Shown here one piece after another: positions 1 through 64,000 of a stretch of DNA of 64,000 nucleotides. Below the pieces are notes generated by a model. It did no database searches. It was not told the DNA's origin and was given only the letters and a program-made list of their open reading frames with translations. Source of the stretch: a virus; the IMG/VR virus record IMGVR_UViG_3300027759_000046, positions 1 through 64,000 of that record. One strand, 5' to 3'. The position numbers were made by a program, and so were the translations under genes. The stretch's first letter is position 1; each line of letters starts with the position of its first letter.

Positions 1-234
1 TGTCGTAGGAGCTGCAGTGGTGGTTGTCGTAGGAGCTGCAGTGGTGGTTGTCGTAGGAGCTGCAGTGGTGGTTGTCGTAGGAGCTGCAGTGGTGGTTGTC
101 GTAGGAGCTGCCGTTGTCGTCGTTGTCGTAGGAGCTGCCGTTGTCGTCGTTGTCGTAGGAGCTGCAGTAGTGGTTGTCGTAGGAGCAGCAGTTGTAGTAG
201 TAGTAGTATTACCTGCCGTTGTAGTGGTAGTAGT
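1..234. repeat. 24/27-bp tandem repeat coding for AAPTTTTT
   Basis: Four identical 24-bp units lie end to end at 1-24, 25-48, 49-72 and 73-96. Two 27-bp units follow (97-123, 124-150), then further diverged 24-bp-type units to about 234. The array runs off the left edge. All unit lengths are multiples of three, so copy-number changes keep the minus-strand reading frame. Each 24-bp unit encodes five Thr, two Ala and one Pro. The near-perfect identity of adjacent units suggests recent slippage or unequal recombination. Confidence 0.9.
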
Positions 235-1827
235 GTCGTCTTGGATTGGGACAATTACTTCATACTCGCATCCACCTTTTGTAAATAAGTAAGTTCCTAC
301 AACATTTGGAATTCCTTGAAATACTGGATTTGAGACATTAAATGTCCATGGTAATTCAACCATATCTCCAATTAATCCAGTTAAAGTATGCTCTTCTGAA
401 CTTTGATCCGTAAATACGACTTCAAATGGACCAGTTGGTGTTCCATCAAAAGTTACAGAGGTTGGAAGTTCGCCAGAACCCGGTTCGTATGTGATTTGAT
501 TTGGAACGCAGGTTGTGGTTGTGGTCGTTGCCGCTGTTGTTGTAGTTGTTGTGCTTGAAGTAGTGGTTGTTACTCCAGTATTTAGAATTAAATAGAATGG
601 ACTAAACGAATCTACTTGAGCATAAATTGAACGAGTTGCATAATCTGGAATGTATAAATCTCCAGCAATATCTCCAGGATCAACAGTTTCATCGACTAAT
701 ATTCCGCTAACTTCGTGGAATATTCGGATTAGGTCAAACTCGGCCTCGCTCATGCTCTGAGGCATTGTGAATTTAATAATTGTATCAGGTGGACATACTC
801 CATCCCAGTCAGTTATCGTAAATGCATATACTGAATTTTGTAGATAAAAACCTGGAGGTAGAGAGTCTCCGCCCAAGTTATCAATTGGATTTGGTCGCTT
901 ACAGATTGTCACTGGTGCAGTACCAGACGGTGCTCCAATAATTTCAATACCGAAATTAAATGAGGTTGAGCTTGAGTCAACAATCTCAGTGCTACAAGTA
1001 TAGCCAGTTTGTGAACAGAAAGGATCTTCTGTAAAATAGTGTAATAATAATTTATCACCAGTATCTAAGTTATAACCTGCAATACTTGGGTTCCAATATA
1101 ATTGACAAGTTGAATCAGCTTCATTAAATGTAACTGCGTTTAATCCGCCGTCATTACTTAGATATGCAGGTGAAGTAATATCACCATCTCCGACCGGTAC
1201 GAGTTGACCGTTTACAAATAGCATAAATGCAGTTGCTGCAAGTGGAGCGGGTACCAAAAATATTCCATTCTCAGAAGCATTTGTATTATCTACGCTAACA
1301 TTATCTGCTGTTGCACGCATAATAACTTCTTGCATGCACTTTGCGGTTGCTGAGGCGCCATTTCCGCCTGACAGTAGAGTCCAGCCGGTTGAAACTAGCC
1401 AAACATAAACTCCTTCAATTCGATTTCCTTGAGCCGCGATATAGACAATTTCACCAGGAACGCCAGTAGTCGGTAGAGCTCCAAATACTCTTAATCTCAG
1501 ACGTAAAATCTCTGCAACATCTTCGGCTACAAAGTTTTTAGCAGTAACTGTACCACTTGGTGAAAGATTAATTACGGTTGGATAATTACCGTTCTGTAAT
1601 TGAGTGCCGTATACTGAAAGTCCTCTTCGAACTGTGACTAGATCTGACGCAACTGTGTTAATGTCTACTGAAACATCATTCGTAGATTGATTATAATTTA
1701 TTGATGATAAGAACTCCTTAATCGCAGAAGTTATTTCACCAAAATTAAAATTGGAGAGCTCAACTAGTGATGTTGTGCTAGAATTAGATAGTTTTTTAAC
1801 CGATGTTAGTTTGACTTGTACTGCCAT
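1..1827 (-). CDS. Thr-rich fibre-like virion protein, cut by the left edge
   Basis: An open frame runs from an ATG at 1827 leftwards off the window without a stop; 609 codons are visible and the C-terminus is missing. The first ~400 residues are ordinary mixed sequence beginning MAVQVKLTSVKK. Further on there are several threonine stretches, near residues 420-450 and again from about residue 530 to the edge. The last part is a tandem AAPTTTTT octapeptide repeat. Long Thr/Pro/Ala linkers are typical of extended, exposed virion fibres. A late-type box (1852-1860) lies 24 bases upstream, which fits a structural gene. No enzymatic domain is recognised. The tail-fibre or fibre-attached adhesin role is inferred from composition and from the neighbouring tail genes. 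Confidence 0.75.
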   Translation of the reverse strand, partial: MAVQVKLTSVKKLSNSSTTSLVELSNFNFGEITSAIKEFLSSINYNQSTNDVSVDINTVASDLVTVRRGLSVYGTQLQNGNYPTVINLSPSGTVTAKNFVAEDVAEILRLRLRVFGALPTTGVPGEIVYIAAQGNRIEGVYVWLVSTGWTLLSGGNGASATAKCMQEVIMRATADNVSVDNTNASENGIFLVPAPLAATAFMLFVNGQLVPVGDGDITSPAYLSNDGGLNAVTFNEADSTCQLYWNPSIAGYNLDTGDKLLLHYFTEDPFCSQTGYTCSTEIVDSSSTSFNFGIEIIGAPSGTAPVTICKRPNPIDNLGGDSLPPGFYLQNSVYAFTITDWDGVCPPDTIIKFTMPQSMSEAEFDLIRIFHEVSGILVDETVDPGDIAGDLYIPDYATRSIYAQVDSFSPFYLILNTGVTTTTSSTTTTTTAATTTTTTCVPNQITYEPGSGELPTSVTFDGTPTGPFEVVFTDQSSEEHTLTGLIGDMVELPWTFNVSNPVFQGIPNVVGTYLFTKGGCEYEVIVPIQDDTTTTTTAGNTTTTTTAAPTTTTTAAPTTTTTTAAPTTTTTTAAPTTTTTAAPTTTTTAAPTTTTTAAPTTTTTAAPTT

Positions 1828-1851
1828 TTTAATGTTGGGCTTTTTCTGCTT

Positions 1852-1860
1852 TTATTTATT
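1852..1860 (-). promoter_or_regulatory. Late promoter-like box AATAAATAA
   Basis: The minus strand reads AATAAATAA, 24 bases upstream of the ATG at 1827. The core ATAAATA equals the T4 late promoter core. The box overlaps the stop codon of the upstream gene. Confidence 0.6.
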
Positions 1861-3208
1861 ACTTTTCTTCAATATCTCGAGTTTTTAGCTCTTTCAAGAA
1901 CTCTGTTTTTGAGTCTACTTTGCAATTTAAGGCAACTGTACCTGATCTAATGATACATTCGTTAAGATCTCCGTAAATTACATGACCTGGTTCGCTTTTA
2001 ATGTAGCTTAGGTCAAGACGATTGCGACCGTCTCTTTCAAATGTGCAATATTTAAGGTAAGAATATCGAATATCGTTACCGGTTATGATTCGTGCCTCAC
2101 GTAGATGAGACGATCTTACTTTACAGCCGTAAAATGTGCAATTTGTTAATTCCCCTTCTACTGAACAGTTAATAAAGTCAACATCACTTACTGAAAAGCT
2201 CTCTTTTAGGCGAGCATCTTTTATTTGAATGCGTTTGGCTTGAGTATCGTAGTTAACAATGCCTTTTTTAAGATTACCGGTAGTAATCAGCTCAAATAAT
2301 TTCTCTTTTATATTAGAATAATTTGATTCAACGATTCGTGGATCATTTCTAAGGTCAATGTATAGTTCAATATCCGGATATGTATTAATAAAGCTCTCAT
2401 AAGTTTTAACTGATTGTAATAATGATTTGTGTTTAGTTAAAATCTCAGAAATTCTACGAGTTTCATTAACTGTGTATACATGATTCTCTTGTAAAGTTGA
2501 ATATAGACTCTCGGCCATGTAGTTAATTAACTCAACTGAGTCTTTTTTCTTGGTTTCGTAGCCGGCTCCTCCTGCATATCGGACTTCTAGATAATTTTGA
2601 GATAACTTTGTGAAATTTATCCCAAAATACTTTGCATGAGGTAGGTTAAAATCAGTTGGGCTTGCTGGATATGCGTAATTTAGGCTTGTTTCAGCAATAA
2701 ACTTATTTTTAGGATAGATGTTTAAGACTGAGTTTTTATAGATCTTCTGCATTCTTGATTTGGCAGATGGCCACATATCAAAAATCTTAGATTCGTCTAA
2801 ATTTAAGATGTACTTGAAAACATTTAAGTTTTGAAGACGCTCAGTTAAGTCTAGATCAATTTCATTAAATGAAATATTGACATGAACTCCAGTCCTTTCG
2901 GTTGTAAACCCGTGTTCAGCAATAAAATTATAGATTTTAAACATTACATGAACTGCTTCGTTATACGGCATAACTCCGGTTACCAGCTCGTTCATTCTAA
3001 AACCGCCTGAGAAATCCGGTTCAATTTTAAAATCGTTTTCGGCAACTGGCATGTCAGAATGGTACTGATCAGTCCATTGCACGTTCTTTTTTAGAACCTT
3101 TGTAAGTTTTTCCGAAAGTTCCTTTCTGCTTAACGGCGAAAAGAATTCAAATTCGAATCCCAAATTCACGTTATCAAATAGGCGTTTCTTGTTTATATCT
3201 TTATACAT
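1859..3208 (-). CDS. Putative amidoligase (COOH-NH2 ligase fold) with pentapeptide-like C-terminal region
   Basis: The 449-aa protein has the order of motifs seen in glutamine-synthetase-fold amidoligases (the Amidoligase_2 type). These are an N-terminal GFEFEF (Glu19, Glu21), a central GVHVNIS (His109, Asn111) and YLEVRYAGG (Glu208, Arg210). That family joins a carboxyl group to an amine using ATP. Residues ~340-430 are rich in short beta-strand-like repeats with regularly spaced Cys, Phe and Leu (for example NCTFYGCKV), suggesting a small right-handed beta-helix like pentapeptide-repeat proteins. The gene lies between two large tail proteins on the same strand, so the enzyme may modify or be carried on the tail. 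A late-type box lies only 4 bases before the ATG. The family call rests on motif reading; the substrate is unknown. Confidence 0.5.
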   Translation of the reverse strand: MYKDINKKRLFDNVNLGFEFEFFSPLSRKELSEKLTKVLKKNVQWTDQYHSDMPVAENDFKIEPDFSGGFRMNELVTGVMPYNEAVHVMFKIYNFIAEHGFTTERTGVHVNISFNEIDLDLTERLQNLNVFKYILNLDESKIFDMWPSAKSRMQKIYKNSVLNIYPKNKFIAETSLNYAYPASPTDFNLPHAKYFGINFTKLSQNYLEVRYAGGAGYETKKKDSVELINYMAESLYSTLQENHVYTVNETRRISEILTKHKSLLQSVKTYESFINTYPDIELYIDLRNDPRIVESNYSNIKEKLFELITTGNLKKGIVNYDTQAKRIQIKDARLKESFSVSDVDFINCSVEGELTNCTFYGCKVRSSHLREARIITGNDIRYSYLKYCTFERDGRNRLDLSYIKSEPGHVIYGDLNECIIRSGTVALNCKVDSKTEFLKELKTRDIEEK

Positions 3209-3212
3209 AGAG

Positions 3213-3221
3213 TTATTTATT
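3213..3221 (-). promoter_or_regulatory. Late promoter-like box AATAAATAA
   Basis: The minus strand reads AATAAATAAC just 4 bases before the ATG at 3208. A T4-type start site would fall at or next to the start codon, so the message might be leaderless. The same arrangement occurs before the small ORF at 35001. Confidence 0.5.
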
Positions 3222-3226
3222 AAAAT

Positions 3227-5311
3227 TTATCGGTTTATTGCTATAAATGGTACATTCAATCGAGGTCTGGCATTATCAATTATGGCTAGAGTAGATTCAT
3301 CTCTAATGAATAATTGACTCACTATGAATTCATGATCTTCGCTCTGGATCATTGTATTAAATAGTCTAACATTTGCAATTGAATAATTTGCACTAGGTAA
3401 ACACCAAGTTGCAGTGGTTTCAAATTCAAAGGTTCCAGTCGTAACAATATTTGAATTGGGGTTTAGTGGCACAATCTTATTGAAGTTCTTGATATTTGCT
3501 GGATCTTGCCTAAGTTCATACACATTTATTTCAAATTGACCGAACTGAGCAGAGATTGGAATGATGATTGGATACCATTTTGCGTATTCAATTGTTCCGA
3601 TCGGCTGACTGTATTCTTGATCATTTATTGTTATCTTAATGCTTAAATTAGGCGTACCTGATGCGTCAGCTATGATTGCCTGGATGATTAATCCTTTGCG
3701 GTCATAATCATCATAACCTCTAAATAGCGTCACATCCTGATCACCTCTGTTAAAATTAACTAGTGCAGAGAAAGTCATGTTTGGAGTCTCAGCAGTTGAG
3801 GCTTGTCGCTTGTAGACAACTGCATTCTCGGCCTGTTTAAAATTAACAATTCCTGAGCCTGAAGTAGTTTCAAGAATTGGTCTGCGTTCAGATGCCTTAA
3901 GGCTTAGCGTTTTATAACCCTCAACGATTACGTACTTTTGACCAGTATGCGGCGGCGCAAAGGACTCTTTTGGGCCATTCATTTTAATTCTGGCCTTGTT
4001 AGGATTAAGATCGGCAATATTAATATCACCTGTAACCAATTGATTTTGTCTCCAAGTTTTAAAAATATTGCTATCATCGTATGCATAAATTTCTCCGTCT
4101 GGCGAAAGTTCTTGCGCATCTGCTCCATTTGATGAAGTTAATGTGTATGGAACCAATTGCGGACGAATTGCACTCATATCATAATAGTATTCAATTAATG
4201 GAGCGTAATTAAATGTGATATCTAATATTTTGCTCTTGATATCTGGATGTAGAGTCTTTCGGACCTCATCAAATCGGGTAGAAGCGGTTGAAAATTGTTG
4301 TTTATCTAATGCGTCCTGTTTTTGAACCTTAGCCTCTGCTCCAAATAACTGTTCAGAACTCATAATGATATTGTCTAAGAAAGTTCTGTCATTGGCTTTC
4401 ATTAGCATATCAATATTGGGATGGAATTTGGTTAATTGAATTTTCCAATAAATTGGCTCCATCATAAATCCTCTGTATAGGTACGAACCTTGAATCTCGT
4501 ACATACGATTAACTAGAGGAAAGAAGAGATAGTCTCTCTTTCTAGGCTGCGAGCCTTTACCGAACATCATTTGAAAATAAGTATGATCAACATGAATTTC
4601 AAATGGAACTTCAAAATCAACTCCGAACTCTGTAAAATTGGGTTTGTTATCTGGAAACTTATTATCTGGTACCATTACCTTGATACACTTACGTTCAGTT
4701 GTTTTAAATAGAGTCCATTCTTTAAAGATAAAATCGCCGCCGTCTCTATCTGGTTCTGTTTTAAAATAGACAACCTCGTGTCCAAATATTTTATTGGTCT
4801 GTAGGCTTAATTCGTGTGCAATACCGGTTGCTGTACCAACCTCATAGGGTTTAAATGAGGCTTCGCGCTCAGCAATTATTACTGGACAGCGCTCATCTGA
4901 ACAAGAAACGGACGGGGTAAATAATTGGTCTTGAGGTTTGGTGCTCTCGACTCTGATCTTAACTTCATTGACTTTTAGCTCAGTTGAGAGAGCATCGTAT
5001 GTTGTATCGTCGTACTCATACTTCACTTCAAAAAAGACATTGGATTCCGCGAAGACTAACGTAGGTAAATCGCCTAAGTCGTCTGGCGTAAATGAGTACC
5101 AAAGAGACCAGTTTGATCGGTCGTTTGAATATCTTAACTTTCTGATAATATTTGCTGGATTTGCCGAGCCTAGGTCCAGGTCCTCATCGAAAGCTGTGAT
5201 TTTTACGGCTTTCTCTAGAGGTTCACCAGTTGAAAAAATTCGATAATTTTTTGAGAAACTTATTGAATTCTTGGCTGGATCAGTTATAATTTTATAGGCT
5301 ACTACTTGCAT
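3227..5311 (-). CDS. Large tail/baseplate-type virion protein (unknown)
   Basis: The frame is open up to a TTG at 5362. I choose the ATG at 5311 (MQVVAYKIITDP), giving 694 aa, because AGAAGGG lies just upstream and a late-type box (5328-5336) lies 16 bases upstream. The sequence is beta-rich, with several short Ig- or lectin-like stretches, no signal peptide and no membrane segment. Residues ~480-640 look like a LamG/concanavalin-type sandwich (repeated F-x-F strands around a WYPIIIPIS segment), but this is a weak impression. It sits in the minus-strand run of tail genes. No T4 counterpart is recognised; a baseplate or fibre component is inferred from position only. Confidence 0.7.
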   Translation of the reverse strand: MQVVAYKIITDPAKNSISFSKNYRIFSTGEPLEKAVKITAFDEDLDLGSANPANIIRKLRYSNDRSNWSLWYSFTPDDLGDLPTLVFAESNVFFEVKYEYDDTTYDALSTELKVNEVKIRVESTKPQDQLFTPSVSCSDERCPVIIAEREASFKPYEVGTATGIAHELSLQTNKIFGHEVVYFKTEPDRDGGDFIFKEWTLFKTTERKCIKVMVPDNKFPDNKPNFTEFGVDFEVPFEIHVDHTYFQMMFGKGSQPRKRDYLFFPLVNRMYEIQGSYLYRGFMMEPIYWKIQLTKFHPNIDMLMKANDRTFLDNIIMSSEQLFGAEAKVQKQDALDKQQFSTASTRFDEVRKTLHPDIKSKILDITFNYAPLIEYYYDMSAIRPQLVPYTLTSSNGADAQELSPDGEIYAYDDSNIFKTWRQNQLVTGDINIADLNPNKARIKMNGPKESFAPPHTGQKYVIVEGYKTLSLKASERRPILETTSGSGIVNFKQAENAVVYKRQASTAETPNMTFSALVNFNRGDQDVTLFRGYDDYDRKGLIIQAIIADASGTPNLSIKITINDQEYSQPIGTIEYAKWYPIIIPISAQFGQFEINVYELRQDPANIKNFNKIVPLNPNSNIVTTGTFEFETTATWCLPSANYSIANVRLFNTMIQSEDHEFIVSQLFIRDESTLAIIDNARPRLNVPFIAINR

Positions 5312-5327
5312 TCGACCCTTCTTTTTG

Positions 5328-5336
5328 TTATTTATC
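5328..5336 (-). promoter_or_regulatory. Late promoter-like box GATAAATAA
   Basis: The minus strand reads GATAAATAAC, 16 bases upstream of the ATG at 5311, followed by the ribosome-binding sequence AGAAGGG. It also lies inside the alternative N-terminal extension from the TTG at 5362, which argues against that start. Confidence 0.6.
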
Positions 5337-5361
5337 GCAGAGTTACCTGAATTACTTCGCA

Positions 5362-5370
5362 AATAAATAA
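5362..5370 (+). promoter_or_regulatory. Late promoter-like box AATAAATAA
   Basis: The plus strand reads AATAAATAA, 19 bases before the ATG at 5390. It is the only box on this strand within the first 25 kb and serves the only plus-strand gene there. It lies about 26 bases from the divergent minus-strand box. Confidence 0.6.
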
Positions 5371-5389
5371 TAAGAAAACGGGTTAACCT

Positions 5390-6187
5390 ATGAAATCACT
5401 TAACCCCTTGCTGGTTTTGGATCCTACATGGATCTGCCAAGCATATAAAGTTGACCTGGAGTACTACACGTACCTTTTACTTGGTGCTCAGCAGACTTAT
5501 CTTAAGGGCCTTGAATCCGGTCGATTCGATCATTTTTATGAAATTGTTTTTCATTACCTAAATCTTAATACAATTATTGCAGATAGTAAAATATACGATT
5601 CTGGTCTTAAACCGGTTACTGCTGACCATAACTTACTGTTATTAATTAGCCAGCTAGCCGAGAAAGAAGACAGTCAAGGCAAGGAGATCATTAGAGAAAC
5701 TTCAAAGATTTTTGCAGATACTATGAATACGTACTTAGATAAGCTGATAGTTAGCCTTGATAAGATTCATTTTTATTTTAATAATAACTGGATTCACAAA
5801 CAGGATTTTATCTATTTTGTGTGTAAAACAATTGAGCCAGATCATTATGAAATTGTTAAACTTGATCTAAAGGACTCTCACAATTTTGGGTACTCAGTCT
5901 GTACAGTAGCAGAGGTTGAATTGCCTGGGCTTAAAGAGAATCAGTTTAAAGATCGTCTGCTTAAAAAATTACCTGAGCTCAAGGATTTTGATCCTGAGAA
6001 AAATGTGATGGTAATTGGTGGAGGAGTCAATATTGATCCAGTTAATCGAGTTTGTCTTGCGAAGGACACAGTTCTACTTAACCGAATTATGAATCATCAA
6101 CACGGATTTGACGGTAATGTTCTACTAGACTTTCACAGGTTACTAGAAAAGCAGAAGAGCATTCCCTTTAAATTAAAGATGAATTAG
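5390..6187 (+). CDS. Hypothetical protein, lone plus-strand gene in the tail cluster
   Basis: This 265-aa protein is not recognised. It is mixed alpha/beta with no signal peptide and no membrane segment. The N-terminal half is helical and leucine/tyrosine-rich; the C-terminal half contains the segment NVMVIGGGVNIDP. It is the only plus-strand gene in the first 25 kb, and its stop is 4 bases from the stop of the convergent fibre gene. A late-type box sits 19 bases upstream, so expression with the structural genes is likely. It could be a tail assembly factor or chaperone made at the same time as the fibres; this is inference from context. Confidence 0.7.
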   Translation: MKSLNPLLVLDPTWICQAYKVDLEYYTYLLLGAQQTYLKGLESGRFDHFYEIVFHYLNLNTIIADSKIYDSGLKPVTADHNLLLLISQLAEKEDSQGKEIIRETSKIFADTMNTYLDKLIVSLDKIHFYFNNNWIHKQDFIYFVCKTIEPDHYEIVKLDLKDSHNFGYSVCTVAEVELPGLKENQFKDRLLKKLPELKDFDPEKNVMVIGGGVNIDPVNRVCLAKDTVLLNRIMNHQHGFDGNVLLDFHRLLEKQKSIPFKLKMN

Positions 6188-6191
6188 CGAT

Positions 6192-8600
6192 CTACAGAGC
6201 TTCTTCAAATACATTATCATTATTCTGCTGGTCCTCAACGGTATAATTTCCGCCGACTGCCTGTTGAGTAGTTTGATGATTGGTAATATATGTTCCACTG
6301 ATTGTAACCCAAGTTTTATCAGCATTAGTAGATCCACCTGTTCGTTTTAGGAAATCCCAAATTGATACGTTGCAGTTCATTGCTGTCTCTTGATGTTCGG
6401 TGCCAGTAGTTCCCTCTTTTGCAAGAGTTCGGCTGCCACGCATAACAAACTGTGGATACCGGGTAAGAGTTCCGTACGTTGCAAAGATTGCATAAAGAGA
6501 AGAAGGTTGAATTGGATAAAATGTTGATGTTCCACTAGTTCCGGCACCGGCTGCTCCCCATTTATAGATTAATGGAAATGCTCGCATTGCACCTTGCCGG
6601 GTGCTATCTGCGTGCGCTCTCACGTTAAACTTCATAGTATCAATTGCTGGCCAGTGATTTGGAATTCCACGAACGCATAATTGATACGACTCATTGCCTA
6701 TTGCAGCAGGGTCAGTTGCAGTATTTCCGATATTGCCTATGTTGAATGTAGCTAAATCATTTGGCGCATTTGCTGCAATGGCAGAAGGGGCAGTTGAGGT
6801 TGCCCAACCTGTAATTGAGAATCTAAGCTGGATAGTAACTGTATTTCCAATTTTTGTGTAAACACCGGTTTTGTCTCCAATGGTTGGCTGTAGATTTGAA
6901 ACGTTTGTGTAGCCGTTCACGGTTGGCAGAGTTTGAGTTGCAGTATACCAGATATCTGGAGTAAAGGTTCCTTCTTGGTATTCGTCTAATACGTTAACAT
7001 CTGTGCTGCTGGCAGTAGGCAAAGTTCCAGTTGAAACCGGAAAAGGTATTGCACTATTTAATCGATTATTCTTGATTTTTAGGGCGTAGGTACTTGAGGT
7101 TGACCAGTTTATTCCAACGTTTGATGTGCCTGCTCCTAATATGATCTCTTTTGCGGTATTTGGCGCAAGTAACATTAGATTTCCACCGCCTGCTCCTCCG
7201 CTCTTAACCGTCATATCACCAGCTGCTCCGCTACCAGTTGAGGTAACTGTGAACGCTCCATTTGCAGTTAAGCTTGCAGGAAGAAGAGTTGCAGTTGATG
7301 TACTATTTTTAACAACAACGGCAATTTTATCGTAAATCATTGTGTCGACCGATTGCGATGAATCTGATCGCATAATGACGTTCTTCGTAGAATTGGTGTA
7401 GTTATCTGGATCAAATCCAAATCCAAATTTTTGAATTGAATCAAAATTGAAATGTATACCATCGACTAGCGCTCCAGTTATCTTAGCTTCAGTATTTGCG
7501 CTATTTTCTAAAATACTGTTTGAGATTCCAAATTTAATTATGCGATTATTTGGTGGAGATGAGGCTGTTGCGCCTGCTGCAGTTTTCTTGTTAATTGTCC
7601 ATGTGAATCTAGAGTTAAGAGCAGGTTGAGTAACTGAATCGGTTGCATGTAGATTAAAATCTGCACGGATTAGAGATTTGCCCGGAATAGTTGAATCGCT
7701 AATTCTAAATTTGCGAACTCTAAGATTTTGATATGTTGGACTTATTACATATTTTTGAGTAACCGTATTAGTTAAGTGTTCTTCAACTAGATCGTCAACT
7801 GATCCTAATTCAAGTTGATGACGATAACCGGTTGACCCAGTTAAATGATCGGCTTCGGTTGCAGCATCGGACGCAGAATAGAATGAGTATAGCGATAGTA
7901 AAGCTGAATACGGGAATGCCTCCTCGTTTATATCAACACCAGGTAAATTACCGAGTCTATTGTCACTTGGTGTAACGCTATAGCCGTTTAGGTCGCTTGA
8001 GCCTGAAACAATATTTCTGGCTGTCTTTGCATCAAAATTAAAGAGAACAACTTGCGAATTTTGAGTAGTTCCGCTCGAATCTCTCCAGTTAGGAGCATTG
8101 GTTGACCATGCACCGCCTGACGTTGAACCGACCGTTGTTATTCGGTCAAGACCTGATTTATTTTTAACCGGTAAAATTATCTTAGCCGTAGCTGAGACGC
8201 CGATTCCCAGCTGCCAAGTTGAATCGTTAACTTGGGAAATTGAGTTAAACAGATCGTAAAAATCTGAAACTTTATTCCATGTGCTTGTGCCGGATTTTTG
8301 ATAGATTGCATCTTCGCTTATGTAATAATCGTCAATTGCAGCAGATGTTGATGCTGGATAAGTAGTTGGACTTAGAGTTACACCAGTAACAATTGAATCT
8401 GAGTAAATTTGGGTGCCAGCGGCTCCTTCTGGTCCAATTGGACCTTCTGGGCCAGGTGAACCTGTTGTACCAGTTGCTCCAGTTTGGCCAGGTTGACCTA
8501 CTCCGAGCGCAAGAAATTGGTTAAAATTATAATTAAGTTTGCTAGCGAGATCTGCCGGATTGTCTACGGAAAAAACTTCTTTTAGGTTAATGTTTATCAT
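6192..8600 (-). CDS. Tail fibre-like protein with short collagen-like stretch
   Basis: The 802-aa protein starts with a short helical head (to ~residue 35). About eight Gly-X-Y triplets follow at residues ~36-60 (GQPGQTGATG then SPGPEGPIGP), which is a collagen-like trimerising neck. The rest is a long Ser/Thr/Gly-rich beta-structured body. The head-neck-shaft design is common in phage fibres and spikes. The ATG at 8600 touches the stop of the upstream giant gene, which suggests translational coupling. Repeated blocks such as SGAAGDMTVKSGGAGGG resemble fibre shaft or fold-and-anchor segments. A fibre role is well supported by architecture; the receptor is unknown. Confidence 0.75.
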   Translation of the reverse strand: MININLKEVFSVDNPADLASKLNYNFNQFLALGVGQPGQTGATGTTGSPGPEGPIGPEGAAGTQIYSDSIVTGVTLSPTTYPASTSAAIDDYYISEDAIYQKSGTSTWNKVSDFYDLFNSISQVNDSTWQLGIGVSATAKIILPVKNKSGLDRITTVGSTSGGAWSTNAPNWRDSSGTTQNSQVVLFNFDAKTARNIVSGSSDLNGYSVTPSDNRLGNLPGVDINEEAFPYSALLSLYSFYSASDAATEADHLTGSTGYRHQLELGSVDDLVEEHLTNTVTQKYVISPTYQNLRVRKFRISDSTIPGKSLIRADFNLHATDSVTQPALNSRFTWTINKKTAAGATASSPPNNRIIKFGISNSILENSANTEAKITGALVDGIHFNFDSIQKFGFGFDPDNYTNSTKNVIMRSDSSQSVDTMIYDKIAVVVKNSTSTATLLPASLTANGAFTVTSTGSGAAGDMTVKSGGAGGGNLMLLAPNTAKEIILGAGTSNVGINWSTSSTYALKIKNNRLNSAIPFPVSTGTLPTASSTDVNVLDEYQEGTFTPDIWYTATQTLPTVNGYTNVSNLQPTIGDKTGVYTKIGNTVTIQLRFSITGWATSTAPSAIAANAPNDLATFNIGNIGNTATDPAAIGNESYQLCVRGIPNHWPAIDTMKFNVRAHADSTRQGAMRAFPLIYKWGAAGAGTSGTSTFYPIQPSSLYAIFATYGTLTRYPQFVMRGSRTLAKEGTTGTEHQETAMNCNVSIWDFLKRTGGSTNADKTWVTISGTYITNHQTTQQAVGGNYTVEDQQNNDNVFEEAL

Positions 8601-11600
8601 TAAATGTATTTAATTTTTAATTTTGGAACCAAGCTTACTCCTGTACTTGACTTTTTGTAAATAGATCCGGACAAGATGGCTGATTTAGGGTTATTTATTT
8701 TAACCTCCTTTATTAACGAGTAATCTAGGTCATCCAGTTGCGAATATGGAACTTGCGCAATACTTAGTGAGTTATCGACAAGTGTATGGTCAGGTTTTTC
8801 ATAGAAGTCAATGACCTCTAATTCATAGAGTTTTACTAGGTTTGCTTTACAGTAAGCCGTTAAGTATTGATCAAGAGTTAATTCGCCAATTAGGGCAAGG
8901 TCGGTCACTAGCGGATTGCCAAGACCGTCAACAAAGAACTTTTCAAATTCAGCACGAAGGCCTGCTTCAATTAAGGTCTTTGCAATAATATTTGCTAAGT
9001 TTATTTTTAACTTAATCTCAGTCTTATACACAGAATACGCAATGTCAATGATTGATCCGTTTGCTTCGAGTTTTGCAAAGGCTGAATCAGTTATCTCAAA
9101 TTGAGAGTTTGTTAGCTGCTGAGTGTTAAATGACTCTGCTGTAAATTCAGTCGGTACATTTAGTAATTTTGAAGCAAATGAATAATCCTCGGTTACTCTA
9201 TTTGTACCAGCTATTTTAACCCGTTGAGATTTAGTTAAGTACTTATAATGATAGCCGAAATCCCAACTACTTGATAAACAATTATATGGCGCTGTGTCAA
9301 CTGGCGATTCGCCAATTAATGGATATTCTGCCTTGTATTTAGTCGATGATTCTAGGTCTAGAATTTGAGTGTCAGAGTATTTAACAAATGAAAACTCTGG
9401 CATAATAAAGAAGTCCTTAATGCTTGGATTTAGCAAGCAATTTGAACCAGTTAGATCAAAATTTCCTAACTGAGAAGTGTACTTGAATCCAGCAATTGGT
9501 CGATATAACACATCATACTCTCCAGAATATCTAAATACTTCGTATTTTTGACTTTTTGATTCAATATGAGTAAATCCGCCAACTACTGCGGTTGAAGCAG
9601 TTTCAATTTGTTCAGGGACCGCTGTAACAATGGTACTCTTCTCAATACGATCAGCCGTTTCAACGGAAAGTTTAATTTTTTGACCTGGAATAAGAGCTCC
9701 ATTTTGATAGGTTTCAAACTTAACTAGCGATGAATTGTTATCTAATAACGATATGAAATTTGCAAAAGAAATATTTTCAAATAGGTTTGTAAAATAGCTC
9801 TTTCCGCCAAACAATTGGAATTGTTGGCTTAAATTTAACCAATCGCTAGTTGATCCGCCTGGAAAAGCAGAGGCAGAGAGGCTAAGGGTTGGACCGGCAG
9901 CCGATGCTTCTAATTTAGGTCTTAGGATAAGAGTATCACGCTTACAGCTAATTAGCCAATCATTTGAATTGGATCCTGCACCGGTTTGATATCTAACTAA
10001 GAATGTTATTAGTAAGTTAGAGCCGGTTGCTGACAACTGAATTGCAGTTATTTGCGCTCTTAGGTATTGAGCTGAATTTGCGCTATCTTCAATTTTTACA
10101 ACGTCTCCAACTTTTAATTTAGTAGAGTCTATGCCAACTAGGGTTGCTGTGATATATTGACCAACGTAATTCGTTGATAAATTTATTCCTGGGAAGGCTG
10201 TTGTTGTAGTGGTAGTTGTACCGGAACTCGTTGTTGTAGTAGTTGTTCCTGAAATAGTTGTAGTAGTCGTTGTCGGTAAATACGCTGGATCAAGGATTAT
10301 GAAATCTGAGAATTCATAAATAATTTCTGGCGTTTCAAATATTAATAAATTCTCCTGTACCGATTTTAATAAATGAGTCGTTACCGTTGGATTAGATAAA
10401 TCATGTCTTAGCGTAGCAAGCGACGTATTTCCAGAAAAGTCAGCACTAGTTTTTAGTGGGATTGAGGCAATTCCGGTTTGGTTAATGAATAGTAATGGCG
10501 AAAATGCAGGCAATGGGCTTTCTGCGCCAATGCTAGGATTTATCAAAGTATCAAATGATGCACTAATTGGATTAATAAAATCTTCTAGTACAAATGCGTT
10601 AGTTGGAATTTGTGAAAGATTTTGAGAAACAGTTGACACCTGTTCAGGAGTTACGTATACTGAGCTTCCGCTAATATCAACACCAGCCGCAAGTTTTACA
10701 GTTGAAAATGCAGATTTGGTTGAATTATATTTTTTATCTTTGACTGAGTATATGAAATTATAGGTTAGATTACTTACGCCTGCTGGATTAAATGATATTC
10801 TATAATCTCCAAACGCTCCAAGGAAACTTGGCTTTGCTCCAACCACGCTAAATTTACTTAACGTTGTTAATGGGATTGGCGTTAATTGGGATGGATCGGT
10901 GCTATTATCAAATATTCTAATTAGGTCTGAGCCAGTTGATCCTAGTATAACGTGAACTGGGTTTGAGAATGTTAAATATTGGGATGGGTTCTCACTGTTA
11001 TATGAGCCGCTTAATAATTCTTGGTTTGTTGCGTTTACAAATAATTCGCTATTACTAAATGCTAAAATAAATTCTTCGCCGCTAGTCGGTTCAATAACTA
11101 ATATTACTGGATAATTATCAGCATCGTATTCGGTGCCGCCAATTAGCAAATTGACTGGTTGTGTTGACACTGGGTCAATTGCGGTTCCAGGTGTTGAACT
11201 GCCAATTGCTATTCCAGCTAAGCCTGAAACATTTGGGTATATTCCGTTCTTTAGCGAATTAAATTCGGTGCTTGAAGCTGCTGTGTAAATTGCAGATACA
11301 GTAAATTCGGTTGGCGCTAGATTATAAATTATCTTTGAGTTTAAAAATAATTTAGTTTGATCAAGCCTAAGGTCTTCAAATTCTTGACCTGCACTAATCA
11401 TCTCTGGAGAAGACTCGGCTAATAGCGCTGGATTTATTCTGGAAATATCACTAAGAGCTATCTCAATTAAAATTAGAATTGACTTTGCATCCATGTTTTC
11501 AATTACTCTAAATAAAACAGGGGATTGGGGTTTTTCTAGATCTTCTTTTACTGGTTTTAATAGAATACTGAAATTATAGTCTTCAAATCTATTCGTAACT

Positions 11601-14600
11601 GGTAAAATATCGCCATTGTCTTTTAATTCTGAAAATATGAATTTTGCACCGTTAAAAACAGTGTTATATTGATTTGTAAATTCGTCTTTAACGGTTTTAG
11701 AATATCTAAATTGAGGATGATCTAGCTCTACTCCGTTTATTGTTGGAATGTACGTAAAATACTTTTCAAAATAATCTGCCTCAGTAATTAACAAGTCAAC
11801 ATTGATTGGTGAATTGAAATAGTAGTAATTTTTTCTCAATAAAGTTTCATCTAACGAATAGTTAAAATCGGATTCAATATAGAACCATTCGTGTGTTAGT
11901 TTCTCAGCAGTTGGAGTATTTTCCCTATGCGATGGTCCAAAATTATCTTTACCGAATGCAATATCTGAATTTAATCGATATACATTACCCCTAGCGTCAG
12001 TTGAGTTAACAATTCCCCATTTTGAGATGTATGGAATAACTCTACCATCTATTGCAAAGGTCTTTGAAAAATTTTCCAAGTATATGTTATATTCACTTGC
12101 TAAATTATTGGTTTTAAATTTATCTCTATACTGGTAAGTAGGCAGAGCTGGATCAGGTGCACTATGGTCTGCTCCTAATGAAAAGAATCCTGTAAAGTTT
12201 TGAAGATTTTCATCCTCGTCGTATATTCCAATATCGGTTCGAATCGTACTTGCTGAATACGGTTTAATATTGGATTGAACTAGGGTAACATCTCCAGATA
12301 ATACTGAGTATGAGTGTAAACCTTCTCGGTCTTGCCAAACAGTATCGATTGATTCGCTATCATAAACAATTTCGTTAACTTGAATACTACCGATTCCAAT
12401 TAATGAATATTTGTATTTAGTAAAGTCTAGAATTTTAACATTTGCTGGCACCCAATAGTATTGGTATAGATCTACTTCTGGTATTTTTGAATATTCTGAG
12501 CTAAATACATTGAAATCGATGTCCCGGATTTCAAACAAAGACAGAACTCCAATTTTTGGTTTAAATAGTTTTCGAATTTCAATTTTATCGTATTGAACGA
12601 TTATTGGCTCGTCATCTTCTAGCATTAGGGTTGCATTTGAATTAAATGCTGAAATTGAGGCTTGCGATAATTCGCTGGTTTCGTTATTTAAACCTGCAGT
12701 TGATCTACATACTCTAAGAATTTTAGACCAATCTTTTTGAGTTTTTACAACAAGATCATCTAATAATGGAGTAAGTCTTTCAATGTTACCAATTGGTATG
12801 ATTGCTTGTTGCGATTCTAAAAATCCGCCGTCCGCATAAACAACTAAATTGGTTACACTCGCGTTTAATTTAATAGCTGAACTGCTTTGCAAGGTCTTAG
12901 CTGCAAGCATTCCATACTTATTTCCGTATGCTCGAGTTTGAATAATTGCGGTGTTTTTAAAAGAAGCACCTATCAAAAAACTATCAACGAGTTTTTCAAT
13001 TATTTTAACTACTGTTTGGGCTAATTTCGTAGTATCGGTACTTGCAACTGCATTAATTGTTGCATTCTCAATATTCACGTAAATTCTAGAACCTATTGTC
13101 TTAACCACATACTGTGAACCGTTCCAAATCCAGTTTATACCAGTTTGTGAAGATGTGTATTGTGTGCCAATAACTCCAGGTAGATTAGGAGTAAATATTG
13201 CAGCTGGGTCGTTTGGATCAGCTGTATCAAAATTTACAACTGAGAAAGTTGGGTAATTCAGAGAATATTCTTCTCCAGTTAAAAAGTATCCACTAACGAA
13301 TACAATATCATCGTATCTTCCGTTACTATCGGTTTTGTCAAAGGTTGAGCCGTTTTGATGATATACTCGCAGCGTATCTAAATTAGATGGAGCGGACTCA
13401 ATTGTAACTGATAATGAAGTTCGAGTATTTGCAGAGTATGCCTTTGCTCTTTCTTGTGAAAATAATTCGTCTGGTCCAAAGGTTAGGCCTAGATCGAACT
13501 CTGAATCGTCAATCGCAAAGGTTGCATTAGATCCAATTTGAGAAAATGTGGTTGCATTTGTGCTGTACTCGGTTTTTAGAAAGTGTAGATCATTGTTCTT
13601 TGTTTTTAAATATGGAAAGAATAATGACTCCTCAGTATCTAGCGCTGAATTAATAAAAGATAAGTCTTCTGTTAAATTTTCAGCACGTAAAACTACGCCG
13701 TTTGGATTTGAAATAGTTAAATTAATTTCGTCTGATGCCTTAAATTTATTCGGTAATGGATTATCATTATCCTCGTTTTCGTACATTTGATTTAGGTCAA
13801 TATCAAATGATGCAAGGTCTATTGAGTTACAGTAGAAACCAAAATATCGATTAAATTCGTATGGGTTTGAAGTATCATCATTGAATAAAAATTCCAGATT
13901 TAAAATCTTTGGATAGATTACATTATTTCTCTCAAATCCGCCGGTAATATATTTCTCAAGAGTTAGTTGAGGAACTGATTTAGTTAGAGTCGATGAAATT
14001 ATTTCTGGAATTTCAACGTATGTGCCTGAATTAATTGAAGCACCACGGTATAGAGAATATTTGTCTTTCTTAACATTAACGTACAACGGATTCTCCGGAT
14101 ACATTGGATTTGCAAAAATACGACGAACGTAGGTTCCAATATTAGAAGATTCGGTTAATGGGATTGCCTTTACTATTGTTGAATTTCTAAATAGATCTCT
14201 AGCAAAAGTTTTTTGGTCAACTGAGCCGTTGTGCTGATACCAGTCGGCTGCTGTATAGTTAGATGCCCCAGCTGCTTTAAAAATAACAAAATACTCCGGT
14301 AAAACTTTGTCTAGATATAACGGTGCAAGGTAACTAAATTTTTCAGAATAATTCTTGGAAGTTAGGTATTTTGCGCCGCTTGTGTATAGGTCAAAGTCGT
14401 ATTGATCCTTAAGATCTTTTGCAATAACATCAGTTCGAATAGATGAGCCTACTGCATAAGATATTTTGCTAGGAGTTGCCCCCATATCATAGAACCTAAA
14501 AATATTAACCTCATGATTTGATTCTGGATTAACTGCAAATTTTTTGTATTTCTGTTGAGCAAGTTGCTCGTTTGCATTAATTGAATTAAACCACAGATCT

Positions 14601-14716
14601 CCACTTGAGTCAACTGTCAATTTAAGATTTGAAGTTAACTTAGGATTTGTTCTAAGCAGCCCGAAACTTACATTCCTATCGGCTAATTTAGTATATGTTA
14701 GATTTTGACTAGGCAA
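8600..14716 (-). CDS. Giant (2,038-aa) virion protein with Thr-rich linker
   Basis: The longest gene in the window. The start is a TTG (caa on the plus strand at 14714-14716). An in-frame stop lies two codons upstream and no ATG is near, so TTG is the best start. The protein is almost wholly beta-rich with many Asn, Ser, Thr and Tyr, and no enzymatic motif is recognised. Around residues 1482-1512 three runs of five to seven threonines are separated by ISG and SSG, echoing the Thr linkers of the gene at the left edge. The stop overlaps the ATG of the downstream fibre gene. It is probably a baseplate or long-fibre component; no T4 equivalent of this size is recognised. Confidence 0.7.
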   Translation of the reverse strand: MPSQNLTYTKLADRNVSFGLLRTNPKLTSNLKLTVDSSGDLWFNSINANEQLAQQKYKKFAVNPESNHEVNIFRFYDMGATPSKISYAVGSSIRTDVIAKDLKDQYDFDLYTSGAKYLTSKNYSEKFSYLAPLYLDKVLPEYFVIFKAAGASNYTAADWYQHNGSVDQKTFARDLFRNSTIVKAIPLTESSNIGTYVRRIFANPMYPENPLYVNVKKDKYSLYRGASINSGTYVEIPEIISSTLTKSVPQLTLEKYITGGFERNNVIYPKILNLEFLFNDDTSNPYEFNRYFGFYCNSIDLASFDIDLNQMYENEDNDNPLPNKFKASDEINLTISNPNGVVLRAENLTEDLSFINSALDTEESLFFPYLKTKNNDLHFLKTEYSTNATTFSQIGSNATFAIDDSEFDLGLTFGPDELFSQERAKAYSANTRTSLSVTIESAPSNLDTLRVYHQNGSTFDKTDSNGRYDDIVFVSGYFLTGEEYSLNYPTFSVVNFDTADPNDPAAIFTPNLPGVIGTQYTSSQTGINWIWNGSQYVVKTIGSRIYVNIENATINAVASTDTTKLAQTVVKIIEKLVDSFLIGASFKNTAIIQTRAYGNKYGMLAAKTLQSSSAIKLNASVTNLVVYADGGFLESQQAIIPIGNIERLTPLLDDLVVKTQKDWSKILRVCRSTAGLNNETSELSQASISAFNSNATLMLEDDEPIIVQYDKIEIRKLFKPKIGVLSLFEIRDIDFNVFSSEYSKIPEVDLYQYYWVPANVKILDFTKYKYSLIGIGSIQVNEIVYDSESIDTVWQDREGLHSYSVLSGDVTLVQSNIKPYSASTIRTDIGIYDEDENLQNFTGFFSLGADHSAPDPALPTYQYRDKFKTNNLASEYNIYLENFSKTFAIDGRVIPYISKWGIVNSTDARGNVYRLNSDIAFGKDNFGPSHRENTPTAEKLTHEWFYIESDFNYSLDETLLRKNYYYFNSPINVDLLITEADYFEKYFTYIPTINGVELDHPQFRYSKTVKDEFTNQYNTVFNGAKFIFSELKDNGDILPVTNRFEDYNFSILLKPVKEDLEKPQSPVLFRVIENMDAKSILILIEIALSDISRINPALLAESSPEMISAGQEFEDLRLDQTKLFLNSKIIYNLAPTEFTVSAIYTAASSTEFNSLKNGIYPNVSGLAGIAIGSSTPGTAIDPVSTQPVNLLIGGTEYDADNYPVILVIEPTSGEEFILAFSNSELFVNATNQELLSGSYNSENPSQYLTFSNPVHVILGSTGSDLIRIFDNSTDPSQLTPIPLTTLSKFSVVGAKPSFLGAFGDYRISFNPAGVSNLTYNFIYSVKDKKYNSTKSAFSTVKLAAGVDISGSSVYVTPEQVSTVSQNLSQIPTNAFVLEDFINPISASFDTLINPSIGAESPLPAFSPLLFINQTGIASIPLKTSADFSGNTSLATLRHDLSNPTVTTHLLKSVQENLLIFETPEIIYEFSDFIILDPAYLPTTTTTTISGTTTTTTSSGTTTTTTTAFPGINLSTNYVGQYITATLVGIDSTKLKVGDVVKIEDSANSAQYLRAQITAIQLSATGSNLLITFLVRYQTGAGSNSNDWLISCKRDTLILRPKLEASAAGPTLSLSASAFPGGSTSDWLNLSQQFQLFGGKSYFTNLFENISFANFISLLDNNSSLVKFETYQNGALIPGQKIKLSVETADRIEKSTIVTAVPEQIETASTAVVGGFTHIESKSQKYEVFRYSGEYDVLYRPIAGFKYTSQLGNFDLTGSNCLLNPSIKDFFIMPEFSFVKYSDTQILDLESSTKYKAEYPLIGESPVDTAPYNCLSSSWDFGYHYKYLTKSQRVKIAGTNRVTEDYSFASKLLNVPTEFTAESFNTQQLTNSQFEITDSAFAKLEANGSIIDIAYSVYKTEIKLKINLANIIAKTLIEAGLRAEFEKFFVDGLGNPLVTDLALIGELTLDQYLTAYCKANLVKLYELEVIDFYEKPDHTLVDNSLSIAQVPYSQLDDLDYSLIKEVKINNPKSAILSGSIYKKSSTGVSLVPKLKIKYI
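10195..10275. repeat. Thr-codon repeat inside the giant virion gene
   Basis: On the minus strand, runs of ACN codons encode three threonine blocks separated by Ile-Ser-Gly and Ser-Ser-Gly. This is the same kind of flexible linker as in the left-edge gene, but with different spacers. Confidence 0.7.
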
Positions 14717-14731
14717 ATCTTATTTGTTATT

Positions 14732-17700
14732 TTATGCGTTTAGAGCAGCAGATGAAACTGTTGCGGTCTGCGCAATTGCAGTTGCTGGTGTAATTACAGC
14801 TGTTTCTTTTTCAAATTGTGCACTAACTAGGACGTCAAACGAGAACACTTCAGTTGATAAGTTAATATCAAATCCTATTTTCTTTGAGTATTTTACATTT
14901 CGTAAACCGGTTGTAGCATTTCCTCGATATCCTCCAACGTATTTTAAATAGTCGGCGCAGCGATATTGGAAAGTTAAAGGTATTTTAATTGAAGATTCAG
15001 TTCCGTAATTAACTGCACGTTTAGCAGCCGTTGGACTAAATGAAGTTGATCCAATACTATCGTATGAAGCTGGTGCAATGTATAAGTAGGCGCCGCACGT
15101 ATATTTTCCAATTAAGTACTTATCATTTTCGGAGAAGCCTAATTTAATTGGATAATTTTGCTCTCGCATGGCTGATGATGTTGTAACTAGAGCGCTTGGC
15201 GAAGTTGGTGTATTGTATGCAGCTTGTTGTGTATACTTTGCACCAAATGGGTTAGTTGCCTCAGCTGCAGAGATTTCGCAGTGGATTGCTTGACTAAACG
15301 GTAGGGTTATTTGCTTGGTCGCGCCAGTTGTATAAACTGGACGGTATACGCTTCCCCATGCTGCATTATATTTACCACCAGCTTTAATGTCTGGATGATC
15401 AATTGATATACAGAATTCAGATAGAAGACCATTACCTTTAGGAGCAGAGTTTGCGTCAATTTGACCGTTCCATACTGTTGCATTTGGAGAGAAAGAGATA
15501 GACACTCCGTTAATTAATATACTTAAACCGCCGACTGTTGGATTATATGGAACATAATGACCAGCTACATACGGCATGGTTGTGTTGCCAATTACAGCTC
15601 CTTGATAATTGTAGTTTCCGCTGCTTAGAGTTAAATCGTATGAAATATTTTCCGGATCAAGGCCGGTGATTTGTCTACGATCACCTTCTACTAGTTTCTC
15701 AGCTAAATTTACTGATTTAGTTCTGCGATATACGATTTGGCCCTGTACTTGAGATGATTGGTAACCGTCAGTTTGTCTAACGTCACCAATTAAACCAGCG
15801 CTAACGTCGGCTATTCCAATTGGAGCAGCATCGTAGCGTAAACTTGTGTGATACACCTCAGTTGGAGAAACTGCCGGGTTTGAAACTGGCGCTTTTTGGC
15901 CAAGACCACCAGTTAAGGCAGAGATGATTTGTAAAGGAGTTTGTGAAGTGTTTTCAACTTGAATGTAGTATTGATTTGTAATTACTTTACCCCAATCGTA
16001 TGAAACACTTGATCCAGAACTATTTTTAATTTGATCTTTATAATAACCTGCAAAGATTTGTACAGTTTGACCGTTTGAGACAGACACTTGATTACCGGTT
16101 TGATCAATGATACTAACTTTTAATTGGCCAGTACCGCTGGCTATTGAAGTTTGAACCGCGGTTAGTGAATCTGAGATTGTTTTAAGCTTTGTGAATAGGT
16201 CTACAATACTGCCGTCTGATGAAAAGAAGCCACTAGCCACATCTTCTGCTCTATGGGCAAAGTACTTATCACGGCTGGTGAATGATGTGCCTAGGTGAAT
16301 ATCTAACCCCTTAGAGTTAAGTTCATCTTGGAAATTTATCTTTGCTTCTTCAGCAAAGGCTTGTTGAGAAACAACTGAAATATCTTCAATTGTTTGAATA
16401 TTTGCTGGAAATTCAATTAAGATTAGGTTAGACCAGTCAGATTCAGCTGGCGTATCAGGCCAACCTGCTTCAGATAAACTCTTTACTCTGATCTCGAGAA
16501 CTTCACCTTTATTAATAGGTAGTTCAAGTTGATTTGAGTTAACTTCGTTTGGATCTGCGATCTTCTCCTCCTGCCATTCGTAAAAACCGGTAAGAGCATT
16601 GTACTTCTTAACTCTAGGTTTTGTGATAATTTCTTTCCATGGAGAGAATGACCCGGTTATCTTATTTCCTTTGGCATCAGTGAATGTGATTTGCTCAGCA
16701 GGCTCGCTTGTTCCAGTTTTACTTAGAACACGATATGCAATTTTAAATTGAACAACTTCTTGTAAACCATGAGCAGCTTCCTTTGGTTCAGGAACTGCCC
16801 AGAAACCTTTAACTTTGTAAGTTGGGACTTTAATTAATTGAGGCGTTGCTTTAACGGCAGTTGTCACTGAGCTAATTTTACTCGCATGTTGGCTACTTAA
16901 TGTTTTACGGTCATCTGCTAATCCGGATAAATCCTTAGTTAATCTTAGCGCTTGAGCTTCGCTTAGAGCGGAGTTTGTATTTAACTCTGCACGCTTTTCG
17001 CTAATTTGCTTGTCAACTTCTCGTATTTGAGACTTTACTGCTTCAATTGAAGAAATATTTTGCTTAATCTCTTTAATGTCATTGTCTGCTTGAATATGTA
17101 GGTCAGTTTGAACAACTTTAAAGTTTGCAGTATCTAGAGAAACTGCATTTGGAGTTTCACCAAGAGAAGAAGGTAATTTCTTTTCTTTTGCGTAATTTAA
17201 AAATAATAAGCCAAAATCAGATACAAACTTTTTATAGAAATTTGCAAGCGTCATTGATGTACCATTGTTCATGGTAATCGTTAATTCATTAGAGAATATG
17301 CCAATTCCTTGAGAGTACTTATCCGTTGTTACTTTTAATCTAGTGCTTGAAGGTTTAAGGAATAATACTTGGCGTTCGTTGTAGCCTAAATTAATTGGAA
17401 GGCTAGTAGATGGAGTGAGTTCTGGTTTTACTCTTAGAATATTTGCACCTTTCTTAAGTTCACCAATTCCGAATGTTCTAGTTACAGTAATGCTGCGTTG
17501 ATTTACGTCGATGTTTGTTACTTGATATTCAGAGTTATCAGAAGTTAACAAATAATCTCCAGCTTTTAGAGTTTTTTGAACTACGCCGTTTGGCGAAGCT
17601 GAAGATTTTTCAGTATACAATACTGAACTAAGAATGTATTTTGTAACATTAGTTACAACGGCAACTCCTGCAACAACCTTTGATTCAGAGTCACTTAATA

Positions 17701-18367
17701 TGTTAGTAATATCAAATGAACCGTATTTTGTGTTTTGCGCTGGCGGTAATGATACTTCATTTGTATCTTCAAAATAAGAAATGTCACGGGTTCCTAAATC
17801 TTTGATTAGATCTGCATATACGATTGCATTTTTACCTTTATAAGTTGAATCAAAATATGTTATGTCTGCTGCAACTTGTGAGGTCATGATTACTCGTAAA
17901 ACCTCAAATTTATCAATATCTGAAGTTACGATTGAATCGACTGGCAATTCAATATAGATTAGCGGATTTAAGAATGATTCAAAAAACCAGTTTGTCTTGT
18001 AATTAAAAGCAACTGGAGATTCAATTGTTTTTGAAGCAACTGCATCTAGGTCTGAAATTACTGCAGATAAATCCTGTAACTCAAATGTTTTAAGCTGACC
18101 GGCTGCGTCTTTTACACCGATTCTATTTTCATTACCTGAAAGTAATGAGTTAAATTTTGTATCTAACGCGTTTACTTTATTGCTTAAATACGCAAATGAT
18201 GGAACATTAAAAGTCTTAGAAGTTCCATCTTGTAAAGTTTGGTTAATAGCGACTGTGTCCGAATTTGTGGTTAACATTTGCGAGAGCTTATTTAAAAACT
18301 CTTGCATATTATTTACGTCAACACCAAGTTCGGCTAGGTAATCGGCTAATGTAGTTTTGTCGGCCAT
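14732..18367 (-). CDS. Large baseplate/tail-type virion protein with coiled coil
   Basis: The 1,211-aa protein starts at an ATG (MADKTTLADYLAEL). Its first ~100 residues are helical and contain an amphipathic segment. A clear heptad-like, charged coiled coil lies near residues 420-490 (IKEIKQNISSIEAVKSQIRE and following). A fibronectin-type or Ig-like region with Trp-Pro signatures follows (~residues 520-640). The rest is beta-rich, typical of a multi-domain tail protein. It lies 15 bases from the giant gene and 4 bases from the upstream gene on the same strand, so the three form one operon. No T4 homologue is recognised. The tail/baseplate role is inferred from context and architecture. Confidence 0.7.
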   Translation of the reverse strand: MADKTTLADYLAELGVDVNNMQEFLNKLSQMLTTNSDTVAINQTLQDGTSKTFNVPSFAYLSNKVNALDTKFNSLLSGNENRIGVKDAAGQLKTFELQDLSAVISDLDAVASKTIESPVAFNYKTNWFFESFLNPLIYIELPVDSIVTSDIDKFEVLRVIMTSQVAADITYFDSTYKGKNAIVYADLIKDLGTRDISYFEDTNEVSLPPAQNTKYGSFDITNILSDSESKVVAGVAVVTNVTKYILSSVLYTEKSSASPNGVVQKTLKAGDYLLTSDNSEYQVTNIDVNQRSITVTRTFGIGELKKGANILRVKPELTPSTSLPINLGYNERQVLFLKPSSTRLKVTTDKYSQGIGIFSNELTITMNNGTSMTLANFYKKFVSDFGLLFLNYAKEKKLPSSLGETPNAVSLDTANFKVVQTDLHIQADNDIKEIKQNISSIEAVKSQIREVDKQISEKRAELNTNSALSEAQALRLTKDLSGLADDRKTLSSQHASKISSVTTAVKATPQLIKVPTYKVKGFWAVPEPKEAAHGLQEVVQFKIAYRVLSKTGTSEPAEQITFTDAKGNKITGSFSPWKEIITKPRVKKYNALTGFYEWQEEKIADPNEVNSNQLELPINKGEVLEIRVKSLSEAGWPDTPAESDWSNLILIEFPANIQTIEDISVVSQQAFAEEAKINFQDELNSKGLDIHLGTSFTSRDKYFAHRAEDVASGFFSSDGSIVDLFTKLKTISDSLTAVQTSIASGTGQLKVSIIDQTGNQVSVSNGQTVQIFAGYYKDQIKNSSGSSVSYDWGKVITNQYYIQVENTSQTPLQIISALTGGLGQKAPVSNPAVSPTEVYHTSLRYDAAPIGIADVSAGLIGDVRQTDGYQSSQVQGQIVYRRTKSVNLAEKLVEGDRRQITGLDPENISYDLTLSSGNYNYQGAVIGNTTMPYVAGHYVPYNPTVGGLSILINGVSISFSPNATVWNGQIDANSAPKGNGLLSEFCISIDHPDIKAGGKYNAAWGSVYRPVYTTGATKQITLPFSQAIHCEISAAEATNPFGAKYTQQAAYNTPTSPSALVTTSSAMREQNYPIKLGFSENDKYLIGKYTCGAYLYIAPASYDSIGSTSFSPTAAKRAVNYGTESSIKIPLTFQYRCADYLKYVGGYRGNATTGLRNVKYSKKIGFDINLSTEVFSFDVLVSAQFEKETAVITPATAIAQTATVSSAALNA

Positions 18368-18371
18368 TTAG

Positions 18372-20612
18372 TTATCTTATTATTTTATCAACTTGGAACG
18401 TAAAGTTTACCGGATCGGTGCAAGTAATTTCAACAATTGGGCGACCAGTTCTTCCATAATTTATTGGAAAATCTGCTTGCGTTAATGTATCAATTATTAC
18501 GCTGTATGCTGATACTTGATTTGATGCATTTAATGCATCGGTTTTTATGGTAATGTTATACGAATTTGTTACAATTTGAGTGTCAATTACAAGTCTAAGA
18601 GTTTGACCCTTTCTCCAATTAAACACAGAATCATCAATTTTAATCTCTTGATCTGATGTAATTGTCCAAGTTGCCGGATTTGAATTACTTGGCGAAATTG
18701 GTTTGTAGTGCTTGTAATAAGTATTTGAAATTCCAAGAGGTAAGGTTATTACGTTTAACACGTTAACCGTAGTATCAGATAAGTTAACTTGATTCATGTT
18801 TGAATAGGCTTGAACATCTGATGCAATTGTCATTTGACCTGGAACGTGTTTGTCGAGCACAATACCGTAACCTTTTCTAAATGGAGCAAGGTTATACTCT
18901 AACTGTAGAGAACTTCTATTATTAAATAGATCATCCATTCTGCTATTTAAACTGTCAATTAGGTCCATGATTGAGCTGGCTTCATCGAATGCAGCAGTTG
19001 ATGCAGAAACGGTTGTTTCTAGAGTTGCGACTCTTGTGGCTAGCGAATCAAGTCCACTTGTATTAACTAGGGCCTGCTTAGCCGAGTCTAGATCAATTCT
19101 TAGATTTTCTAACTCTGCTAATTTATCATTAAATTTGGTCTGTAATCTTCTAAACTCGGTTAGGACATCTAGGAATAGATCAAGACCAAATGTTGTATAA
19201 TCATTTACTGATTTTTCAACGGCAACATCCTCAATCGAAGTATCAAACTTAAGATTGATTTTAAATGCAAATGCATTACCGTTGGTTTTATTAATTGGAT
19301 CAGGTTTTTCCTTTGTGATTGTTGGAATAACAAAATCGATTCCGCTTTGTTCTGCTTTATTTAAGAAATAAACTCCGTATAGGTTTGTTGCAACCGCTGG
19401 CTCAGAAGAACCTGCTACTGGAATTGGATCATATACATCATAGTAAACTAGGATTGCATTAAATTCAAAATCCGCATTACCTACTGAATCATTCAATTGA
19501 GCAAGACTTTTTATGTTGGTATTTTGAGCAGCCACTTGATAGTTAGCAAGATCAAAATCAACAGTTACACCGTCTAGCGTTGAACGTAAATATTCGACTG
19601 CTCGAGTTGGTGAAGGGTTTTTCTTGTAAAGTTTTTGGCTTTTTATTTGAGATGAACCGTTTGATGAGGTTCCGGTAAGCGCTCCATAATATGCAGCTTG
19701 ATCTGTGTGATATGAATTTTGTAATTGATTTGCTCCCCACCAAAAACCAATACCGGTTGGGTTTGAAATTGCATTATACGGTGTAGTGATACTTGTCCAG
19801 TTAATTACAGTATTTGTTACGTCAGAAATCTTCTGAGTTGAATTATCTGAATCTAAATCGTAGATTGCATGTAAATCCATACCGGCAAATGGGTGAGTCT
19901 CATTATAATGACGACCTGCTAAAAATTCAATATCAAGAGGATCTCCAGGAGAATTTGTGATTAACATATCTGGATGGTAGTTAACATCTGCGATTGAATT
20001 AAATAGGACAGTTGGAGTTGTTCCAACGCTAGTCGGCACGTGAATGTAGATTTCGCTATATGAATTATCTTTATTTCTAACTGAGTTAATTACATCAATA
20101 TCGCCTAAGTATTTTACAACTCGATTGTATGAAGTAGTGGACTCATCTCCCCAATCTTCGGCCCAACGCTTTTCTCCTGTAGGTAGAGTTTGAATTACTT
20201 CGGAATTATTGGCATCTCTCCAACGAATTGCGCCAGATTCTTTTAACCATTTCCAAAAAACTCTTTCGCTAACGTTTAATTTCTTTTCACGCTGATAGGC
20301 TTCTTGCGAAATTAATAGGGTCTCCAAGTTAAGAGCATAGTTTTGAAAACTATTTGCCAGGTTTAGATTTTGGTTTGCGCTTAATCCATCTAATACTGGG
20401 CTCTCCCCAACTGCTAGAAACTGAGTTCGGTTATCGGTAGCCATTGTGGTTGGAATCCCAATTTCTGGAATTCTCAATAGCGCAAATTTTGAAAATCTAA
20501 ACTTATTTGTATTGTTATTAAACGTTAAAGTTAGATCTTCAAGCGAACTCTGGAATGTGTAAAACATCCCCTTTTGAGTCTGAATAGGTTTTATTAGTGG
20601 AGCTACTGCCAT
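18372..20612 (-). CDS. Virion structural protein (tail/baseplate), unknown
   Basis: The 746-aa protein starts with ATG (MAVAPLIKPIQTQKG). The N-terminal ~450 residues are mixed, rich in Asn, Tyr and Trp. Residues ~470-550 form a helical, probably coiled-coil stretch (TEFRRLQTKFNDKLAELENL and onward). A beta-rich C-terminal domain ends with VNFTFQVDKIIR. It sits 4 bases before the next gene and 11 bases after the previous one, so it belongs to the same tail operon. A fibre or baseplate arm is plausible; no family was recognised. Confidence 0.65.
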   Translation of the reverse strand: MAVAPLIKPIQTQKGMFYTFQSSLEDLTLTFNNNTNKFRFSKFALLRIPEIGIPTTMATDNRTQFLAVGESPVLDGLSANQNLNLANSFQNYALNLETLLISQEAYQREKKLNVSERVFWKWLKESGAIRWRDANNSEVIQTLPTGEKRWAEDWGDESTTSYNRVVKYLGDIDVINSVRNKDNSYSEIYIHVPTSVGTTPTVLFNSIADVNYHPDMLITNSPGDPLDIEFLAGRHYNETHPFAGMDLHAIYDLDSDNSTQKISDVTNTVINWTSITTPYNAISNPTGIGFWWGANQLQNSYHTDQAAYYGALTGTSSNGSSQIKSQKLYKKNPSPTRAVEYLRSTLDGVTVDFDLANYQVAAQNTNIKSLAQLNDSVGNADFEFNAILVYYDVYDPIPVAGSSEPAVATNLYGVYFLNKAEQSGIDFVIPTITKEKPDPINKTNGNAFAFKINLKFDTSIEDVAVEKSVNDYTTFGLDLFLDVLTEFRRLQTKFNDKLAELENLRIDLDSAKQALVNTSGLDSLATRVATLETTVSASTAAFDEASSIMDLIDSLNSRMDDLFNNRSSLQLEYNLAPFRKGYGIVLDKHVPGQMTIASDVQAYSNMNQVNLSDTTVNVLNVITLPLGISNTYYKHYKPISPSNSNPATWTITSDQEIKIDDSVFNWRKGQTLRLVIDTQIVTNSYNITIKTDALNASNQVSAYSVIIDTLTQADFPINYGRTGRPIVEITCTDPVNFTFQVDKIIR

Positions 20613-20623
20613 TTATGGTTAAA

Positions 20624-21772
20624 TTAGTTTATAACAGTAATGTTGTGACTGTTAGTGATTGTAAAATATGATGAATTGGTCTCGTGTTGAGTTTTTGTTA
20701 AACTTACGCTTGAACCTCTTTTACTAGGAACAGTTCCGCTTTGCACGTTTGTGTTAAACAACTTGATATAGGCTTTGTTGGTAAGAGTTGAACCAGATGT
20801 AGTTGCTGTAACGGTCGCGGTTCCACTACCAGGTAAGGTATTCCAGAGAGCACTATTAATGTATCCAGTTTTTAATTTACCTGCACCAACTGATGCATCT
20901 TGAACGTATCCTGATATAATATTGATTCCTAGCGTAGCTGTTCCGCTTGGGTTTTGAGGAGTTGGCCAGTCCGTAACGGCAACTTCAGTTGTTCCATTAG
21001 ATTGAAAAATCTTATTGATTATAAATGTAAAGGTTTGGCCAACTGCTGGGCGATTATCAGTTGTTGTATAATCTTCATGTAATAGCAACCAGATTGGCTT
21101 ACTAGCTGATTGAGTATAGCCTGAAGGTAAAATAAGGTCTAAATAGATGAATTGTGGGTCAGTCTTAGCTAGTTTCAAGTTAGCATAAGAATATAGTCCG
21201 CCATTGTCAACTAGTTGAACTGTTCTTGAAAATACTGAGCTTTGTTGAATTGCCTGTTTTGCAAAATTAGCTTCTCCGTAAAATCTTGATGGAATTGCTG
21301 TACTGCTATCTGGATCTCCAACGTATAATCCCTTGTCTGCAATACCTGCTCCACCTGAAGTTGGGTATCCGATTGCTGCGCCGCCAGTAGTTGTTCCAAT
21401 AACAACAGTTGGAGTTGCAACTTTTGAACCGGTCGCGGTTGACTGCATCGTCTTAGTAAAAGAGATATTATCTGCTAAGAAAGTTGATACTCCTGCACTC
21501 TGGGTTAAAGAGGCAATCGTTGCAGCAGCTCCGCTTGTTCCATTTTTGAATAGAATTTGACTGCTTACTACTACATTTTCAGTATAAACTTTTCCAATTG
21601 GTGAATCGACACCAATGTACTTGTTTACCAAGTCAATTTGTAGCTCATTAATAACGTCCTCAATTTGAGTTCTCAAAAGAGTAACGTTTGCATTAACGAT
21701 TAATCTCATATCTGAGATAAAGGTTGTCTCCAATAGTGGAGTAGTTGATAGGTTTGTTGGAGTAAATGCCAT
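20624..21772 (-). CDS. Small fibre-like virion protein
   Basis: This 382-aa protein has a helical N-terminal region (to ~residue 50, containing TLLRTQIEDVINELQIDLVN) that could trimerise. A Gly/Ser/Thr-rich beta body follows, with low-complexity segments such as GTATVTATTSGSTL. This resembles the short fibre-type proteins seen elsewhere in tail clusters. A late-type box (21797-21805) is 24 bases upstream, so this gene probably starts the transcript that continues into the next three large genes. No enzymatic motif is seen. Confidence 0.65.
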   Translation of the reverse strand: MAFTPTNLSTTPLLETTFISDMRLIVNANVTLLRTQIEDVINELQIDLVNKYIGVDSPIGKVYTENVVVSSQILFKNGTSGAAATIASLTQSAGVSTFLADNISFTKTMQSTATGSKVATPTVVIGTTTGGAAIGYPTSGGAGIADKGLYVGDPDSSTAIPSRFYGEANFAKQAIQQSSVFSRTVQLVDNGGLYSYANLKLAKTDPQFIYLDLILPSGYTQSASKPIWLLLHEDYTTTDNRPAVGQTFTFIINKIFQSNGTTEVAVTDWPTPQNPSGTATLGINIISGYVQDASVGAGKLKTGYINSALWNTLPGSGTATVTATTSGSTLTNKAYIKLFNTNVQSGTVPSKRGSSVSLTKTQHETNSSYFTITNSHNITVIN

Positions 21773-21796
21773 TTTACTAGTTTCTTTTTTTCTTTT

Positions 21797-21805
21797 TTAT
21801 TTATC
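21797..21805 (-). promoter_or_regulatory. Late promoter-like box GATAAATAA
   Basis: The minus strand reads GATAAATAAAA, 24 bases upstream of the ATG at 21772, in the short gap after the 1,194-aa baseplate gene. Confidence 0.6.
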
Positions 21806-21813
21806 AAAACCCC

Positions 21814-24800
21814 TTAACGGTGGGTCATCCGGTGTTTTCGGTCGTTTAATTGTTTCTCAATATTTCTAAAGTAGTCATCTGCTGATAACACATTACATAT
21901 TGAAGTTGTATATGCCGTTTCAGATACGTTATTTCGAGTATCTGTTGATTTTGCAGTTAGTCGATACTGGCCAGGTTCAGGAAATCTCCAAATAAAATAA
22001 GATGGAGATTTAACGGTAATGATCTCAGTATCAGTCTGATCATATAGAGTCCATTCGGTCTCAGTATTGGAAACAAGGTTTGAGATGTTTACAATGACCG
22101 GATGGAATACTGGAACAGTTAGAGTATCGCTAGTAGATTTTATATTAACTAAGTTAAATGAGTTTTCGTCGTAGTAAGACGGTAGAAAGCCAGTCTGTTC
22201 CCCAGTAGCATCGTCGAATTTAACATAACCTGCATCAATCCAGAATTGAATATTTGAAGCTGGCGCGGGTTTTCCCTGATCAATGTCTTTAACGATATTA
22301 TCAAATTCACAAGCTAGGAAGAGTAGATCTTCATCAACCTGGCGATTGACCTGAGAAAGGGTTTGTTGGATACTAGTAAAAGTATCGTCATCAAAAATAT
22401 TTCTAGGGTTATTAAATGTGTAAACTGGAAGGACTTGCCTAACTGTAAAGCTAGATAAATCTATACCGACTGTGGTTGACGCAATCATTTTAAAACTGTT
22501 AACTGTAACTTCGGTAACTAGTCCTTCTGCGTAATTAGCCGAACCATTAAACAGCTGAACTTGATCTCCGATTGATAAAATTAAATGAATATTTGGATCA
22601 GGACCGCCTGAGTATACAATTTCGTAAGTTTCGCCTAAGTTAATTACTGAGTTTGAAGCACCTGAGTTACTATCATCAATTTGATATGCTGATCCAATTG
22701 AGTCTATTCCAGTAACTAATTTTACTAATCTGATAATTGCATTATTTGTTTTTTGGAAAAACTTTGAGGTTGCTTTAATTGTTGAACCGACTATTTGATA
22801 TCTAAAATTATCCCAACCTGGATAAGAGGTAGTTGATAAGAAAGTTACAAGATCTGTGATTCTAATGCTTGAGCCTAATTCTGCGACAAGATCGATTTCA
22901 TGGAATCCACTGTATTGTATGCTTAGCACATTTAGGAATGGATCATTTGTTAAATCTGTTAAATCGGTTAGAGTGTAACCATTTAAGGTATCGCCAATGT
23001 AGCCAAAATCACTAAAGTCTAGATGATATAAGTCTTTAAATTTAGCAGTATCATAATCTTGAATTGTTGCCTGGCCATTTTTTGTACCTGTACCCCAATG
23101 TAGTTTGTCTGGGTGATTTGAATTAGCAAATGCCTCAAAGCCGTTTGCGACTGGGTTAAAGATTTGAATTTGGTCTTGATGACCTCCAATACTGTAATAA
23201 TTTGAATATGTGTACCAGTCTAGATAGTGACTGTTAATATCTGTAATTGCTCCATTTGGTCCATTTGGATTTATGACATTCGCAAATGGATCATATAGTG
23301 GACTGTTTGAAAGATCTCCAATTGTAACATTATGCAGGTTTCGGAAATTGTAACGGAATTTATCTTGCATCTTCATGAACGCTTGCAGAACTGGTGTATC
23401 CTTTTGAACTGTGATTCTTTGATAATCAACTGAAGTTCCGCCTTGCATGTCAAATGCCTTTATCTGAATTAAGTATTCTCCAGTGTGAGGTAGCATGTGA
23501 GGAATTTGTGCAAGCTCCGTGATTTTACCTCGGCGTTGGAAGAAATAACTTTGTGGACCTGTGATAGTCCATTCTAATTCATAACTATTTCTGTACTTAA
23601 TATTTGAGATTGTAAAATGTGAATCTATAATATGCAGTGTCCATGAAGTATTTGAAGTTAGGTAACCATTATAGTTTGTGATAGATATCGCTAAGGTATT
23701 GATTGGATATCCGATTGGATTTATCTCAGTTACGGTACCTTCCATCCATTGAGAATGGTCAGTTGTAACGTAAATTTTTAACTCCATGCCAACTGTAAAA
23801 GGTTGGACTGTTACGCACGTAAAATACTTGGTTCCAGTACCGATACTATTATTTGAAGAAGATGTTGTTGGAGAAATTGTAATAAAATCTCTAAATGTAA
23901 TGCTGTCTAGTTCTTGTAAAGTTAAGTCTGGAATATTTGCCTCTAATACGACTGGGCAGCCAATACTATCTAGCACATCATCACCTGAGTTTAACGGAGA
24001 AGACTCTCCGATATGTTTAAATTCATAATCTTTTAGTGCAGCATAATAGTCGCTGACCGCATTGATTAGGTATTGTGTTTGATTGAGCGGATACGCTTGC
24101 GAATCTTGATATGGGTTAACTTGGCCGTAATTAAAGGTTAGCGCTGGAAATGCGGTGATTCCATTTAATTTTGGATATAGGGTTTTTAGGTCCCTAATCT
24201 TTAACTCGGTTGAGGTTACGTCTGGGTAGATCAACTTTATTTTGTAGGTATCATTGATTTGTAAAGCCTCAATTTGAGTTAGGTCTAACCAGTTTCTAAG
24301 GTTAAATTTCTCAAAATAGATGAATTCTCCAATAATGTCTTTGATGATTACATTAATGGGGATAATTTCATTCTTTAGTTTTCTGGCAAGCCCATGTAAT
24401 TTAAAGAAGATCTCGTCTACTGTAAAATCAGTAGTTGAGACTACTTCAGGTAATCCATCATCGTCGTAAGTATCGCCAGCTATTGTGAACTCGTATGCAA
24501 GTGCAAGAAATTCAGTTTTTCTAAATTTGCCGCCTTTTTTAATTTGGCCGTTTTCGTCAACTAAGTTTATCTTGCTAGAGTCTCCGATCTGCATTAGGTC
24601 AGTGACATCAACCATTGCAAACTTTTTAAAATAAGTTGAATTTGGGTCAGCATCTCGCCAGTATTCTTTCACTCGAAGAATATCACGATAGCCCATTAAG
24701 TCAATTAGGTTAAGTAGACCTTTATAAGTACCGACGTACGGATAAACTTGATCAACGTTAACAAGTAATTGTTTTCTGGCTTGATTAATTTGGGCCCAAT

Positions 24801-25398
24801 CCGGTAAACCTTCTTTTAGATCGTAGTCTTTAAGTAATAGAGCATCTTCTCTATTAAACTTAACTCCAAAATTACTTAGCCAAACTCTAAAGCGTTCGTC
24901 TTCATCTTCGCCTTCTCCGTAAAAATTCATCTCTAAGACTAGAGTTGACTCAGTTAAGGTTGTGTAATGGATTTGAAGAGTGCGAGCATAGCTCTTTTCT
25001 TCAATTGGAGAAAATCCAATATTTAGTTGAAGCGGATATGTTAAGTCTAGTTGAGTTTGTGATTGACTAAAATCGCTGTGATTAATGGTTAGAGACTCTT
25101 CTCGATTTAAAAAAACGTTTGAGTCAGCGTGTAGACCTTCTCGAGTTACTGTGAAAATGAAAAAATTATCCTTGGCCTCAGCTGTTTTCCAGGTAACCTC
25201 AAATTTAGAGCCTGCATCCATCTTTGGAAATGAATAGACGCCGTTTGTATTTTCTAAGATAAAGAGGTTTGAGCAGTCATATAGGGCAACTGATATTGGT
25301 AAAAAATAGTCTGCCCCCTCCCAAAATCCATCAGTTGATTGACTTAGGTTATAGGATTCTCCGTTCTTATCGAAAAATACGAGGTTATTAATATTCAT
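21814..25398 (-). CDS. Probable baseplate wedge-type protein
   Basis: The 1,194-aa protein starts at ATG 25398 with a strong ribosome-binding site (AAAGGTGG at 25408-25415, 9 bases upstream) and a late-type box upstream of that. Around residues 205-245 it has YPYVGTYKGLLNLIDLMGY followed by a charged stretch. This resembles the GT-x-G-L-x-x-L-x-x-L-x-GY region of P2 gpI-type and related contractile-tail baseplate proteins. The middle and C-terminal parts contain Ig/PKD-like beta domains (for example GEYLIQIKAFD and PGQYRLTAKSTD), which are often found on phage surfaces. The C-terminus is a basic helix (RNIEKQLNDRKHRMTHR). It is probably a baseplate component; the exact T4 equivalent is not clear. 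Confidence 0.65.
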   Translation of the reverse strand: MNINNLVFFDKNGESYNLSQSTDGFWEGADYFLPISVALYDCSNLFILENTNGVYSFPKMDAGSKFEVTWKTAEAKDNFFIFTVTREGLHADSNVFLNREESLTINHSDFSQSQTQLDLTYPLQLNIGFSPIEEKSYARTLQIHYTTLTESTLVLEMNFYGEGEDEDERFRVWLSNFGVKFNREDALLLKDYDLKEGLPDWAQINQARKQLLVNVDQVYPYVGTYKGLLNLIDLMGYRDILRVKEYWRDADPNSTYFKKFAMVDVTDLMQIGDSSKINLVDENGQIKKGGKFRKTEFLALAYEFTIAGDTYDDDGLPEVVSTTDFTVDEIFFKLHGLARKLKNEIIPINVIIKDIIGEFIYFEKFNLRNWLDLTQIEALQINDTYKIKLIYPDVTSTELKIRDLKTLYPKLNGITAFPALTFNYGQVNPYQDSQAYPLNQTQYLINAVSDYYAALKDYEFKHIGESSPLNSGDDVLDSIGCPVVLEANIPDLTLQELDSITFRDFITISPTTSSSNNSIGTGTKYFTCVTVQPFTVGMELKIYVTTDHSQWMEGTVTEINPIGYPINTLAISITNYNGYLTSNTSWTLHIIDSHFTISNIKYRNSYELEWTITGPQSYFFQRRGKITELAQIPHMLPHTGEYLIQIKAFDMQGGTSVDYQRITVQKDTPVLQAFMKMQDKFRYNFRNLHNVTIGDLSNSPLYDPFANVINPNGPNGAITDINSHYLDWYTYSNYYSIGGHQDQIQIFNPVANGFEAFANSNHPDKLHWGTGTKNGQATIQDYDTAKFKDLYHLDFSDFGYIGDTLNGYTLTDLTDLTNDPFLNVLSIQYSGFHEIDLVAELGSSIRITDLVTFLSTTSYPGWDNFRYQIVGSTIKATSKFFQKTNNAIIRLVKLVTGIDSIGSAYQIDDSNSGASNSVINLGETYEIVYSGGPDPNIHLILSIGDQVQLFNGSANYAEGLVTEVTVNSFKMIASTTVGIDLSSFTVRQVLPVYTFNNPRNIFDDDTFTSIQQTLSQVNRQVDEDLLFLACEFDNIVKDIDQGKPAPASNIQFWIDAGYVKFDDATGEQTGFLPSYYDENSFNLVNIKSTSDTLTVPVFHPVIVNISNLVSNTETEWTLYDQTDTEIITVKSPSYFIWRFPEPGQYRLTAKSTDTRNNVSETAYTTSICNVLSADDYFRNIEKQLNDRKHRMTHR

Positions 25399-25418
25399 GC
25401 AAGCTAGCCACCTTTCAA

Positions 25419-25427
25419 TTATTTATT
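25419..25427 (-). promoter_or_regulatory. Late promoter-like box AATAAATAA
   Basis: The minus strand reads TTAATAAATAATTG, 20 bases upstream of the ATG at 25398. It separates the tail operon from the sigma factor gene just upstream on the same strand. Confidence 0.65.
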
Positions 25428-25443
25428 AAGGGTAGGACTGGAG

Positions 25444-25887
25444 TTAAATAGTGTAGATCTCGCTCTCACCTGTAAAGCTCAACGAAACAAATTCAACTTT
25501 TTCACCCTTACCGATATGTTTGTAAATTTTCTTGTATTCTTTAGCGTATCCATTCTTTGCAATTTGTGTGAAATATGCAAAAGCGTTGTTGGATTTCTCT
25601 TCGTTAAAATTTCTCCAATATCTCAGTAGATCAAGTAGCGCCGACTGAATACAATCTTCTTTGTCTAGCGGATTTGAGAAAGTTAGTTTTAGGATAGCTC
25701 GATTTGCTAGTAGTATAAAGTACTCTACTGCTCTCGGTGAAAGCTCACCAGCTGTGTGTTGGTAGCCAGTTTCTTCGTTTAAGTGCCCGTGTTTACATCG
25801 AATGATCTCATTTGTGAAATCTCGATTATTTATGTAGTACTTGCTCTGTTTTGCTTTACTTAGTGGTTTAACTACTTCAGTTGACAT
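25444..25887 (-). CDS. 55: gp55-like sigma factor for late transcription
   Basis: This 147-aa protein resembles T4 gp55, the sigma-family subunit that directs RNA polymerase to late promoters. The N-terminal KYYINNRDFTNEIIR matches the T4 pattern YNYVNNKELLQAI. Residues ~73-120 (DCIQSALLDLLRYWRNFNEE, then FAYFTQIAKNGYAKEYKK) correspond to the sigma region 2-like core with its D-G/E-A and N-A-Y-F/I-TQ motifs. It is shorter than T4 gp55 (185 aa) and lacks the C-terminal SLDFLY-type tail that T4 gp55 uses to bind the sliding clamp. It lies just upstream of a late-type box, and the boxes across the window fit its expected recognition sequence. It is one base from the resolvase gene, so the two are co-transcribed. 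Confidence 0.8.
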   Translation of the reverse strand: MSTEVVKPLSKAKQSKYYINNRDFTNEIIRCKHGHLNEETGYQHTAGELSPRAVEYFILLANRAILKLTFSNPLDKEDCIQSALLDLLRYWRNFNEEKSNNAFAYFTQIAKNGYAKEYKKIYKHIGKGEKVEFVSLSFTGESEIYTI

Positions 25888-25888
25888 G

Positions 25889-26557
25889 TTAATTTGGTTC
25901 TTTTAGGGACTCGTGTATTTTTAAAACAGCTAAGTAGGAGTCAATCATGTCCATAAATGGTGATTTGACCTCTTGTTTTTTAAGTATTAGATCTTCATAC
26001 TTATTTATTGCATTGTGTAGATCGCTGTTGATTGCGAGTCTTGGGTTTTCTTTAAAAGTTTGGTATACGTCATACTTACCGGCATTACCTTTAGCGCCAA
26101 TTGCATTCTTTAGCTCTCCTGGTGAAAAAATGAATAGCTTTTCGCTATGGCCATTTAGTAATCTGTCTAATAAGGCTTTTCTCATCATACCGGTTGACTG
26201 TGCAATATCTAATAGGGCATTACCTTGGGCGCCGTACGCAATTCCTTCAATAGAAACTATGACACGGTCATCATTTTTCACATGCGCTAATATCTGAGTG
26301 ACGAATGTATCGACTAGAGTTGAATAGTTAGAAAGCTTTGACCTTTCAATTGCTGAATAGGTATCTTGGCCTTTCTCTCTAGCTGGTAAATGAACAAATT
26401 TTAGATTTTTGAACTCAAGTTCAGTATCATCTAGGAACTTTTTATGGATTTTAGTGGTATTAGTATTAACACAGGCCACCCAGTTGAAACTTTTAAAGTC
26501 TCTACTGATGCATGCTGCAGGATACTGTATCGAAAAATCTATTCCAATGATGATCAA
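25889..26557 (-). CDS. RuvC-like Holliday junction resolvase / RNase H-fold nuclease
   Basis: The 222-aa protein has the acidic pattern of RuvC-type nucleases. These are Asp7 in IIGIDFSIQ, Glu104 in VSIEGIAYGAQG, and a C-terminal DMIDSYLAVL helix with two Asp. The segment SPGELKNAIGAKGNAGK is typical of RuvC relatives (the substrate-binding loop before the last acidic pair). It probably resolves branched DNA before packaging, the job done in T4 by endonuclease VII, which is an unrelated fold. The start is a TTG at 26557; an in-frame stop lies two codons upstream and no ATG is available. It is the first gene of the minus-strand unit leaving the divergent region and lies one base from the sigma factor gene. 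Confidence 0.75.
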   Translation of the reverse strand: MIIIGIDFSIQYPAACISRDFKSFNWVACVNTNTTKIHKKFLDDTELEFKNLKFVHLPAREKGQDTYSAIERSKLSNYSTLVDTFVTQILAHVKNDDRVIVSIEGIAYGAQGNALLDIAQSTGMMRKALLDRLLNGHSEKLFIFSPGELKNAIGAKGNAGKYDVYQTFKENPRLAINSDLHNAINKYEDLILKKQEVKSPFMDMIDSYLAVLKIHESLKEPN

Positions 26558-26640
26558 GGTTCATAAATGTCATTTTGTCTATTCTACTCATAAAAAAAAT
26601 TTAGTTTTTATTCAAAACCTTTTGAATGCATACTGTAAAA

Positions 26641-26763
26641 AAAGGGTGTTGGGAGGGTATAGTCTCTTAGGTTCTTAGTTACTTAGTCTACTTATTTTAT
26701 TAATAATAAAGATTAGAGATTCTAAGTATCTAGGCTCTTAGCAGCCAAATCTCAACACTCTTT
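26641..26763 (+). ncRNA. Possible structured RNA or 5' leader in the divergent region
   Basis: Positions 26641-26654 can pair with 26750-26763 over 14 consecutive base pairs, two of them G-U, closing a ~95-base interior. Inside, TACTTAG pairs with CTAAGTA and a TTTATT/AATAAA hairpin is possible. CTTAG occurs repeatedly (CTCTTAG, GTTCTTAG, TTACTTAG, CTCTTAG). The wobble pairs would be A-C mismatches on the minus strand, so an RNA read on the plus strand is favoured. It lies directly before the exonuclease gene. It could be a small RNA, a structured leader or part of a replication origin; no known family is recognised. Confidence 0.35.
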
Positions 26764-26774
26764 AGTACATTGTG
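26761..26774 (+). promoter_or_regulatory. Possible early-type promoter element TTTAGTACATTGTG
   Basis: It shares the start TTTAGTAY with elements before several other plus-strand replication genes (40235, 48013, 47670, 57766). It ends 22 bases before the ATG at 26797. It overlaps the closing arm of the possible RNA structure by three bases. Confidence 0.3.
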
Positions 26775-26796
26775 ATTAACTTCTAAATATAAATTC

Positions 26797-27540
26797 ATGT
26801 TCGATCAACACCAAACTGAGAAATTCCTATTTTTTGACATTGAAACTGCGGGCATTGAGGCCGATTTTTCAAACCTGTCGCCCAGACTACAAGAGCAATG
26901 GCAGCATCGCGCTGAGTTCTTAAGAAATCAACTTGCACAAAAGTATCCGGACAATGCAGGTAAAGAAACTGCTGAGCTTTTTGCTGAAAAGGCAGCATTG
27001 CAGGCTGAATTCGGTAGAATTGTTTGTATTTCATTTGGAAAAATTAAGTTTAATGAAGATCTTGAGCCAGTTGCTCAATTAGTTTCATATACTGGAACAG
27101 AAGAAGAGATCTTAACCAATTCTTTTAAATTAATAAGCGGCTTAACTAAACAAGGTGTCAAGCTAGTCGGTCACAATATTAAAAGATTCGATATTCCGTT
27201 CTTATGTAAAAGAGCTTTCATCAATCATATAGAAGTCCCAACAGCCCTTCAAGTCTGGGATCGTAAACCTTGGGAAATTCCAGTAGTCGATACTTCAGAA
27301 CTTTGGAGTTTTGGCGCATGGCAAGAAGGATTCACCTCACTTGATCTGCTTTCTGCCGTTTTAGGATTGCCTTCACCAAAAGATGAGATGAAAGGCTCAG
27401 AGGTTCATAGCGAATTTTATTCTGGCAACATCTTAGAGATTCAAAAATACTGTCAAAAAGACGTAGTTTCCTTAATAAAGATAATTCTTTCTCTTTCAAA
27501 CCTAAACCAATTGGAAGATTCGAATATAATAATCAAGTAA
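26797..27540 (+). CDS. Stand-alone DNA polymerase B-type 3'-5' exonuclease
   Basis: The 247-aa protein is a DEDDy exonuclease of the 'predicted 3'-5' exonuclease related to PolB' kind. It has Exo I FFDIETAG (Asp14, Glu16), Exo II GHNIKRFDIPFL (Asp132) and Exo III YCQKDVVSL (Tyr218, Asp222). The polymerase domain is absent and the length fits the stand-alone family. It begins the long plus-strand block, 14 bases before groEL. It may repair or trim DNA ends or proofread. It is of interest because the family-B polymerase in this window is incomplete at its C-terminus but keeps its own exonuclease motifs. Confidence 0.8.
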   Translation: MFDQHQTEKFLFFDIETAGIEADFSNLSPRLQEQWQHRAEFLRNQLAQKYPDNAGKETAELFAEKAALQAEFGRIVCISFGKIKFNEDLEPVAQLVSYTGTEEEILTNSFKLISGLTKQGVKLVGHNIKRFDIPFLCKRAFINHIEVPTALQVWDRKPWEIPVVDTSELWSFGAWQEGFTSLDLLSAVLGLPSPKDEMKGSEVHSEFYSGNILEIQKYCQKDVVSLIKIILSLSNLNQLEDSNIIIK

Positions 27541-27554
27541 AATAACACAATTAG

Positions 27555-29135
27555 ATGAAAGAAATCATTTTTAAGACTGACGCTAGGACTCAGTTAGGTA
27601 ATGGAATTAATGCTCTAGCTGAAGCCGTTAAAGTGACGTTAGGCCCTCGCGGTCGTAATGTTGTTATCTCTAGGGATAATAGTGTTGCTATAACTAAAGA
27701 CGGTGTAACAGTTGCTAGAGAAGTACATTTAGAAAATCATTTGGAAAACGTTGGAGCCCAAATGGTAAAACAAGTTGCAAATAAAGTAGCACTTGAAGCC
27801 GGAGATGGAACAACCACCGCAACAGTATTAGCGCATGCTATCTTTACTGAAGGTAATCGTCTTGTTGTTGCAGGAACCCATCCAATGGAATTAAAAAAGG
27901 GTATTGAGCTTGCATCCAAGCAAATCATTGAAAATCTTCGTTCACAAGCAATTAAGGTCGAAGATTTTGAACAGATTAAACAGGTTGCAACAATCTCTGC
28001 AAATAACGATGAGGAAATTGGCCAAATTATCGCGGACGCAATGGAAGCGGTAGGATTCGATGGAATTATCACAACCGGTGAAAGTAAAACTGGCGAAACC
28101 TACGTTGAAATTGTTGAAGGAATGCAATTCGCTAACGGCTACTTATCTCCGTATTTTATTAATACAGATAAGTCAACGGTTGAGTTTGAAAAACCTTTAA
28201 TTCTATTGTACGATGGTCGTATTTCAAACTTACAAGACTGCTTACAATACTTAGAGCACTCAAACAAGTCAATGAGACCTCTACTTATTATTGCTGAAAG
28301 TGTTGATGGCGAGGCCTTAAATACTCTTCTAGTCAATAAGATTAAGGGAACCCTCAGAGTTGCTGCAATTAAATCTCCAGGATTTGGCGAGCAACGCAAA
28401 TTAAAATTAGATGATATTGCGATCTTAACTGGTGCAAAAACCATCTCAGAAATTGAGGGCCAAACCTTAAAAGAGTCAATTGCTGCAAATTTCGTAGGTA
28501 GCTGTGATCGAGTTGTAATCTCAAATGATTCAACCATGATTATTGGTGGACACGGAAGCAGTTCTGCAATTGAGACACACGTTGCGGACCTAAAATCTCA
28601 AATTGATAATTTAGATGACGAATCCAAAAAGTTAATTCTTAAAGAACGCCTTTCTAAATTCCAAGGCGGAGTTGCTATCATTAAAATTGGTGCAACTTCC
28701 GAGATTGAAGCTAGAGAAAAATTTGATCGTATTGATGATGCCCTTGGTGCAACTAGATCAGCTGTTTCTGAAGGAATTATCCCAGGAGGCGGTATTACAC
28801 TAGCCCTAACGGCTGACTCATTAACTCTATCATTACCGAATCGTGATCAACAATTGGGTGTTGAGCTTTTAAAGAAAGCATGCTCCCAACCATTCCGCGT
28901 AATCTTAGAAAACGCAGGCCTTAGTCCAGACGTTATCTGGAATGAAATTAAATCAAAGGGTCTAGGCTTTAACGTTAAAACTGAAGAATATGTTGACATG
29001 ATTAAGGCTGGAATTATTGATCCAGTTAAAGTTACAAAAACTGCCCTAGAGAACGCTGTATCAATTTCAGCTCTTCTATTGACAACTGACTGCCTAATGG
29101 TACAAAAACCCCAAGTGAACTCACAAGTTCAATAG
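27555..29135 (+). CDS. groEL: Chaperonin GroEL (Hsp60)
   Basis: The 526-aa protein is a full-length group I chaperonin. It keeps the equatorial ATP site ([11 protein letters not shown] near residue 30 and [11 protein letters not shown] near residues 84-94), the apical substrate-binding region (~180-370) and the returning equatorial motif [14 protein letters not shown]. The usual GGM-rich C-terminal tail is absent; it ends in VNSQVQ. It would assemble into rings that fold proteins inside the host, in phages most often capsid proteins. A GroES-like partner is encoded ~13.6 kb downstream. It follows the exonuclease gene and is closed by a strong terminator (29157-29197). I see no truncation or missing ATPase residues. 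Confidence 0.97.
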
Positions 29136-29156
29136 TCAAATAGCCATCGACGAGTA

Positions 29157-29197
29157 AAACGCCTGGGACAGTAACTATCCTGGGCGTTTGCTTTTTT
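29157..29197 (+). terminator. Rho-independent terminator after groEL
   Basis: AAACGCCTGGGA pairs with the later TCCTGGGCGTTT (12 pairs, two wobble) around a short loop and is followed by GCTTTTTT. It ends the exonuclease-groEL unit before the 1,493-aa gene. Confidence 0.85.
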
Positions 29198-29235
29198 AGT
29201 GGCCTCAATAGATAAAATAAAATCAAATCACGTTA

Positions 29236-32200
29236 ATGGCGACCAATACGCTATTTAAAGAATTACTAAAACAGGTTAAGTGCGAAGAGATCTCAAGCAC
29301 AGGATTTAGTCAGGCTGACCTAGATGCGGTCAAGGCGTGTATTCAAAACGTAAAACCACCAGACACACCAGTTTCAATAAAATTACCAGCTCAGCCGTCA
29401 CCAGATTGTGTTCCAGCTGCAAACGAACAGGTTAAAAAGATAATAGCTGATGAACAACGTAAGTTACCCATTGCAATTCGTAAATCAATCCTAAAAGCAA
29501 AAGTCCAAGAGTTAAGAGATAATTTAACACCAATCAAGGAATATTACAACGCTCGCTATGATTTTTACACAGCAACTGTCAAAAAAGTCGAGCCAAGTAC
29601 CTCTCAATATTTGTATTGGGAAGATGAGTATAACCGGCTAACTAACTTAACCAAGTCACTATACACCATATTATCCAACGATTCTGAACTGTATTTTAGT
29701 TGGGGCTATACTGTTATTTACGTAATTAATAGAGCAAATGAAGATTTTGATAATTCAGAGGTTAGACAGTTTTTTAAAAAATTACCAGATGACCTAAATA
29801 GCTCAAGCTCAATTAGCTCAATTATCAACACAATTCCTTCCAACCCATATAATGATGAATACTTTGCAACAGTAGTCAACAATATATTAGGCACTCTACT
29901 TAAAGCTCCAAAATTTATTGAATGGCTTGTTGCCAGCAGAGCTAGAGCATACGCTTACGAAAGCCGTGAAATTGCAATTGGAAACGCCACAAATTCTCAA
30001 AATACTCAAATACAAAATATAGAGGCACTGCCTTCACAGGCATCAGCGCAAGCGTTAATTCAAAACACGTTTAGGAAAATATCCAGACAATTACTTGTAA
30101 CCTTTCAATCGAATACTGGTACGCAAAACGGATTAACCGTTCCATCTAAAACAGCCGGCTTAACTCTTACACTAATCGGTAAAAACGGAGTATCCGCAAA
30201 GTTACCAGTAATTCATGATGATGGTACAACTGAGCAAATTGATACAATTATTCCAATCAACGGAAGTGCTGATCTAATTAAACCAATTTTTTCAACCAAA
30301 ACCTCTTTTTCAACTCAGCATATCAATCAATACGACCCAGAAAGCTCAACAAATCCACCTAGGTCAGATTCAGATTACACTATCCTAAGCGGTCTATTGT
30401 ATAATGGCGGAGTTCAATATAATTCGTATATTGGCCTCTATAATAAAGTCTCAAATCCAATTTCAAAATTATTCACATTAGAAGAGAGAGGCTTAACCAT
30501 TAATGAATCACAAATTGATCCAAAATTAAAAGAGGCTAAGGACGCGCCAACTTCAATTAAACAGGACAATATAACTCTATATGTTGCCAATCAAACAAAA
30601 TACGAAGACTTTTATACAAACTTAGATAAATCCTATCCAGTTAAGATAAAAGAAGAATACTCAAACGTTTATCCAGCAGCAATCAAGTCAACTCTTGCTG
30701 ACCTAAGAATTCTTGCTCAACGCGAAGCAGCTGACCAATTCAGAAAAGTCCCTAATTCATTTTTAAAATTAGCCAGACCAACAAGCTACACAGCCTCACC
30801 AGGATCCACAGTATTTAATAGCGGAACATTTACGTATAGCTCAGTCGATTCAACTCTATCTCAGGTGCTAGCATATTACAAAAAAGCAAACGAAGAAATA
30901 GATCAATTAATCAAAGACTGTGATGATCAAATTTCCCAACTGGAAAAGGATATTAAAGCAAACTTAATGGATCAAGATATAATCTCAAAAAAGATTCTAG
31001 GCATTCCATGTTTTGCAAAAACTCCAACAATTCCGTCTGACCCAAATTGTGAAGCTGCTGCACTTGCTAAACTTGGAACAGATCCATTATACATTCATAC
31101 GTTAGGCGGAACCGATAGCTCATTACCTGATTTTACAACCCAATGTTACTGGAAAAAATTTACAGATGCCTTAAATAAGGTCTCGTTATTGCCATTTCCA
31201 GACATAAGCGGCCCACCGCCAGCAAACACAGTATTTAGATATTGGCCAATCAACTGTATTATTCCAGCCGGCCCAGCTCTAGTTCTTTTACCAATTCCAC
31301 CAAAGTGGTCCCCGTTATTTGTCTTACCGACACCTCTTGGAACCCTAGTGTGTTTATTAACAATGCCAATTGCTCCAGTTGGAATACCTCTACCTTCAGT
31401 CTCGCTATTCTATTTTGCTCCAGATTCAAATAAGTATCTAGTTGCAAGTACAAATATTCCATTGCTATTCTCTGATCCAACGTTTACAACTCTTAAATTT
31501 GGATTTGAACTAGACAACTCACCAACCTCAATTAACCCGTTAGGTCTTCATCCAACTAATCCATATAAAGGCCAAATGGTTAAGGGCTCAATTCAAGTGC
31601 CAGTTGCAGTCTCCGCTGCAATTGCTAAAGCCAAGCGTCTTGCTGAAATTGCAGCACTTATTGCTCAAGGTAAAATTCCAAATCTGCCGTTAAGTATGAT
31701 TGAGGATCTGCTGAACTTATTAAATGAATCGCCTGATTCAGATTTTGCTAGACAGGTCAAGAAATTTAGAGGAACAGTTAACACCCAGCTTAATAAACTT
31801 GGTGAAATGCAAACCAACGCAATCGAAGACCTAAAGAATAAATTAAAGGACGCTAGAGATGCCGCTCTCGATAAAACATTTGGTGAAAAGGATCCAGCGA
31901 AACGTCGCAAAAGCAGAAAGAACGCTAGGGACTTACAAATTCTGGAATTACAGGAAAAAATAGACGCAACGCTAAACTGCTTTGATCCATGGATTGATAA
32001 TATAAAATTTGGAACAATCTCATATCCAAAGGACGCAACGAAACATAATCCACAGTTGCCCAAAGCCGCTCAAACCGTTATTGAACTATTGGAGCTAGCA
32101 TCACGTGGAGATCTTATGCTTAAATCAATGAGCCTTAATAAAAAATTAATTAAGATCATTAACAAAGTAAATATCAAGAAATTTATCAAAAAGACCGAAT

Positions 32201-33717
32201 TTACAATAGACACAGAAGCTGGCGTAAATGAAGTTAAAGATACTCTTAGTAAACTATTCGAAGGTATGCTAGACTATCTAAAGGGCAAACCTTCTGAACC
32301 TGATACAACTGGGCTATCTAAGGAGGAAGCTGCACGTCGAGCTAAAGCCGAAAAGGCCGTACAGGACGTAATTGCCAAAGCTCTAGCATTAACTGCCTTT
32401 GCAACCTCTGTCCCTATCCCAATCGTTACGTTTGACCTAAGTAAAAAATGTTGTAAAACCGAGCCGGTCAGTTTTCCAACAATTGATCCAGCCCTTGCTG
32501 CCGCCTTTTCAATAATACTTGCACTAGTTAACGCCGTGATTGGTGGTCTAAAGGCCGAAGATTTTATGGCCGCTCTCGGAATACCCGATATAAAACAAAA
32601 AATTAGCATACAATTAATTTTTGACATGCTAATTGCAATAATTGAATCAATTCCAGAAGTTCCACTGCCAGATCCATCAAGTATCGTTAACTTATTTAAG
32701 TCAACAATCATTCCAATGTTTACTTCAACCTCATTACCTGGTGCTCCAAACCCATTACACCCGCCAATGTTCCCAATTGTAATTCCGTTAGATCCAATTT
32801 TAAAACCTCTAATTAAAATTGCATTAGGTTTATTAATCGAAGCTATCTTAAAGCTCTTATCTAGAGCTGATGCTAATTTAAAAGCAGCGTCTGGTGCTGA
32901 TCAGAAAGGTGGGCTATATAATTCAGATCAACTACTTAATCAGGTTTTAACTGAGGCATGTGGCAATACTGGAATCTCAGCAAATCTAACATTTGATCAA
33001 GTTGGATCAAATCTAAATTCTTCAAATGTTAGTATCACAGTAACTCTGCCAAACGGTAAGAAATTTAAGTTGCCTAAAATACCAGCATTTCCAGTTGATG
33101 TAATTGCATACTTCCAATTGTTAACTGGTCCAGACATCATTGAATTAGTTAGAAGCCTGTTCAACGGCATATTTGATCAAATAATGGATCCAATTGTCCA
33201 AATCGTTAATATAGTTTCAGCCATTGCTAAATCACTAGACACTTACGAGTTTAATCTAATCGAAGCCGGTATTCCGCAAGTCACCATAATCAAGTTACTC
33301 ATAATGAAGCTTGATTCCATGATTCCAAAGGGTATCAAAACCAAAATAATTAGTCCTGAAGTAATGGCAATAATTCAAGCAGCAACCATTCCAGCTCTAA
33401 AATTTGCAGAACCGGTAGTTAAAGAAGTTGCATGGATCGGCGTTCTTGCACTATGCGCGGCCGCTTCACCAGCCACTGCATATAAAACTGTATCGATTGC
33501 GCGTATGTTTCATCCAATAGTGAATCAAGACGATCTACCACCATGGGAAAGGTTAACTCATAAGAATCCATTATTCGCGATTTTCCTTGACGAGATAGCC
33601 TGGAGAGGATCAATCTATTCAACCGGTTCACTAATATTTCAGACGAAAACTCCAGCAGTTTTACCGTACACACCAATTTTTCCGATCATCCACATTTCGC
33701 CACATACTCTCGGTTAA
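29236..33717 (+). CDS. 1,493-aa protein of unknown function, possibly virion-associated
   Basis: This is the largest plus-strand gene and is not recognised. The N-terminal ~250 residues are mostly helical. There is a coiled-coil stretch near residues 550-580 (EEIDQLIKDCDDQISQLEKD) and another charged helical region near 850-930. Several Pro/Leu/Ile-rich hydrophobic stretches occur in the second half, near residues 660-730, 1080-1110, 1190-1215 and 1395-1415, so it could contact membrane or be buried in a particle. It lies between groEL and the S1-domain gene, with its own gap after the groEL terminator. A large injected or internal virion protein is one possibility. No catalytic motif is seen and no late-type consensus box precedes it. 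Confidence 0.75.
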   Translation: MATNTLFKELLKQVKCEEISSTGFSQADLDAVKACIQNVKPPDTPVSIKLPAQPSPDCVPAANEQVKKIIADEQRKLPIAIRKSILKAKVQELRDNLTPIKEYYNARYDFYTATVKKVEPSTSQYLYWEDEYNRLTNLTKSLYTILSNDSELYFSWGYTVIYVINRANEDFDNSEVRQFFKKLPDDLNSSSSISSIINTIPSNPYNDEYFATVVNNILGTLLKAPKFIEWLVASRARAYAYESREIAIGNATNSQNTQIQNIEALPSQASAQALIQNTFRKISRQLLVTFQSNTGTQNGLTVPSKTAGLTLTLIGKNGVSAKLPVIHDDGTTEQIDTIIPINGSADLIKPIFSTKTSFSTQHINQYDPESSTNPPRSDSDYTILSGLLYNGGVQYNSYIGLYNKVSNPISKLFTLEERGLTINESQIDPKLKEAKDAPTSIKQDNITLYVANQTKYEDFYTNLDKSYPVKIKEEYSNVYPAAIKSTLADLRILAQREAADQFRKVPNSFLKLARPTSYTASPGSTVFNSGTFTYSSVDSTLSQVLAYYKKANEEIDQLIKDCDDQISQLEKDIKANLMDQDIISKKILGIPCFAKTPTIPSDPNCEAAALAKLGTDPLYIHTLGGTDSSLPDFTTQCYWKKFTDALNKVSLLPFPDISGPPPANTVFRYWPINCIIPAGPALVLLPIPPKWSPLFVLPTPLGTLVCLLTMPIAPVGIPLPSVSLFYFAPDSNKYLVASTNIPLLFSDPTFTTLKFGFELDNSPTSINPLGLHPTNPYKGQMVKGSIQVPVAVSAAIAKAKRLAEIAALIAQGKIPNLPLSMIEDLLNLLNESPDSDFARQVKKFRGTVNTQLNKLGEMQTNAIEDLKNKLKDARDAALDKTFGEKDPAKRRKSRKNARDLQILELQEKIDATLNCFDPWIDNIKFGTISYPKDATKHNPQLPKAAQTVIELLELASRGDLMLKSMSLNKKLIKIINKVNIKKFIKKTEFTIDTEAGVNEVKDTLSKLFEGMLDYLKGKPSEPDTTGLSKEEAARRAKAEKAVQDVIAKALALTAFATSVPIPIVTFDLSKKCCKTEPVSFPTIDPALAAAFSIILALVNAVIGGLKAEDFMAALGIPDIKQKISIQLIFDMLIAIIESIPEVPLPDPSSIVNLFKSTIIPMFTSTSLPGAPNPLHPPMFPIVIPLDPILKPLIKIALGLLIEAILKLLSRADANLKAASGADQKGGLYNSDQLLNQVLTEACGNTGISANLTFDQVGSNLNSSNVSITVTLPNGKKFKLPKIPAFPVDVIAYFQLLTGPDIIELVRSLFNGIFDQIMDPIVQIVNIVSAIAKSLDTYEFNLIEAGIPQVTIIKLLIMKLDSMIPKGIKTKIISPEVMAIIQAATIPALKFAEPVVKEVAWIGVLALCAAASPATAYKTVSIARMFHPIVNQDDLPPWERLTHKNPLFAIFLDEIAWRGSIYSTGSLIFQTKTPAVLPYTPIFPIIHISPHTLG

Positions 33718-33787
33718 TAATCTATATTTTCTAAAACCTGTGGTGAAATCTCTGTATAATTTATTACTTAACTTTAAAAAATAGTAA

Positions 33788-34969
33788 ATGGAAAACAACC
33801 AATTCACGACCGAAGAACTTGATGCTCTATTCAGTCAATCGACATCGAAGTACAACACTACAATCAAATTAACTGAAGCTGACCGTAGAGCTGGCGTAAA
33901 GATTTTATGTAAAGAGCCCTATGCTCAAGAATTATATGATCTCTATTCTAGATTCGAATCAGGTTCACCAATTACATCAAAAGACTTTACCGAAGGTCAA
34001 TTATGTACAGTTATCGCAAAGAGTATTGATTTTGACGGTAAGATGATTATTGCAGATGAGAAATTCTCAAAATCAACAGTTTACATTCCATTTAGAGAAT
34101 TTACAGAAGAGCCATCATTATTACTTAATGACGGAGACCTACGAGAATTTAAAGTAGTTATTACTAAAGCAACTGCTGGAGACTATGTTGGATCTGAGAA
34201 GAAATGCGCAGCGTTTACTTATCGTGAAAACTTAAATAGCTTCATGAAGGACGAAAAATGGTTCTACGTAAAAGTTGTTAGCTTAGTAAAAGGCGGATAC
34301 CTTGCTCTATATAAAGGAACCGTTAAATGTTTCTTACCTGGATCTCATGCAGCAGCCAACGTAATTAGAGACTTTAATGAGTACTTAAACACTGAAATTC
34401 CAGTTATGATTGAGAATTTTGATGCAACAAATGACCTGTTCATTGTTTCTTACAAGAAGTACATCAAACACACATTACCTCAAAAAGTATACGAATTGGA
34501 ATTCGGTAAAGAGTACAAAGGTATCTTAACCAATAAACCATACGATTTCGGTATCTTTGTTGAATTCCAAAATTACTACACAGGTTTAATCCATAAGAGC
34601 GAATTTGAAAATTATGCAGAATTTGCAGAAGGTCGTAAATCAGGCGATGAGATTTCATTCTACATCAAGGATATTATCATCAAGAAAGGAGAACCTCGTA
34701 TTGTGTTAACCGACACACTTGATAAAGTAGATTACGAAAAAATTCAATGGCAAAGTCTAAAAGATAGAGTTGAAGGTCACACCCTAAACTTTACGTTAGA
34801 CAAAGAAGACTTTTCAATTGAATTGGAGATGCCAGACGAAGATATTGTCTTCAGAACTGACGTAAGTCACCTTAAGGGCCGAATCCGAATACCTAATGAA
34901 GGCCAGGTGAAAATCCTACGAGTTGATACCTTTAGAAAAAATTTAAAATTTGATTTCTTACAAGCTTAG
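33788..34969 (+). CDS. S1-domain RNA-binding protein
   Basis: The 393-aa protein contains two recognisable S1-type OB folds. One is near residues 155-225 (EKWFYVKVVSLVKGGYLALY, then GTVKCFLPGS). The second is near 235-310 (FGKEYKGILTNKPYDFGIFV, then YTGLIHKSEF and RIVLTDTLDKVD). Degenerate OB-like strands lie on both sides, at ~65-125 and ~330-390. S1 domains bind single-stranded RNA, and ribosomal protein S1 brings mRNA to the 30S subunit. A phage copy could steer translation or protect RNA. The first 30 residues contain an acidic helix (TTEELDALFSQ). It stands alone between the 1,493-aa gene and the small ORF at 35001. The function is inferred from the fold. Confidence 0.75.
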   Translation: MENNQFTTEELDALFSQSTSKYNTTIKLTEADRRAGVKILCKEPYAQELYDLYSRFESGSPITSKDFTEGQLCTVIAKSIDFDGKMIIADEKFSKSTVYIPFREFTEEPSLLLNDGDLREFKVVITKATAGDYVGSEKKCAAFTYRENLNSFMKDEKWFYVKVVSLVKGGYLALYKGTVKCFLPGSHAAANVIRDFNEYLNTEIPVMIENFDATNDLFIVSYKKYIKHTLPQKVYELEFGKEYKGILTNKPYDFGIFVEFQNYYTGLIHKSEFENYAEFAEGRKSGDEISFYIKDIIIKKGEPRIVLTDTLDKVDYEKIQWQSLKDRVEGHTLNFTLDKEDFSIELEMPDEDIVFRTDVSHLKGRIRIPNEGQVKILRVDTFRKNLKFDFLQA

Positions 34970-34986
34970 TAGTTATTTGGTACTTT

Positions 34987-34995
34987 AATAAATAA
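34987..34995 (+). promoter_or_regulatory. Late promoter-like box AATAAATAA
   Basis: The plus strand reads AATAAATAAC, 5 bases before the ATG of a 47-codon ORF at 35001. The spacing is unusually short, as for the amidoligase gene. Confidence 0.5.
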
Positions 34996-35000
34996 CTAAG

Positions 35001-35144
35001 ATGTATAAGTCAAACTTTAAAAACACGCAATTCGGTTCACAGGTTAGTAAATTTTACTCAAACCACTTATTAGCTAACCGCCGATCAAGCGCCAGTACTT
35101 ATACACACAATACCAGTATTAACCGTAAAATTTACTTAAACTAA
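35001..35144 (+). CDS. Small 47-aa ORF behind a late promoter-like box
   Basis: An ATG at 35001 opens 47 codons ending in TAA at 35142-35144. The product ([20 protein letters not shown] and onward) is basic and rich in Ser, Asn, Thr and Tyr, with no membrane segment. It is not recognised. Its leader AATAAATAACTxxxATGTATAA is nearly identical to the leader of the amidoligase gene on the other strand. It stops 7 bases before nrdB. It may be a small virion protein or a leader peptide; coding capacity is plausible but unproven. Confidence 0.45.
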
Positions 35145-35151
35145 AAAATTA

Positions 35152-36111
35152 ATGGAACCTATCCTAGTAGAGAATCCCAATCGATTCGTTGTCTTCCCAA
35201 TCCAGCATCATGACTTGTGGGAATATTATAAAAAAGCGGAAGCTAGTTTTTGGACAGCTGAGGAAATTGACCTTGCTGCCGACCTAGTCGACTGGCGAAC
35301 TAAATTAAATGATGACGAGAGACACTTTATCAAGCATGTATTAGCATTCTTTGCAGCGAGTGATGGAATAGTTAACGAGAATTTAGCTGAGAATTTTGTT
35401 AAAGAAGTTCAATACCCAGAGGCTAAATTTTTCTATGGATTCCAAATTATGATGGAAAATATCCACTCTGAGACCTACTCATTGCTTATTGATACCTATA
35501 TTGCTGATCCGGAAGAGAAAATGAAATTGTTTAGAGCAATCGATACTATTCCAGCAGTTGCTAAAAAGGCAGAGTGGGCATTACGTTGGATCAAGAATTC
35601 AACTTTCCAAGAAAGACTTGTTGCGTTTGCAGCAGTCGAAGGAATCTTCTTCTCAGGATCGTTCTGTTCTATTTTTTGGTTGAAAAAACGGGGCCTTATG
35701 CCAGGATTAAGTTTCTCAAATGAACTTATTTCAAGAGACGAAGGCTCGCATACAGATTTTGCAGTTCACCTACACAATAATCATATCAACAATAAAGTTT
35801 CTCCAGAGAGAATCAAAGAGATCTTATTATCTGCTCTAGAAATTGAAAAAGAATTTATCATTGATGCATTACCAGTCAAAGTAATCGGTATGAATTCTGA
35901 CTTAATGTCTCAATACTTAGAGTTTGTAACAGATCGACTATTACAAGATTTAGGTTGTGAAAAGGTCTTCAATGTGCAAAATCCGTTTGATTTTATGGTA
36001 AACATCGCGTTAAATGGAAAAACTAATTTCTTCGAGAAGAGAGTTGGCGAATATCAGAAAGCGGGAGTAAAATCCGGAGATACAGGTTTTTCAATGGATG
36101 CAGATTTTTAA
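35152..36111 (+). CDS. nrdB: Ribonucleotide reductase class I small subunit (NrdB)
   Basis: The 319-aa protein carries the di-iron carboxylate and histidine ligands and the radical tyrosine in sequence like that of eukaryotic R2. [18 protein letters not shown] holds the Tyr and the E-x-x-H motif, and DEGSHTDFA holds the second E-x-x-H motif. The C-terminal tail (TGFSMDADF) resembles the R2 peptide that docks on the large subunit. It generates the radical used to reduce ribonucleotides to deoxyribonucleotides. The gene is directly followed by nrdA after 24 bases; small subunit before large is the reverse of the common order. The eukaryote-like signature is typical of Bacteroidota-type enzymes (from memory). 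Confidence 0.95.
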
Positions 36112-36135
36112 CAATAAAAAACAAGGATTTAAGAA

Positions 36136-38544
36136 ATGAAAGTAATAAAAAGAGATGGCCACGCAGAAACTCTGCGCCTTGATAAAATAACTAACCGTAT
36201 CAAGAAACAAACTTACGGATTAGACACAGACCATGTAGATGCCCTTGAGGTTGCAACGAAAGTTGTATCAGGCCTATATGACGGAATTAGCACAGAAAAA
36301 CTTGATAGCCTTGCGGCCGAGACATCGGCTGCACTAGCCTACATTCACCCAGACTATTCAATCTTAGCTGCACGAATAGCAATCACCAGATTACATAAAA
36401 CAACTACTAAATCGTTTAGTGATACGATTGAACACCTTTACACCTACATCGATCCAAAGACTGGCCAGAATGCCGGCTTAATTTCAGACGAAACGTATGC
36501 AGCAGTTAAGAAGAATGCAAGTACTTTAAATGAGGCAATCATTCATGATAGAGATCTTAATTTCGACTATTTTGGTTTCAAGACCCTCGAGAGAAGTTAC
36601 CTATTAAAAACTAACGGTCAGCCTGCTGAATCCCCACAACATCTTTACATGAGAGTTGCGGTTGGAATTTGGGGCACAGACGTTCAAAATGTCCTAAAGA
36701 CATACGAACTCTTGTCAACTCATCAAATGACTCACGCAACACCTACTCTATTTAATGCAGGTACAAAACGTCCACAATTATCTTCATGCTTCTTATTAAC
36801 AATGCAAGAAGATTCAATCTCTGGAATTTACAAGACCTTAACTGACGTTGCTGCAATTTCGCAAAACGCTGGAGGAATAGGTTTAGCCATTTCAAATATC
36901 CGAGCAACAGGTTCTTACATTAAAGGAACTAACGGTACATCAAATGGTATTGTGCCAATGCTTAAAGTATTCAATGAAACAGCTAGATACGTTGATCAAG
37001 GCGGCGGAAAGCGTAAAGGTTCATTTGCAATCTATTTAGAGCCATGGCATGCCGATATTGAAGACTTCTTGGAATTAAGAAAGAATCACGGTAAAGAAGA
37101 ACGTCGTGCAAGAGATTTATTCTTGGCGTTATGGACACCAGATCTTTTCATGAAACGTGTTGAAGAAGATGCAGATTGGACTCTATTCTGTCCTGCTGAA
37201 ATCAATTGCGAACTTTGGGAAATGTACGGCGAAGAATTTGAAAAGAATTACATTCGTCTTGAACAAGAAGGAAAAGGACGCCACACAGTTAAGGCCAGAG
37301 TTCTTTGGCAAAAGGTGCTAGAGGCTCAAGTTGAAACCGGTACACCATACATCCTATTTAAAGATGCAGCAAACATCAAATCAAATCAAAAAAATCTAGG
37401 TACAATCAAGTCATCAAACTTATGTACTGAAATTATTGAATACACGTCAAAGGATGAGCAAGCTGTATGTAACTTAGCGTCAATTCCAGTAAATCAATTT
37501 ATCAATATTGGAAAACGTTCAGGTAAATTAAGAAAACCTCAATGCGATTATAATTTTACAGAATTGTATGAAGTTGCATATCAAACTACTCTAAACCTAA
37601 ATAAGGTAATTGATGTAAACTACTATCCAACTGTTGAAACTAAAAATTCAAATGTAAAGCATCGACCTATCGGGATCGGAATCCAAGGATTAGCCGATAC
37701 ATTTGCAATCATGGGTTACGAATTCAGTAATGATGAGGCTAAGAAATTAAATAGCGATATTTTTGAGACTATTTACTTCGCGGCAATGGAAGCATCAATT
37801 GACCTTGCTAAAAAAGAAGGATCATACGAGTCATATCAAGGTTCTCCATTAAGCCAAGGCCAATTTCAGTTTAATCTATGGGGAGTAAACGAATCTGAAC
37901 TATCTGGACTTTGGGATTGGACCGCTCTTCGCAAGAAATTAATGAAGTGGGGAGCTCGTAACTCTCTATTGCTTGCTCCGATGCCAACCGCTTCAACTGC
38001 TCAAATTATGGGTAATAATGAAGCCTTTGAACCATTCACTTCAAATATTGGAACTCGTAGAACTCTTGCTGGCGAATTTATAGTAGTTAACAAACATCTA
38101 GTTAAAGATCTAGTTGAATTGGATCTATGGAACGAATCTATGCGAAACCGAATTATCAGCGAAAAGGGCTCTGTCCAAAATATTCCAGAAATTCCAACTG
38201 AAATTAAAGCAATCTATAAAACCGTTTGGGAGATCAAGCAGAAAGATCTAATTGATATGGCAGCTGACCGTGGCAGATTCATCTGTCAATCACAGTCTCT
38301 AAATATCTTTATTAGAGATGTTAATACTGCAAAGCTTACATCAGCGCACTTCCATGCATGGAGAAAAGGCCTAAAAACCGGTATGTATTACTTACGAACA
38401 GAAGCTGCTTCTTCAGCAATTGCCTCGCTTGGATTAGATTTTAACGCAAAACCCGAAATAAAGCCTGTCGATATATTGGAAAACCTGGATGACATTACCT
38501 GTTCTCTAGATAACCCAGAGGATTGCATTGCATGTAGTTCATAA
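36136..38544 (+). CDS. nrdA: Ribonucleotide reductase class I large subunit (NrdA)
   Basis: The 802-aa catalytic subunit starts with an ATP-cone ([20 protein letters not shown], residues ~1-90), the allosteric activity site. The catalytic barrel contains [18 protein letters not shown] and [11 protein letters not shown], which include the redox and radical-site cysteines and the catalytic N-x-C-x-E. The C-terminal DCIACSS provides the CxxC pair that is re-reduced by thioredoxin or glutaredoxin. With NrdB it makes dNDPs for phage DNA synthesis. A rho-independent terminator (38575-38601) follows. It has the length of bacterial NrdA and no missing domain. Confidence 0.96.
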
Positions 38545-38574
38545 CCCTGGACTCAAATTTATTAAACCAAGTAC

Positions 38575-38601
38575 AAGGGAGGATTTTATCCTCCCTTTTT
38601 T
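38575..38601 (+). terminator. Rho-independent terminator after nrdA
   Basis: AAGGGAGGA pairs with TCCTCCCTT around a TTTTA loop, followed by more T residues. The T-tract runs directly into a late-type box at 38602, so an early unit ends exactly where a late unit begins. Confidence 0.85.
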
Positions 38602-38610
38602 AATAAATAA
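38602..38610 (+). promoter_or_regulatory. Late promoter-like box AATAAATAA
   Basis: The plus strand reads TAATAAATAACC, 24 bases before the ATG at 38635, immediately after the nrdA terminator. It would drive the two cargo-like genes that follow. Confidence 0.65.
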
Positions 38611-38634
38611 CCCTAGTAAAAAAGCTATAAACTC

Positions 38635-39183
38635 ATGAGAATATTAGAATTTAAAGAATTCAGAAGACTATTATTGGAGGACGATCCTGCTCCAGCGCCA
38701 GATGCAGCAGCAGCTCCACCTCCACCGCCGCCGGCTGACCCAGCCGCAGCAATGCCACCTCCACCAATGGATATGGGCATGCCAGGCGCATTACCGCCTG
38801 ACCCAAACGCAGCACCAGCTGGTCCAACTGCTCCAACTGGCCTAAAATTCATTTTTATCCAGGATGCAGAGAATAAAAAATGGCACGGGTCTCACAACGA
38901 AGATGGCGGAACCAAAAGATTTACTCAATACGAAGTAACTCCAGACGAGCTAACTAAATGGTTAGAAGCTCACAAACTTGACAAAGATAAGGATCTAGTC
39001 TTAGCTGCATTAGCCGGAAGACGCCCAATGCCCGAAACAGTTTACTCAACTTTTAAGAAAGAGGTAATTGATGGCGATTTGGGATCTGATAAAGGAACTC
39101 TAGACATTAAATTTGATTCAGGTGATAATTTCAGCCACCCATCAACGTCTGATCTAGAAGTAGTATTTTTAAAATCTAAATAA
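38635..39183 (+). CDS. Pro/Ala-rich protein with capsid-targeting-like N-terminus
   Basis: The 182-aa protein begins MRILEFKEFRRLLLEDD. This is a short helix ending in Glu like the T4 capsid-targeting sequence MKTYQEFIAE, which the prohead protease cuts after Glu. Residues ~18-65 are a Pro/Ala linker (runs of PAP, AAA and PPPP). The C-terminal ~115 residues form a compact mixed domain with no recognised family (GLKFIFIQDAENKKWHGSHN, later DLEVVFLKSK). It follows a late-type box, and its stop overlaps the start of the next gene by one base, so the two are coupled. I infer a protein packaged inside the capsid; the function is unknown. Confidence 0.65.
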   Translation: MRILEFKEFRRLLLEDDPAPAPDAAAAPPPPPPADPAAAMPPPPMDMGMPGALPPDPNAAPAGPTAPTGLKFIFIQDAENKKWHGSHNEDGGTKRFTQYEVTPDELTKWLEAHKLDKDKDLVLAALAGRRPMPETVYSTFKKEVIDGDLGSDKGTLDIKFDSGDNFSHPSTSDLEVVFLKSK

Positions 39184-39887
39184 TGCAAAAGTTTAAGCAT
39201 TTCATATACGAGTCAAAGTTTGATTCGTTTTCAAATATTATTGCCGAAGAGATCCTTGAGATTGTCAAAGGCAGTACTACGAGCAAACGAACAATAACCC
39301 GTGATTTGAATTACGATGAGCCGGTCTCATTCTTCTTAACCTTAAGTATTACCCGATCAAAAACATTTTCTCCAGCCAAGAGCAAGAATTTCAAGAGTCT
39401 TCCTTGGGAAACTATCAATTTTGAAAGACGCGGCTTTGTAATAGATGCAAACTCCTACATTCCAGGAAATGATGAAGAACCTGAGATTGAAATGTTTATC
39501 GTAATTAGCCCAGAGGCTGAGCCGACCTGCTATCAAACTCTATATTTTAAAATCTTAGATATTATTCGCCACGAGATGGAGCACCTACTTCAAAAAGGCG
39601 CAAACCGACAAGCAGGTCATGCTGTTACAACAAGACAAAAGACTCGCACTGCCGCTGAAGAATCTTACGAATATTTTTTGCTACCTGATGAAATTCCATC
39701 AATGGTCTCGGGTATGCATTTAGCCGCGGCAAAAAAGAGAATTCCAATCGACGCAGAATTTGAGGACTACTTATTACCATTTATTAAATCCGGTTTTATA
39801 ACTCAAGCAGAAGCGGATAAAGTTATTAGTGTATGGTTAGACTTTGCAAGAAAGCACTTTCCAAATACAAAAGTAGGAATTAATTGA
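39183..39887 (+). CDS. Putative zinc metallopeptidase with capsid-targeting-like N-terminus
   Basis: The 234-aa protein has a classical HExxH motif (His130, Glu131, His134 in IIRHEMEHLLQ). A glutamate-rich helix about 35 residues later (TAAEESYEYFLLPDE) could supply the third ligand. Its N-terminus MQKFKHFIYE followed by Ser closely resembles the T4 IPIII signal MKTYQEFIAE followed by Ala, so it is a candidate virion-packaged protein cut on maturation. It is translationally coupled to the preceding gene (TAATG overlap), which has a similar N-terminus and a late-type box. If packaged and injected, it could cleave a host protein early in infection. Peptidase activity is predicted from the motif only. 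Confidence 0.65.
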   Translation: MQKFKHFIYESKFDSFSNIIAEEILEIVKGSTTSKRTITRDLNYDEPVSFFLTLSITRSKTFSPAKSKNFKSLPWETINFERRGFVIDANSYIPGNDEEPEIEMFIVISPEAEPTCYQTLYFKILDIIRHEMEHLLQKGANRQAGHAVTTRQKTRTAAEESYEYFLLPDEIPSMVSGMHLAAAKKRIPIDAEFEDYLLPFIKSGFITQAEADKVISVWLDFARKHFPNTKVGIN

Positions 39888-39965
39888 TATTCTGAATAAT
39901 ATTTACCACATTATTTAAAACCGGGTGAGACTCGGTAATATAAGATACAAAAAACTGATTAAATT

Positions 39966-40157
39966 ATGAATCCACAATGGTTAGAAGATCTTAAAGCTGC
40001 AATGAGTCAGTTAGAAGCTGAAACAAGCAAATTCTACGAAAAGGGTAACAAATCAGCAGGAACACGCGCTCGTAAATCTTTACAAGATATCAAAGCTTTG
40101 TGTCAAGCAGGTCGTACTCACATTCAAGAGTCTAAAGTTGAAGCTCCTAAAGCTTAA
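39966..40157 (+). CDS. Histone H1 (Hc1)-like DNA-binding protein
   Basis: The 63-aa protein matches the short Hc1-type family. It has a helical start (NPQWLEDLKAAMSQLEAETS), the conserved block FYEKGNKSAGTRARKSLQDIK (residues ~24-44), and a second helix ending in QESKVEAPKA. Such proteins are abundant small nucleoid-associated factors in Bacteroidota and Chlamydiae. The basic Arg/Lys face probably binds DNA. It lies between the metallopeptidase gene and a terminator, upstream of gp32. It may compact phage DNA or imitate a host nucleoid protein. The family call is firm; the role is inferred. Confidence 0.8.
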   Translation: MNPQWLEDLKAAMSQLEAETSKFYEKGNKSAGTRARKSLQDIKALCQAGRTHIQESKVEAPKA

Positions 40158-40181
40158 TACAAGATCACACGAATTATCATT

Positions 40182-40214
40182 AAGGGCAAAGTTTTTAAAA
40201 CTTTGCCCTTTTTT
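40182..40214 (+). terminator. Rho-independent terminator after the Hc1-like gene
   Basis: AAGGGCAAAGTTTT pairs with AAAACTTTGCCCTT and is followed by TTTTT. It separates the Hc1-like gene from gp32. Confidence 0.85.
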
Positions 40215-40234
40215 ATTGAAACTCCACCAACTTT

Positions 40235-40248
40235 TTTAGTACAATTTA
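40235..40248 (+). promoter_or_regulatory. Possible early/middle promoter element TTTAGTACAATTTA
   Basis: It lies 29 bases before the gp32 start, directly after a terminator, where a new promoter is expected. It shares TTTAGTAYAAT with elements before other replication genes. Confidence 0.35.
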
Positions 40249-40277
40249 TAAGTAAACATTAAAAATCATAAAGAACA

Positions 40278-41321
40278 ATGGAAGATCTATTCAATCTCAA
40301 TCCAGATGATTTCTCAGGTAAATCATCTTCTGCCGCCCGCAAGACGGACGACAACATCTACAATCCAGGCCCAGACCAAGGCCAAAATGGAATCTACAAA
40401 TCGGTAATCCGTTTTATTCCATGGGTAGGAGACCCATCAAAGAGCAAGTACAAAAAGTACGCTGCTAAATTAGTTAACCCATTAACGAATGAGCGTCTAA
40501 TCGTAGACTGTCCATCAACTAATGGAGGACCTTCAATTCTTTGGTCTCTTGACTTAGAATTGAAAAAATTAGCAAACGAAGAGCCAACTGTAGTTGAAGA
40601 AATTCGCAAGTATTTCAATCGTTACTACAATTACTACTCTTGCGTTTACATCAAGAAAGATCCTCAATTCCCAGCGAATGAAGGCAAAATCAAAGTTTAT
40701 TCTTACGGATACACTATTGACAACTTGATCCAACAAGAGATCAATCCAGAAGCAGAGTTAGTTACGACTCAGAAAATCAATCCATTCTCTTTGACGCAAG
40801 GAAAAGATTTCGTATTGGTGATCAAGCGTAAAACAAAAGCATGGAGAGATTTTAGCTCAAGCAAATTCATGAGCGAAGTAAGTCCATTAATCATCACTCA
40901 CAATGGCAAAGAAATCCCAGTATCAAATGATCCAAAAGTAATGGGATTTGTGTCTGAATATTTCAAAAAGAATTCACCAGACTTAAGTCAATACTTCTAC
41001 AAAGAATGGACAGATGCAGAATACGAAAAAGTTGCAGAGTTTATCAAAGCAATCGTTCCGTACAAGCAAATCATTGATAACTTGGTTAGCAACTTGAAAG
41101 ATGAGAAAATGAAGAAATACTTCACTAACTCTAAACCAGTTTCTCGCACAGTTGCACCGGCCGGCGAAGACTTAGAGTTTACTCCAGCTCCAGCTCAAAC
41201 CAAAAGTGCAAGCGTATCAGTTGACTTAGACATGGATTTCGATTCTACGCCAGCTCCTGCTCCAGCTAAGGCTGCTGCAAAACCGGCTGATGACTTAGAC
41301 GATCTTTTTGCAGACCTTTAA
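40278..41321 (+). CDS. 32: gp32-like single-stranded DNA-binding protein
   Basis: The 347-aa protein resembles T4 gp32 across the core. YKSVIRFIPW matches the T4 QAVIRFLPS strand, and DPQFPANEGKIKVYSYG matches the T4 DPAAPENEGKVFKYRFG. The C-terminal tail is acidic and ends DDLDDLFADL, like T4 LDDLLNDL; that tail recruits replication proteins. A Pro/Ala linker precedes it. Only the first zinc-site cysteine is kept (Cys78 in VDCPST). The T4 CPVC pair and the histidine are absent, so the zinc ribbon seems lost. It coats ssDNA during replication and recombination. It begins the replication operon that continues through RNase H and GroES. Confidence 0.88.
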   Translation: MEDLFNLNPDDFSGKSSSAARKTDDNIYNPGPDQGQNGIYKSVIRFIPWVGDPSKSKYKKYAAKLVNPLTNERLIVDCPSTNGGPSILWSLDLELKKLANEEPTVVEEIRKYFNRYYNYYSCVYIKKDPQFPANEGKIKVYSYGYTIDNLIQQEINPEAELVTTQKINPFSLTQGKDFVLVIKRKTKAWRDFSSSKFMSEVSPLIITHNGKEIPVSNDPKVMGFVSEYFKKNSPDLSQYFYKEWTDAEYEKVAEFIKAIVPYKQIIDNLVSNLKDEKMKKYFTNSKPVSRTVAPAGEDLEFTPAPAQTKSASVSVDLDMDFDSTPAPAPAKAAAKPADDLDDLFADL

Positions 41322-41336
41322 AAATAACTGAATATC

Positions 41337-41651
41337 ATGTCAGAAAACACAGAACAAATAACCGAGATTGAAGACGTTGCTCAACAAGAGGCAATCGCTG
41401 AACCGAAACCGCCAATGGCAACATTGTTAGGCTCAATCAGCTACGAGAACCATAAAGATTACGAAAATTTTCTTAATGGCTTAACTCTTGAGCACGCTGC
41501 AATCGTGCTAATCTCAGCGGCAAATTACGCTCACACAAAGGGTGCATTTTCGCTGGATGAGTCTGAGCTAATTGCGAAAGCAATCAAGCGAATGACAACG
41601 AAGCCTGAGAACGACTCAGCTTCGAATACTGAACCTCAAACTGAGCAATAA
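41337..41651 (+). CDS. Small acidic protein, unknown
   Basis: The 104-aa protein has acidic, disordered ends and a helical middle (ENHKDYENFLNGLTLEHAAI to LIAKAIKRMTT). It is not recognised. It is 15 bases after gp32 and 2 bases before the RNase H gene, so it is in the same operon. In T4 the neighbours of gene 32 are genes 33 and 59, but no sequence likeness to either is seen. A small replication or transcription accessory protein is possible by position. Confidence 0.7.
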   Translation: MSENTEQITEIEDVAQQEAIAEPKPPMATLLGSISYENHKDYENFLNGLTLEHAAIVLISAANYAHTKGAFSLDESELIAKAIKRMTTKPENDSASNTEPQTEQ

Positions 41652-41653
41652 AA

Positions 41654-42766
41654 ATGAATATAGTAATCGACGGTAATGCTTTTCTAAACGTTGCGACAAG
41701 TATCGTTAAGAACATCCTCTCTGCAGATAAGCGTATCGGCGAGAAATACTATGTGTCAGATTTATTATCAGATGAAGAATTCATTCTCAAACAGGCAAGC
41801 AAAGATGCTTTTAGATCGTTCTCTCTGAATTATTTAGGAAGCATCTTTGCACCGTTTAAGGATAACATTACGTCAGTATTTTTTGTATTCGACTCTAAGA
41901 GCTGGAGAAAGAAATTTATCAAAGAACATTTTGCGGAGCACGGTGAAGGCGACTTCAGCTACAAAGGCCAACGTAAGTATGATGACAAAATCTATCTGTT
42001 TTTTGATTATTTCCAAAATGATATTCTTCCCACTCTAACTGACGAATACGGTATTCTAGCAAACCGAGTACAAGGAGCCGAGGGCGATGACCTAATTGCT
42101 TACATCTGCGAAAATCTTAAAGAAGATATCTGCATCTGGTCAGTTGATAAAGATTTAACTCAATTACTAGAGAGCCGTGACCGTAAAGTTATTCTGCTAA
42201 TGCCTAAACAGCAAACCAAATTTAAAAAGGTTTACACAACAGAAGATTTCGATTCTCAGCCAGTTCAACCGGATATTGACCTATTTAATTTTGAAATGGG
42301 ATCGATAGACAACTCAACGGTTGCAAATGTTATCAATGATCTAGTTAAAAAAGACTATCAACATTTTAAGATAGATCCAGCACTAGACGTCTTAACTAAA
42401 GTAATTGCAGGTGATCAATCTGACAATATTCCAAGATCTCATCCTAAACTAACTGCATCAAAGGTAACTAGAGTAATTGAGTTAATGAGAGAACGTGCAG
42501 ACTGGCCGTCTATTAAATATCTAATAGACCAGAATGATTCTGGGTTCATGGAAGCATTGAATGATGTAATATGTGAAGTGCTAAAGATAAGTGATTCTGG
42601 TGAAAGCCTGACGATCAGAAACAACCTAAGCCGTAATCGTACAATAATTCGATTAAGCACAGCGGTATTTCCACAGGAAATCACAGAGGCTATTGCAAAC
42701 TCCGTTAAACTTGAAAACCGTAGACGTTTTAACTATTTTAAATTTAAAAAAACATATAAGAGCTAA
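41654..42766 (+). CDS. rnh: RNase H / FEN-1-family 5'-3' exonuclease
   Basis: The 370-aa protein follows the T4 RNase H plan (5' nuclease, FEN-1 superfamily). It has VIDGNAF, FVFDSKSW, YKGQRKYDDKIY, the acidic GAEGDDLIAYI and SVDKDLTQL, and GDQSDNIP, which together provide the metal-binding carboxylates and the helix-hairpin region. It removes RNA primers from lagging-strand fragments. It is somewhat longer than T4 RNase H (305 aa). Its stop overlaps the groES start (TAATG), so the two are coupled, and it sits in the gp32 operon as expected for its partner. Confidence 0.9.
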   Translation: MNIVIDGNAFLNVATSIVKNILSADKRIGEKYYVSDLLSDEEFILKQASKDAFRSFSLNYLGSIFAPFKDNITSVFFVFDSKSWRKKFIKEHFAEHGEGDFSYKGQRKYDDKIYLFFDYFQNDILPTLTDEYGILANRVQGAEGDDLIAYICENLKEDICIWSVDKDLTQLLESRDRKVILLMPKQQTKFKKVYTTEDFDSQPVQPDIDLFNFEMGSIDNSTVANVINDLVKKDYQHFKIDPALDVLTKVIAGDQSDNIPRSHPKLTASKVTRVIELMRERADWPSIKYLIDQNDSGFMEALNDVICEVLKISDSGESLTIRNNLSRNRTIIRLSTAVFPQEITEAIANSVKLENRRRFNYFKFKKTYKS

Positions 42767-43092
42767 TGAGCGAAAATAAAGAATTTACACCGTTATTCGA
42801 AAGAGTCCTAATTAAGCCGGACAGTGTCGAAACCAAAACAGAGACAGGCATCATCTTACCAGTTGAGTCCCGTAAACGTCCAAATACAGGCATTGTTATT
42901 TCGCTAGGTCACCTAGTTTCAGATAACTCAAAATGCCCAGTAAAAGAAGGCGACCGCGTTTTATACCAGAGATACTCTGGCTTAGATGTGAAAGTAAATG
43001 GCGAAGCGCATCATTTAGTTATGGCCAACGATTTAGTTGGAATTATAAATAATAATGCAAATAGCACAATTGAAATCGCAGACTATGCTTAA
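42766..43092 (+). CDS. groES: GroES-like co-chaperonin (Cpn10)
   Basis: The 108-aa protein shows the Cpn10 pattern: FTPLFERVLIKPDSVETKTE, TGIILP as the edge of the mobile loop, NTGIVISLG, VKEGDRVLYQRYSG and ANDLVGII. The mobile loop (around residues 19-35) that binds GroEL is present. It caps the GroEL ring; T4 encodes a GroES analogue (gp31) for capsid folding, but here the phage has both partners. It is coupled to the RNase H stop and overlaps the HAD gene start by 8 bases. It is far from groEL (about 13.6 kb), unlike in bacterial operons. Confidence 0.88.
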   Translation: MSENKEFTPLFERVLIKPDSVETKTETGIILPVESRKRPNTGIVISLGHLVSDNSKCPVKEGDRVLYQRYSGLDVKVNGEAHHLVMANDLVGIINNNANSTIEIADYA

Positions 43093-43660
43093 GAAATTCT
43101 CACAATTCATTAATGAAAAACGCGGCGGAACTAAACAGATCTTCTGTGATCTAGACGGAGTTATCGTTGATTTCAATCGAGGTTTTAAAAACATTGAAGC
43201 AAACGACGATAAGCTGACTCCTGAAAAATACAATGACAAGCACGGTAAGCATTCCATGTGGAAAATTGTAGATCCGGAAGGCGAAAAGTTTTGGGCAAGA
43301 TTAAAGTGGATGAAAGATGGTAGAGAGTTATGGGATTACCTATCTCAATATGACCCAATCATTCTGTCTTCACCTAGTCGTAGCAAACACTCAATTCCAG
43401 GTAAAATGGAATGGATTAAGAGAAATCTTGGAATAAATCAAGCCAAACCAACTACATCAGCATCAGATTGGGATCCAGCTAGTCGAATCATCTTAAGTTC
43501 AGACAAATTCAAATTTGCAAGATCCAAAGACGATATCCTAATTGACGATACTCGTGCTAAGTTGGACAAATGGACAGCCGCTGGTGGAACAGGTATATTC
43601 CACAACGATGCAACTGATACAATTCGAGTTCTCGAGGAAATCTTTACGAAAAACGATTAA
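43085..43660 (+). CDS. HAD-family phosphatase (5'(3')-nucleotidase-like) with capsid-targeting-like N-terminus
   Basis: The ATG at 43085 is chosen over one at 43055 because it gives an N-terminus MLKKFSQFINEK like the other capsid-targeting-type proteins and a short 8-base overlap with groES. The product is 191 aa. HAD motif I is CDLDGVIVDF (Asp22, Asp24), motif II is ILSSPS (~93-98), and motif IV is LIDDTRAKL (Asp154, Asp155). The small cap and size fit deoxyribonucleotidase-like HAD proteins. It may dephosphorylate nucleotides. The N-terminal signal suggests it may be packaged, or that the sequence is coincidental; no late-type box is seen upstream. A bidirectional terminator follows. Confidence 0.75.
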   Translation: MLKKFSQFINEKRGGTKQIFCDLDGVIVDFNRGFKNIEANDDKLTPEKYNDKHGKHSMWKIVDPEGEKFWARLKWMKDGRELWDYLSQYDPIILSSPSRSKHSIPGKMEWIKRNLGINQAKPTTSASDWDPASRIILSSDKFKFARSKDDILIDDTRAKLDKWTAAGGTGIFHNDATDTIRVLEEIFTKND

Positions 43661-43718
43661 AAAGTTCTTGGACTTAAACCAAGTGGTGGATCTCTGACCA
43701 ATTCCGGTCGGCCCTAAC

Positions 43719-43750
43719 AAAAAAAGGACTCTTTCGAGTCCTTTTTTTTT
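43719..43750. terminator. Bidirectional terminator between convergent units
   Basis: A run of A, then GGACTC-TTTC-GAGTCC, then nine T. A-rich and T-rich flanks let it work in both directions, ending the gp32-HAD unit and the sheath-holin unit. Confidence 0.9.
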
Positions 43751-43781
43751 GTCTTAATTCAAACCGTTAAAAAGCAAGAGT

Positions 43782-43943
43782 TTACTTATTTTTAACGATT
43801 GACCAAATACCGCCTGCTAGTGTTAAAACCGCACCAGTTAGTTCAGCATTTAAAGCGTCTGTAAGAATGCCTCTCATAATGAGAATACCGCCAACAAAGG
43901 TAAGTGTGTGTCTAACGATTCCTAGAAATTGTTCTTTTGTCAT
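43782..43943 (-). CDS. Small two-helix membrane protein, probable holin
   Basis: On the minus strand an ATG at 43943 opens 53 codons to a TAA at 43782-43784. The product MTKEQFLGIVRHTLTFVGGI and onward has two hydrophobic segments (~residues 8-26 and 33-50) separated by a short acidic turn (TDALNAE). A basic end follows (SIVKNK). This is the look of the small Pam3-gp28-type putative holins (IxRHxLTxxGG, then GAxxTLxGxxWSIxxK). It lies downstream of the tail sheath gene, so it is probably expressed late. It could form membrane holes for lysis; no endolysin is seen in the window. Confidence 0.65.
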   Translation of the reverse strand: MTKEQFLGIVRHTLTFVGGILIMRGILTDALNAELTGAVLTLAGGIWSIVKNK

Positions 43944-44000
43944 GTTTTTGTTGTTTTTTTTATTACAAAGGCCCTGTTAAGCTGAGTCCTAATTTTTTTC

Positions 44001-47000
44001 TTAGAAAGAAGGCGTAAATCCAGTTGAGTTAGAAGCAAGTTGACCTCCAGCTCTTGTGATTGTAATACGGTTGATAAATTTGTGGATTCCACGTGGGAAG
44101 TCTACAATAATATCGATGATACCTGCATTATTCTCAAGAACTTCTGATCCATTGTTTGAATCATCAAAGATAACTTCAGCGCTTGCAATACCTCTAGCGT
44201 CTTGAACAGCTGCTAAGTAATTCTTAACTAGAGTTTTAACTCTCATACGAGTAGTTACATCATTAAAGTCAAATAAGAAGTTCAATAAGATTCTTTCAAT
44301 ATCTCTTTCAATTGTAACTAGAGCCTCTCTAACGTGGATGTTATTAAGAGCAGATTTTACTCTTTGGTAACCTGTGTTGTTTGAGAATACCATTACTCCG
44401 AAACCTCTACGTCTAACGATCAAGTTGAAACCAACTGGCTCTAAGAAATCACGATCTTCATTTGTTAAATCATATTCTAATCCAGAGATTTCTCCATCAG
44501 TTAAAATACCGCGTTTACCGCCTACAATTGAGAAAGTATTTCCGCTTGTGTATTTTTTCATGAACGCATTTGCAACGTACATTGCCGGTGGAATTGATTT
44601 GTTCTTACCGCTTTCAAAGATTACAACGTTTGGCATGAAATATGAAGAGTAAGAAGAGATTGGAATACCATTCTTATCTCCACTTGCAAATCCCATTGTA
44701 AACGCTGGATTTGAGTTTAAGTCTCCACCTGTTGCAATTGCTGCAGGCGAAACTAATCTAGTTGTTAGATCGATAAAGCTTGGATCAGCAGATCTTTCAT
44801 ATTGAGCAAATGATGGTGCATTACAGATAGCTAGTGCTTTTCCGTGATTTGCAGCAAGTTGAACAATTTGTTGTTTTGAGCTTGGTGAAATTTGACCTTC
44901 GAATGAATCGATAATATAACGGAAATCAACGGTCTCATTGTCAGCCAATGTCATTCCTAAGTTACTACCTTCCATTACGAAATCTAAGATCTTATCTTGA
45001 CGATCAGAAGTTCCATTTGGATAAAGGTCTACATCTGCTAATTTAAGAGCAGGAAGTATTGCACCTTTTAAGCTCTTAACGTAGTTTTTAATTCCTTTAA
45101 ATACTCTGATTGTAGAACCGTCAAAGTTAATTCCTAAGTTATTTCCATCAACTGATGATTCAGTTGTGATTGTGTACTTAAGAGTAGTTACTGTGCTGCT
45201 TGATGGCCCAAACGCAGTTTTTTGTATTTTTTGAGCGTATACTGATTTAATACGTAGTGCACGGCCTCTTTCAAGAGGATCGCCATTACTGTCAGTTTTG
45301 ATTTTTGCTTTGATGTATTGACCCGGTTTAAAGAAGTTATCTACAGTAAGTCTTTTTGATGAACTGTAAGAGTATCCAGCTGCAGCATTTGCAGTAGCAC
45401 TTTCATTTTTTGCAGGGTTTCCATAAAGAGTTGGATCAACTTCAAAAACAATTTTGTTTGGAGCAAAATAGCTAAAGTTAATAAACATGTCAGTGTCGCT
45501 TAGATCAAAATCATGTTTAAATGAATCAGCTGTCGCATTTACAATCCATAAGTATTCATCACCACCATCTAAAATAGTTTCAATATCTACTTGATTTGTT
45601 CTTGTGATGTCTGCGTAAACCGAGAATACTAAGTATTTTACTGAGTTTTGAGTTTTAAATTCTCCGTCAGTTCCAATGTATAAAGTTTGAACATTACTTG
45701 AAGCATCTGTGTACTTCAATAAGTCTCCGCTTTTAACGAATCCATTAGAGTATGCATTGTACAATTTGCTACCTTCAACTGCAATAATATTTGTAGTTGC
45801 GTTTAGATCAACGTAAGTTTCTCCGTTTGCGTAAGTTGAAGAATATGTGTCAACTGCAAAATAGAAAGTCGAATCAGTTGGCTTAGTGTAAGATAGTGTA
45901 TCAATAAGAGCAACTGGATCAATTCCAGTAATACCATTATCTACAGTGTATAGAGTTTTAGCAGTGTCTGTCGTATTTAATTCATCAACACCATAACCAA
46001 CTAAGTCAATACGTTGTTCAGCCATAGGCTCAGTAGAAGATCCACTATCAAATGTTGCATTAGTTAAGTCAATTAAGTCTACTTTTCTTGAATCAAGAGC
46101 GCAATAGATTCCAATTTGAGGAAATAATCTGTTGAAATTTGTATCTAATGAAACAAATGTACCAGTTAAATCTCTAAAGTCTGGAATAATACAACCTTGA
46201 GTTTTTGCAAGTAACTTAACCTCTTTTAGAGAAACGAAATCTCCGAGTTTAGAATCAATAATACCTGCTGCTGTGAAGTACTGTTTGTAAACTGGATCAG
46301 TTGACAATTTCAAGTAATCATTCCAATTACCTTCAACCACTACTAATTCAACAAAATAGTCAGCAACAATATCATCTGGATTTAAAAATTCCGGAATTTC
46401 AACCTTATCTCCTAACAAACGATAGTAATCCTTAACGCTAATATCATAACCGTTAGTATCAGCTACTCTAACCCAAGCAGTTACGTCTTTTCTAGATAAA
46501 TTAACTAACGTTAAAATTTTGTTAGCATCCTTATCAGCTTCACCGTATGTGCCTGGACTAAGAATATAATCATCTCCTAGTTTAATGTTCTTGTACTTAT
46601 TAATTTGAGCAGCGTCAGCAAACCATAACTTTTGAGTGTTATAGAAATGAGACATTGCGTCAGAATTTGAGTTAGCTGACCAAGTTGAGTTATTCGAAGC
46701 AGCTTCGGAGTTAAAGGTCTTAAAGTAAGCAATATCACTATCACTAACTGGTAAAACGTTCAATGCATAAACTGGTCCTTGTCTTAACCCTACGTCTATC
46801 GTACGATGAAAATAGCTACCATTTTTTTCTAATTTAGTATCGATTTCGCCGTATACTGCGTTTAGTGTTCGAGAGTCGTTTACGAGTACTACTGAATTGA
46901 TTGGTCCTTTTTTGCTAGAGCCAATCACAAGTCTACCGGTTGAAATCGGAAGACTTAGGTTAGTGCTTTCGTCAATTTCAATTGTGTATACACCACTGGA

Positions 47001-47033
47001 CTTGAACCTGTTCAGATTTAATTTTTCTGCCAT
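44001..47033 (-). CDS. 18: Tail sheath protein (gp18-like)
   Basis: The 1,010-aa protein matches phage tail sheaths at both ends. The N-terminus (SSGVYTIEIDES, then GRLVIGSSKKGPINSVVLVNDSRTLNAVYG) and the C-terminal domain (GFNLIVRRRGFGVMVFSNNT to RMRVKTLVKNYLAAVQDARG, ending in a hydrophobic IDIIVDFPRGIHKFINRITITRAGGQ) are typical. The sheath contracts to drive the tube through the host envelope. It is much longer than T4 gp18 (659 aa), with the extra sequence in the middle (~residues 150-650), probably surface-exposed domains. Two overlapping late-type boxes start 25 bases upstream and a further copy lies 90 bases upstream. Confidence 0.88.
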   Translation of the reverse strand: MAEKLNLNRFKSSGVYTIEIDESTNLSLPISTGRLVIGSSKKGPINSVVLVNDSRTLNAVYGEIDTKLEKNGSYFHRTIDVGLRQGPVYALNVLPVSDSDIAYFKTFNSEAASNNSTWSANSNSDAMSHFYNTQKLWFADAAQINKYKNIKLGDDYILSPGTYGEADKDANKILTLVNLSRKDVTAWVRVADTNGYDISVKDYYRLLGDKVEIPEFLNPDDIVADYFVELVVVEGNWNDYLKLSTDPVYKQYFTAAGIIDSKLGDFVSLKEVKLLAKTQGCIIPDFRDLTGTFVSLDTNFNRLFPQIGIYCALDSRKVDLIDLTNATFDSGSSTEPMAEQRIDLVGYGVDELNTTDTAKTLYTVDNGITGIDPVALIDTLSYTKPTDSTFYFAVDTYSSTYANGETYVDLNATTNIIAVEGSKLYNAYSNGFVKSGDLLKYTDASSNVQTLYIGTDGEFKTQNSVKYLVFSVYADITRTNQVDIETILDGGDEYLWIVNATADSFKHDFDLSDTDMFINFSYFAPNKIVFEVDPTLYGNPAKNESATANAAAGYSYSSSKRLTVDNFFKPGQYIKAKIKTDSNGDPLERGRALRIKSVYAQKIQKTAFGPSSSTVTTLKYTITTESSVDGNNLGINFDGSTIRVFKGIKNYVKSLKGAILPALKLADVDLYPNGTSDRQDKILDFVMEGSNLGMTLADNETVDFRYIIDSFEGQISPSSKQQIVQLAANHGKALAICNAPSFAQYERSADPSFIDLTTRLVSPAAIATGGDLNSNPAFTMGFASGDKNGIPISSYSSYFMPNVVIFESGKNKSIPPAMYVANAFMKKYTSGNTFSIVGGKRGILTDGEISGLEYDLTNEDRDFLEPVGFNLIVRRRGFGVMVFSNNTGYQRVKSALNNIHVREALVTIERDIERILLNFLFDFNDVTTRMRVKTLVKNYLAAVQDARGIASAEVIFDDSNNGSEVLENNAGIIDIIVDFPRGIHKFINRITITRAGGQLASNSTGFTPSF

Positions 47034-47058
47034 CGCGTGCTATTGTTATTTTTTAAAG

Positions 47059-47071
47059 TTATTTATTTATC
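47059..47071 (-). promoter_or_regulatory. Double late promoter-like box before the tail sheath gene
   Basis: The minus strand reads GATAAATAAATAAC, containing two overlapping copies of the box, 25 bases upstream of the ATG at 47033. The doubling may increase promoter strength. Confidence 0.65.
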
Positions 47072-47122
47072 AATCTATTCCCAAAATTGAGCTATTTTAA
47101 GTCTAGTTTGCTATTGCTAGAG

Positions 47123-47131
47123 TTATTTATC
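47123..47131 (-). promoter_or_regulatory. Second upstream late promoter-like box
   Basis: The minus strand reads GATAAATAACTC, ~90 bases upstream of the sheath start, in the divergent spacer before the dUTPase gene. It would add a longer leader to the sheath message. Confidence 0.5.
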
Positions 47132-47201
47132 AGCAACCAAGGTGCTAAACTTAAACCCTTTTTCATTTATCGAATAAAAGAAACTATAAAACTGTACAAA
47201 T

Positions 47202-47669
47202 ATGGCAAATACTGACAATTCTTGCGCGAATTTAGAAATTGAAAACCTTTACTCAGCTAGCAAAGATACGCTAGGTGACATCATGACAATCCAGGCCGAG
47301 ACTCAAAAAAATGTTTACGGCTATAACTTCCAAGACATGACATTACGTGATTTAATGACCTTTTGGCACATGAATAATCATGCAATGATCGACGAGATCC
47401 ACGAGGCAACTGATGCTCTTGGCGGAATCAAAGACGGTGCAGGCAATGCAATCTGGAAGCGTTGGAAACAGGCTCACGAGAGCTTCTCTGACAAGAGATT
47501 CTCTGATCTATCTGAATCTGATCAACTTGAATGCAAATTTGAGATTGTGGACATACTGCACTTCTTTATGAATTATGCAATCTCAGTCGGAATGACTCCT
47601 CAGGAAATGTACAATATGTACATGTCAAAGAATGAAGAAAACCGAGCTCGTCAACAGAGAGGCTATTAA
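47202..47669 (+). CDS. All-alpha dUTP diphosphatase (dimeric dUTPase/MazG-like)
   Basis: The 155-aa all-helical protein has the acidic metal-binding pattern of dimeric dUTPases. HAMIDEIHEATDALGG (~60-75) gives the first E-x-x-E pair, followed by IWKRWKQAHESF. CKFEIVDILHFFMNYAISVGMT (~113-134) gives E-x-x-D, and the C-terminus YMSKNEENRARQQRGY is the usual substrate-binding end. It converts dUTP to dUMP, limiting uracil in phage DNA and supplying dUMP. It opens the second replication block, with a divergent spacer from the tail sheath gene. Confidence 0.8.
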   Translation: MANTDNSCANLEIENLYSASKDTLGDIMTIQAETQKNVYGYNFQDMTLRDLMTFWHMNNHAMIDEIHEATDALGGIKDGAGNAIWKRWKQAHESFSDKRFSDLSESDQLECKFEIVDILHFFMNYAISVGMTPQEMYNMYMSKNEENRARQQRGY

Positions 47670-47686
47670 TTTAGTATAATAATTTC

Positions 47687-48049
47687 ATGACACTATTAAT
47701 TGAACAGCTCAATACAGCTTTGGGGTATCCAGGGCGTATGATATCCGGTAGTAAAAGCGGTTACCGTGACCGTCATCCAGATAACTTTGCAATTTTTAAC
47801 TCAAATATCTGCACAGAGTCCGGCAAAGTCTGGTTCGGCGATATTGATTTAACCTTGCAAAAAGAAGCTCTTTGCGAATTAGCGAAGGCTCATAATGAAA
47901 CAATATACGTCCTATATGAAATGGACGCGCGTTTTGAAAACGAGGAAACTCCTCTATTGGGAAAAGCCCCAATCAAATTTTTACCAGATGGCACGTTTAA
48001 AGTTGCCGATCGTTTAGTACAATATATTTCTAAATCCTTTTTTGAATGA
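47687..48049 (+). CDS. Hypothetical protein
   Basis: The 120-aa protein (MTLLIEQLNTALGYPGRMIS and onward) is not recognised. It is mixed alpha/beta with a middle block SGKVWFGDIDLTLQKEALCE and no catalytic motif. It starts 17 bases after the dUTPase gene and overlaps the polymerase start by 4 bases, so it is part of the same operon. A TTTAGTATAAT element ends 6 bases before its ATG and could be a promoter only if the message is leaderless. Confidence 0.7.
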   Translation: MTLLIEQLNTALGYPGRMISGSKSGYRDRHPDNFAIFNSNICTESGKVWFGDIDLTLQKEALCELAKAHNETIYVLYEMDARFENEETPLLGKAPIKFLPDGTFKVADRLVQYISKSFFE

Positions 48050-49437
48050 TAGTAAGCACAGAATTTAATAGTGACGACTCTACGTTAGTCATCTCGTATT
48101 ATGACGAGACTGGCAATATTGCGTTTGTAAAAAAACCAATCCAACAAACCGATCTTTTTAACTGGGCAACTACTCCAACTCCAACTGAGTTTAGAAATTG
48201 GGATAATCGCTTTCTTAAAAAGGCTCCAAACAAGTGGTTAAGTCGTTTTCGTCTTGAGGAGTTAACTCAAAGCCGTTTACACCAATCTGAACTTGATCTA
48301 ATCTATTCAGACCTTAGCCCCAAGAAATACTATCTCGATATTGAGATTCAATTGACTTCACAAGATTTCCCAGATCCAGCAAAAGCCTTGATGCCAGTTA
48401 ACTTAATTACGTTTGTTAACGAAGATAACGTGTGTTTCATTATGTCAACCATGAAAGACTTAGCACCAGACGTAATGCAACAAATGGAATTAGAGGTAAA
48501 TGATTACTTTAAAGCCCATAAACAAACATTCACGTTAAAATACTTGTTCTTTGAGAAAGAAGAAGATTTAATGGCAACATTTTTTCATAAAGTCCTTCCG
48601 AAAATTCCATTCTTAACTGGCTGGAACGTAATAGGATTTGACTGGATTTATCTTATTAATCGCTGCAAGCGTTTAAATATTGATCCAATGGAAACTATGC
48701 CATGTAAAAAAATGATTGGTCAAGCAAAAATGCCAATTCACTTAGGTCTTCTCGATTACATGGAAGTTTTCATGAATACTAAGCCATACAAAGTTGTTGA
48801 GAATTATAAACTAGACTACATTGCAAATCTAGTGTTAGGTACCACTAAATTGCATAGTGAATACGCAACTATGATGGAAGCTCAGCAAGATATTGAGAAT
48901 TTCGTTAAGTATAACGTGATTGATACGATTCTAGTCAAACTTCTTGAAGATAAACTTGGTCTACTTGACGTAGCTTTTGCGATTTCAAAATTTGCGAAGG
49001 TTGACGTATCTAAAGTATTCTCAGCAGTATTCATCACTGAAGCCTTAATGTGCCGTGAATTCTTAGAGCGTGGCCGTTACATGGCAAATGATAAACGTGA
49101 TATTGAGAGCGAAGCGACATACGATGGAGCATTCGTTGCAAAACCTGATCCAGGCTATTACAAGTACGTTTCATGTTTTGACTTTGCGTCCATGTATCCA
49201 AATATCCAAATCCAGTTTAATATTTCGCCAGATGCTTACATGGGTAAAAAGAAATCAGATTCTCAACTTACTCCTGAAACTATCTTAACTAAGAACGATA
49301 CAATATTTACCAAGAAATTCGATTCAGCCGCTCGAACTATATTAACTCGATTGTATAATGGTCGTGTCGATACGAAAAACGAAATGAAAAAACTAGAAGA
49401 ACAACTTCAAAGTGAAAAAACTACTAAAAATACTTAA
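48046..49437 (+). CDS. 43: DNA polymerase family B, N-terminal part (split gp43)
   Basis: The 463-aa protein has a family-B N-terminal domain. The complete exonuclease follows: Exo I YYLDIEIQ (Asp98, Glu100), Exo II NVIGFDW (194-200) and Exo III KYNVIDT (288-294). Palm motif A is CFDFASMYPNIQIQFNISP (Asp379). It stops in the first fingers helix (ending EKTTKNT). Motif B (K-x3-N-x-x-YG) and motif C (DTDS) are missing, so it cannot polymerise alone. The next gene is unrelated and in another frame, so a simple frameshift does not explain it. Gene 43 is known to be split in some T4-related phages. The C-terminal half is presumably encoded outside this window. Confidence 0.85.
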   Translation: MIVSTEFNSDDSTLVISYYDETGNIAFVKKPIQQTDLFNWATTPTPTEFRNWDNRFLKKAPNKWLSRFRLEELTQSRLHQSELDLIYSDLSPKKYYLDIEIQLTSQDFPDPAKALMPVNLITFVNEDNVCFIMSTMKDLAPDVMQQMELEVNDYFKAHKQTFTLKYLFFEKEEDLMATFFHKVLPKIPFLTGWNVIGFDWIYLINRCKRLNIDPMETMPCKKMIGQAKMPIHLGLLDYMEVFMNTKPYKVVENYKLDYIANLVLGTTKLHSEYATMMEAQQDIENFVKYNVIDTILVKLLEDKLGLLDVAFAISKFAKVDVSKVFSAVFITEALMCREFLERGRYMANDKRDIESEATYDGAFVAKPDPGYYKYVSCFDFASMYPNIQIQFNISPDAYMGKKKSDSQLTPETILTKNDTIFTKKFDSAARTILTRLYNGRVDTKNEMKKLEEQLQSEKTTKNT

Positions 49438-49447
49438 GAAAATTATT

Positions 49448-50092
49448 ATGGGATACGATATTGATGCACTAATGGCTGTAAAAGACAGCTTTCAGAACCA
49501 AAACTTTCAATGGGTTAAAACTAAAGACCGTTCTAAATTAGGAAAGGTCGTTAAAGTAACCGACATTGCTCCAGGTAGAAATGGATACGTTGCTCAGTTG
49601 TCAGACGGTTCAACCATTCCAACTGACCGTCTAACTAGCGATCTATTAATGCTAATGGACGAACAACCTGCCTTATCAATGGAAGAGATCATGTCAATAA
49701 ATTACGTACCGGGACTATCAGACGCTGAAATTCAAGTAGCAGATACTATTCCAGCAGATTTTAAGCAGGAAATCTTGTCTCAGCCAAAGCCTCAAGTTCA
49801 AATAGAACAAGCTTCACCTCAAGTTCAGGTCAGGACACCGAATTCTGAACCTGGTGATCTGTTTGGCATGTTTTCGCTAGAAGAGACTGACCTAAGCCTA
49901 ATTGTATCAGTCAAGTTGCCGGCTAAGAACTTGCTAAAGATGATGTATTCAAATTCACAAGATCAGGAACAATTCTTAAATAGGTTGGCCGGCTATATAA
50001 ATAATAGTGTAACACCTGATTCAATTAAAGACTCATTAAGAAAGTCATTGGGTCAAGATAAAAAGAAGAAAATGGATGCAACTTCAGCCTAA
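49448..50092 (+). CDS. Hypothetical protein in the replication operon
   Basis: I choose the ATG at 49448 (MGYDIDALMAVKDSFQNQNF) over one at 49412 that overlaps the polymerase end; the product is 214 aa. The N-terminal ~65 residues look like a small SH3/KOW-like beta domain (KLGKVVKVTDIAPGRNGYVA). A Pro/Gln-rich linker follows (~115-145), then a short acidic motif DLFGMF and a helical C-terminus. The C-terminal Lys cluster (QDKKKKMD) overlaps the start of the next gene. It is not recognised. The linker plus acidic motif could mediate protein contacts in the replisome; this is inference. Confidence 0.65.
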   Translation: MGYDIDALMAVKDSFQNQNFQWVKTKDRSKLGKVVKVTDIAPGRNGYVAQLSDGSTIPTDRLTSDLLMLMDEQPALSMEEIMSINYVPGLSDAEIQVADTIPADFKQEILSQPKPQVQIEQASPQVQVRTPNSEPGDLFGMFSLEETDLSLIVSVKLPAKNLLKMMYSNSQDQEQFLNRLAGYINNSVTPDSIKDSLRKSLGQDKKKKMDATSA

Positions 50093-50663
50093 CAAAATAA
50101 ACAAAAGCACTTCCCAAATTTTAGGTGGGGCATTTGATGTAGTTTCTTTGACTCGAGACACCGATAAAGCGGATCGTCTTATGTGCAAGGTAAACTACAT
50201 TGCTGTTTTACCTTTTGAGAGAACAGCAGACGATCGTATTAAAGCAATTTACGGTCTAAAATTTGAAAATCATGCAACTGGCCAATCTGATACTAGTTTA
50301 TTAGTTGACACGGTTGATCCATCCAAAGACCAAACTCCATTCGACACAGTTTGTCGTGCTCTACTTGAAGAGGCTGGAGTAAATATTGAAGAGCTTGGAG
50401 TAGACGAGAACGATATTTACTATTTAGGTAATATTTCAACCTCAATTCCAGTTAATTCTAAGTTTAAGTGTTATGCAGTTGACTTAACTAAAGCTGCAAA
50501 CCCAGAATCACCAATCGAGTTCGCTCGAACCCTTTCCAAATCAAAATTCGACAAAGATTCTTCTGAAATTGTTAAACTTGGGTTTCACCAAGTTGTAAAT
50601 GGCGATTTTACTGATTCAACTATCCTAGCCGGCTCATTTTTATTAGTTTCATACTTTAATTGA
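50076..50663 (+). CDS. Nudix-like protein
   Basis: The 195-aa protein has a degenerate Nudix box at ~88-103 (TPFDTVCRALLEEAGVNI). The R-x-x-x-E-E-x-G core is present, while the first Gly and the early Glu of the consensus are replaced. Strands before and after (YIAVLPFER, IYYLGNISTSIPVNSKFKCY) fit a Nudix fold. Nudix enzymes hydrolyse nucleoside diphosphate derivatives or mRNA caps. It overlaps the previous gene by 17 bases and lies 52 bases before uvsX. Activity is uncertain because of the altered box. Confidence 0.55.
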   Translation: MQLQPNKINKSTSQILGGAFDVVSLTRDTDKADRLMCKVNYIAVLPFERTADDRIKAIYGLKFENHATGQSDTSLLVDTVDPSKDQTPFDTVCRALLEEAGVNIEELGVDENDIYYLGNISTSIPVNSKFKCYAVDLTKAANPESPIEFARTLSKSKFDKDSSEIVKLGFHQVVNGDFTDSTILAGSFLLVSYFN

Positions 50664-50715
50664 AACTAGAGTGAATCTCAGTGTACAAGAATACTGAAAT
50701 TAAACTCTAAATAAA

Positions 50716-51909
50716 ATGGCAAAAACTACAATGGACGCTTTCGCAAAGTTTAACGACTTGCTAGAGAAAAAGGTAAAATCTAAAATTGAAATCCGTGGAT
50801 TCTCCGATATCGAAGAGTACATCCCAACCGGAAACTACTTATTAAATGCACAAATGTCTGGCTCAGTATTTGGCGGATATCCAAACACTAGAAGTATTGG
50901 AATCGCTGGAGACTCTGGCGCTGGTAAAACATTCCTCTGCCTGAATGCAGTTCGCGAATTACAGAAGAAAGATTACATGGTTATCTACATTGATACCGAA
51001 GGTGCAATCGATTCGACTGATTACGTAAAATTTGGAGTAGATCTTACTAAACTAAAGTACTTACGCATGGGTCTAATTAGCGAAGTTAAATTCTACGTTA
51101 ATGACCTAATTGACACAATCAAAGAGAACCCAGGCCTTAAAATTGCTCTATTCGTTGACTCAGTCGGAATGTTAGACACAGATAAGAGTAAACGTGACAT
51201 GGATGCAGGTAAAAATGCGGCAGATATGGGTCTTCGTGCAAAAGAGATGAGATCGTTATTTAAGTCTCTAACTCTAGACCTTTCAAATTACAAAATCCCA
51301 TTCATCTTTACAAACCACACCTATGCCTCTATGGATCAATACACTCCAAAGGGAATGTCTGGAGGTGGAGGTCCTGAGTTCTCAGCTTCAATTATCTTGA
51401 TGTTGAGTAAAGGAACTCTTCGTGATGAGGCTAAGACCACAACCGGAATCATTGTTAGATCCAAGACAAAAAAGAATCGTCTTGCTAAACCAATCGATAT
51501 TGAATTCCATATCTCATTCCATAAGGGTATGAATCCGTTCGTTGGTCTTGAACAATACGTAAATTGGGAAAATTGCGGAGTAGGTCGCGGCAATAAGTTG
51601 ACAGAAAAAGAATTTTCAAAACTTAAACCAGACGAAGCTGACCTATGTTCAAAATTTGAACTTGGCGGTGAAACTTTCTACTTTTTACCTAAGAAATTAG
51701 GAAAAACATATATTGTCAGACATAACGGTGATGCAGTTCCAGTTAAGGAATTCTTTTCAAATAGACTTTTCACAAATGAAGTTTTAACAGAACTCGATGA
51801 GAAGGTTATTAAGCCAACGTTTAAATTCCCTGAAACTCAGGATGGAATTGATACAATGGAAATTGATGAATTAGAAGACTTAACTCCAACTGAAGAGCAT
51901 GACCTTTAA
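50716..51909 (+). CDS. uvsX: UvsX-like recombinase (RecA/Rad51 family)
   Basis: The 397-aa protein is the T4-type recombinase. Walker A is GDSGAGKT (65-72), Walker B is KIALFVDSVGML, and DNA-binding loops contain TPKGMSGGGGPEFSAS. The length fits T4 UvsX (391 aa), and the C-terminus is acidic (EIDELEDLTPTEEHDL). It forms filaments on ssDNA and drives strand invasion for repair and recombination-dependent replication. Its stop overlaps the next gene by 11 bases. Its partners gp32, gp46 and gp47 are in the window; UvsY is not recognised. Confidence 0.92.
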   Translation: MAKTTMDAFAKFNDLLEKKVKSKIEIRGFSDIEEYIPTGNYLLNAQMSGSVFGGYPNTRSIGIAGDSGAGKTFLCLNAVRELQKKDYMVIYIDTEGAIDSTDYVKFGVDLTKLKYLRMGLISEVKFYVNDLIDTIKENPGLKIALFVDSVGMLDTDKSKRDMDAGKNAADMGLRAKEMRSLFKSLTLDLSNYKIPFIFTNHTYASMDQYTPKGMSGGGGPEFSASIILMLSKGTLRDEAKTTTGIIVRSKTKKNRLAKPIDIEFHISFHKGMNPFVGLEQYVNWENCGVGRGNKLTEKEFSKLKPDEADLCSKFELGGETFYFLPKKLGKTYIVRHNGDAVPVKEFFSNRLFTNEVLTELDEKVIKPTFKFPETQDGIDTMEIDELEDLTPTEEHDL

Positions 51910-52237
51910 GATACAAACAGGGCTACCGATTAAATACTCGCTAGCCCTTCATTCAGCTTTACCGAGCTACCCCAATTCATCTGACTTTTTATTTGACGTT
52001 GCCTCCCATATTATTAGAGTAACTGAACTAAAGTCTAAAGAGTGGGATTCAGCCGATATTAAATTCTCAACCAAAACTTTAAAATATGTTTTTGGCGAGC
52101 ACATGGCATCCGAGCAGTTTAAGGATAAGATTAGAAATATCTTAAAGGATCTCATTGCTAGTGGAACGCTAACCAAAAAAGGCGAATTTATTTTTATACC
52201 CGAAACGGAATTTTCTAAGTACTATATAATAGCATAA
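51899..52237 (+). CDS. Small protein with winged-helix-like C-terminus, unknown
   Basis: The 112-aa protein starts inside the end of uvsX (11-base overlap). The C-terminal half (FKDKIRNILKDLIASGTLTKKGEFIFIPE) looks like a helix-turn-helix/wing. No T4 equivalent is recognised by sequence, although the place between uvsX and the helicase gene suggests a recombination or helicase-loading accessory. The assignment is positional only. Confidence 0.65.
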   Translation: MTFKIQTGLPIKYSLALHSALPSYPNSSDFLFDVASHIIRVTELKSKEWDSADIKFSTKTLKYVFGEHMASEQFKDKIRNILKDLIASGTLTKKGEFIFIPETEFSKYYIIA

Positions 52238-52257
52238 TAAGTGCTCACCAACAACCT

Positions 52258-53802
52258 ATGATGATTGATTTTAAAGAAAATATTGAATTATTAGAAAAGA
52301 TAATTTTCAATTTTATTTTAACCGAAGAAGATAATGAAGTAGTAATCAAGCCCAAGAATTACGATTCATTGGACATGAGAGAGATCATTCCAATGGTTAA
52401 ACCACATTACTTCAACGATGACAATCTTCAGAGATTATATCGTGAAGCCAAAAAGTTCTTTCTAGAATACAAGAAGATTCCAACTCGAAATGAATTAAAG
52501 CAATTAGCTAATCTTTCAAACATGGATTTGCCCGATGCAAAATTCAATAGCTATTTTGAAGTTGATCTCGGCAGCTATAATTACGATTTTCTATTTAAGT
52601 ACACAAAGGCCTTTATTTTCTACAAGAATCTTAATGAGTCTGTTATTGATGTCTTATCGTTTATCAAAACGACTGACGTAAATCCAGAAAACGTGGAGAT
52701 CATTACCAATCAGGTTAGAGAAAAGTTTAATGAAAAGCTTAATGTATCTTTTACGAGTGCTGAGTCTGGCCTAAACTTCTTTAATGCAGTGGATCACGTT
52801 CAGCTGAGTAAAATCGGTAATCCAACTGGATTCAAATTCTTTGATAAAACGCTAGGCGGCGGTTGGAATCCAAAAACACTTGTTGTTTTCCAAGGTCGAC
52901 CTAAAGTCGGTAAGTCGATGGTGCTTTCTAATATTGCAGGTCGAGCATTTATATCTGGCTGTAATGTTGGTATTGCAACTCTTGAATTATCTGATCGTAA
53001 GTACATGAAACGACTAGGATCCATGATCTTAGATATTCCATTTAAGGATTATGATTCAATGTTAAATCCTGGCCAAGTTTCAGCAGTGGATGCTCGAATG
53101 AAAAACTTAAAAGAGACGGTGTCTACTCTTGGCGAATTGCAAGTAAAAGAATTTCCAACTGGAACAGCTACCGCAATTGACGTTGAAAACTATTTCTTAA
53201 AGGTTCAGCAAAATACTGGCAAGAAGTTCACCGTAATTGTTGTCGATTATATTAACTTAATGAGACCTATGCGAGAGCAAGGAAATACTTATGAAAAGAT
53301 CAAAGTAATCTCAGAAGAGTTAAGAGCAGTTGCTATTCGAAATGAATGGTGTATTATTACCGCAACTCAAATCAAAAGAGACGCAGTAGACGATCAAGAC
53401 TTAAGTATGTCAGATATCGCTGAATCGTTCGGTTTGGTACACACAGTAGATTCTCTATTCGGCCTAATGAGAGGCCCGATGGAGAAACGTATGAAGATTA
53501 AATTGATTGCAAACCGAGATGGTGGATACAACGAAAGTTTTAAAATGTATAGAATGAGTTATGAATTTGCTAAATTAGTTGAAGAAACTGATCCAGCTTC
53601 AGAATTCTATTCAGATGACGATGATACTCAATCATTGGAGAATCAAATGCGAAACCAGTATCAAACTGCCGCAACCACAACACTACCTCCAAATTTGATA
53701 CCGTACGATTTAGCAATAAGCCCAGACTATCAGCCTAAGCATGCAAGTCCGGAGCCACCTAAATCCTCTAATTACGACGATATCTTAAATATGATTAACT
53801 AA
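52258..53802 (+). CDS. 41: Replicative DNA helicase (gp41/DnaB-like)
   Basis: The 514-aa protein has a helical N-terminal domain (~1-165) and a RecA-like DnaB-type motor. Walker A is FQGRPKVGKSM (~212-220), Walker B is FTVIVVDYINLMRP, and there is a downstream sensor segment WCIITATQIKRDA. It unwinds DNA ahead of the polymerase as a hexamer on the lagging strand. The C-terminal ~60 residues form a disordered Pro/Gln tail ending NYDDILNMIN. It is near the length of T4 gp41 (475 aa). A separate primase is not recognised in this window. Confidence 0.9.
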   Translation: MMIDFKENIELLEKIIFNFILTEEDNEVVIKPKNYDSLDMREIIPMVKPHYFNDDNLQRLYREAKKFFLEYKKIPTRNELKQLANLSNMDLPDAKFNSYFEVDLGSYNYDFLFKYTKAFIFYKNLNESVIDVLSFIKTTDVNPENVEIITNQVREKFNEKLNVSFTSAESGLNFFNAVDHVQLSKIGNPTGFKFFDKTLGGGWNPKTLVVFQGRPKVGKSMVLSNIAGRAFISGCNVGIATLELSDRKYMKRLGSMILDIPFKDYDSMLNPGQVSAVDARMKNLKETVSTLGELQVKEFPTGTATAIDVENYFLKVQQNTGKKFTVIVVDYINLMRPMREQGNTYEKIKVISEELRAVAIRNEWCIITATQIKRDAVDDQDLSMSDIAESFGLVHTVDSLFGLMRGPMEKRMKIKLIANRDGGYNESFKMYRMSYEFAKLVEETDPASEFYSDDDDTQSLENQMRNQYQTAATTTLPPNLIPYDLAISPDYQPKHASPEPPKSSNYDDILNMIN

Positions 53803-53817
53803 AAAAACCTAAACGTT

Positions 53818-54471
53818 TTGGCAAAAAGAAAAAAAGAAGAACTGTTCGAAGATCTAGGATTTGAAGAACAAGATGATTTATCATACGAATCGGGGTTTGA
53901 CGATATTAGTGTAGTCGATGAGACTGATGGAGAAGATCCAGTTGAGCTTGAAAGACGTCGTACTGAATATGCTCGACTTAGAAAAAATGATAAGATTTTT
54001 AATAACTCATACAATATGGGTCAAAACTTATCAGAAGAAGACGAGGGCGAAGCCCGATCTCATTCGGAAATTAAATTAGATTCAAGCTCACCAGACTACC
54101 ATCTATACGATCGAGACCAATACTCAGATCACATTGACAACAAGATAACTCAATACGATATAGATCAATTCGTATCAGTATCTACTGACATCCAGGCGAT
54201 CCTAGGTGATCAACCTGATAAGCGTAAATTTACAAAGCCTGAGATAAATGAACTGTTCCAATTAATAACAGTTGGCGTAAGCAAAGGCGAAGATACAAGC
54301 GTATTCGTTAGTCCAATCCATATTCTTGATGCAATCTCGTCTTTGACCTGCATGGAATATAAGAAATTGTTTGACATGTTAACTTACGAACACAAGGAGA
54401 TTCTTCTATTGGAACTAAACAAGAAATACGGCTTTCTAGACAAGCCCTCCAAAAACCTTAAAATGTTTTAA
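53818..54471 (+). CDS. Acidic hypothetical protein (TTG start)
   Basis: The frame opens at a TTG (53818) giving MAKRKKEELFEDLGFEEQDD and onward, 217 aa; no ATG fits upstream. The first ~110 residues are strongly acidic and probably disordered. Residues ~120-205 are a helical domain (FTKPEINELFQLITVGVSKG). The C-terminus ends PSKNLKMF, a short hydrophobic tail of the sort that can bind a sliding clamp, though this is weak. It lies between gp41 and gp47 with a 3-base gap to gp47. It is not recognised; the length equals T4 gp59 but the sequences do not resemble each other. Confidence 0.6.
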   Translation: MAKRKKEELFEDLGFEEQDDLSYESGFDDISVVDETDGEDPVELERRRTEYARLRKNDKIFNNSYNMGQNLSEEDEGEARSHSEIKLDSSSPDYHLYDRDQYSDHIDNKITQYDIDQFVSVSTDIQAILGDQPDKRKFTKPEINELFQLITVGVSKGEDTSVFVSPIHILDAISSLTCMEYKKLFDMLTYEHKEILLLELNKKYGFLDKPSKNLKMF

Positions 54472-54474
54472 TTA

Positions 54475-55590
54475 ATGAAACTATCAAATATTAGAAAAAT
54501 TAACCTAGTTGGAGATCTTCACCTAGGTATCAGAAATAACTCAGTTGAATGGTTAGAGATCCAAAAAGATTTTCTAACCGACTTTTTATTTAAGACGATT
54601 GACCAAGATTTTGATGAAGACCGAGATATTCTAATATTGGAAGGCGACATATTTCATTCAAGAGAATCAATTAACGTCAGAATCCAAAATGAAGCATTCG
54701 ATATCTTTAAGAAACTTTCAGCAAAGTTTAAAAGAGGAGTCTACATCATTATCGGAAACCACGACGTTTATTACAAAGACAAAAATGAAGTTCACTCGCT
54801 AAAGTCGTTAAACTACTTAGCTGAGAATATTCACGTATTCGAAACTCCAGAAATTCTAACAATTAATGGATCCCATAACTTCTTAATGTTACCTTGGATC
54901 GAAGACGTTTCGAGACTTTCAAATGTTGTAAACGATCACCGTAATATTTGCCAGTACATTGTATGTCATGCAGATATCAAAGGTCTAAAATTTAATAAGT
55001 GGACTCATGTTGAGCACGGTATTGAAATTGATGCACTTGATACCTATAAGAGAGTTTACGGCGGTCATATCCACCACAGACAAGAGAGCCGTAACGTTCT
55101 CTATACCGGAACTCCTTATCAAATGGATCGAGGTGACATGGGTAATGCCAAAGGATTCTATCAGCTAACGGTTGATACTCCTGAATTAAAAGAAGTGTTT
55201 GTTGAAAATACACAGTCTCCAACCTTTGTTAAGTTCGATATCATGAATGTTTTGGAATTAACGCATGCTGAAATTGAGGAAAGGTTCAGAAATAATTTTG
55301 TAGACTTAATGATCAATGTTAATTTTGCAAATAGGTTCTCAGTAACTCGTTTTCTTGAAGAGATCTCAGCAGTACCTCACCGTAAAATTGAATTTTTTAC
55401 TTACGTTGATCAGACTCAAGCTGATGCTGAAATGAATTCCGAATTTAATCCAGAAGAGGGCTTTAATATAACTGATATTTTTAAAATGTATGTAAAGTCA
55501 AGAGACTACTCACAAGACTTTAAATCTGACTTAGCTAGAAAATTCATTGAAATACATCAAGCCGTAAAAGAAGACAATACTTATGCCTAA
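54475..55590 (+). CDS. 47: gp47-like recombination nuclease subunit (SbcD/Mre11)
   Basis: The 371-aa protein has the five calcineurin-type phosphoesterase motifs: VGDLHLG, LEGDIFHSRE, GNHDVYYKD, VCHADIKG and GGHIHHRQ. It is the nuclease half of the gp46/47 complex, equivalent to Mre11/Rad50 and SbcCD, which resects double-strand ends for recombination-dependent replication. The length fits T4 gp47 (339 aa) with a modest extension. Its stop overlaps the next gene by 8 bases; gp46 follows after a SET-like gene. Confidence 0.92.
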   Translation: MKLSNIRKINLVGDLHLGIRNNSVEWLEIQKDFLTDFLFKTIDQDFDEDRDILILEGDIFHSRESINVRIQNEAFDIFKKLSAKFKRGVYIIIGNHDVYYKDKNEVHSLKSLNYLAENIHVFETPEILTINGSHNFLMLPWIEDVSRLSNVVNDHRNICQYIVCHADIKGLKFNKWTHVEHGIEIDALDTYKRVYGGHIHHRQESRNVLYTGTPYQMDRGDMGNAKGFYQLTVDTPELKEVFVENTQSPTFVKFDIMNVLELTHAEIEERFRNNFVDLMINVNFANRFSVTRFLEEISAVPHRKIEFFTYVDQTQADAEMNSEFNPEEGFNITDIFKMYVKSRDYSQDFKSDLARKFIEIHQAVKEDNTYA

Positions 55591-56071
55591 TCCATCAATT
55601 AGTAAATACGTTCGAATTATTGAAATGAATCGGGAATTTAAAGCGATTGCTGCAATGGATGTTCCGGAAAACACAATAATTGAAATTTGCCCAGTTCTAA
55701 TTAGTAGCGCTAAAGCAATCATGTCATTAACTAATTCAGATTCTAAACTTGCAAGCAAAATCATAATTGACGAGGCTGCCATTGACAGGGAATATCAAGT
55801 GTTTGCTGAGCTTGGTGAAATGGAATTGGAAAGAAGGCTTGATTCAGGCCAAATTACACCAGCTGAGTATACTCAAATACTAAGATCTAAGGTCAACATA
55901 AACTCTCTACTAAATGCTAAAACTCACGGTCTGCCATTAGGAAACGGATTAATTTATGGAATAAGTGATTTTCCAAATATGGTCAGAGAATATCATTCAA
56001 GTAGTAAACTTTGCGTGTTTAGATCAGTACAATACATAATAGAAGGCAGTGAACTAACTTACTCCAAATAA
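55583..56071 (+). CDS. SET-domain-like protein between gp47 and gp46
   Basis: The 162-aa protein resembles a small SET (lysine methyltransferase) fold. The start is EFKAIAAMDVPENTIIEICP (19-38; compare the usual R-G-V-F-A-x-x-x-I-x-x-G-x-x-I-E-x-x-P). The end is LGNGLIYGISDFPN (119-132; usual Y-N-H-S-x-x-P-N), then SVQYIIEGSELTYSK (148-162; usual I-x-x-G-E-E-L-T-x-x-Y). A helical insert (~43-110) lies between. The NHS residues are replaced by GIS and the end reads TYSK, so catalysis may be lost or altered. It overlaps gp47 by 8 bases and sits 6 bases before gp46. A regulator or modifier of the nuclease complex is possible. Confidence 0.55.
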   Translation: MPNPSISKYVRIIEMNREFKAIAAMDVPENTIIEICPVLISSAKAIMSLTNSDSKLASKIIIDEAAIDREYQVFAELGEMELERRLDSGQITPAEYTQILRSKVNINSLLNAKTHGLPLGNGLIYGISDFPNMVREYHSSSKLCVFRSVQYIIEGSELTYSK

Positions 56072-56077
56072 TATTAA

Positions 56078-57751
56078 ATGAAGATAACTCAATTCTCTTT
56101 TAAGAACATTTGTTCTTATGGCAATAAATTACAGACTTTTAAATTCTCAGAAGATCCTCAATTAGTATTGGTTCAGGGTAAGAATGGCAGCGGTAAATCT
56201 TCAATTTCCGATGCTCTAACTGTTGCACTATATGGCAAATCATCAATTCGTAAAACAAAAGAGATTCCAAATCGAATCAATAAAAATGCATACACGCATG
56301 TAGAGTTTTTAACCGGATCCGGCGATACGATTGAAATTGAAAGAGGCCTAGAGCCTAACTTTTCAAAATTATTAATCAATGGAACTGAGCATAATTTGCC
56401 AGATAAACGCCGAGTAGACGATTTTATCGAAGAAGAACTTACAAAGATCCCATTCAACGTATTCTCAAACACAATCAGTCTATCAGTTAATGATTTCAAG
56501 AGCTTTGTTAAGTTAAGCCCTCATGACAAGCGCCAAATTATTGATAAAATCTTTGGTTTAGATATTGTAAATGACATGTCTAAAATTGCCAAGGAAGAAG
56601 TTCGTGAATTAAAAGTATCAATACAAACAATTGACTCAACTGTTCTTAATAATGAAGCTCTGCTCCAAAATTCACAAGATCAGCTAACGAATCTTAAGCA
56701 AGATCTATCGTCGGCTAAAGATTCTAGGATTTTAGAGTTAACAACCGAAATTTCTGAGCTAAATAAAACTAAAGAGATTTATAAAGCCGAATACACAGGC
56801 TTTCAAGCCGAGTTAAAGAAATTAGAATCAGCAGTAACAGACGCTAGAGAAAAGAAGTCAAATATTCAATTAACTATTTCTGAAATTCAGAAAAAACTTG
56901 ACCTGTACTCCAAGAATAAGTGTCCACACTGTCTATCTGATCTTACTGACGCTGCACATTTAGGCATAAAGGATAAGCTAGTTGCTAAGAAACAGGAGCA
57001 AACTGACCTGATTCCAACTGCTAACTCTCAAATTACTGAAGCGAATCAATTACTTGAAGATCTAAAGGCTGCTCAAAGTTCTGCTCGAGATAAATTTTAT
57101 CAAGTGGATGGAGTTCTTGCTCCGCTAAAGAAAGAACTTTCTGAACTAAATGATACACCTGAGTCGACTGATAAGAAGTCTGGCACAACATACATAAATG
57201 GAGTAATTTCAAATATTGAATCTGAGATTTCAAAATTATCAGAAGAAAGAGCTAAATTAAGTTCACAATTATCAATTTCTCAAGAGATGGAAGACATTCT
57301 ATCAGATAATGGAATGAAGCGTGTTCTAATGAGTCAAATTATTCCAATGCTAAATAAGAAAATCTTGAAGACTTCAAAGCTTCTTGAATTTAAGTTTGCA
57401 TTTGAATTTGATTTAGAATTTAATCCAATAATTACTCACTTAGGAATGCAAATTTCTCCAGACTCGTTATCTGCTGGAGAACAAAAGAAGATGAACTTAA
57501 TCGTTCTATTGTGTATTTTGGAGCTCTTAAAATTAAAACATCACAAGGTTAATCTATTATTCCTAGATGAAGTATTCTCATCATTAGATGTTGAATCAAT
57601 CTATAGAGTAGTTGACCTATTGAAAACTTTTGCAAAAAAGTACAACATGACAGTATTCGTAATCTCTCATGATCCTTTACCTGAGGAGTTTTTCGACACA
57701 AAGTTAATGGTTGAAAACACCGACCACTTCTCAGACATCAAGTTCTTGTAA
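56078..57751 (+). CDS. 46: gp46-like recombination ATPase subunit (SbcC/Rad50)
   Basis: The 557-aa SMC-like protein has Walker A GKNGSGKSS (~34-42), two long coiled-coil arms, and a zinc hook NKCPHC (~285). The ABC signature is LSAGEQKKMN (~463), Walker B is LLFLDEVFSSLD (~492), and the His-loop is FVISHDP. It pairs with gp47 to process DNA ends using ATP. The length matches T4 gp46 (560 aa). It is the last gene before a possible promoter (57766) ahead of the dCMP hydroxymethylase. Confidence 0.93.
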   Translation: MKITQFSFKNICSYGNKLQTFKFSEDPQLVLVQGKNGSGKSSISDALTVALYGKSSIRKTKEIPNRINKNAYTHVEFLTGSGDTIEIERGLEPNFSKLLINGTEHNLPDKRRVDDFIEEELTKIPFNVFSNTISLSVNDFKSFVKLSPHDKRQIIDKIFGLDIVNDMSKIAKEEVRELKVSIQTIDSTVLNNEALLQNSQDQLTNLKQDLSSAKDSRILELTTEISELNKTKEIYKAEYTGFQAELKKLESAVTDAREKKSNIQLTISEIQKKLDLYSKNKCPHCLSDLTDAAHLGIKDKLVAKKQEQTDLIPTANSQITEANQLLEDLKAAQSSARDKFYQVDGVLAPLKKELSELNDTPESTDKKSGTTYINGVISNIESEISKLSEERAKLSSQLSISQEMEDILSDNGMKRVLMSQIIPMLNKKILKTSKLLEFKFAFEFDLEFNPIITHLGMQISPDSLSAGEQKKMNLIVLLCILELLKLKHHKVNLLFLDEVFSSLDVESIYRVVDLLKTFAKKYNMTVFVISHDPLPEEFFDTKLMVENTDHFSDIKFL

Positions 57752-57782
57752 ACTATTCACGTTTTTTTAGTATATTTTATTT

Positions 57783-58664
57783 ATGATAGTATTTAAAGGC
57801 CAGACTTTTGCCGAGTGTTACCGTGACTCGCTAATCAATCTTTTCGAAGATGGTATTGAAAATAATGCCAGAGGCACCGTGAGCAAGGAGTTGCTTGACG
57901 TTGCGTTAGTTGTCGAAGATCCAACTCAATGCCTATATCAAAACGATAGGCGAGGTTCTCAAAAGAAGTATATTGCGGCTGAATTTTTGTGGTATTACTC
58001 AGGGCGTAATGACGTTAAGTTTATTGCGAATTGGGCTAAGTTTTGGGAATCAATCCAAAACGAAGACGGTTCAGCTAACTCAGCTTACGGCAACCTAATC
58101 TTTAAGGTTAGAAATCAGCACAATCTCTCCCAATACCAGTGGGCAATGCAAAGCTTAATCAGCGATCCTAACACGAGACAAGCTGTAATGCATTTCAATA
58201 TGCCGACTCACCAGTACAATGGAAACAAGGATTTTGTTTGTACAATGTACGCAAACTGCCATATCCGAAACAATAAGTTCTATATGTCAGTTTACATGAG
58301 AAGCAATGACGCTGTTTGGGGTACACCAACTGACGTAGCTTTCTTCTGTTCTTTACAGATGCAAATGTATTCTCAATTAAAAAACTTCTATCCAGAGTTA
58401 GAGCTTGGTTCGTATACTCACGTTGCAAATTCATACCACGTTTACGATAGACATTATGAATTAGGAACAGCAATGCTAGAGACAGCATTCAAACCAGAAG
58501 CACTTCCACACGTTGTCGCAGATCTAGTCGATATCGATGGAGAGCCTAGCCGTAATTTATTAATCTTAATGGATGCGTTATTTGCAAACGATGAGCCGTA
58601 TCTAATTTTTCAAGATGGTCCAGATATGTTAAAATGGATTCATACAAATGTTTCAAAGAAATAA
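57783..58664 (+). CDS. 42: dCMP hydroxymethylase-like (gp42), thymidylate synthase superfamily
   Basis: The 293-aa protein belongs to the thymidylate synthase superfamily but reads like T4 dCMP hydroxymethylase. KDFVCTMYANCHIRNNKFYM (catalytic Cys153) and MRSNDAVWGTPTDVAF match the T4 DFMCT and MRSNDVVFGFRNDYAW. Asp184 takes the place of the Asn that in thymidylate synthase binds dUMP. The Cys-to-Asp spacing of 31 residues equals T4 (Cys148, Asp179). YHVYDRH matches the T4 LHVYSRH. The predicted reaction is dCMP plus methylene-tetrahydrofolate to 5-hydroxymethyl-dCMP. It is followed by dCMP deaminase after 2 bases. Annotation pipelines would probably call it thymidylate synthase; a dUMP hydroxymethylase remains possible. 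Confidence 0.75.
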   Translation: MIVFKGQTFAECYRDSLINLFEDGIENNARGTVSKELLDVALVVEDPTQCLYQNDRRGSQKKYIAAEFLWYYSGRNDVKFIANWAKFWESIQNEDGSANSAYGNLIFKVRNQHNLSQYQWAMQSLISDPNTRQAVMHFNMPTHQYNGNKDFVCTMYANCHIRNNKFYMSVYMRSNDAVWGTPTDVAFFCSLQMQMYSQLKNFYPELELGSYTHVANSYHVYDRHYELGTAMLETAFKPEALPHVVADLVDIDGEPSRNLLILMDALFANDEPYLIFQDGPDMLKWIHTNVSKK

Positions 58665-58666
58665 TC

Positions 58667-59122
58667 ATGACGCCAAAGCAACATAAAATAGACCTCGCTT
58701 ACATTAAGATGGCCCAAGTCTGGGCAGATCTATCTCATGCCACTCGTAAAAAAGTTGGAGCTCTAATTGTTAAAAATAACACAATCATCTCTGATGGGTT
58801 CAACGGAACTCCGTCTGGTTTTGAAAATGAATGTGAAGAAGCTATCCATAATGAAGACGGTTCATTTAAAGAATATAAAACCAAATGGTATGTTTTACAT
58901 GCCGAATCAAATGCATTAGCTAAAGTTGCCAAATCAACACAAAGTAGCGATGGCGCAACCCTCTATATTACATATTCCCCATGCACAGATTGTAGTAAAT
59001 TAATTCTACAGGCTGGTATTAAACGCGTTGTTTACTTGGAAGAGTATCGTGATACAAACGGCTTGGACTTTTTACGAAGAGCCGGTGTTGAGGTTAAAAA
59101 AATCAACATACAAAATGATTGA
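58667..59122 (+). CDS. dCMP deaminase
   Basis: The ATG at 58667 (MTPKQHKIDLAYIKMAQVWA, 151 aa) is preferred over one at 58634 that overlaps the previous gene. The zinc site is complete: HAESNAL (His and catalytic Glu) and SPCTDCSKL (the two Cys). The SHATRKKVGALIVKNN and DGFNGTPSGF segments are typical of dCMP deaminases. It converts dCMP to dUMP, feeding thymidylate synthesis and competing with hydroxymethylation for dCMP. It overlaps the next gene by 8 bases and is coupled to the upstream hydroxymethylase. Confidence 0.92.
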   Translation: MTPKQHKIDLAYIKMAQVWADLSHATRKKVGALIVKNNTIISDGFNGTPSGFENECEEAIHNEDGSFKEYKTKWYVLHAESNALAKVAKSTQSSDGATLYITYSPCTDCSKLILQAGIKRVVYLEEYRDTNGLDFLRRAGVEVKKINIQND

Positions 59123-59516
59123 TACTACAAATCGCGTACTTGAAATAGTCTTCGTTAAAGATCTAAAACAATTCGTTCAAGTCCTGCACAAAAAATGCAA
59201 ATCCGACTATCTTTTAAATGTCAATAAGATAATTAGGGAGAAATTTGAACAAGATATTCTTGTACCAAATAAAATTCAATCTTTCTTAATTAATTACGAA
59301 ATCAAGAAATTAATTGATAAAGCAGTCAATGTTAGAAACCGCAAATACAGTCGAATAATCTACGTTAACTCAAGTCTGTCAAAGAATACTGTGTTAAACA
59401 CAATCGACTTTCTATCGAATGCTTATGAAGAGGTTAAATTTGAACCTCTAATAATTGATTTAGAAGAGGACTTTTGCACAGAGCTAAAGATTAAAACAAT
59501 AAAAAAGGGACGATAA
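59115..59516 (+). CDS. Hypothetical protein at the end of the replication block
   Basis: The ATG at 59115 (MIDTTNRVLEIVFVKDLKQF) gives 133 aa and overlaps the deaminase by 8 bases. A start at 59028 would overlap much more. The protein is basic, mostly helical in the middle (NKIIREKFEQDILVPNKIQS) and has no recognised motif. Its stop lies inside the stem of the hairpin at 59504-59526. No function is proposed. Confidence 0.65.
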   Translation: MIDTTNRVLEIVFVKDLKQFVQVLHKKCKSDYLLNVNKIIREKFEQDILVPNKIQSFLINYEIKKLIDKAVNVRNRKYSRIIYVNSSLSKNTVLNTIDFLSNAYEEVKFEPLIIDLEEDFCTELKIKTIKKGR

Positions 59517-59526
59517 ACGTCCCTTT
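59504..59526 (-). terminator. Terminator between convergent genes, mainly for the minus strand
   Basis: AAAGGGACG pairs with CGTCCCTTT around ATAAA. On the minus strand it is followed by TTTTTT, so it ends the minus-strand prohead/tail unit. On the plus strand only CTAG follows, so it would be weaker there. It contains the stop of the plus-strand gene. Confidence 0.7.
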
Positions 59527-59551
59527 CTAGTATTCAATAAGTTTTAAAAGA

Positions 59552-60157
59552 TTAAGCTCCTTCTTCAGTATTCTCTTCTTCACCTTCTTCGCCTTCTTCC
59601 TCTTCTTTGCACATTTTTTCAATTGCTGCACATAATAGGTCGCAAACTTCTTCTTTTTCGATTTCCATTTTCTCGCAAATGTCATCAATTAAATCTTGAA
59701 GATCGTCTCCGAATTCTTCCATTAATTTTTCCAATTGCTCCTCGTCTACTTCGTATCCAAGGTCTACATTTTCATCATCTTCTAAAGGTTCTTCAGCTTC
59801 GTTAAATTCATAGTTTTCATTTACGAATTCTTGGTATCTTGCGATCTTTCCTTCTTCAACTGCATCAGTTGTTGCGATAGTTGGTTTAGCGTACATTTGT
59901 GTATAAGGTTTTTTCTTTGCTGTTTTATAAACGATATCGCTGGAAAATCCTTTCCAAGCAGAATCATAATTTGGGTTGAATCGGCCTCCTTCAGCATTAG
60001 GATCGCGCTCAACAACTCTTTGATATCCATCTAGAGATTTTCTCTTTGATTTATCGAAATCTTCTTTTTCAGAAGGACCACCGAACGCAGGTTTCTTTGG
60101 GTTTGTCCATCTTTCTAGAGAAGGATTATCTCTGCGTTTTACGTTAAACATGTCCAT
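59552..60157 (-). CDS. Acidic protein, possible prohead core component
   Basis: The 201-aa protein has a Lys/Arg-rich N-terminal half with many Pro, Asn and Asp (WTNPKKPAFGGPSEKEDFDK). Its C-terminal half is very acidic and helical (LEKLMEEFGDDLQDLIDDIC). At ~residues 105-116, KIARYQEFVNEN resembles the T4 capsid-targeting/gp21 cleavage signal, here internal. Acidic, cleavable core proteins are typical of T4-type proheads (compare gp67 and gp68). It lies downstream of the tail tube gene on the same strand. It is probably internal or scaffold; no family is recognised. Confidence 0.6.
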   Translation of the reverse strand: MDMFNVKRRDNPSLERWTNPKKPAFGGPSEKEDFDKSKRKSLDGYQRVVERDPNAEGGRFNPNYDSAWKGFSSDIVYKTAKKKPYTQMYAKPTIATTDAVEEGKIARYQEFVNENYEFNEAEEPLEDDENVDLGYEVDEEQLEKLMEEFGDDLQDLIDDICEKMEIEKEEVCDLLCAAIEKMCKEEEEGEEGEEENTEEGA

Positions 60158-60174
60158 GTCTTACTTTAGTATTT

Positions 60175-60777
60175 TTATTGACCAATACGAGTTTCAACGT
60201 AACGATCCGCTACGAATCCAATTGTAAGATCGGCAATTTTATCGTCTGCATAACTTAAGGTTTGCTCTGTAAATTTCTCAGTATCTATGAAAACTGGAGA
60301 GAAAACAAACTCTCTAAAGATTACACCAGAACGGTTGAATTGAGTTACTTGAATTACTGCTGGACTAGCAACAGTACCTGCGTAATCTTTTTTCAATCCT
60401 TGCGCACCAGTCATTGGATCATAGATCAAATTAGACCAAGCGCGGAATGCGTTATAAATGTAATTATCGTTATCGTCATTTAAGTTCAATTCAAATGCAA
60501 TCTTGAATTTAGCTAACGTTGTTGTAGGTTTAGCAGCAGCGTAAGCTCTTTCAGAGAATTTGAATCTCTGTGTTTGCAAAGCACCACCGGCGTTACCGTG
60601 AAGTTCTGGAAGTCCAGTAACCGTCTTAACGTGTTCTAGAGTTAGATTATTGTTAAATCCAATTTTTGCAGAGACAGCAGGTGGAGGCGTAATAATTACT
60701 TCAAACTGATTTAAGTAAATCGGTTCATATCTTCCTGGACCTGCGGTTGAGTTTTTAAAATGTGGTAGACCAGCCAT
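60175..60777 (-). CDS. 19: Tail tube protein (gp19-like)
   Basis: The 200-aa protein has the T4 gp19-type layout. After a short Gly/Pro start comes YLNQFEVIITPP, the first strand of the tube fold. Next are KTVTGLPELHGNAGGALQTQRFKFS, the region FNLNDDNDNYIYNAFRAWSN, and the C-terminal strand DKIADLTIGFVADRYVETRI. Stacked hexamers form the inner tube through which DNA passes. The length is close to T4 gp19 (163 aa). A late-type box lies 19 bases upstream. In T4 the tube gene follows the sheath gene; here the plus-strand block (about 13 kb) separates them. Confidence 0.75.
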   Translation of the reverse strand: MAGLPHFKNSTAGPGRYEPIYLNQFEVIITPPPAVSAKIGFNNNLTLEHVKTVTGLPELHGNAGGALQTQRFKFSERAYAAAKPTTTLAKFKIAFELNLNDDNDNYIYNAFRAWSNLIYDPMTGAQGLKKDYAGTVASPAVIQVTQFNRSGVIFREFVFSPVFIDTEKFTEQTLSYADDKIADLTIGFVADRYVETRIGQ

Positions 60778-60796
60778 CTTGTCTTATTTTTTTAAT

Positions 60797-60805
60797 TTAT
60801 TTATT
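60797..60805 (-). promoter_or_regulatory. Late promoter-like box AATAAATAA
   Basis: The minus strand reads GAATAAATAAAT, 19 bases before the tail tube ATG at 60777. Confidence 0.65.
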
Positions 60806-60820
60806 CGAGAGTTTCGCAGT

Positions 60821-61726
60821 TTATCGCGGACCGACCGGAGTTGGGTCAGCTTTTTTGTTAACCTCATTCTTAATTTCGGTGAATTCGCGCTCCTTTGCGC
60901 CGGAACCCTTTAAGCTTTTAAGTGCTTTAAACACCCAGTCTTCGTCTTCTGCATCCTTTCCTTTTGGAACAACTGAATTTTCGCCAACGGTAAATGATAA
61001 TTCAATCGAAGGCAATACTTCAGCTAAGAGATTCTTTTGAACTCCACCGCCTTCGCCTTCAACTGTAAAATCTGAATAACTGAATTCAATTGTGTCTCCC
61101 ATAATACCGCCAAATTTAACTATTGCTTTAATTTTGCTAGAGTTGTCAAGATTTTCATCTCCGACCATCTTAGTTATATTATTGGTTGCACGATACTGAA
61201 TAGTTACTCCGCTTCCGCCTTTTTCCTGAACATCAATGAATCTCATTCTATCAGCAATCACATGAACAGAATAACTTCCATTAAATGCAGGAGTCTTCTC
61301 TGGATCCTTAGGCTCATCTTTCTTTGGCTCGTCATTAGTTATCTCATCTTCAGGTTCTAGTGAATCCTGATCATCCTGAGTTTTATCTATGACAGCTGGC
61401 AGTCCAGGCTTTTGGAAAACTGCTGGTAAATTCTTATCATTACCGGCAGGCAATGCTAGAGTTTCGTTTGTCTTCTTTGTTAGCTTAGAATCAATTACTG
61501 CATTAATCTCTTTAAGTAGATTAATTAACTTATCGGCGCTTGTGTACTTGTAATAAGTTGCAAGAGCAGAAGCCTTTGTAAACAATAAGTCCGGATAAAT
61601 GTCAGTAGTATGCAGTTCAATATCTTGAGCATTCTGATCCCAATGAGGCTGTCCGCCGTTTCCGGGATTGGTCCACTTAATATTAAAGCTTATGTATGAC
61701 TCTGCAATTACGCCGTTTCCTATCAT
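60821..61726 (-). CDS. Hypothetical protein in the head/tail tube cluster
   Basis: The 301-aa protein begins MIGNGVIAESYISFNIKWTN. An acidic Pro/Lys/Asp/Glu linker (~118-143) joins an N-terminal domain to a beta-rich C-terminal domain (SYSVHVIADRMRFIDVQEKG). It is not recognised. It lies 3 bases after the gene at 61730 and 43 bases before the tail tube gene. The KIAAESY-like start (AESYISF) does not match the cleavable signals of its neighbours. It is likely virion-related by position. Confidence 0.65.
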   Translation of the reverse strand: MIGNGVIAESYISFNIKWTNPGNGGQPHWDQNAQDIELHTTDIYPDLLFTKASALATYYKYTSADKLINLLKEINAVIDSKLTKKTNETLALPAGNDKNLPAVFQKPGLPAVIDKTQDDQDSLEPEDEITNDEPKKDEPKDPEKTPAFNGSYSVHVIADRMRFIDVQEKGGSGVTIQYRATNNITKMVGDENLDNSSKIKAIVKFGGIMGDTIEFSYSDFTVEGEGGGVQKNLLAEVLPSIELSFTVGENSVVPKGKDAEDEDWVFKALKSLKGSGAKEREFTEIKNEVNKKADPTPVGPR

Positions 61727-61729
61727 TTA

Positions 61730-62233
61730 TTAGCCGATTTCTTTATCTCCGCGGAATTCTTTTCCACGATTTGCTTTTTTCTTATCTGGATCAACTGTTT
61801 TATAGTTAGCCCAAATTTCGTTGTAAATACGGCAAGATGCTCCCATGAAATTAACGATACCTACATATTTCTTGCGATCATCACCTTTCATTTTTGAAAT
61901 CTTCTTACCGATTGAACGAGCATCATCTAAATCAAGTTCTTCCTCGTCAGATTTTCCAACCAAGTCCTTAAGCGAATTTGCTTCGTACATATACGATTCA
62001 AACGTTGGATGCACGTGTGGTCCTCGTGGGCCCATTGGATCCAGGTCAATATCTTCTGATTCAATATCAGCAGATCCACCCATTCTTTTTATTTGAGCAA
62101 GGCCTTCTTCCTGAGAGTTTACTGGAATCAAAGTGTTTTGACCAACTACATAGTAGCCGTCTTCGCGCTCTTCAATTCTCAATGGTCCAGACAGATCGAA
62201 TTCCATGCCATCACTAAATTTAAGTTTTGACAT
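61730..62233 (-). CDS. Hypothetical head-associated protein with an internal cleavage-like site
   Basis: The 167-aa protein has a small N-terminal beta domain (KFSDGMEFDLSGPLRIEERE), an acidic linker, and at ~residues 76-87 PTFESYMYEANS. That segment resembles the T4 gp21 cleavage/capsid-targeting pattern (MKTYQEFIAE, cut after Glu). The C-terminal part is helical and basic (ISKMKGDDRKKYVGIVNFMG). Such a layout fits a prohead protein cut on maturation, leaving a basic C-terminal part. It lies 11 bases after the basic repeat protein gene. No family is recognised. Confidence 0.65.
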   Translation of the reverse strand: MSKLKFSDGMEFDLSGPLRIEEREDGYYVVGQNTLIPVNSQEEGLAQIKRMGGSADIESEDIDLDPMGPRGPHVHPTFESYMYEANSLKDLVGKSDEEELDLDDARSIGKKISKMKGDDRKKYVGIVNFMGASCRIYNEIWANYKTVDPDKKKANRGKEFRGDKEIG

Positions 62234-62244
62234 AGTTAACTGAT

Positions 62245-62604
62245 TTATTTAGGCATCTTTGCCATAGCTGGATCAACTTTCTTGTTGATAGCTTTACCTT
62301 TGATAACAAGCTTAGAGATCTTAGGATCAACTTCTTTCTTAGAAGCAGTTCCACGACCCTTAGGCATATCGGCCATTTCAGGTTTCACCATTTTATTAGA
62401 AGCAGAACCACGACCCTTAGGCATATCAGCCATTTCAGGTTTTACAGTTTTACTGATTGCTCTACCTTTTCCAACAGGAAGTGCAGACATCTCATCATCA
62501 ACTTGTTTTGTAATTCTTTTGCCTTTAGCTGGAGCGCCTTTAGCAAGATCTTGATTCGTTTTCTTTTCAAAAAGATACTCTTCGTAGCTTAAAACTGATT
62601 TCAT
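62245..62604 (-). CDS. Basic tandem-repeat protein with capsid-targeting-like N-terminus
   Basis: The 119-aa protein starts MKSVLSYEEYLFEKK, a signal like T4 MKTYQEFIAE. Then come about five ~19-residue repeats built as K-G-(K/R)-x-x-(S/N)-K-x-V-x-(P/D)-x-M-x-x-(L/M)-P. Two of them share MVKPEMADMPKGRG. The repeats are rich in Lys, Arg and Gly, which suggests DNA binding. This is what an internal capsid protein that helps pack DNA would look like (compare the T4 internal proteins). A late-type box lies 47 bases upstream, and the gene is the first one after the major capsid gene's terminator. Confidence 0.7.
   Translation of the reverse strand: MKSVLSYEEYLFEKKTNQDLAKGAPAKGKRITKQVDDEMSALPVGKGRAISKTVKPEMADMPKGRGSASNKMVKPEMADMPKGRGTASKKEVDPKISKLVIKGKAINKKVDPAMAKMPK
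62258..62527. repeat. Tandem repeats inside the basic internal-protein gene
   Basis: About five diverged ~57-bp units encode the K-G-x-x-x-K-x-V-x-P-x-M-x-x-x-P pattern. The two central units (about 62340-62455) are nearly identical, which suggests a recent duplication. Confidence 0.7.
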
Positions 62605-62651
62605 GTGAATTTTGTTTTTTTGTAATTTCTTTTTTGCTAATCCTAGCTAGG

Positions 62652-62660
62652 TTATTTATT
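62652..62660 (-). promoter_or_regulatory. Late promoter-like box AATAAATAA
   Basis: The minus strand reads CTAATAAATAACC, 47 bases before the ATG at 62604 and just past the terminator of the major capsid gene. Confidence 0.6.
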
Positions 62661-62674
62661 AGTGAAAGTCGGCT

Positions 62675-62708
62675 AAAAAAGAAAAGGCTCCCTTTTGAGG
62701 AGCCTTTT
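62675..62708 (-). terminator. Rho-independent terminator after the major capsid gene
   Basis: AAAAGGCTCC pairs with GGAGCCTTTT around a 7-base loop. On the minus strand it is followed by TTTTCTTTTTT, so it terminates the capsid transcript. Confidence 0.85.
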
Positions 62709-62730
62709 ACTATGAATAATCTAGTTAAGA

Positions 62731-64000
62731 TTAAGCTGCGTATCCAGTTGAAGGAGCAACAGAACCAGTCAATACTCCTAGGCCAGTTACTTCCATAGTG
62801 ATGTATTGTGTTTCTGGGTGCCATCCAGCTTCCGTGATAGCATAACGAGATTTCATACCAATTTTCGGAGAGAAAGTACCCTCTGCAATTGTTTGAAGAC
62901 TCTCAGCCATGATATATGGAAGGAATTTAACACCTGGCTCTTCGTCAGCGCCTTTACGTCCGATGTGGATGCGGTTGTCGCTGAATTTCAAGTTAGGATC
63001 TACGTATACAGTTAAACCGTGTACTTTACCAGCTGGGTAAAGTTGACCAGGTCCTGAAGGAAGATCGTTATTGAATGGAGCAAAAGAGTAACCAGCAACG
63101 TCAGCAAGAGCTGAAGCTACACGGCCGTTAGTAACGATGTATGTACCAGCACCGAAACGACCTCTGTGATAAATCAAGTTAGCCATTTCAAGGATTTTAG
63201 TAACAACACGACGTTGTAGAGTTGAGATGTTTTCGAAACCTGAACCGATCGTAAGATCTAAGTTAACGATTCCAGCGCCTTCAACTGCTTCTAACGTAGT
63301 TTTATGAGTTTTACCTAAGTTAAATACTCTGTCAACTAATTTTTTGTTGATACCTTGTGCAAGTTCATTAACTGCTACGTTCTCTAACATAGAGATTACG
63401 TCGAAATTCCAAACTCGGTTAAGATCTTGGATTTGCTCAACAGTTGCAGAGATTGCTACTTGGTCTCCTTTTGCCTCAATGAATTTCGTAAACATACGAA
63501 GACCCATTTGACGGAATTTAGAAGCTTCAGCAACTTCACGAGTCATACCGTCGTAGTTAACTTGAGAACCAGTAGAACCTAAGAAAGGACCATCGAAATC
63601 AACGTCAGCTTCAGTTGTAGTTGAAGTGAAACCTGAAATGTGGTTTTCTAAAGCAGATACTAGAGCTGCAGTTTGAGTAGTCAAAGACTTAGTGTAAGCG
63701 TGAGAAGCACCATTAACTGTAATAGTTGTGAAAGTTTCACCGTTAGTTACGAAATCATTGATTGTCTTAGTCTCATCGCCAGTTGTGTTAACTACTTTAA
63801 ACATAGCTACTCCATCAATACGTGAGAATCCGATGAATGATAAGTTCAATACGTCTCCACCACCTAAATCGATCTTAGAAGTATCACCAGCTACGAAAGA
63901 AGCTAGAGTACCTGTAGAAAGAGTAGTAGTTTTAACGAAACCGTTGATTTTGATTACGAAAGGCTCGTATTGTTTGTCAACGTTACCACCTTGGTATACG
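62731..64000 (-). CDS. 23: Major capsid protein (gp23-like), N-terminus cut by the right edge
   Basis: The minus-strand frame stays open to the right edge; 423 codons are visible. A TTG at 63849 is internal, because in-frame coding (VYQGGNVDKQYEPFVIKING) continues to the edge. The protein resembles T4 gp23: FNNDLPSGPGQLYPAGKVHG, then HIGRKGADEEPGVKFLPYIM and IGMKSRYAITEAGWHPETQY match the T4 C-terminal region, ending in GLGVLTGSVAPS. It forms the capsid lattice and is probably the client of the phage chaperonin. The gp21-type cleavage site would lie in the missing N-terminus. A strong terminator follows. Confidence 0.85.
   Translation of the reverse strand, partial: VYQGGNVDKQYEPFVIKINGFVKTTTLSTGTLASFVAGDTSKIDLGGGDVLNLSFIGFSRIDGVAMFKVVNTTGDETKTINDFVTNGETFTTITVNGASHAYTKSLTTQTAALVSALENHISGFTSTTTEADVDFDGPFLGSTGSQVNYDGMTREVAEASKFRQMGLRMFTKFIEAKGDQVAISATVEQIQDLNRVWNFDVISMLENVAVNELAQGINKKLVDRVFNLGKTHKTTLEAVEGAGIVNLDLTIGSGFENISTLQRRVVTKILEMANLIYHRGRFGAGTYIVTNGRVASALADVAGYSFAPFNNDLPSGPGQLYPAGKVHGLTVYVDPNLKFSDNRIHIGRKGADEEPGVKFLPYIMAESLQTIAEGTFSPKIGMKSRYAITEAGWHPETQYITMEVTGLGVLTGSVAPSTGYAA

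Follow-up and report, generated by a model that had tools for sequence, protein, structure and literature searches.

An amidoligase-family protein fused to pentapeptide repeats and encoded among the structural genes of large phages

Modification of peptidoglycan, in cooperation with GATase, ATP-grasp and GGCT partners, has been proposed as the role of known phage-encoded amidoligases (PMC5498523, PMC10580990), and the genes that make up the corresponding cassette have been listed (PMC3890496). We analyzed a 64,000-nucleotide stretch of DNA (the window) that forms part of a virus record of 253,137 bases and encodes a protein of the same enzyme family. The protein and its relatives resemble the known phage Amidoligase_2 (phrog_2443) proteins, among them UFV-P2 ORF23, SU10_086 and LAh9_60, in the order of their motifs and in predicted fold class. 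They differ in that known phage amidoligases carry an H-x-H motif whereas the window family carries H-x-N (or Q-x-S), and in that the window family ends in C-terminal pentapeptide repeats, which were not noticed when eight known amidoligases were aligned. The setting of the gene differs as well: several known phage amidoligases are found within a cassette of GATase, ATP-grasp and GGCT genes, whereas the window gene has a neck/baseplate neighborhood and no cassette was detected.

Pentapeptide-repeat (Rfr) domains are built from tandem A(D/N)Lxx-type repeats that form a quadrilateral helix. Qnr, MfpA and AlbG act on gyrase, and both Qnr and MfpA are strongly acidic DNA mimics.

The amidoligase gene and its family

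The gene occupies positions 1859-3208 on the minus strand, begins with ATG and encodes 449 amino acids. Open reading frame analysis, family profiles and AlphaFold2 together divided the product into an amidoligase domain, a helical linker and a pentapeptide-repeat domain. A previous reading of the window (the sequence-only reading) had reported a putative amidoligase here, and its gene was a real open reading frame with exactly the bounds given. The Amidoligase_2 (glutamine-synthetase-like) domain spans approximately residues 12-245 (2474-3175, minus strand), as indicated by the PF12224 match of a relative and by hhalign. It is followed by a connecting region at approximately residues 246-329 (2222-2473, minus strand), which is predicted to be largely helical from the AlphaFold2 secondary structure (helices at 247-309). 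The pentapeptide-repeat domain, a right-handed quadrilateral beta-helix, covers approximately residues 330-425 (1934-2221, minus strand) and was recognized by Pfam in relatives, a PDB profile, AlphaFold2 and Foldseek. The gene is present in a single copy within the 253 kb record.

In a Pfam search the 449-residue protein alone matched neither PF12224 nor any other amidoligase model, and single-sequence searches of Pfam, PHROGs and PDB returned nothing useful. Matches to SpoIIP (0.008) and Disaggr_repeat (0.03) were below the cut-off and were dropped. Three of 11 family members matched PF12224, with a best value of 8e-7. The proteins of G002-G004, which come from 270 kb records and are 62% identical to the window protein, scored 30.9 bits over model positions 3-225 of 245, and the G005 protein scored 22.9 bits; the curated gathering cut-off of PF12224 is 22 bits. 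Membership of the window protein in PF12224 thus rests on close homology, since the sequence itself has no profile match and its 62%-identical relatives pass. The family profile was also compared by hhalign with eight known phage amidoligases (from Pseudomonas, Escherichia, Aeromonas, Proteus and Vibrio phages and one uncultured Melvirus), and the two aligned from the E74 region on with an E-value of 6.7e-6 and a probability of 84.7%. No solved amidoligase structure was found in the PDB by sequence search with the known amidoligases. The gene is a variant of a known enzyme family, Amidoligase_2, and the sequence-only reading had recognized the class correctly: a close relative passes the PF12224 cut-off, the motifs align with those of known phage members and the predicted fold is of the glutamine synthetase type. 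That reading had named a profile search and a fold check in advance; a close relative matches the profile and the fold fits, but the window protein itself misses the profile.

Conserved motifs, predicted fold and repeat domain

Residue conservation was counted over 121 distinct family members. Residues G17, E19, E21, D65, S67, E74, E139, K193, Y194, N198, E208 and R210 were invariant in all 121, and all six motif blocks aligned in order with the eight known phage amidoligases. Motif 1, G17-x-E19-x-E21 (G17-F-E19-F-E21 in the window; 3146-3160, minus strand), is the same in known amidoligases, and by analogy with glutamine synthetase we presume that E19 and E21 are metal-site glutamates. Motif 2, F-K-x-E-P-D65-x-S67-G-G...E74-L-x-T-G (2975-3031, minus strand), also has invariant G68 and G78, and its aligned counterpart in known phage amidoligases is D-G-S-L-R...E. 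Motif 4, E139...R152 (2753-2794, minus strand), retains R152 in 120 of 121 members and corresponds to E...R in known members. Motif 5, K193-Y-x-x-x-N198 (2615-2632, minus strand), is matched in known members by an invariant Y, mostly in a K-Y-x3-N context. Motif 6, E208-V-R210-Y-x-G-G (2567-2587, minus strand), takes the form L-E-[FVI]-R across the family and G-x-x-E-[FY]-R in known phage amidoligases. The E-x-E, H-V-N and E-V-R motifs pointed out in the sequence-only reading are therefore present in the order it gave, and their conservation across 121 members shows that they did not arise by chance.

Motif 3, H109-V-N111-I-S113 (2870-2884, minus strand), has an invariant S113. Position 109 is H in 94 of the 121 members and Q in 27, and position 111 is N in 95 and S in 26. 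The combination Q-x-S replaces H-x-N in L062-L091 (the Q-S clade), L167-L170 and L151, with the other presumed catalytic residues kept; these members are essentially one clade plus L151. In known phage amidoligases the motif reads H-x-H within an R-x-x-x-H-x-H context, and because the His corresponding to H109 is invariant among those aligned, the sequences suggest that the Q-S subclade may have altered chemistry.

An AlphaFold2 model built with 61 sequences had a pLDDT of 85.9 and a pTM of 0.78, and it predicts a glutamine-synthetase-like fold. A Foldseek search of the PDB returned, in rank order, glutamine synthetase (8.8e-5), type III glutamine synthetase, bifunctional glutathione synthetase and gamma-glutamylcysteine synthetase (1.7e-3). 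The TM-scores of these matches were low (0.2-0.3, with 0.28 for glutamine synthetase) at 10-13% identity, so they are evidence of fold class and not of the same enzyme. The window protein shares with glutamine synthetase and gamma-glutamylcysteine synthetase the fold class and the order of ExE, H-x3-S and ExR, which we take to be glutamine synthetase signatures. Against BFVD, proteins named 'Amidoligase enzyme' were matched at 1e-12 to 1e-10. The top BFVD match, A0A6J5PQ40, an unannotated protein of 439 residues from an uncultured Caudovirales phage, aligned over its full length (TM-score 0.91, 34% identity) and appears to be another member of the window amidoligase family.

The C-terminal region is a pentapeptide-repeat domain. 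Pfam PF13599 matched seven of 11 family members (best 5.6e-6), PF00805 was also found in relatives, and the family profile matched designed and natural pentapeptide proteins in the PDB at 4e-6 to 2e-5. The AlphaFold2 model showed short, evenly spaced strands from 333 to 422 with a pLDDT of approximately 90. Compared with shuffled sequences, a hydrophobic period of five was modest in the window protein alone (p ~0.01) and had p <= 0.0006 in six of 10 sampled relatives. The domain matched MfpA, Qnr, AlbG and HalA by profile, and the first three also by fold, with MfpA, QnrB1 and AlbG as Foldseek matches. Unlike these proteins, it is only about 95 residues long, near-neutral and fused to an amidoligase. 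Its net charge is 0 in the window protein, with a family median of -3 and a range of -8 to +3, and this near-neutrality weakened the idea of an acidic, gyrase-binding DNA mimic of the Qnr/MfpA type. The repeat region that had been noticed at residues ~340-430 was real, and its description as a beta-helix-like tail can be refined to a pentapeptide-repeat domain. The fusion had been called unusual; this was supported, but the same two-part architecture of amidoligase and pentapeptide repeats occurs in hundreds of large phages and is not a one-off.

Distribution, selection and gene neighborhood

A first scan of IMG/VR identified 11 close relatives, and tblastn found relatives at 31-34% identity in six records of uncultured phage genomes of 460-735 kb. 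Scanning with an alignment as the query detected relatives in 433 viral stretches, and a second, differently seeded scan detected them in 366. Among 84,980 species genomes there was one cellular match, L181, on a 254 kb contig of an uncultured Bacteroidetes MAG. This is probably a phage contig that was binned with a Bacteroidota host, because the sizes and order of the surrounding open reading frames resemble a window-type locus. The amidoligase gene is under strong purifying selection. Relative to the 97%-identical L003, dN/dS was 0.026 for the whole gene, 0.013 for the catalytic part and 0.045 for the repeat part; only this pair was used because more distant pairs were near or beyond synonymous saturation.

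Directly upstream of the amidoligase gene, across a gap of 18 bp, lies a gene for a neck protein (T4 gp14-like, head closure Hc2) at 3227-5362 on the minus strand, with matches to phrog_679 (8e-8) and PF11649 (7e-4). Each of the 27 window-type loci in which a gp14-like neck gene was detected had it in this position, mostly no more than 25 bp away, and two had gaps of approximately 310-350 bp. Downstream, after 31 bp, a co-oriented gene at 1-1827 (minus strand) runs off the window and encodes a large protein with Thr/Pro-rich repeats, including a long TTTTTAAP-type tract at window positions 1-300; its position is conserved in window-type relatives. A fibre-like open reading frame and very long open reading frames follow, and together with the gp14/Hc2 match they make the original placement of the gene inside a tail gene cluster a fair one.

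In the Q-S clade the next gene encodes a head-tail adaptor (phrog_211) and is followed by gp25-like and gp6-like wedge genes; Ad2 neck, gp25 and gp6 genes lay within 3.5 kb in all 13 Q-S loci with sufficient flanks. In a large third clade, the biggest, the nearest neighbors (clusters 0 and 1) had no clear family, cluster 2 alone matched tail-sheath/baseplate-wedge families, and lysis-type domains were also present. An assignment of clusters 0, 1 and 2 to gp6 and gp25 by size and order was unsupported by hhalign. Overall, a neck or baseplate gene was found within 4.5 kb in 59 of 70 loci with sufficient flanks, a count that reflects conservation along the family tree, as the loci are not independent. 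No such gene was found nearby in eleven well-flanked loci, including that of the 735 kb phage L014.

The peptidoglycan-modification cassette, which links GATase, a second COOH-NH2 ligase, ATP-grasp and GGCT genes, was seen in L092 and L174. Searches for GATase_6, GGACT, COOH-NH2_lig and RimK detected none of these in the 253 kb record (G000) or in its relatives G001 and G002 (252-271 kb), an absence that is not proof because the 253 kb record may be incomplete. In the positive controls UFV-P2 and SU10, GATase_6 and COOH-NH2_lig were detected and RimK was below the cut-off.

Several other features of these loci were recorded. Within the structural cluster, but on the opposite strand, a gene at 5390-6187 (plus strand) encodes a 265-residue protein that belongs to no known family. 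This gene is kept near the amidoligase gene in seven of eight window-type loci with good flanks, and in L059, a locus with no neck gene detected nearby, a homologue lies two genes downstream of the amidoligase gene; it is a possible functional partner. A large gene (cluster 3; L012, L016 and L108-L153, for example L109:7411-9045) whose N-terminal part has a DHH-phosphoesterase-like match lies within 3.5 kb of the amidoligase gene in 39 of the 63 loci from the other clades. The window also encodes, at 33788-34969 (plus strand) and 30 kb from the amidoligase gene, a homologue (8.8e-60) of a protein family whose S1-domain member adjoins the amidoligase gene upstream in the Q-S clade. A T4 gp55-like late sigma factor (25444-26557, minus strand; phrog_234, 2e-17) adjoins a RuvC-like resolvase (phrog_159, 1e-8). 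The T4 late-promoter octamer TATAAATA occurred twice in the window against seven expected occurrences and was not informative. A GroEL-like chaperonin (27555-29135, plus strand) and a ribonucleotide reductase large subunit (36136-38544, plus strand) are likewise phage-encoded.

Possible roles of the enzyme

The reading we favor, tentatively, is that the protein is an ATP-dependent ligase of the virion-assembly program whose repeat domain docks a protein target, likeliest a neck or baseplate protein. It builds on the observed family, fold, architecture, conservation and neighborhood, from which we infer catalysis, the docking role and the target. By homology, the amidoligase domain would bind ATP and divalent metals at a site formed by ExE, D-S-E, H and ExR. 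A carboxylate, whether on the side chain of Glu or Asp or on a free amino acid or peptide, would be phosphorylated, and an amine would then attack the activated carboxylate to give an amide or isopeptide bond. The most likely function of the pentapeptide-repeat domain would be to offer a rigid surface on which a protein partner docks and is brought to the active site. The enzyme's most likely target would be a protein of the neck or baseplate, which it would modify or cross-link as the virion assembles, and we consider this the weakest step. Such a target is favored because the gene is co-oriented with the neck gene and immediately behind it, and because relatives in divergent large phages mostly lie near neck or baseplate genes. 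The sequence-only reading had suggested that the protein may cross-link or decorate tail or capsid proteins or act on the host wall. The conserved neighborhood favors a role in the virion over one at the host wall but is not proof, and late expression, instead of a virion substrate, may account for it.

A role at the host wall would have the enzyme place unusual amide links on peptidoglycan peptides and so block competing phages (superinfection exclusion), like the phiEco32/LUZ24-type amidoligases. Such a role is the published hypothesis for the known phage amidoligases whose partners are GATase, ATP-grasp and GGCT (PMC5498523, PMC10580990), and GATase_6 is present in two related records, those of L075 and L078. 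We nevertheless find it unlikely for the window protein: the tested partners were undetected in the record and its 252-271 kb relatives while the controls were positive, the gene lies in a structural cluster and not in an early metabolic cassette, and the pentapeptide domain suggests a protein partner. That partner could belong to the host, with the ligase adding an amino acid or peptide to a target bound by the repeats, for example gyrase as with Qnr and MfpA. The presence of Qnr, MfpA and AlbG among the solved-structure matches is consistent with this, and modifying host proteins post-translationally has been proposed as a strategy of jumbo phages (PMC7824862). The repeat domain is, however, short and unlike acidic Qnr and MfpA in charge, and the location of the gene among structural genes further argues against a host target, which we likewise consider improbable.

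Auxiliary metabolism, in which the enzyme would make gamma-glutamyl or amide compounds or help with nitrogen metabolism, has been proposed for the Phage-ZRK32 cassette (PMC10945688), and the proteins of known function that are closest in fold, glutamine synthetase and gamma-glutamylcysteine synthetase, act on small molecules. For the window protein it seems very unlikely, as it leaves the conserved pentapeptide domain and the neck/baseplate neighborhood unexplained and none of the tested pathway partners was found. The change of the motif-3 His to Gln in 27 of 121 members, nearly all in one clade, would suit an amidoligase descendant that has lost catalysis and serves as a structural or assembly scaffold. 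The remaining presumed catalytic residues, however, show no or almost no variation, and purifying selection acts most strongly on the catalytic domain; we regard a dead scaffold as highly improbable.

The virion-assembly reading can be extended to a specific and more doubtful proposal, namely that the enzyme, guided by its fused docking domain, forms amide or isopeptide bonds non-ribosomally on the neck or baseplate, as an ATP-driven covalent step in the assembly of contractile phages. Such a step would be enzymatic and ATP-driven, in contrast to the HK97-type capsid cross-link, which is autocatalytic. Should the virion indeed be what the enzyme acts on, it would be a ligase dedicated to the covalent finishing of the neck or baseplate in contractile phages, and one that is widespread among large and huge phages. 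No description of a stand-alone, pentapeptide-fused amidoligase type linked to structural genes was found in the literature searched. Even if the enzyme does not act on the virion, phage amidoligases split into a cassette type and this stand-alone type, and the existence of two types argues against assigning all phage amidoligases to cell-wall modification.

Follow-up and report, generated by a model that had tools for sequence, protein, structure and literature searches.

The occurrence of similar short peptides, each ending in glutamate, on several proteins encoded in one stretch of a T4-like viral genome raised the question of what these peptides are for. The window analysed here, bases 1-64000, is the first quarter of a 253,137-base record from an uncultured virus of bacteria, and the remainder was covered in overlapping stretches. 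Gene calling relied on a simple longest-ORF procedure, and some start codons are uncertain. A preliminary description had named six such motifs and proposed that their bearers form a capsid-targeted set of proteins for delivery into the host; all six were located at the genes to which it had assigned them.

Two of these motifs open neighbouring genes on the forward strand. A proline-rich protein of 182 residues (38635-39183) begins with the off-pattern variant tag MRILEFKEFRRLLLE (38635..38679); two distant orthologues have a canonical tag (YFSNYIAE and YFSNYISE) and another has a looser form. The 234-residue HExxH protein that follows (39183-39887) bears the tag MQKFKHFIYE (39183..39212), which 13 of the 14 distinct N-termini among its orthologues retain, with bodies diverging down to about 30% identity and H130, E131 and H134 invariant. 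Its structure model (mean pLDDT 89.6) scores below 50 for residues 1-7, has a confident fold from about residue 12, and places the tag outside that fold. The HExxH protein has no family assignment, a PDB fold search returned nothing and a search of a viral library yielded a single homologue, full-length and uncharacterised. Between this peptidase-like gene and the next one, positions 39966-40157 encode an untagged 63-residue histone H1-like Hc1 protein (PF07432, E = 1.9e-17). Further along the same strand, a HAD 5'-nucleotidase-like protein (43085-43660; phrog_2643, E = 4.7e-24) carries the tag MLKKFSQFINE (43085..43117), kept in 9 of 9 distinct orthologue N-termini. Although an ATG at 43055 was given as the start of the gene, its orthologues align from 43085, so that the tag is most likely the true N-terminus of the protein.

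The other three motifs lie on the reverse strand. The 201-residue protein encoded at 59552-60157, with a basic first half and an acidic tail, contains YQEFVNE internally (59816..59836), and about 30 orthologues keep this motif as [RF][FY]..F[VIL]NE. FESYMYE (61982..62002, within 61730-62233) had also been described as internal, which is correct for this genome but not for many relatives without the preceding domain, where the motif is N-terminal or nearly so. Downstream of gp23, a basic repeat protein (62245-62604) starts with MKSVLSYEEYLFE (62566..62604), a tag kept in 21 of 21 distinct orthologue N-termini, this count, like those for the other genes, being of related sequences and not of independent events.

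The preliminary description had called for a search of the rest of the genome, and the motif does recur there, on a larger scale than first reported. The strict pattern [FYW]xx[FYW][ILMV]xE, starting within the first 10 residues, is present in 22 of 307 proteins genome-wide, against a mean of 0.48 and a maximum of 4 in 300 shuffles of the N-terminal 32 residues, a compositional null model. Its rate per position at N-termini is about 17 times the rate elsewhere in the same proteins (binomial P ~3e-20 for the N-terminal excess). Relaxing the spacing by up to four residues gives 31 tagged proteins, one of them a spurious gp23 match, against 1.13 in shuffles. From these searches, the number of proteins that appear to bear the T4-like tag while being otherwise unrelated is about 25 to 35. 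A second recurrent N-terminus, MK[HY][ILV]KL[FY]E[ND], is found at genome positions 120410, 164031, 165391, 168861, 172943 and 212986 and is possibly a variant tag; the wider LFE variant MKHxKLFE[NDE][FWY], which occurs more often than expected in two genomes (4 vs 0.27 and 7 vs 0.32), was excluded from the tag counts.

Similar excesses were obtained for two near relatives among public viral contigs (252,618 and 270,136 bases), with 15 of 281 and 19 of 313 proteins tagged (0.35 and 0.48 in shuffles), for more distant relatives with 4 of 153 and 7 of 154 strict tags (0.23), and for LR756500, a more distant 462-kb phage, with 22 of 625 (1.4). Elsewhere the strict pattern was matched three times in KVP40, twice in Syn9 and three times in T4, and the same search gave none in phiKZ, Tenacibaculum phage pT24 or Flavobacterium phage MaF61. 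Few relatives came from scanning viral_contigs with one tagged protein at a time, and the records already collected were searched instead; a search with another tagged protein gave one. Orthologues retain the tag while their bodies diverge to about 30% identity; some vary or lose it (one peptidase, and orthologues of 191693 and 157015), and many tagged bodies are missing from relatives.

The anatomy of the tag can be compared with that of the first ten residues of T4 IPIII, in which residues 4 and 7 are the main determinants of targeting and residues 8 and 10 those of processing (PMC9026906). Aligned on their glutamate, the tags have four fixed positions that correspond to IPIII 4, 7, 8 and 10; they are N-terminal peptides of 10-19 residues with the targeting and processing residues of IPIII, as is expected of a capsid targeting sequence (CTS). 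In three window families, column entropy is 0 to 1.4 bits for the four fixed columns and 1.4 to 2.9 for most other tag columns, and Gln or Glu is also favoured just before the second aromatic. Within T4 itself, two of the three strict matches are the annotated IpII and IpIII, and a slightly wider pattern has its sole match on gp23 at FGSFLTE (residues 59-65), the end (E65) of a propeptide known to be 65 residues long (PMC9026906). A pattern derived from this phage thus finds experimentally known T4 cases.

The preliminary description had also asked for a gp21 protease, and a protease of this type was found beside the capsid gene. The major capsid protein gp23 is encoded on the reverse strand at 62731..64000 and on to genome position 64410 (PF07068, E = 1.8e-35). 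In its N-terminal region an [LIV]xE near residue 53 is nearly invariant among about 60 relatives, which fits the same cleavage rule as the tags, and the gp23 propeptide is probably cut after SLNE at this residue, in the part that lies beyond the window. Directly upstream of gp23 and just past the window, on the same strand (genome 64429-66411), a 660-residue protein is predicted to join a prohead protease and a scaffold-like region in one chain. Its first third matches PF03420 (5.3e-8) and phrog_207 (3.8e-37), both gp21-type (S77), and the same search also recovers T4 gene 21; H84, S139, S140 and D161 of the protease are invariant across 19 sequences. A later part carries a 14-residue repeat, present about 11 times, with the core YxxY[LVI][AGS]E; about 50 genomes or viral contigs conserve it. 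The repeats are similar to the tag, and the majority agree with the cleavage rule; in some copies the glutamate is changed to another residue, and not all can therefore be cut. The resemblance suggests that the tags may imitate a scaffold repeat. The structure model of the fused protein is poor, and helical repeats are thus unproven.

The tagged genes also have an upstream element in common. The late promoter of T4 is TATAAATA, to which the octamer ATAAATAA is close. ATAAATAA itself came out of a screen of this genome for enriched words, and the two relatives served as a check. It stands about 27 nt upstream of 16 of 32 tagged genes vs 44 of 255 untagged ones (p = 9e-5), and is likewise enriched upstream of tagged genes in the two relatives (p = 4e-7 and 1e-3); when only genes with an intergenic gap are considered, the pooled value is p = 3e-8, which is optimistic since orthologues were pooled. 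The exact T4 sequence TATAAATA is not enriched upstream of tagged genes. Late-promoter-like boxes in the window precede the 38635-39887 gene pair (38603..38610, forward strand), the HAD gene, at 40 nt from its start at 43085 (43045..43052, forward strand), and the basic repeat gene 62245-62604 (62652..62659, reverse strand), and a further one is found at 60797. Among untagged genes, the protease-scaffold gene and genes of the tail module also have the box. ATAAATAA is probably the late promoter of this lineage, placed before virion and tagged genes, and the tagged genes look late.

The putative cargo encoded outside the window includes a nucleotidyltransferase-like protein (genome 157896), a T4-lysozyme-like enzyme (171610), a CHAP protein (205353) and a weak metalloprotease match (196311), all tagged, together with a VanY/M15 peptidase and a peptidoglycan-binding protein that have relaxed tags (203186 and 202819). 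Family searches with the tagged proteins gave no match for most of them, and no cargo matched a T4 internal protein. Several are predicted peptidoglycan hydrolases, and enzymes of that kind do not have to act as effectors in the cytoplasm. The tagged lysozyme-like protein (genome 171610-172434) and the protein at 204439-205356 have a common G[LA]GTDEESLV segment near the N-terminus, recalling annexin repeats. A 510-residue protein (genome 83003-84535, reverse strand) has tag-like sequences at both ends, FKHLEDLLAEA at its N-terminus and ILEFSDFLKQNNNQ at its C-terminus. Separately, two small proteins (genome 79045-79449 and 80251-80694) have signal-peptide-like N-termini (MKKL...FSQ and MKKLIL...SAGAQ) in a style common in Bacteroidota, which gives a hint of the host.

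We consider it very probable that the motifs form an expanded capsid targeting system of the T4 type with diverse cargo. In such a system, the two aromatics of the N-terminal tag would bind the scaffold core of the prohead, and the tagged protein would be enclosed while the capsid forms. The gp21-type protease, made fused to the scaffold-like region, would then cut after [ILV]-x-Glu and free the cargo inside the head, and the freed proteins would be ejected into the host along with the DNA. The parts of this scheme differ in strength. Of what the preliminary description had proposed, targeting with removal of the tag by a gp21-type protease is now strongly supported by the four CTS positions, the S77 protease next to gp23, the [LIV]xE rule at the probable gp23 cut site, the conservation of tags among orthologues and the common late-promoter-like box. 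Homology with T4 makes packaging and cleavage of the tagged proteins a well-supported expectation; that the scaffold repeats serve as docking partner or model for the tag is a weaker reading of the repeat sequences, and delivery of the cargo into the host, for which T4 provides the precedent, we regard as evenly balanced. The orthologues with a variant tag or none count against the scheme, as do the scaffold repeats that cannot be cut, the poor model of the protease-scaffold protein and the cell-wall hydrolases, which would be odd contents for a head.

The most serious alternative retains the recruitment of tagged proteins to the assembling head but makes most of them core, size-determining, assembly or lysis proteins, which would be consumed or retained and not delivered. 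The T4 protease also acts on core proteins and IPIII affects head assembly (PMC9026906); in the present genome, the small basic protein encoded beside gp23 has a tag and the acidic 59552 protein has one internally, and the tagged peptidoglycan hydrolases could serve lysis. Against it, the tagged bodies are diverse, include many enzymes and are often absent from relatives, which is a better fit to accessory cargo. We hold this alternative to be a substantial possibility, if a rather doubtful one.

Explanations that dispense with the head fare worse. The tag could direct proteins elsewhere, for instance to the tail, to the membrane or to a replication compartment, and owe its likeness to T4 to convergence of short amphipathic helices, as its length and amphipathic character and the presence of cell-wall hydrolases among its bearers would allow. 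However, the fixed glutamate and the aliphatic residue at P3 match protease processing, the probable gp23 site obeys the same rule, the same core recurs in the protease-scaffold protein, and the tail-module genes with the late box have no strict tag; we find this reading improbable. Far less credible still is that the motifs arose by chance or by common ancestry of one tagged protein family. Phage N-termini are often rich in Met and Lys and single short motifs do recur by chance, but shuffles give 0.5 tagged proteins where 22 are observed, which rejects chance or composition, and the same search in other phages gives 0 to 3; common descent is rejected by the tagged bodies which, trimmed of the tag, show no convincing similarity to one another. 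In this, as in the relatives of 61730-62233 and the model of the 39183 protein, the tag behaves like a module.

If capsid targeting is the function of the tag, the virus particle may carry a large enzyme set into the next host cell. Packaged or injected proteins are normally identified only when particles can be cultured and analysed by proteomics; should a short and recognisable tag mark the cargo, sequence would reveal what many uncultured huge phages package. Candidate counter-defence and takeover proteins without assigned function could then be listed, and phage heads could be loaded with the help of new natural tags. More tentatively, and with slightly less than even confidence, we propose that in a clade of huge T4-like phages a modular capsid address serves as a platform for delivery in general: interchangeable enzymes, two to three dozen of them and with cell-wall hydrolases and peptidases among them, would be loaded into the head and ejected into the host, the address perhaps deriving from a repeat of the phage's own protease-scaffold protein.

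Capsid targeting sequences of T4 were reportedly described by Mullaney and Black in 1996. In T4 the CTS of IPI, IPII, IPIII and Alt are processed by gp21 (PMC9026906). The tags described here are like them in being short N-terminal peptides ending in glutamate, with aromatics at both targeting positions and an aliphatic residue and glutamate at the processing positions, and in being accompanied by a gp21-family protease and an adjoining gp23-type capsid gene. Unlike T4, with its handful of tagged proteins, this genome has about 25-35, the cargo is predicted to be enzymatic and is mostly unfamiliar, Trp and Tyr also occur at the second aromatic, and the protease is fused to a scaffold-like region with tag-like 14-residue repeats. 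T4 internal proteins are ejected, IPI acting against GmrSD and IPIII against an unknown system (PMC9026906, PMC9391042); they are the class of cargo that such a tag delivers in T4, whereas the putative cargo here has predicted enzymatic activities and matched no T4 internal protein in the family searches. In phiKZ and SPN3US, ejected head proteins have N-terminal propeptides, mostly longer than 100 residues, that are cut after glutamate at A-x-E or S-x-E by a related prohead protease (PMC5694885). The likeness is that N-terminal propeptides ending at glutamate mark a group of head proteins; the tags here are short, with [ILV]-x-E, and accompany a gp23-family capsid protein, and phiKZ has no such tags, so that a long propeptide of the phiKZ/SPN3US type was rejected. 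We found no description of such an expanded tagged set in the literature covered, which was largely without subscription papers and preprints, and a review suggests that T4-like phages can package a variety of proteins by means of the CTS (PMC9026906). The principle is thus already known, and what is new is its scale, its cargo and the tag-like repeats of the scaffold.
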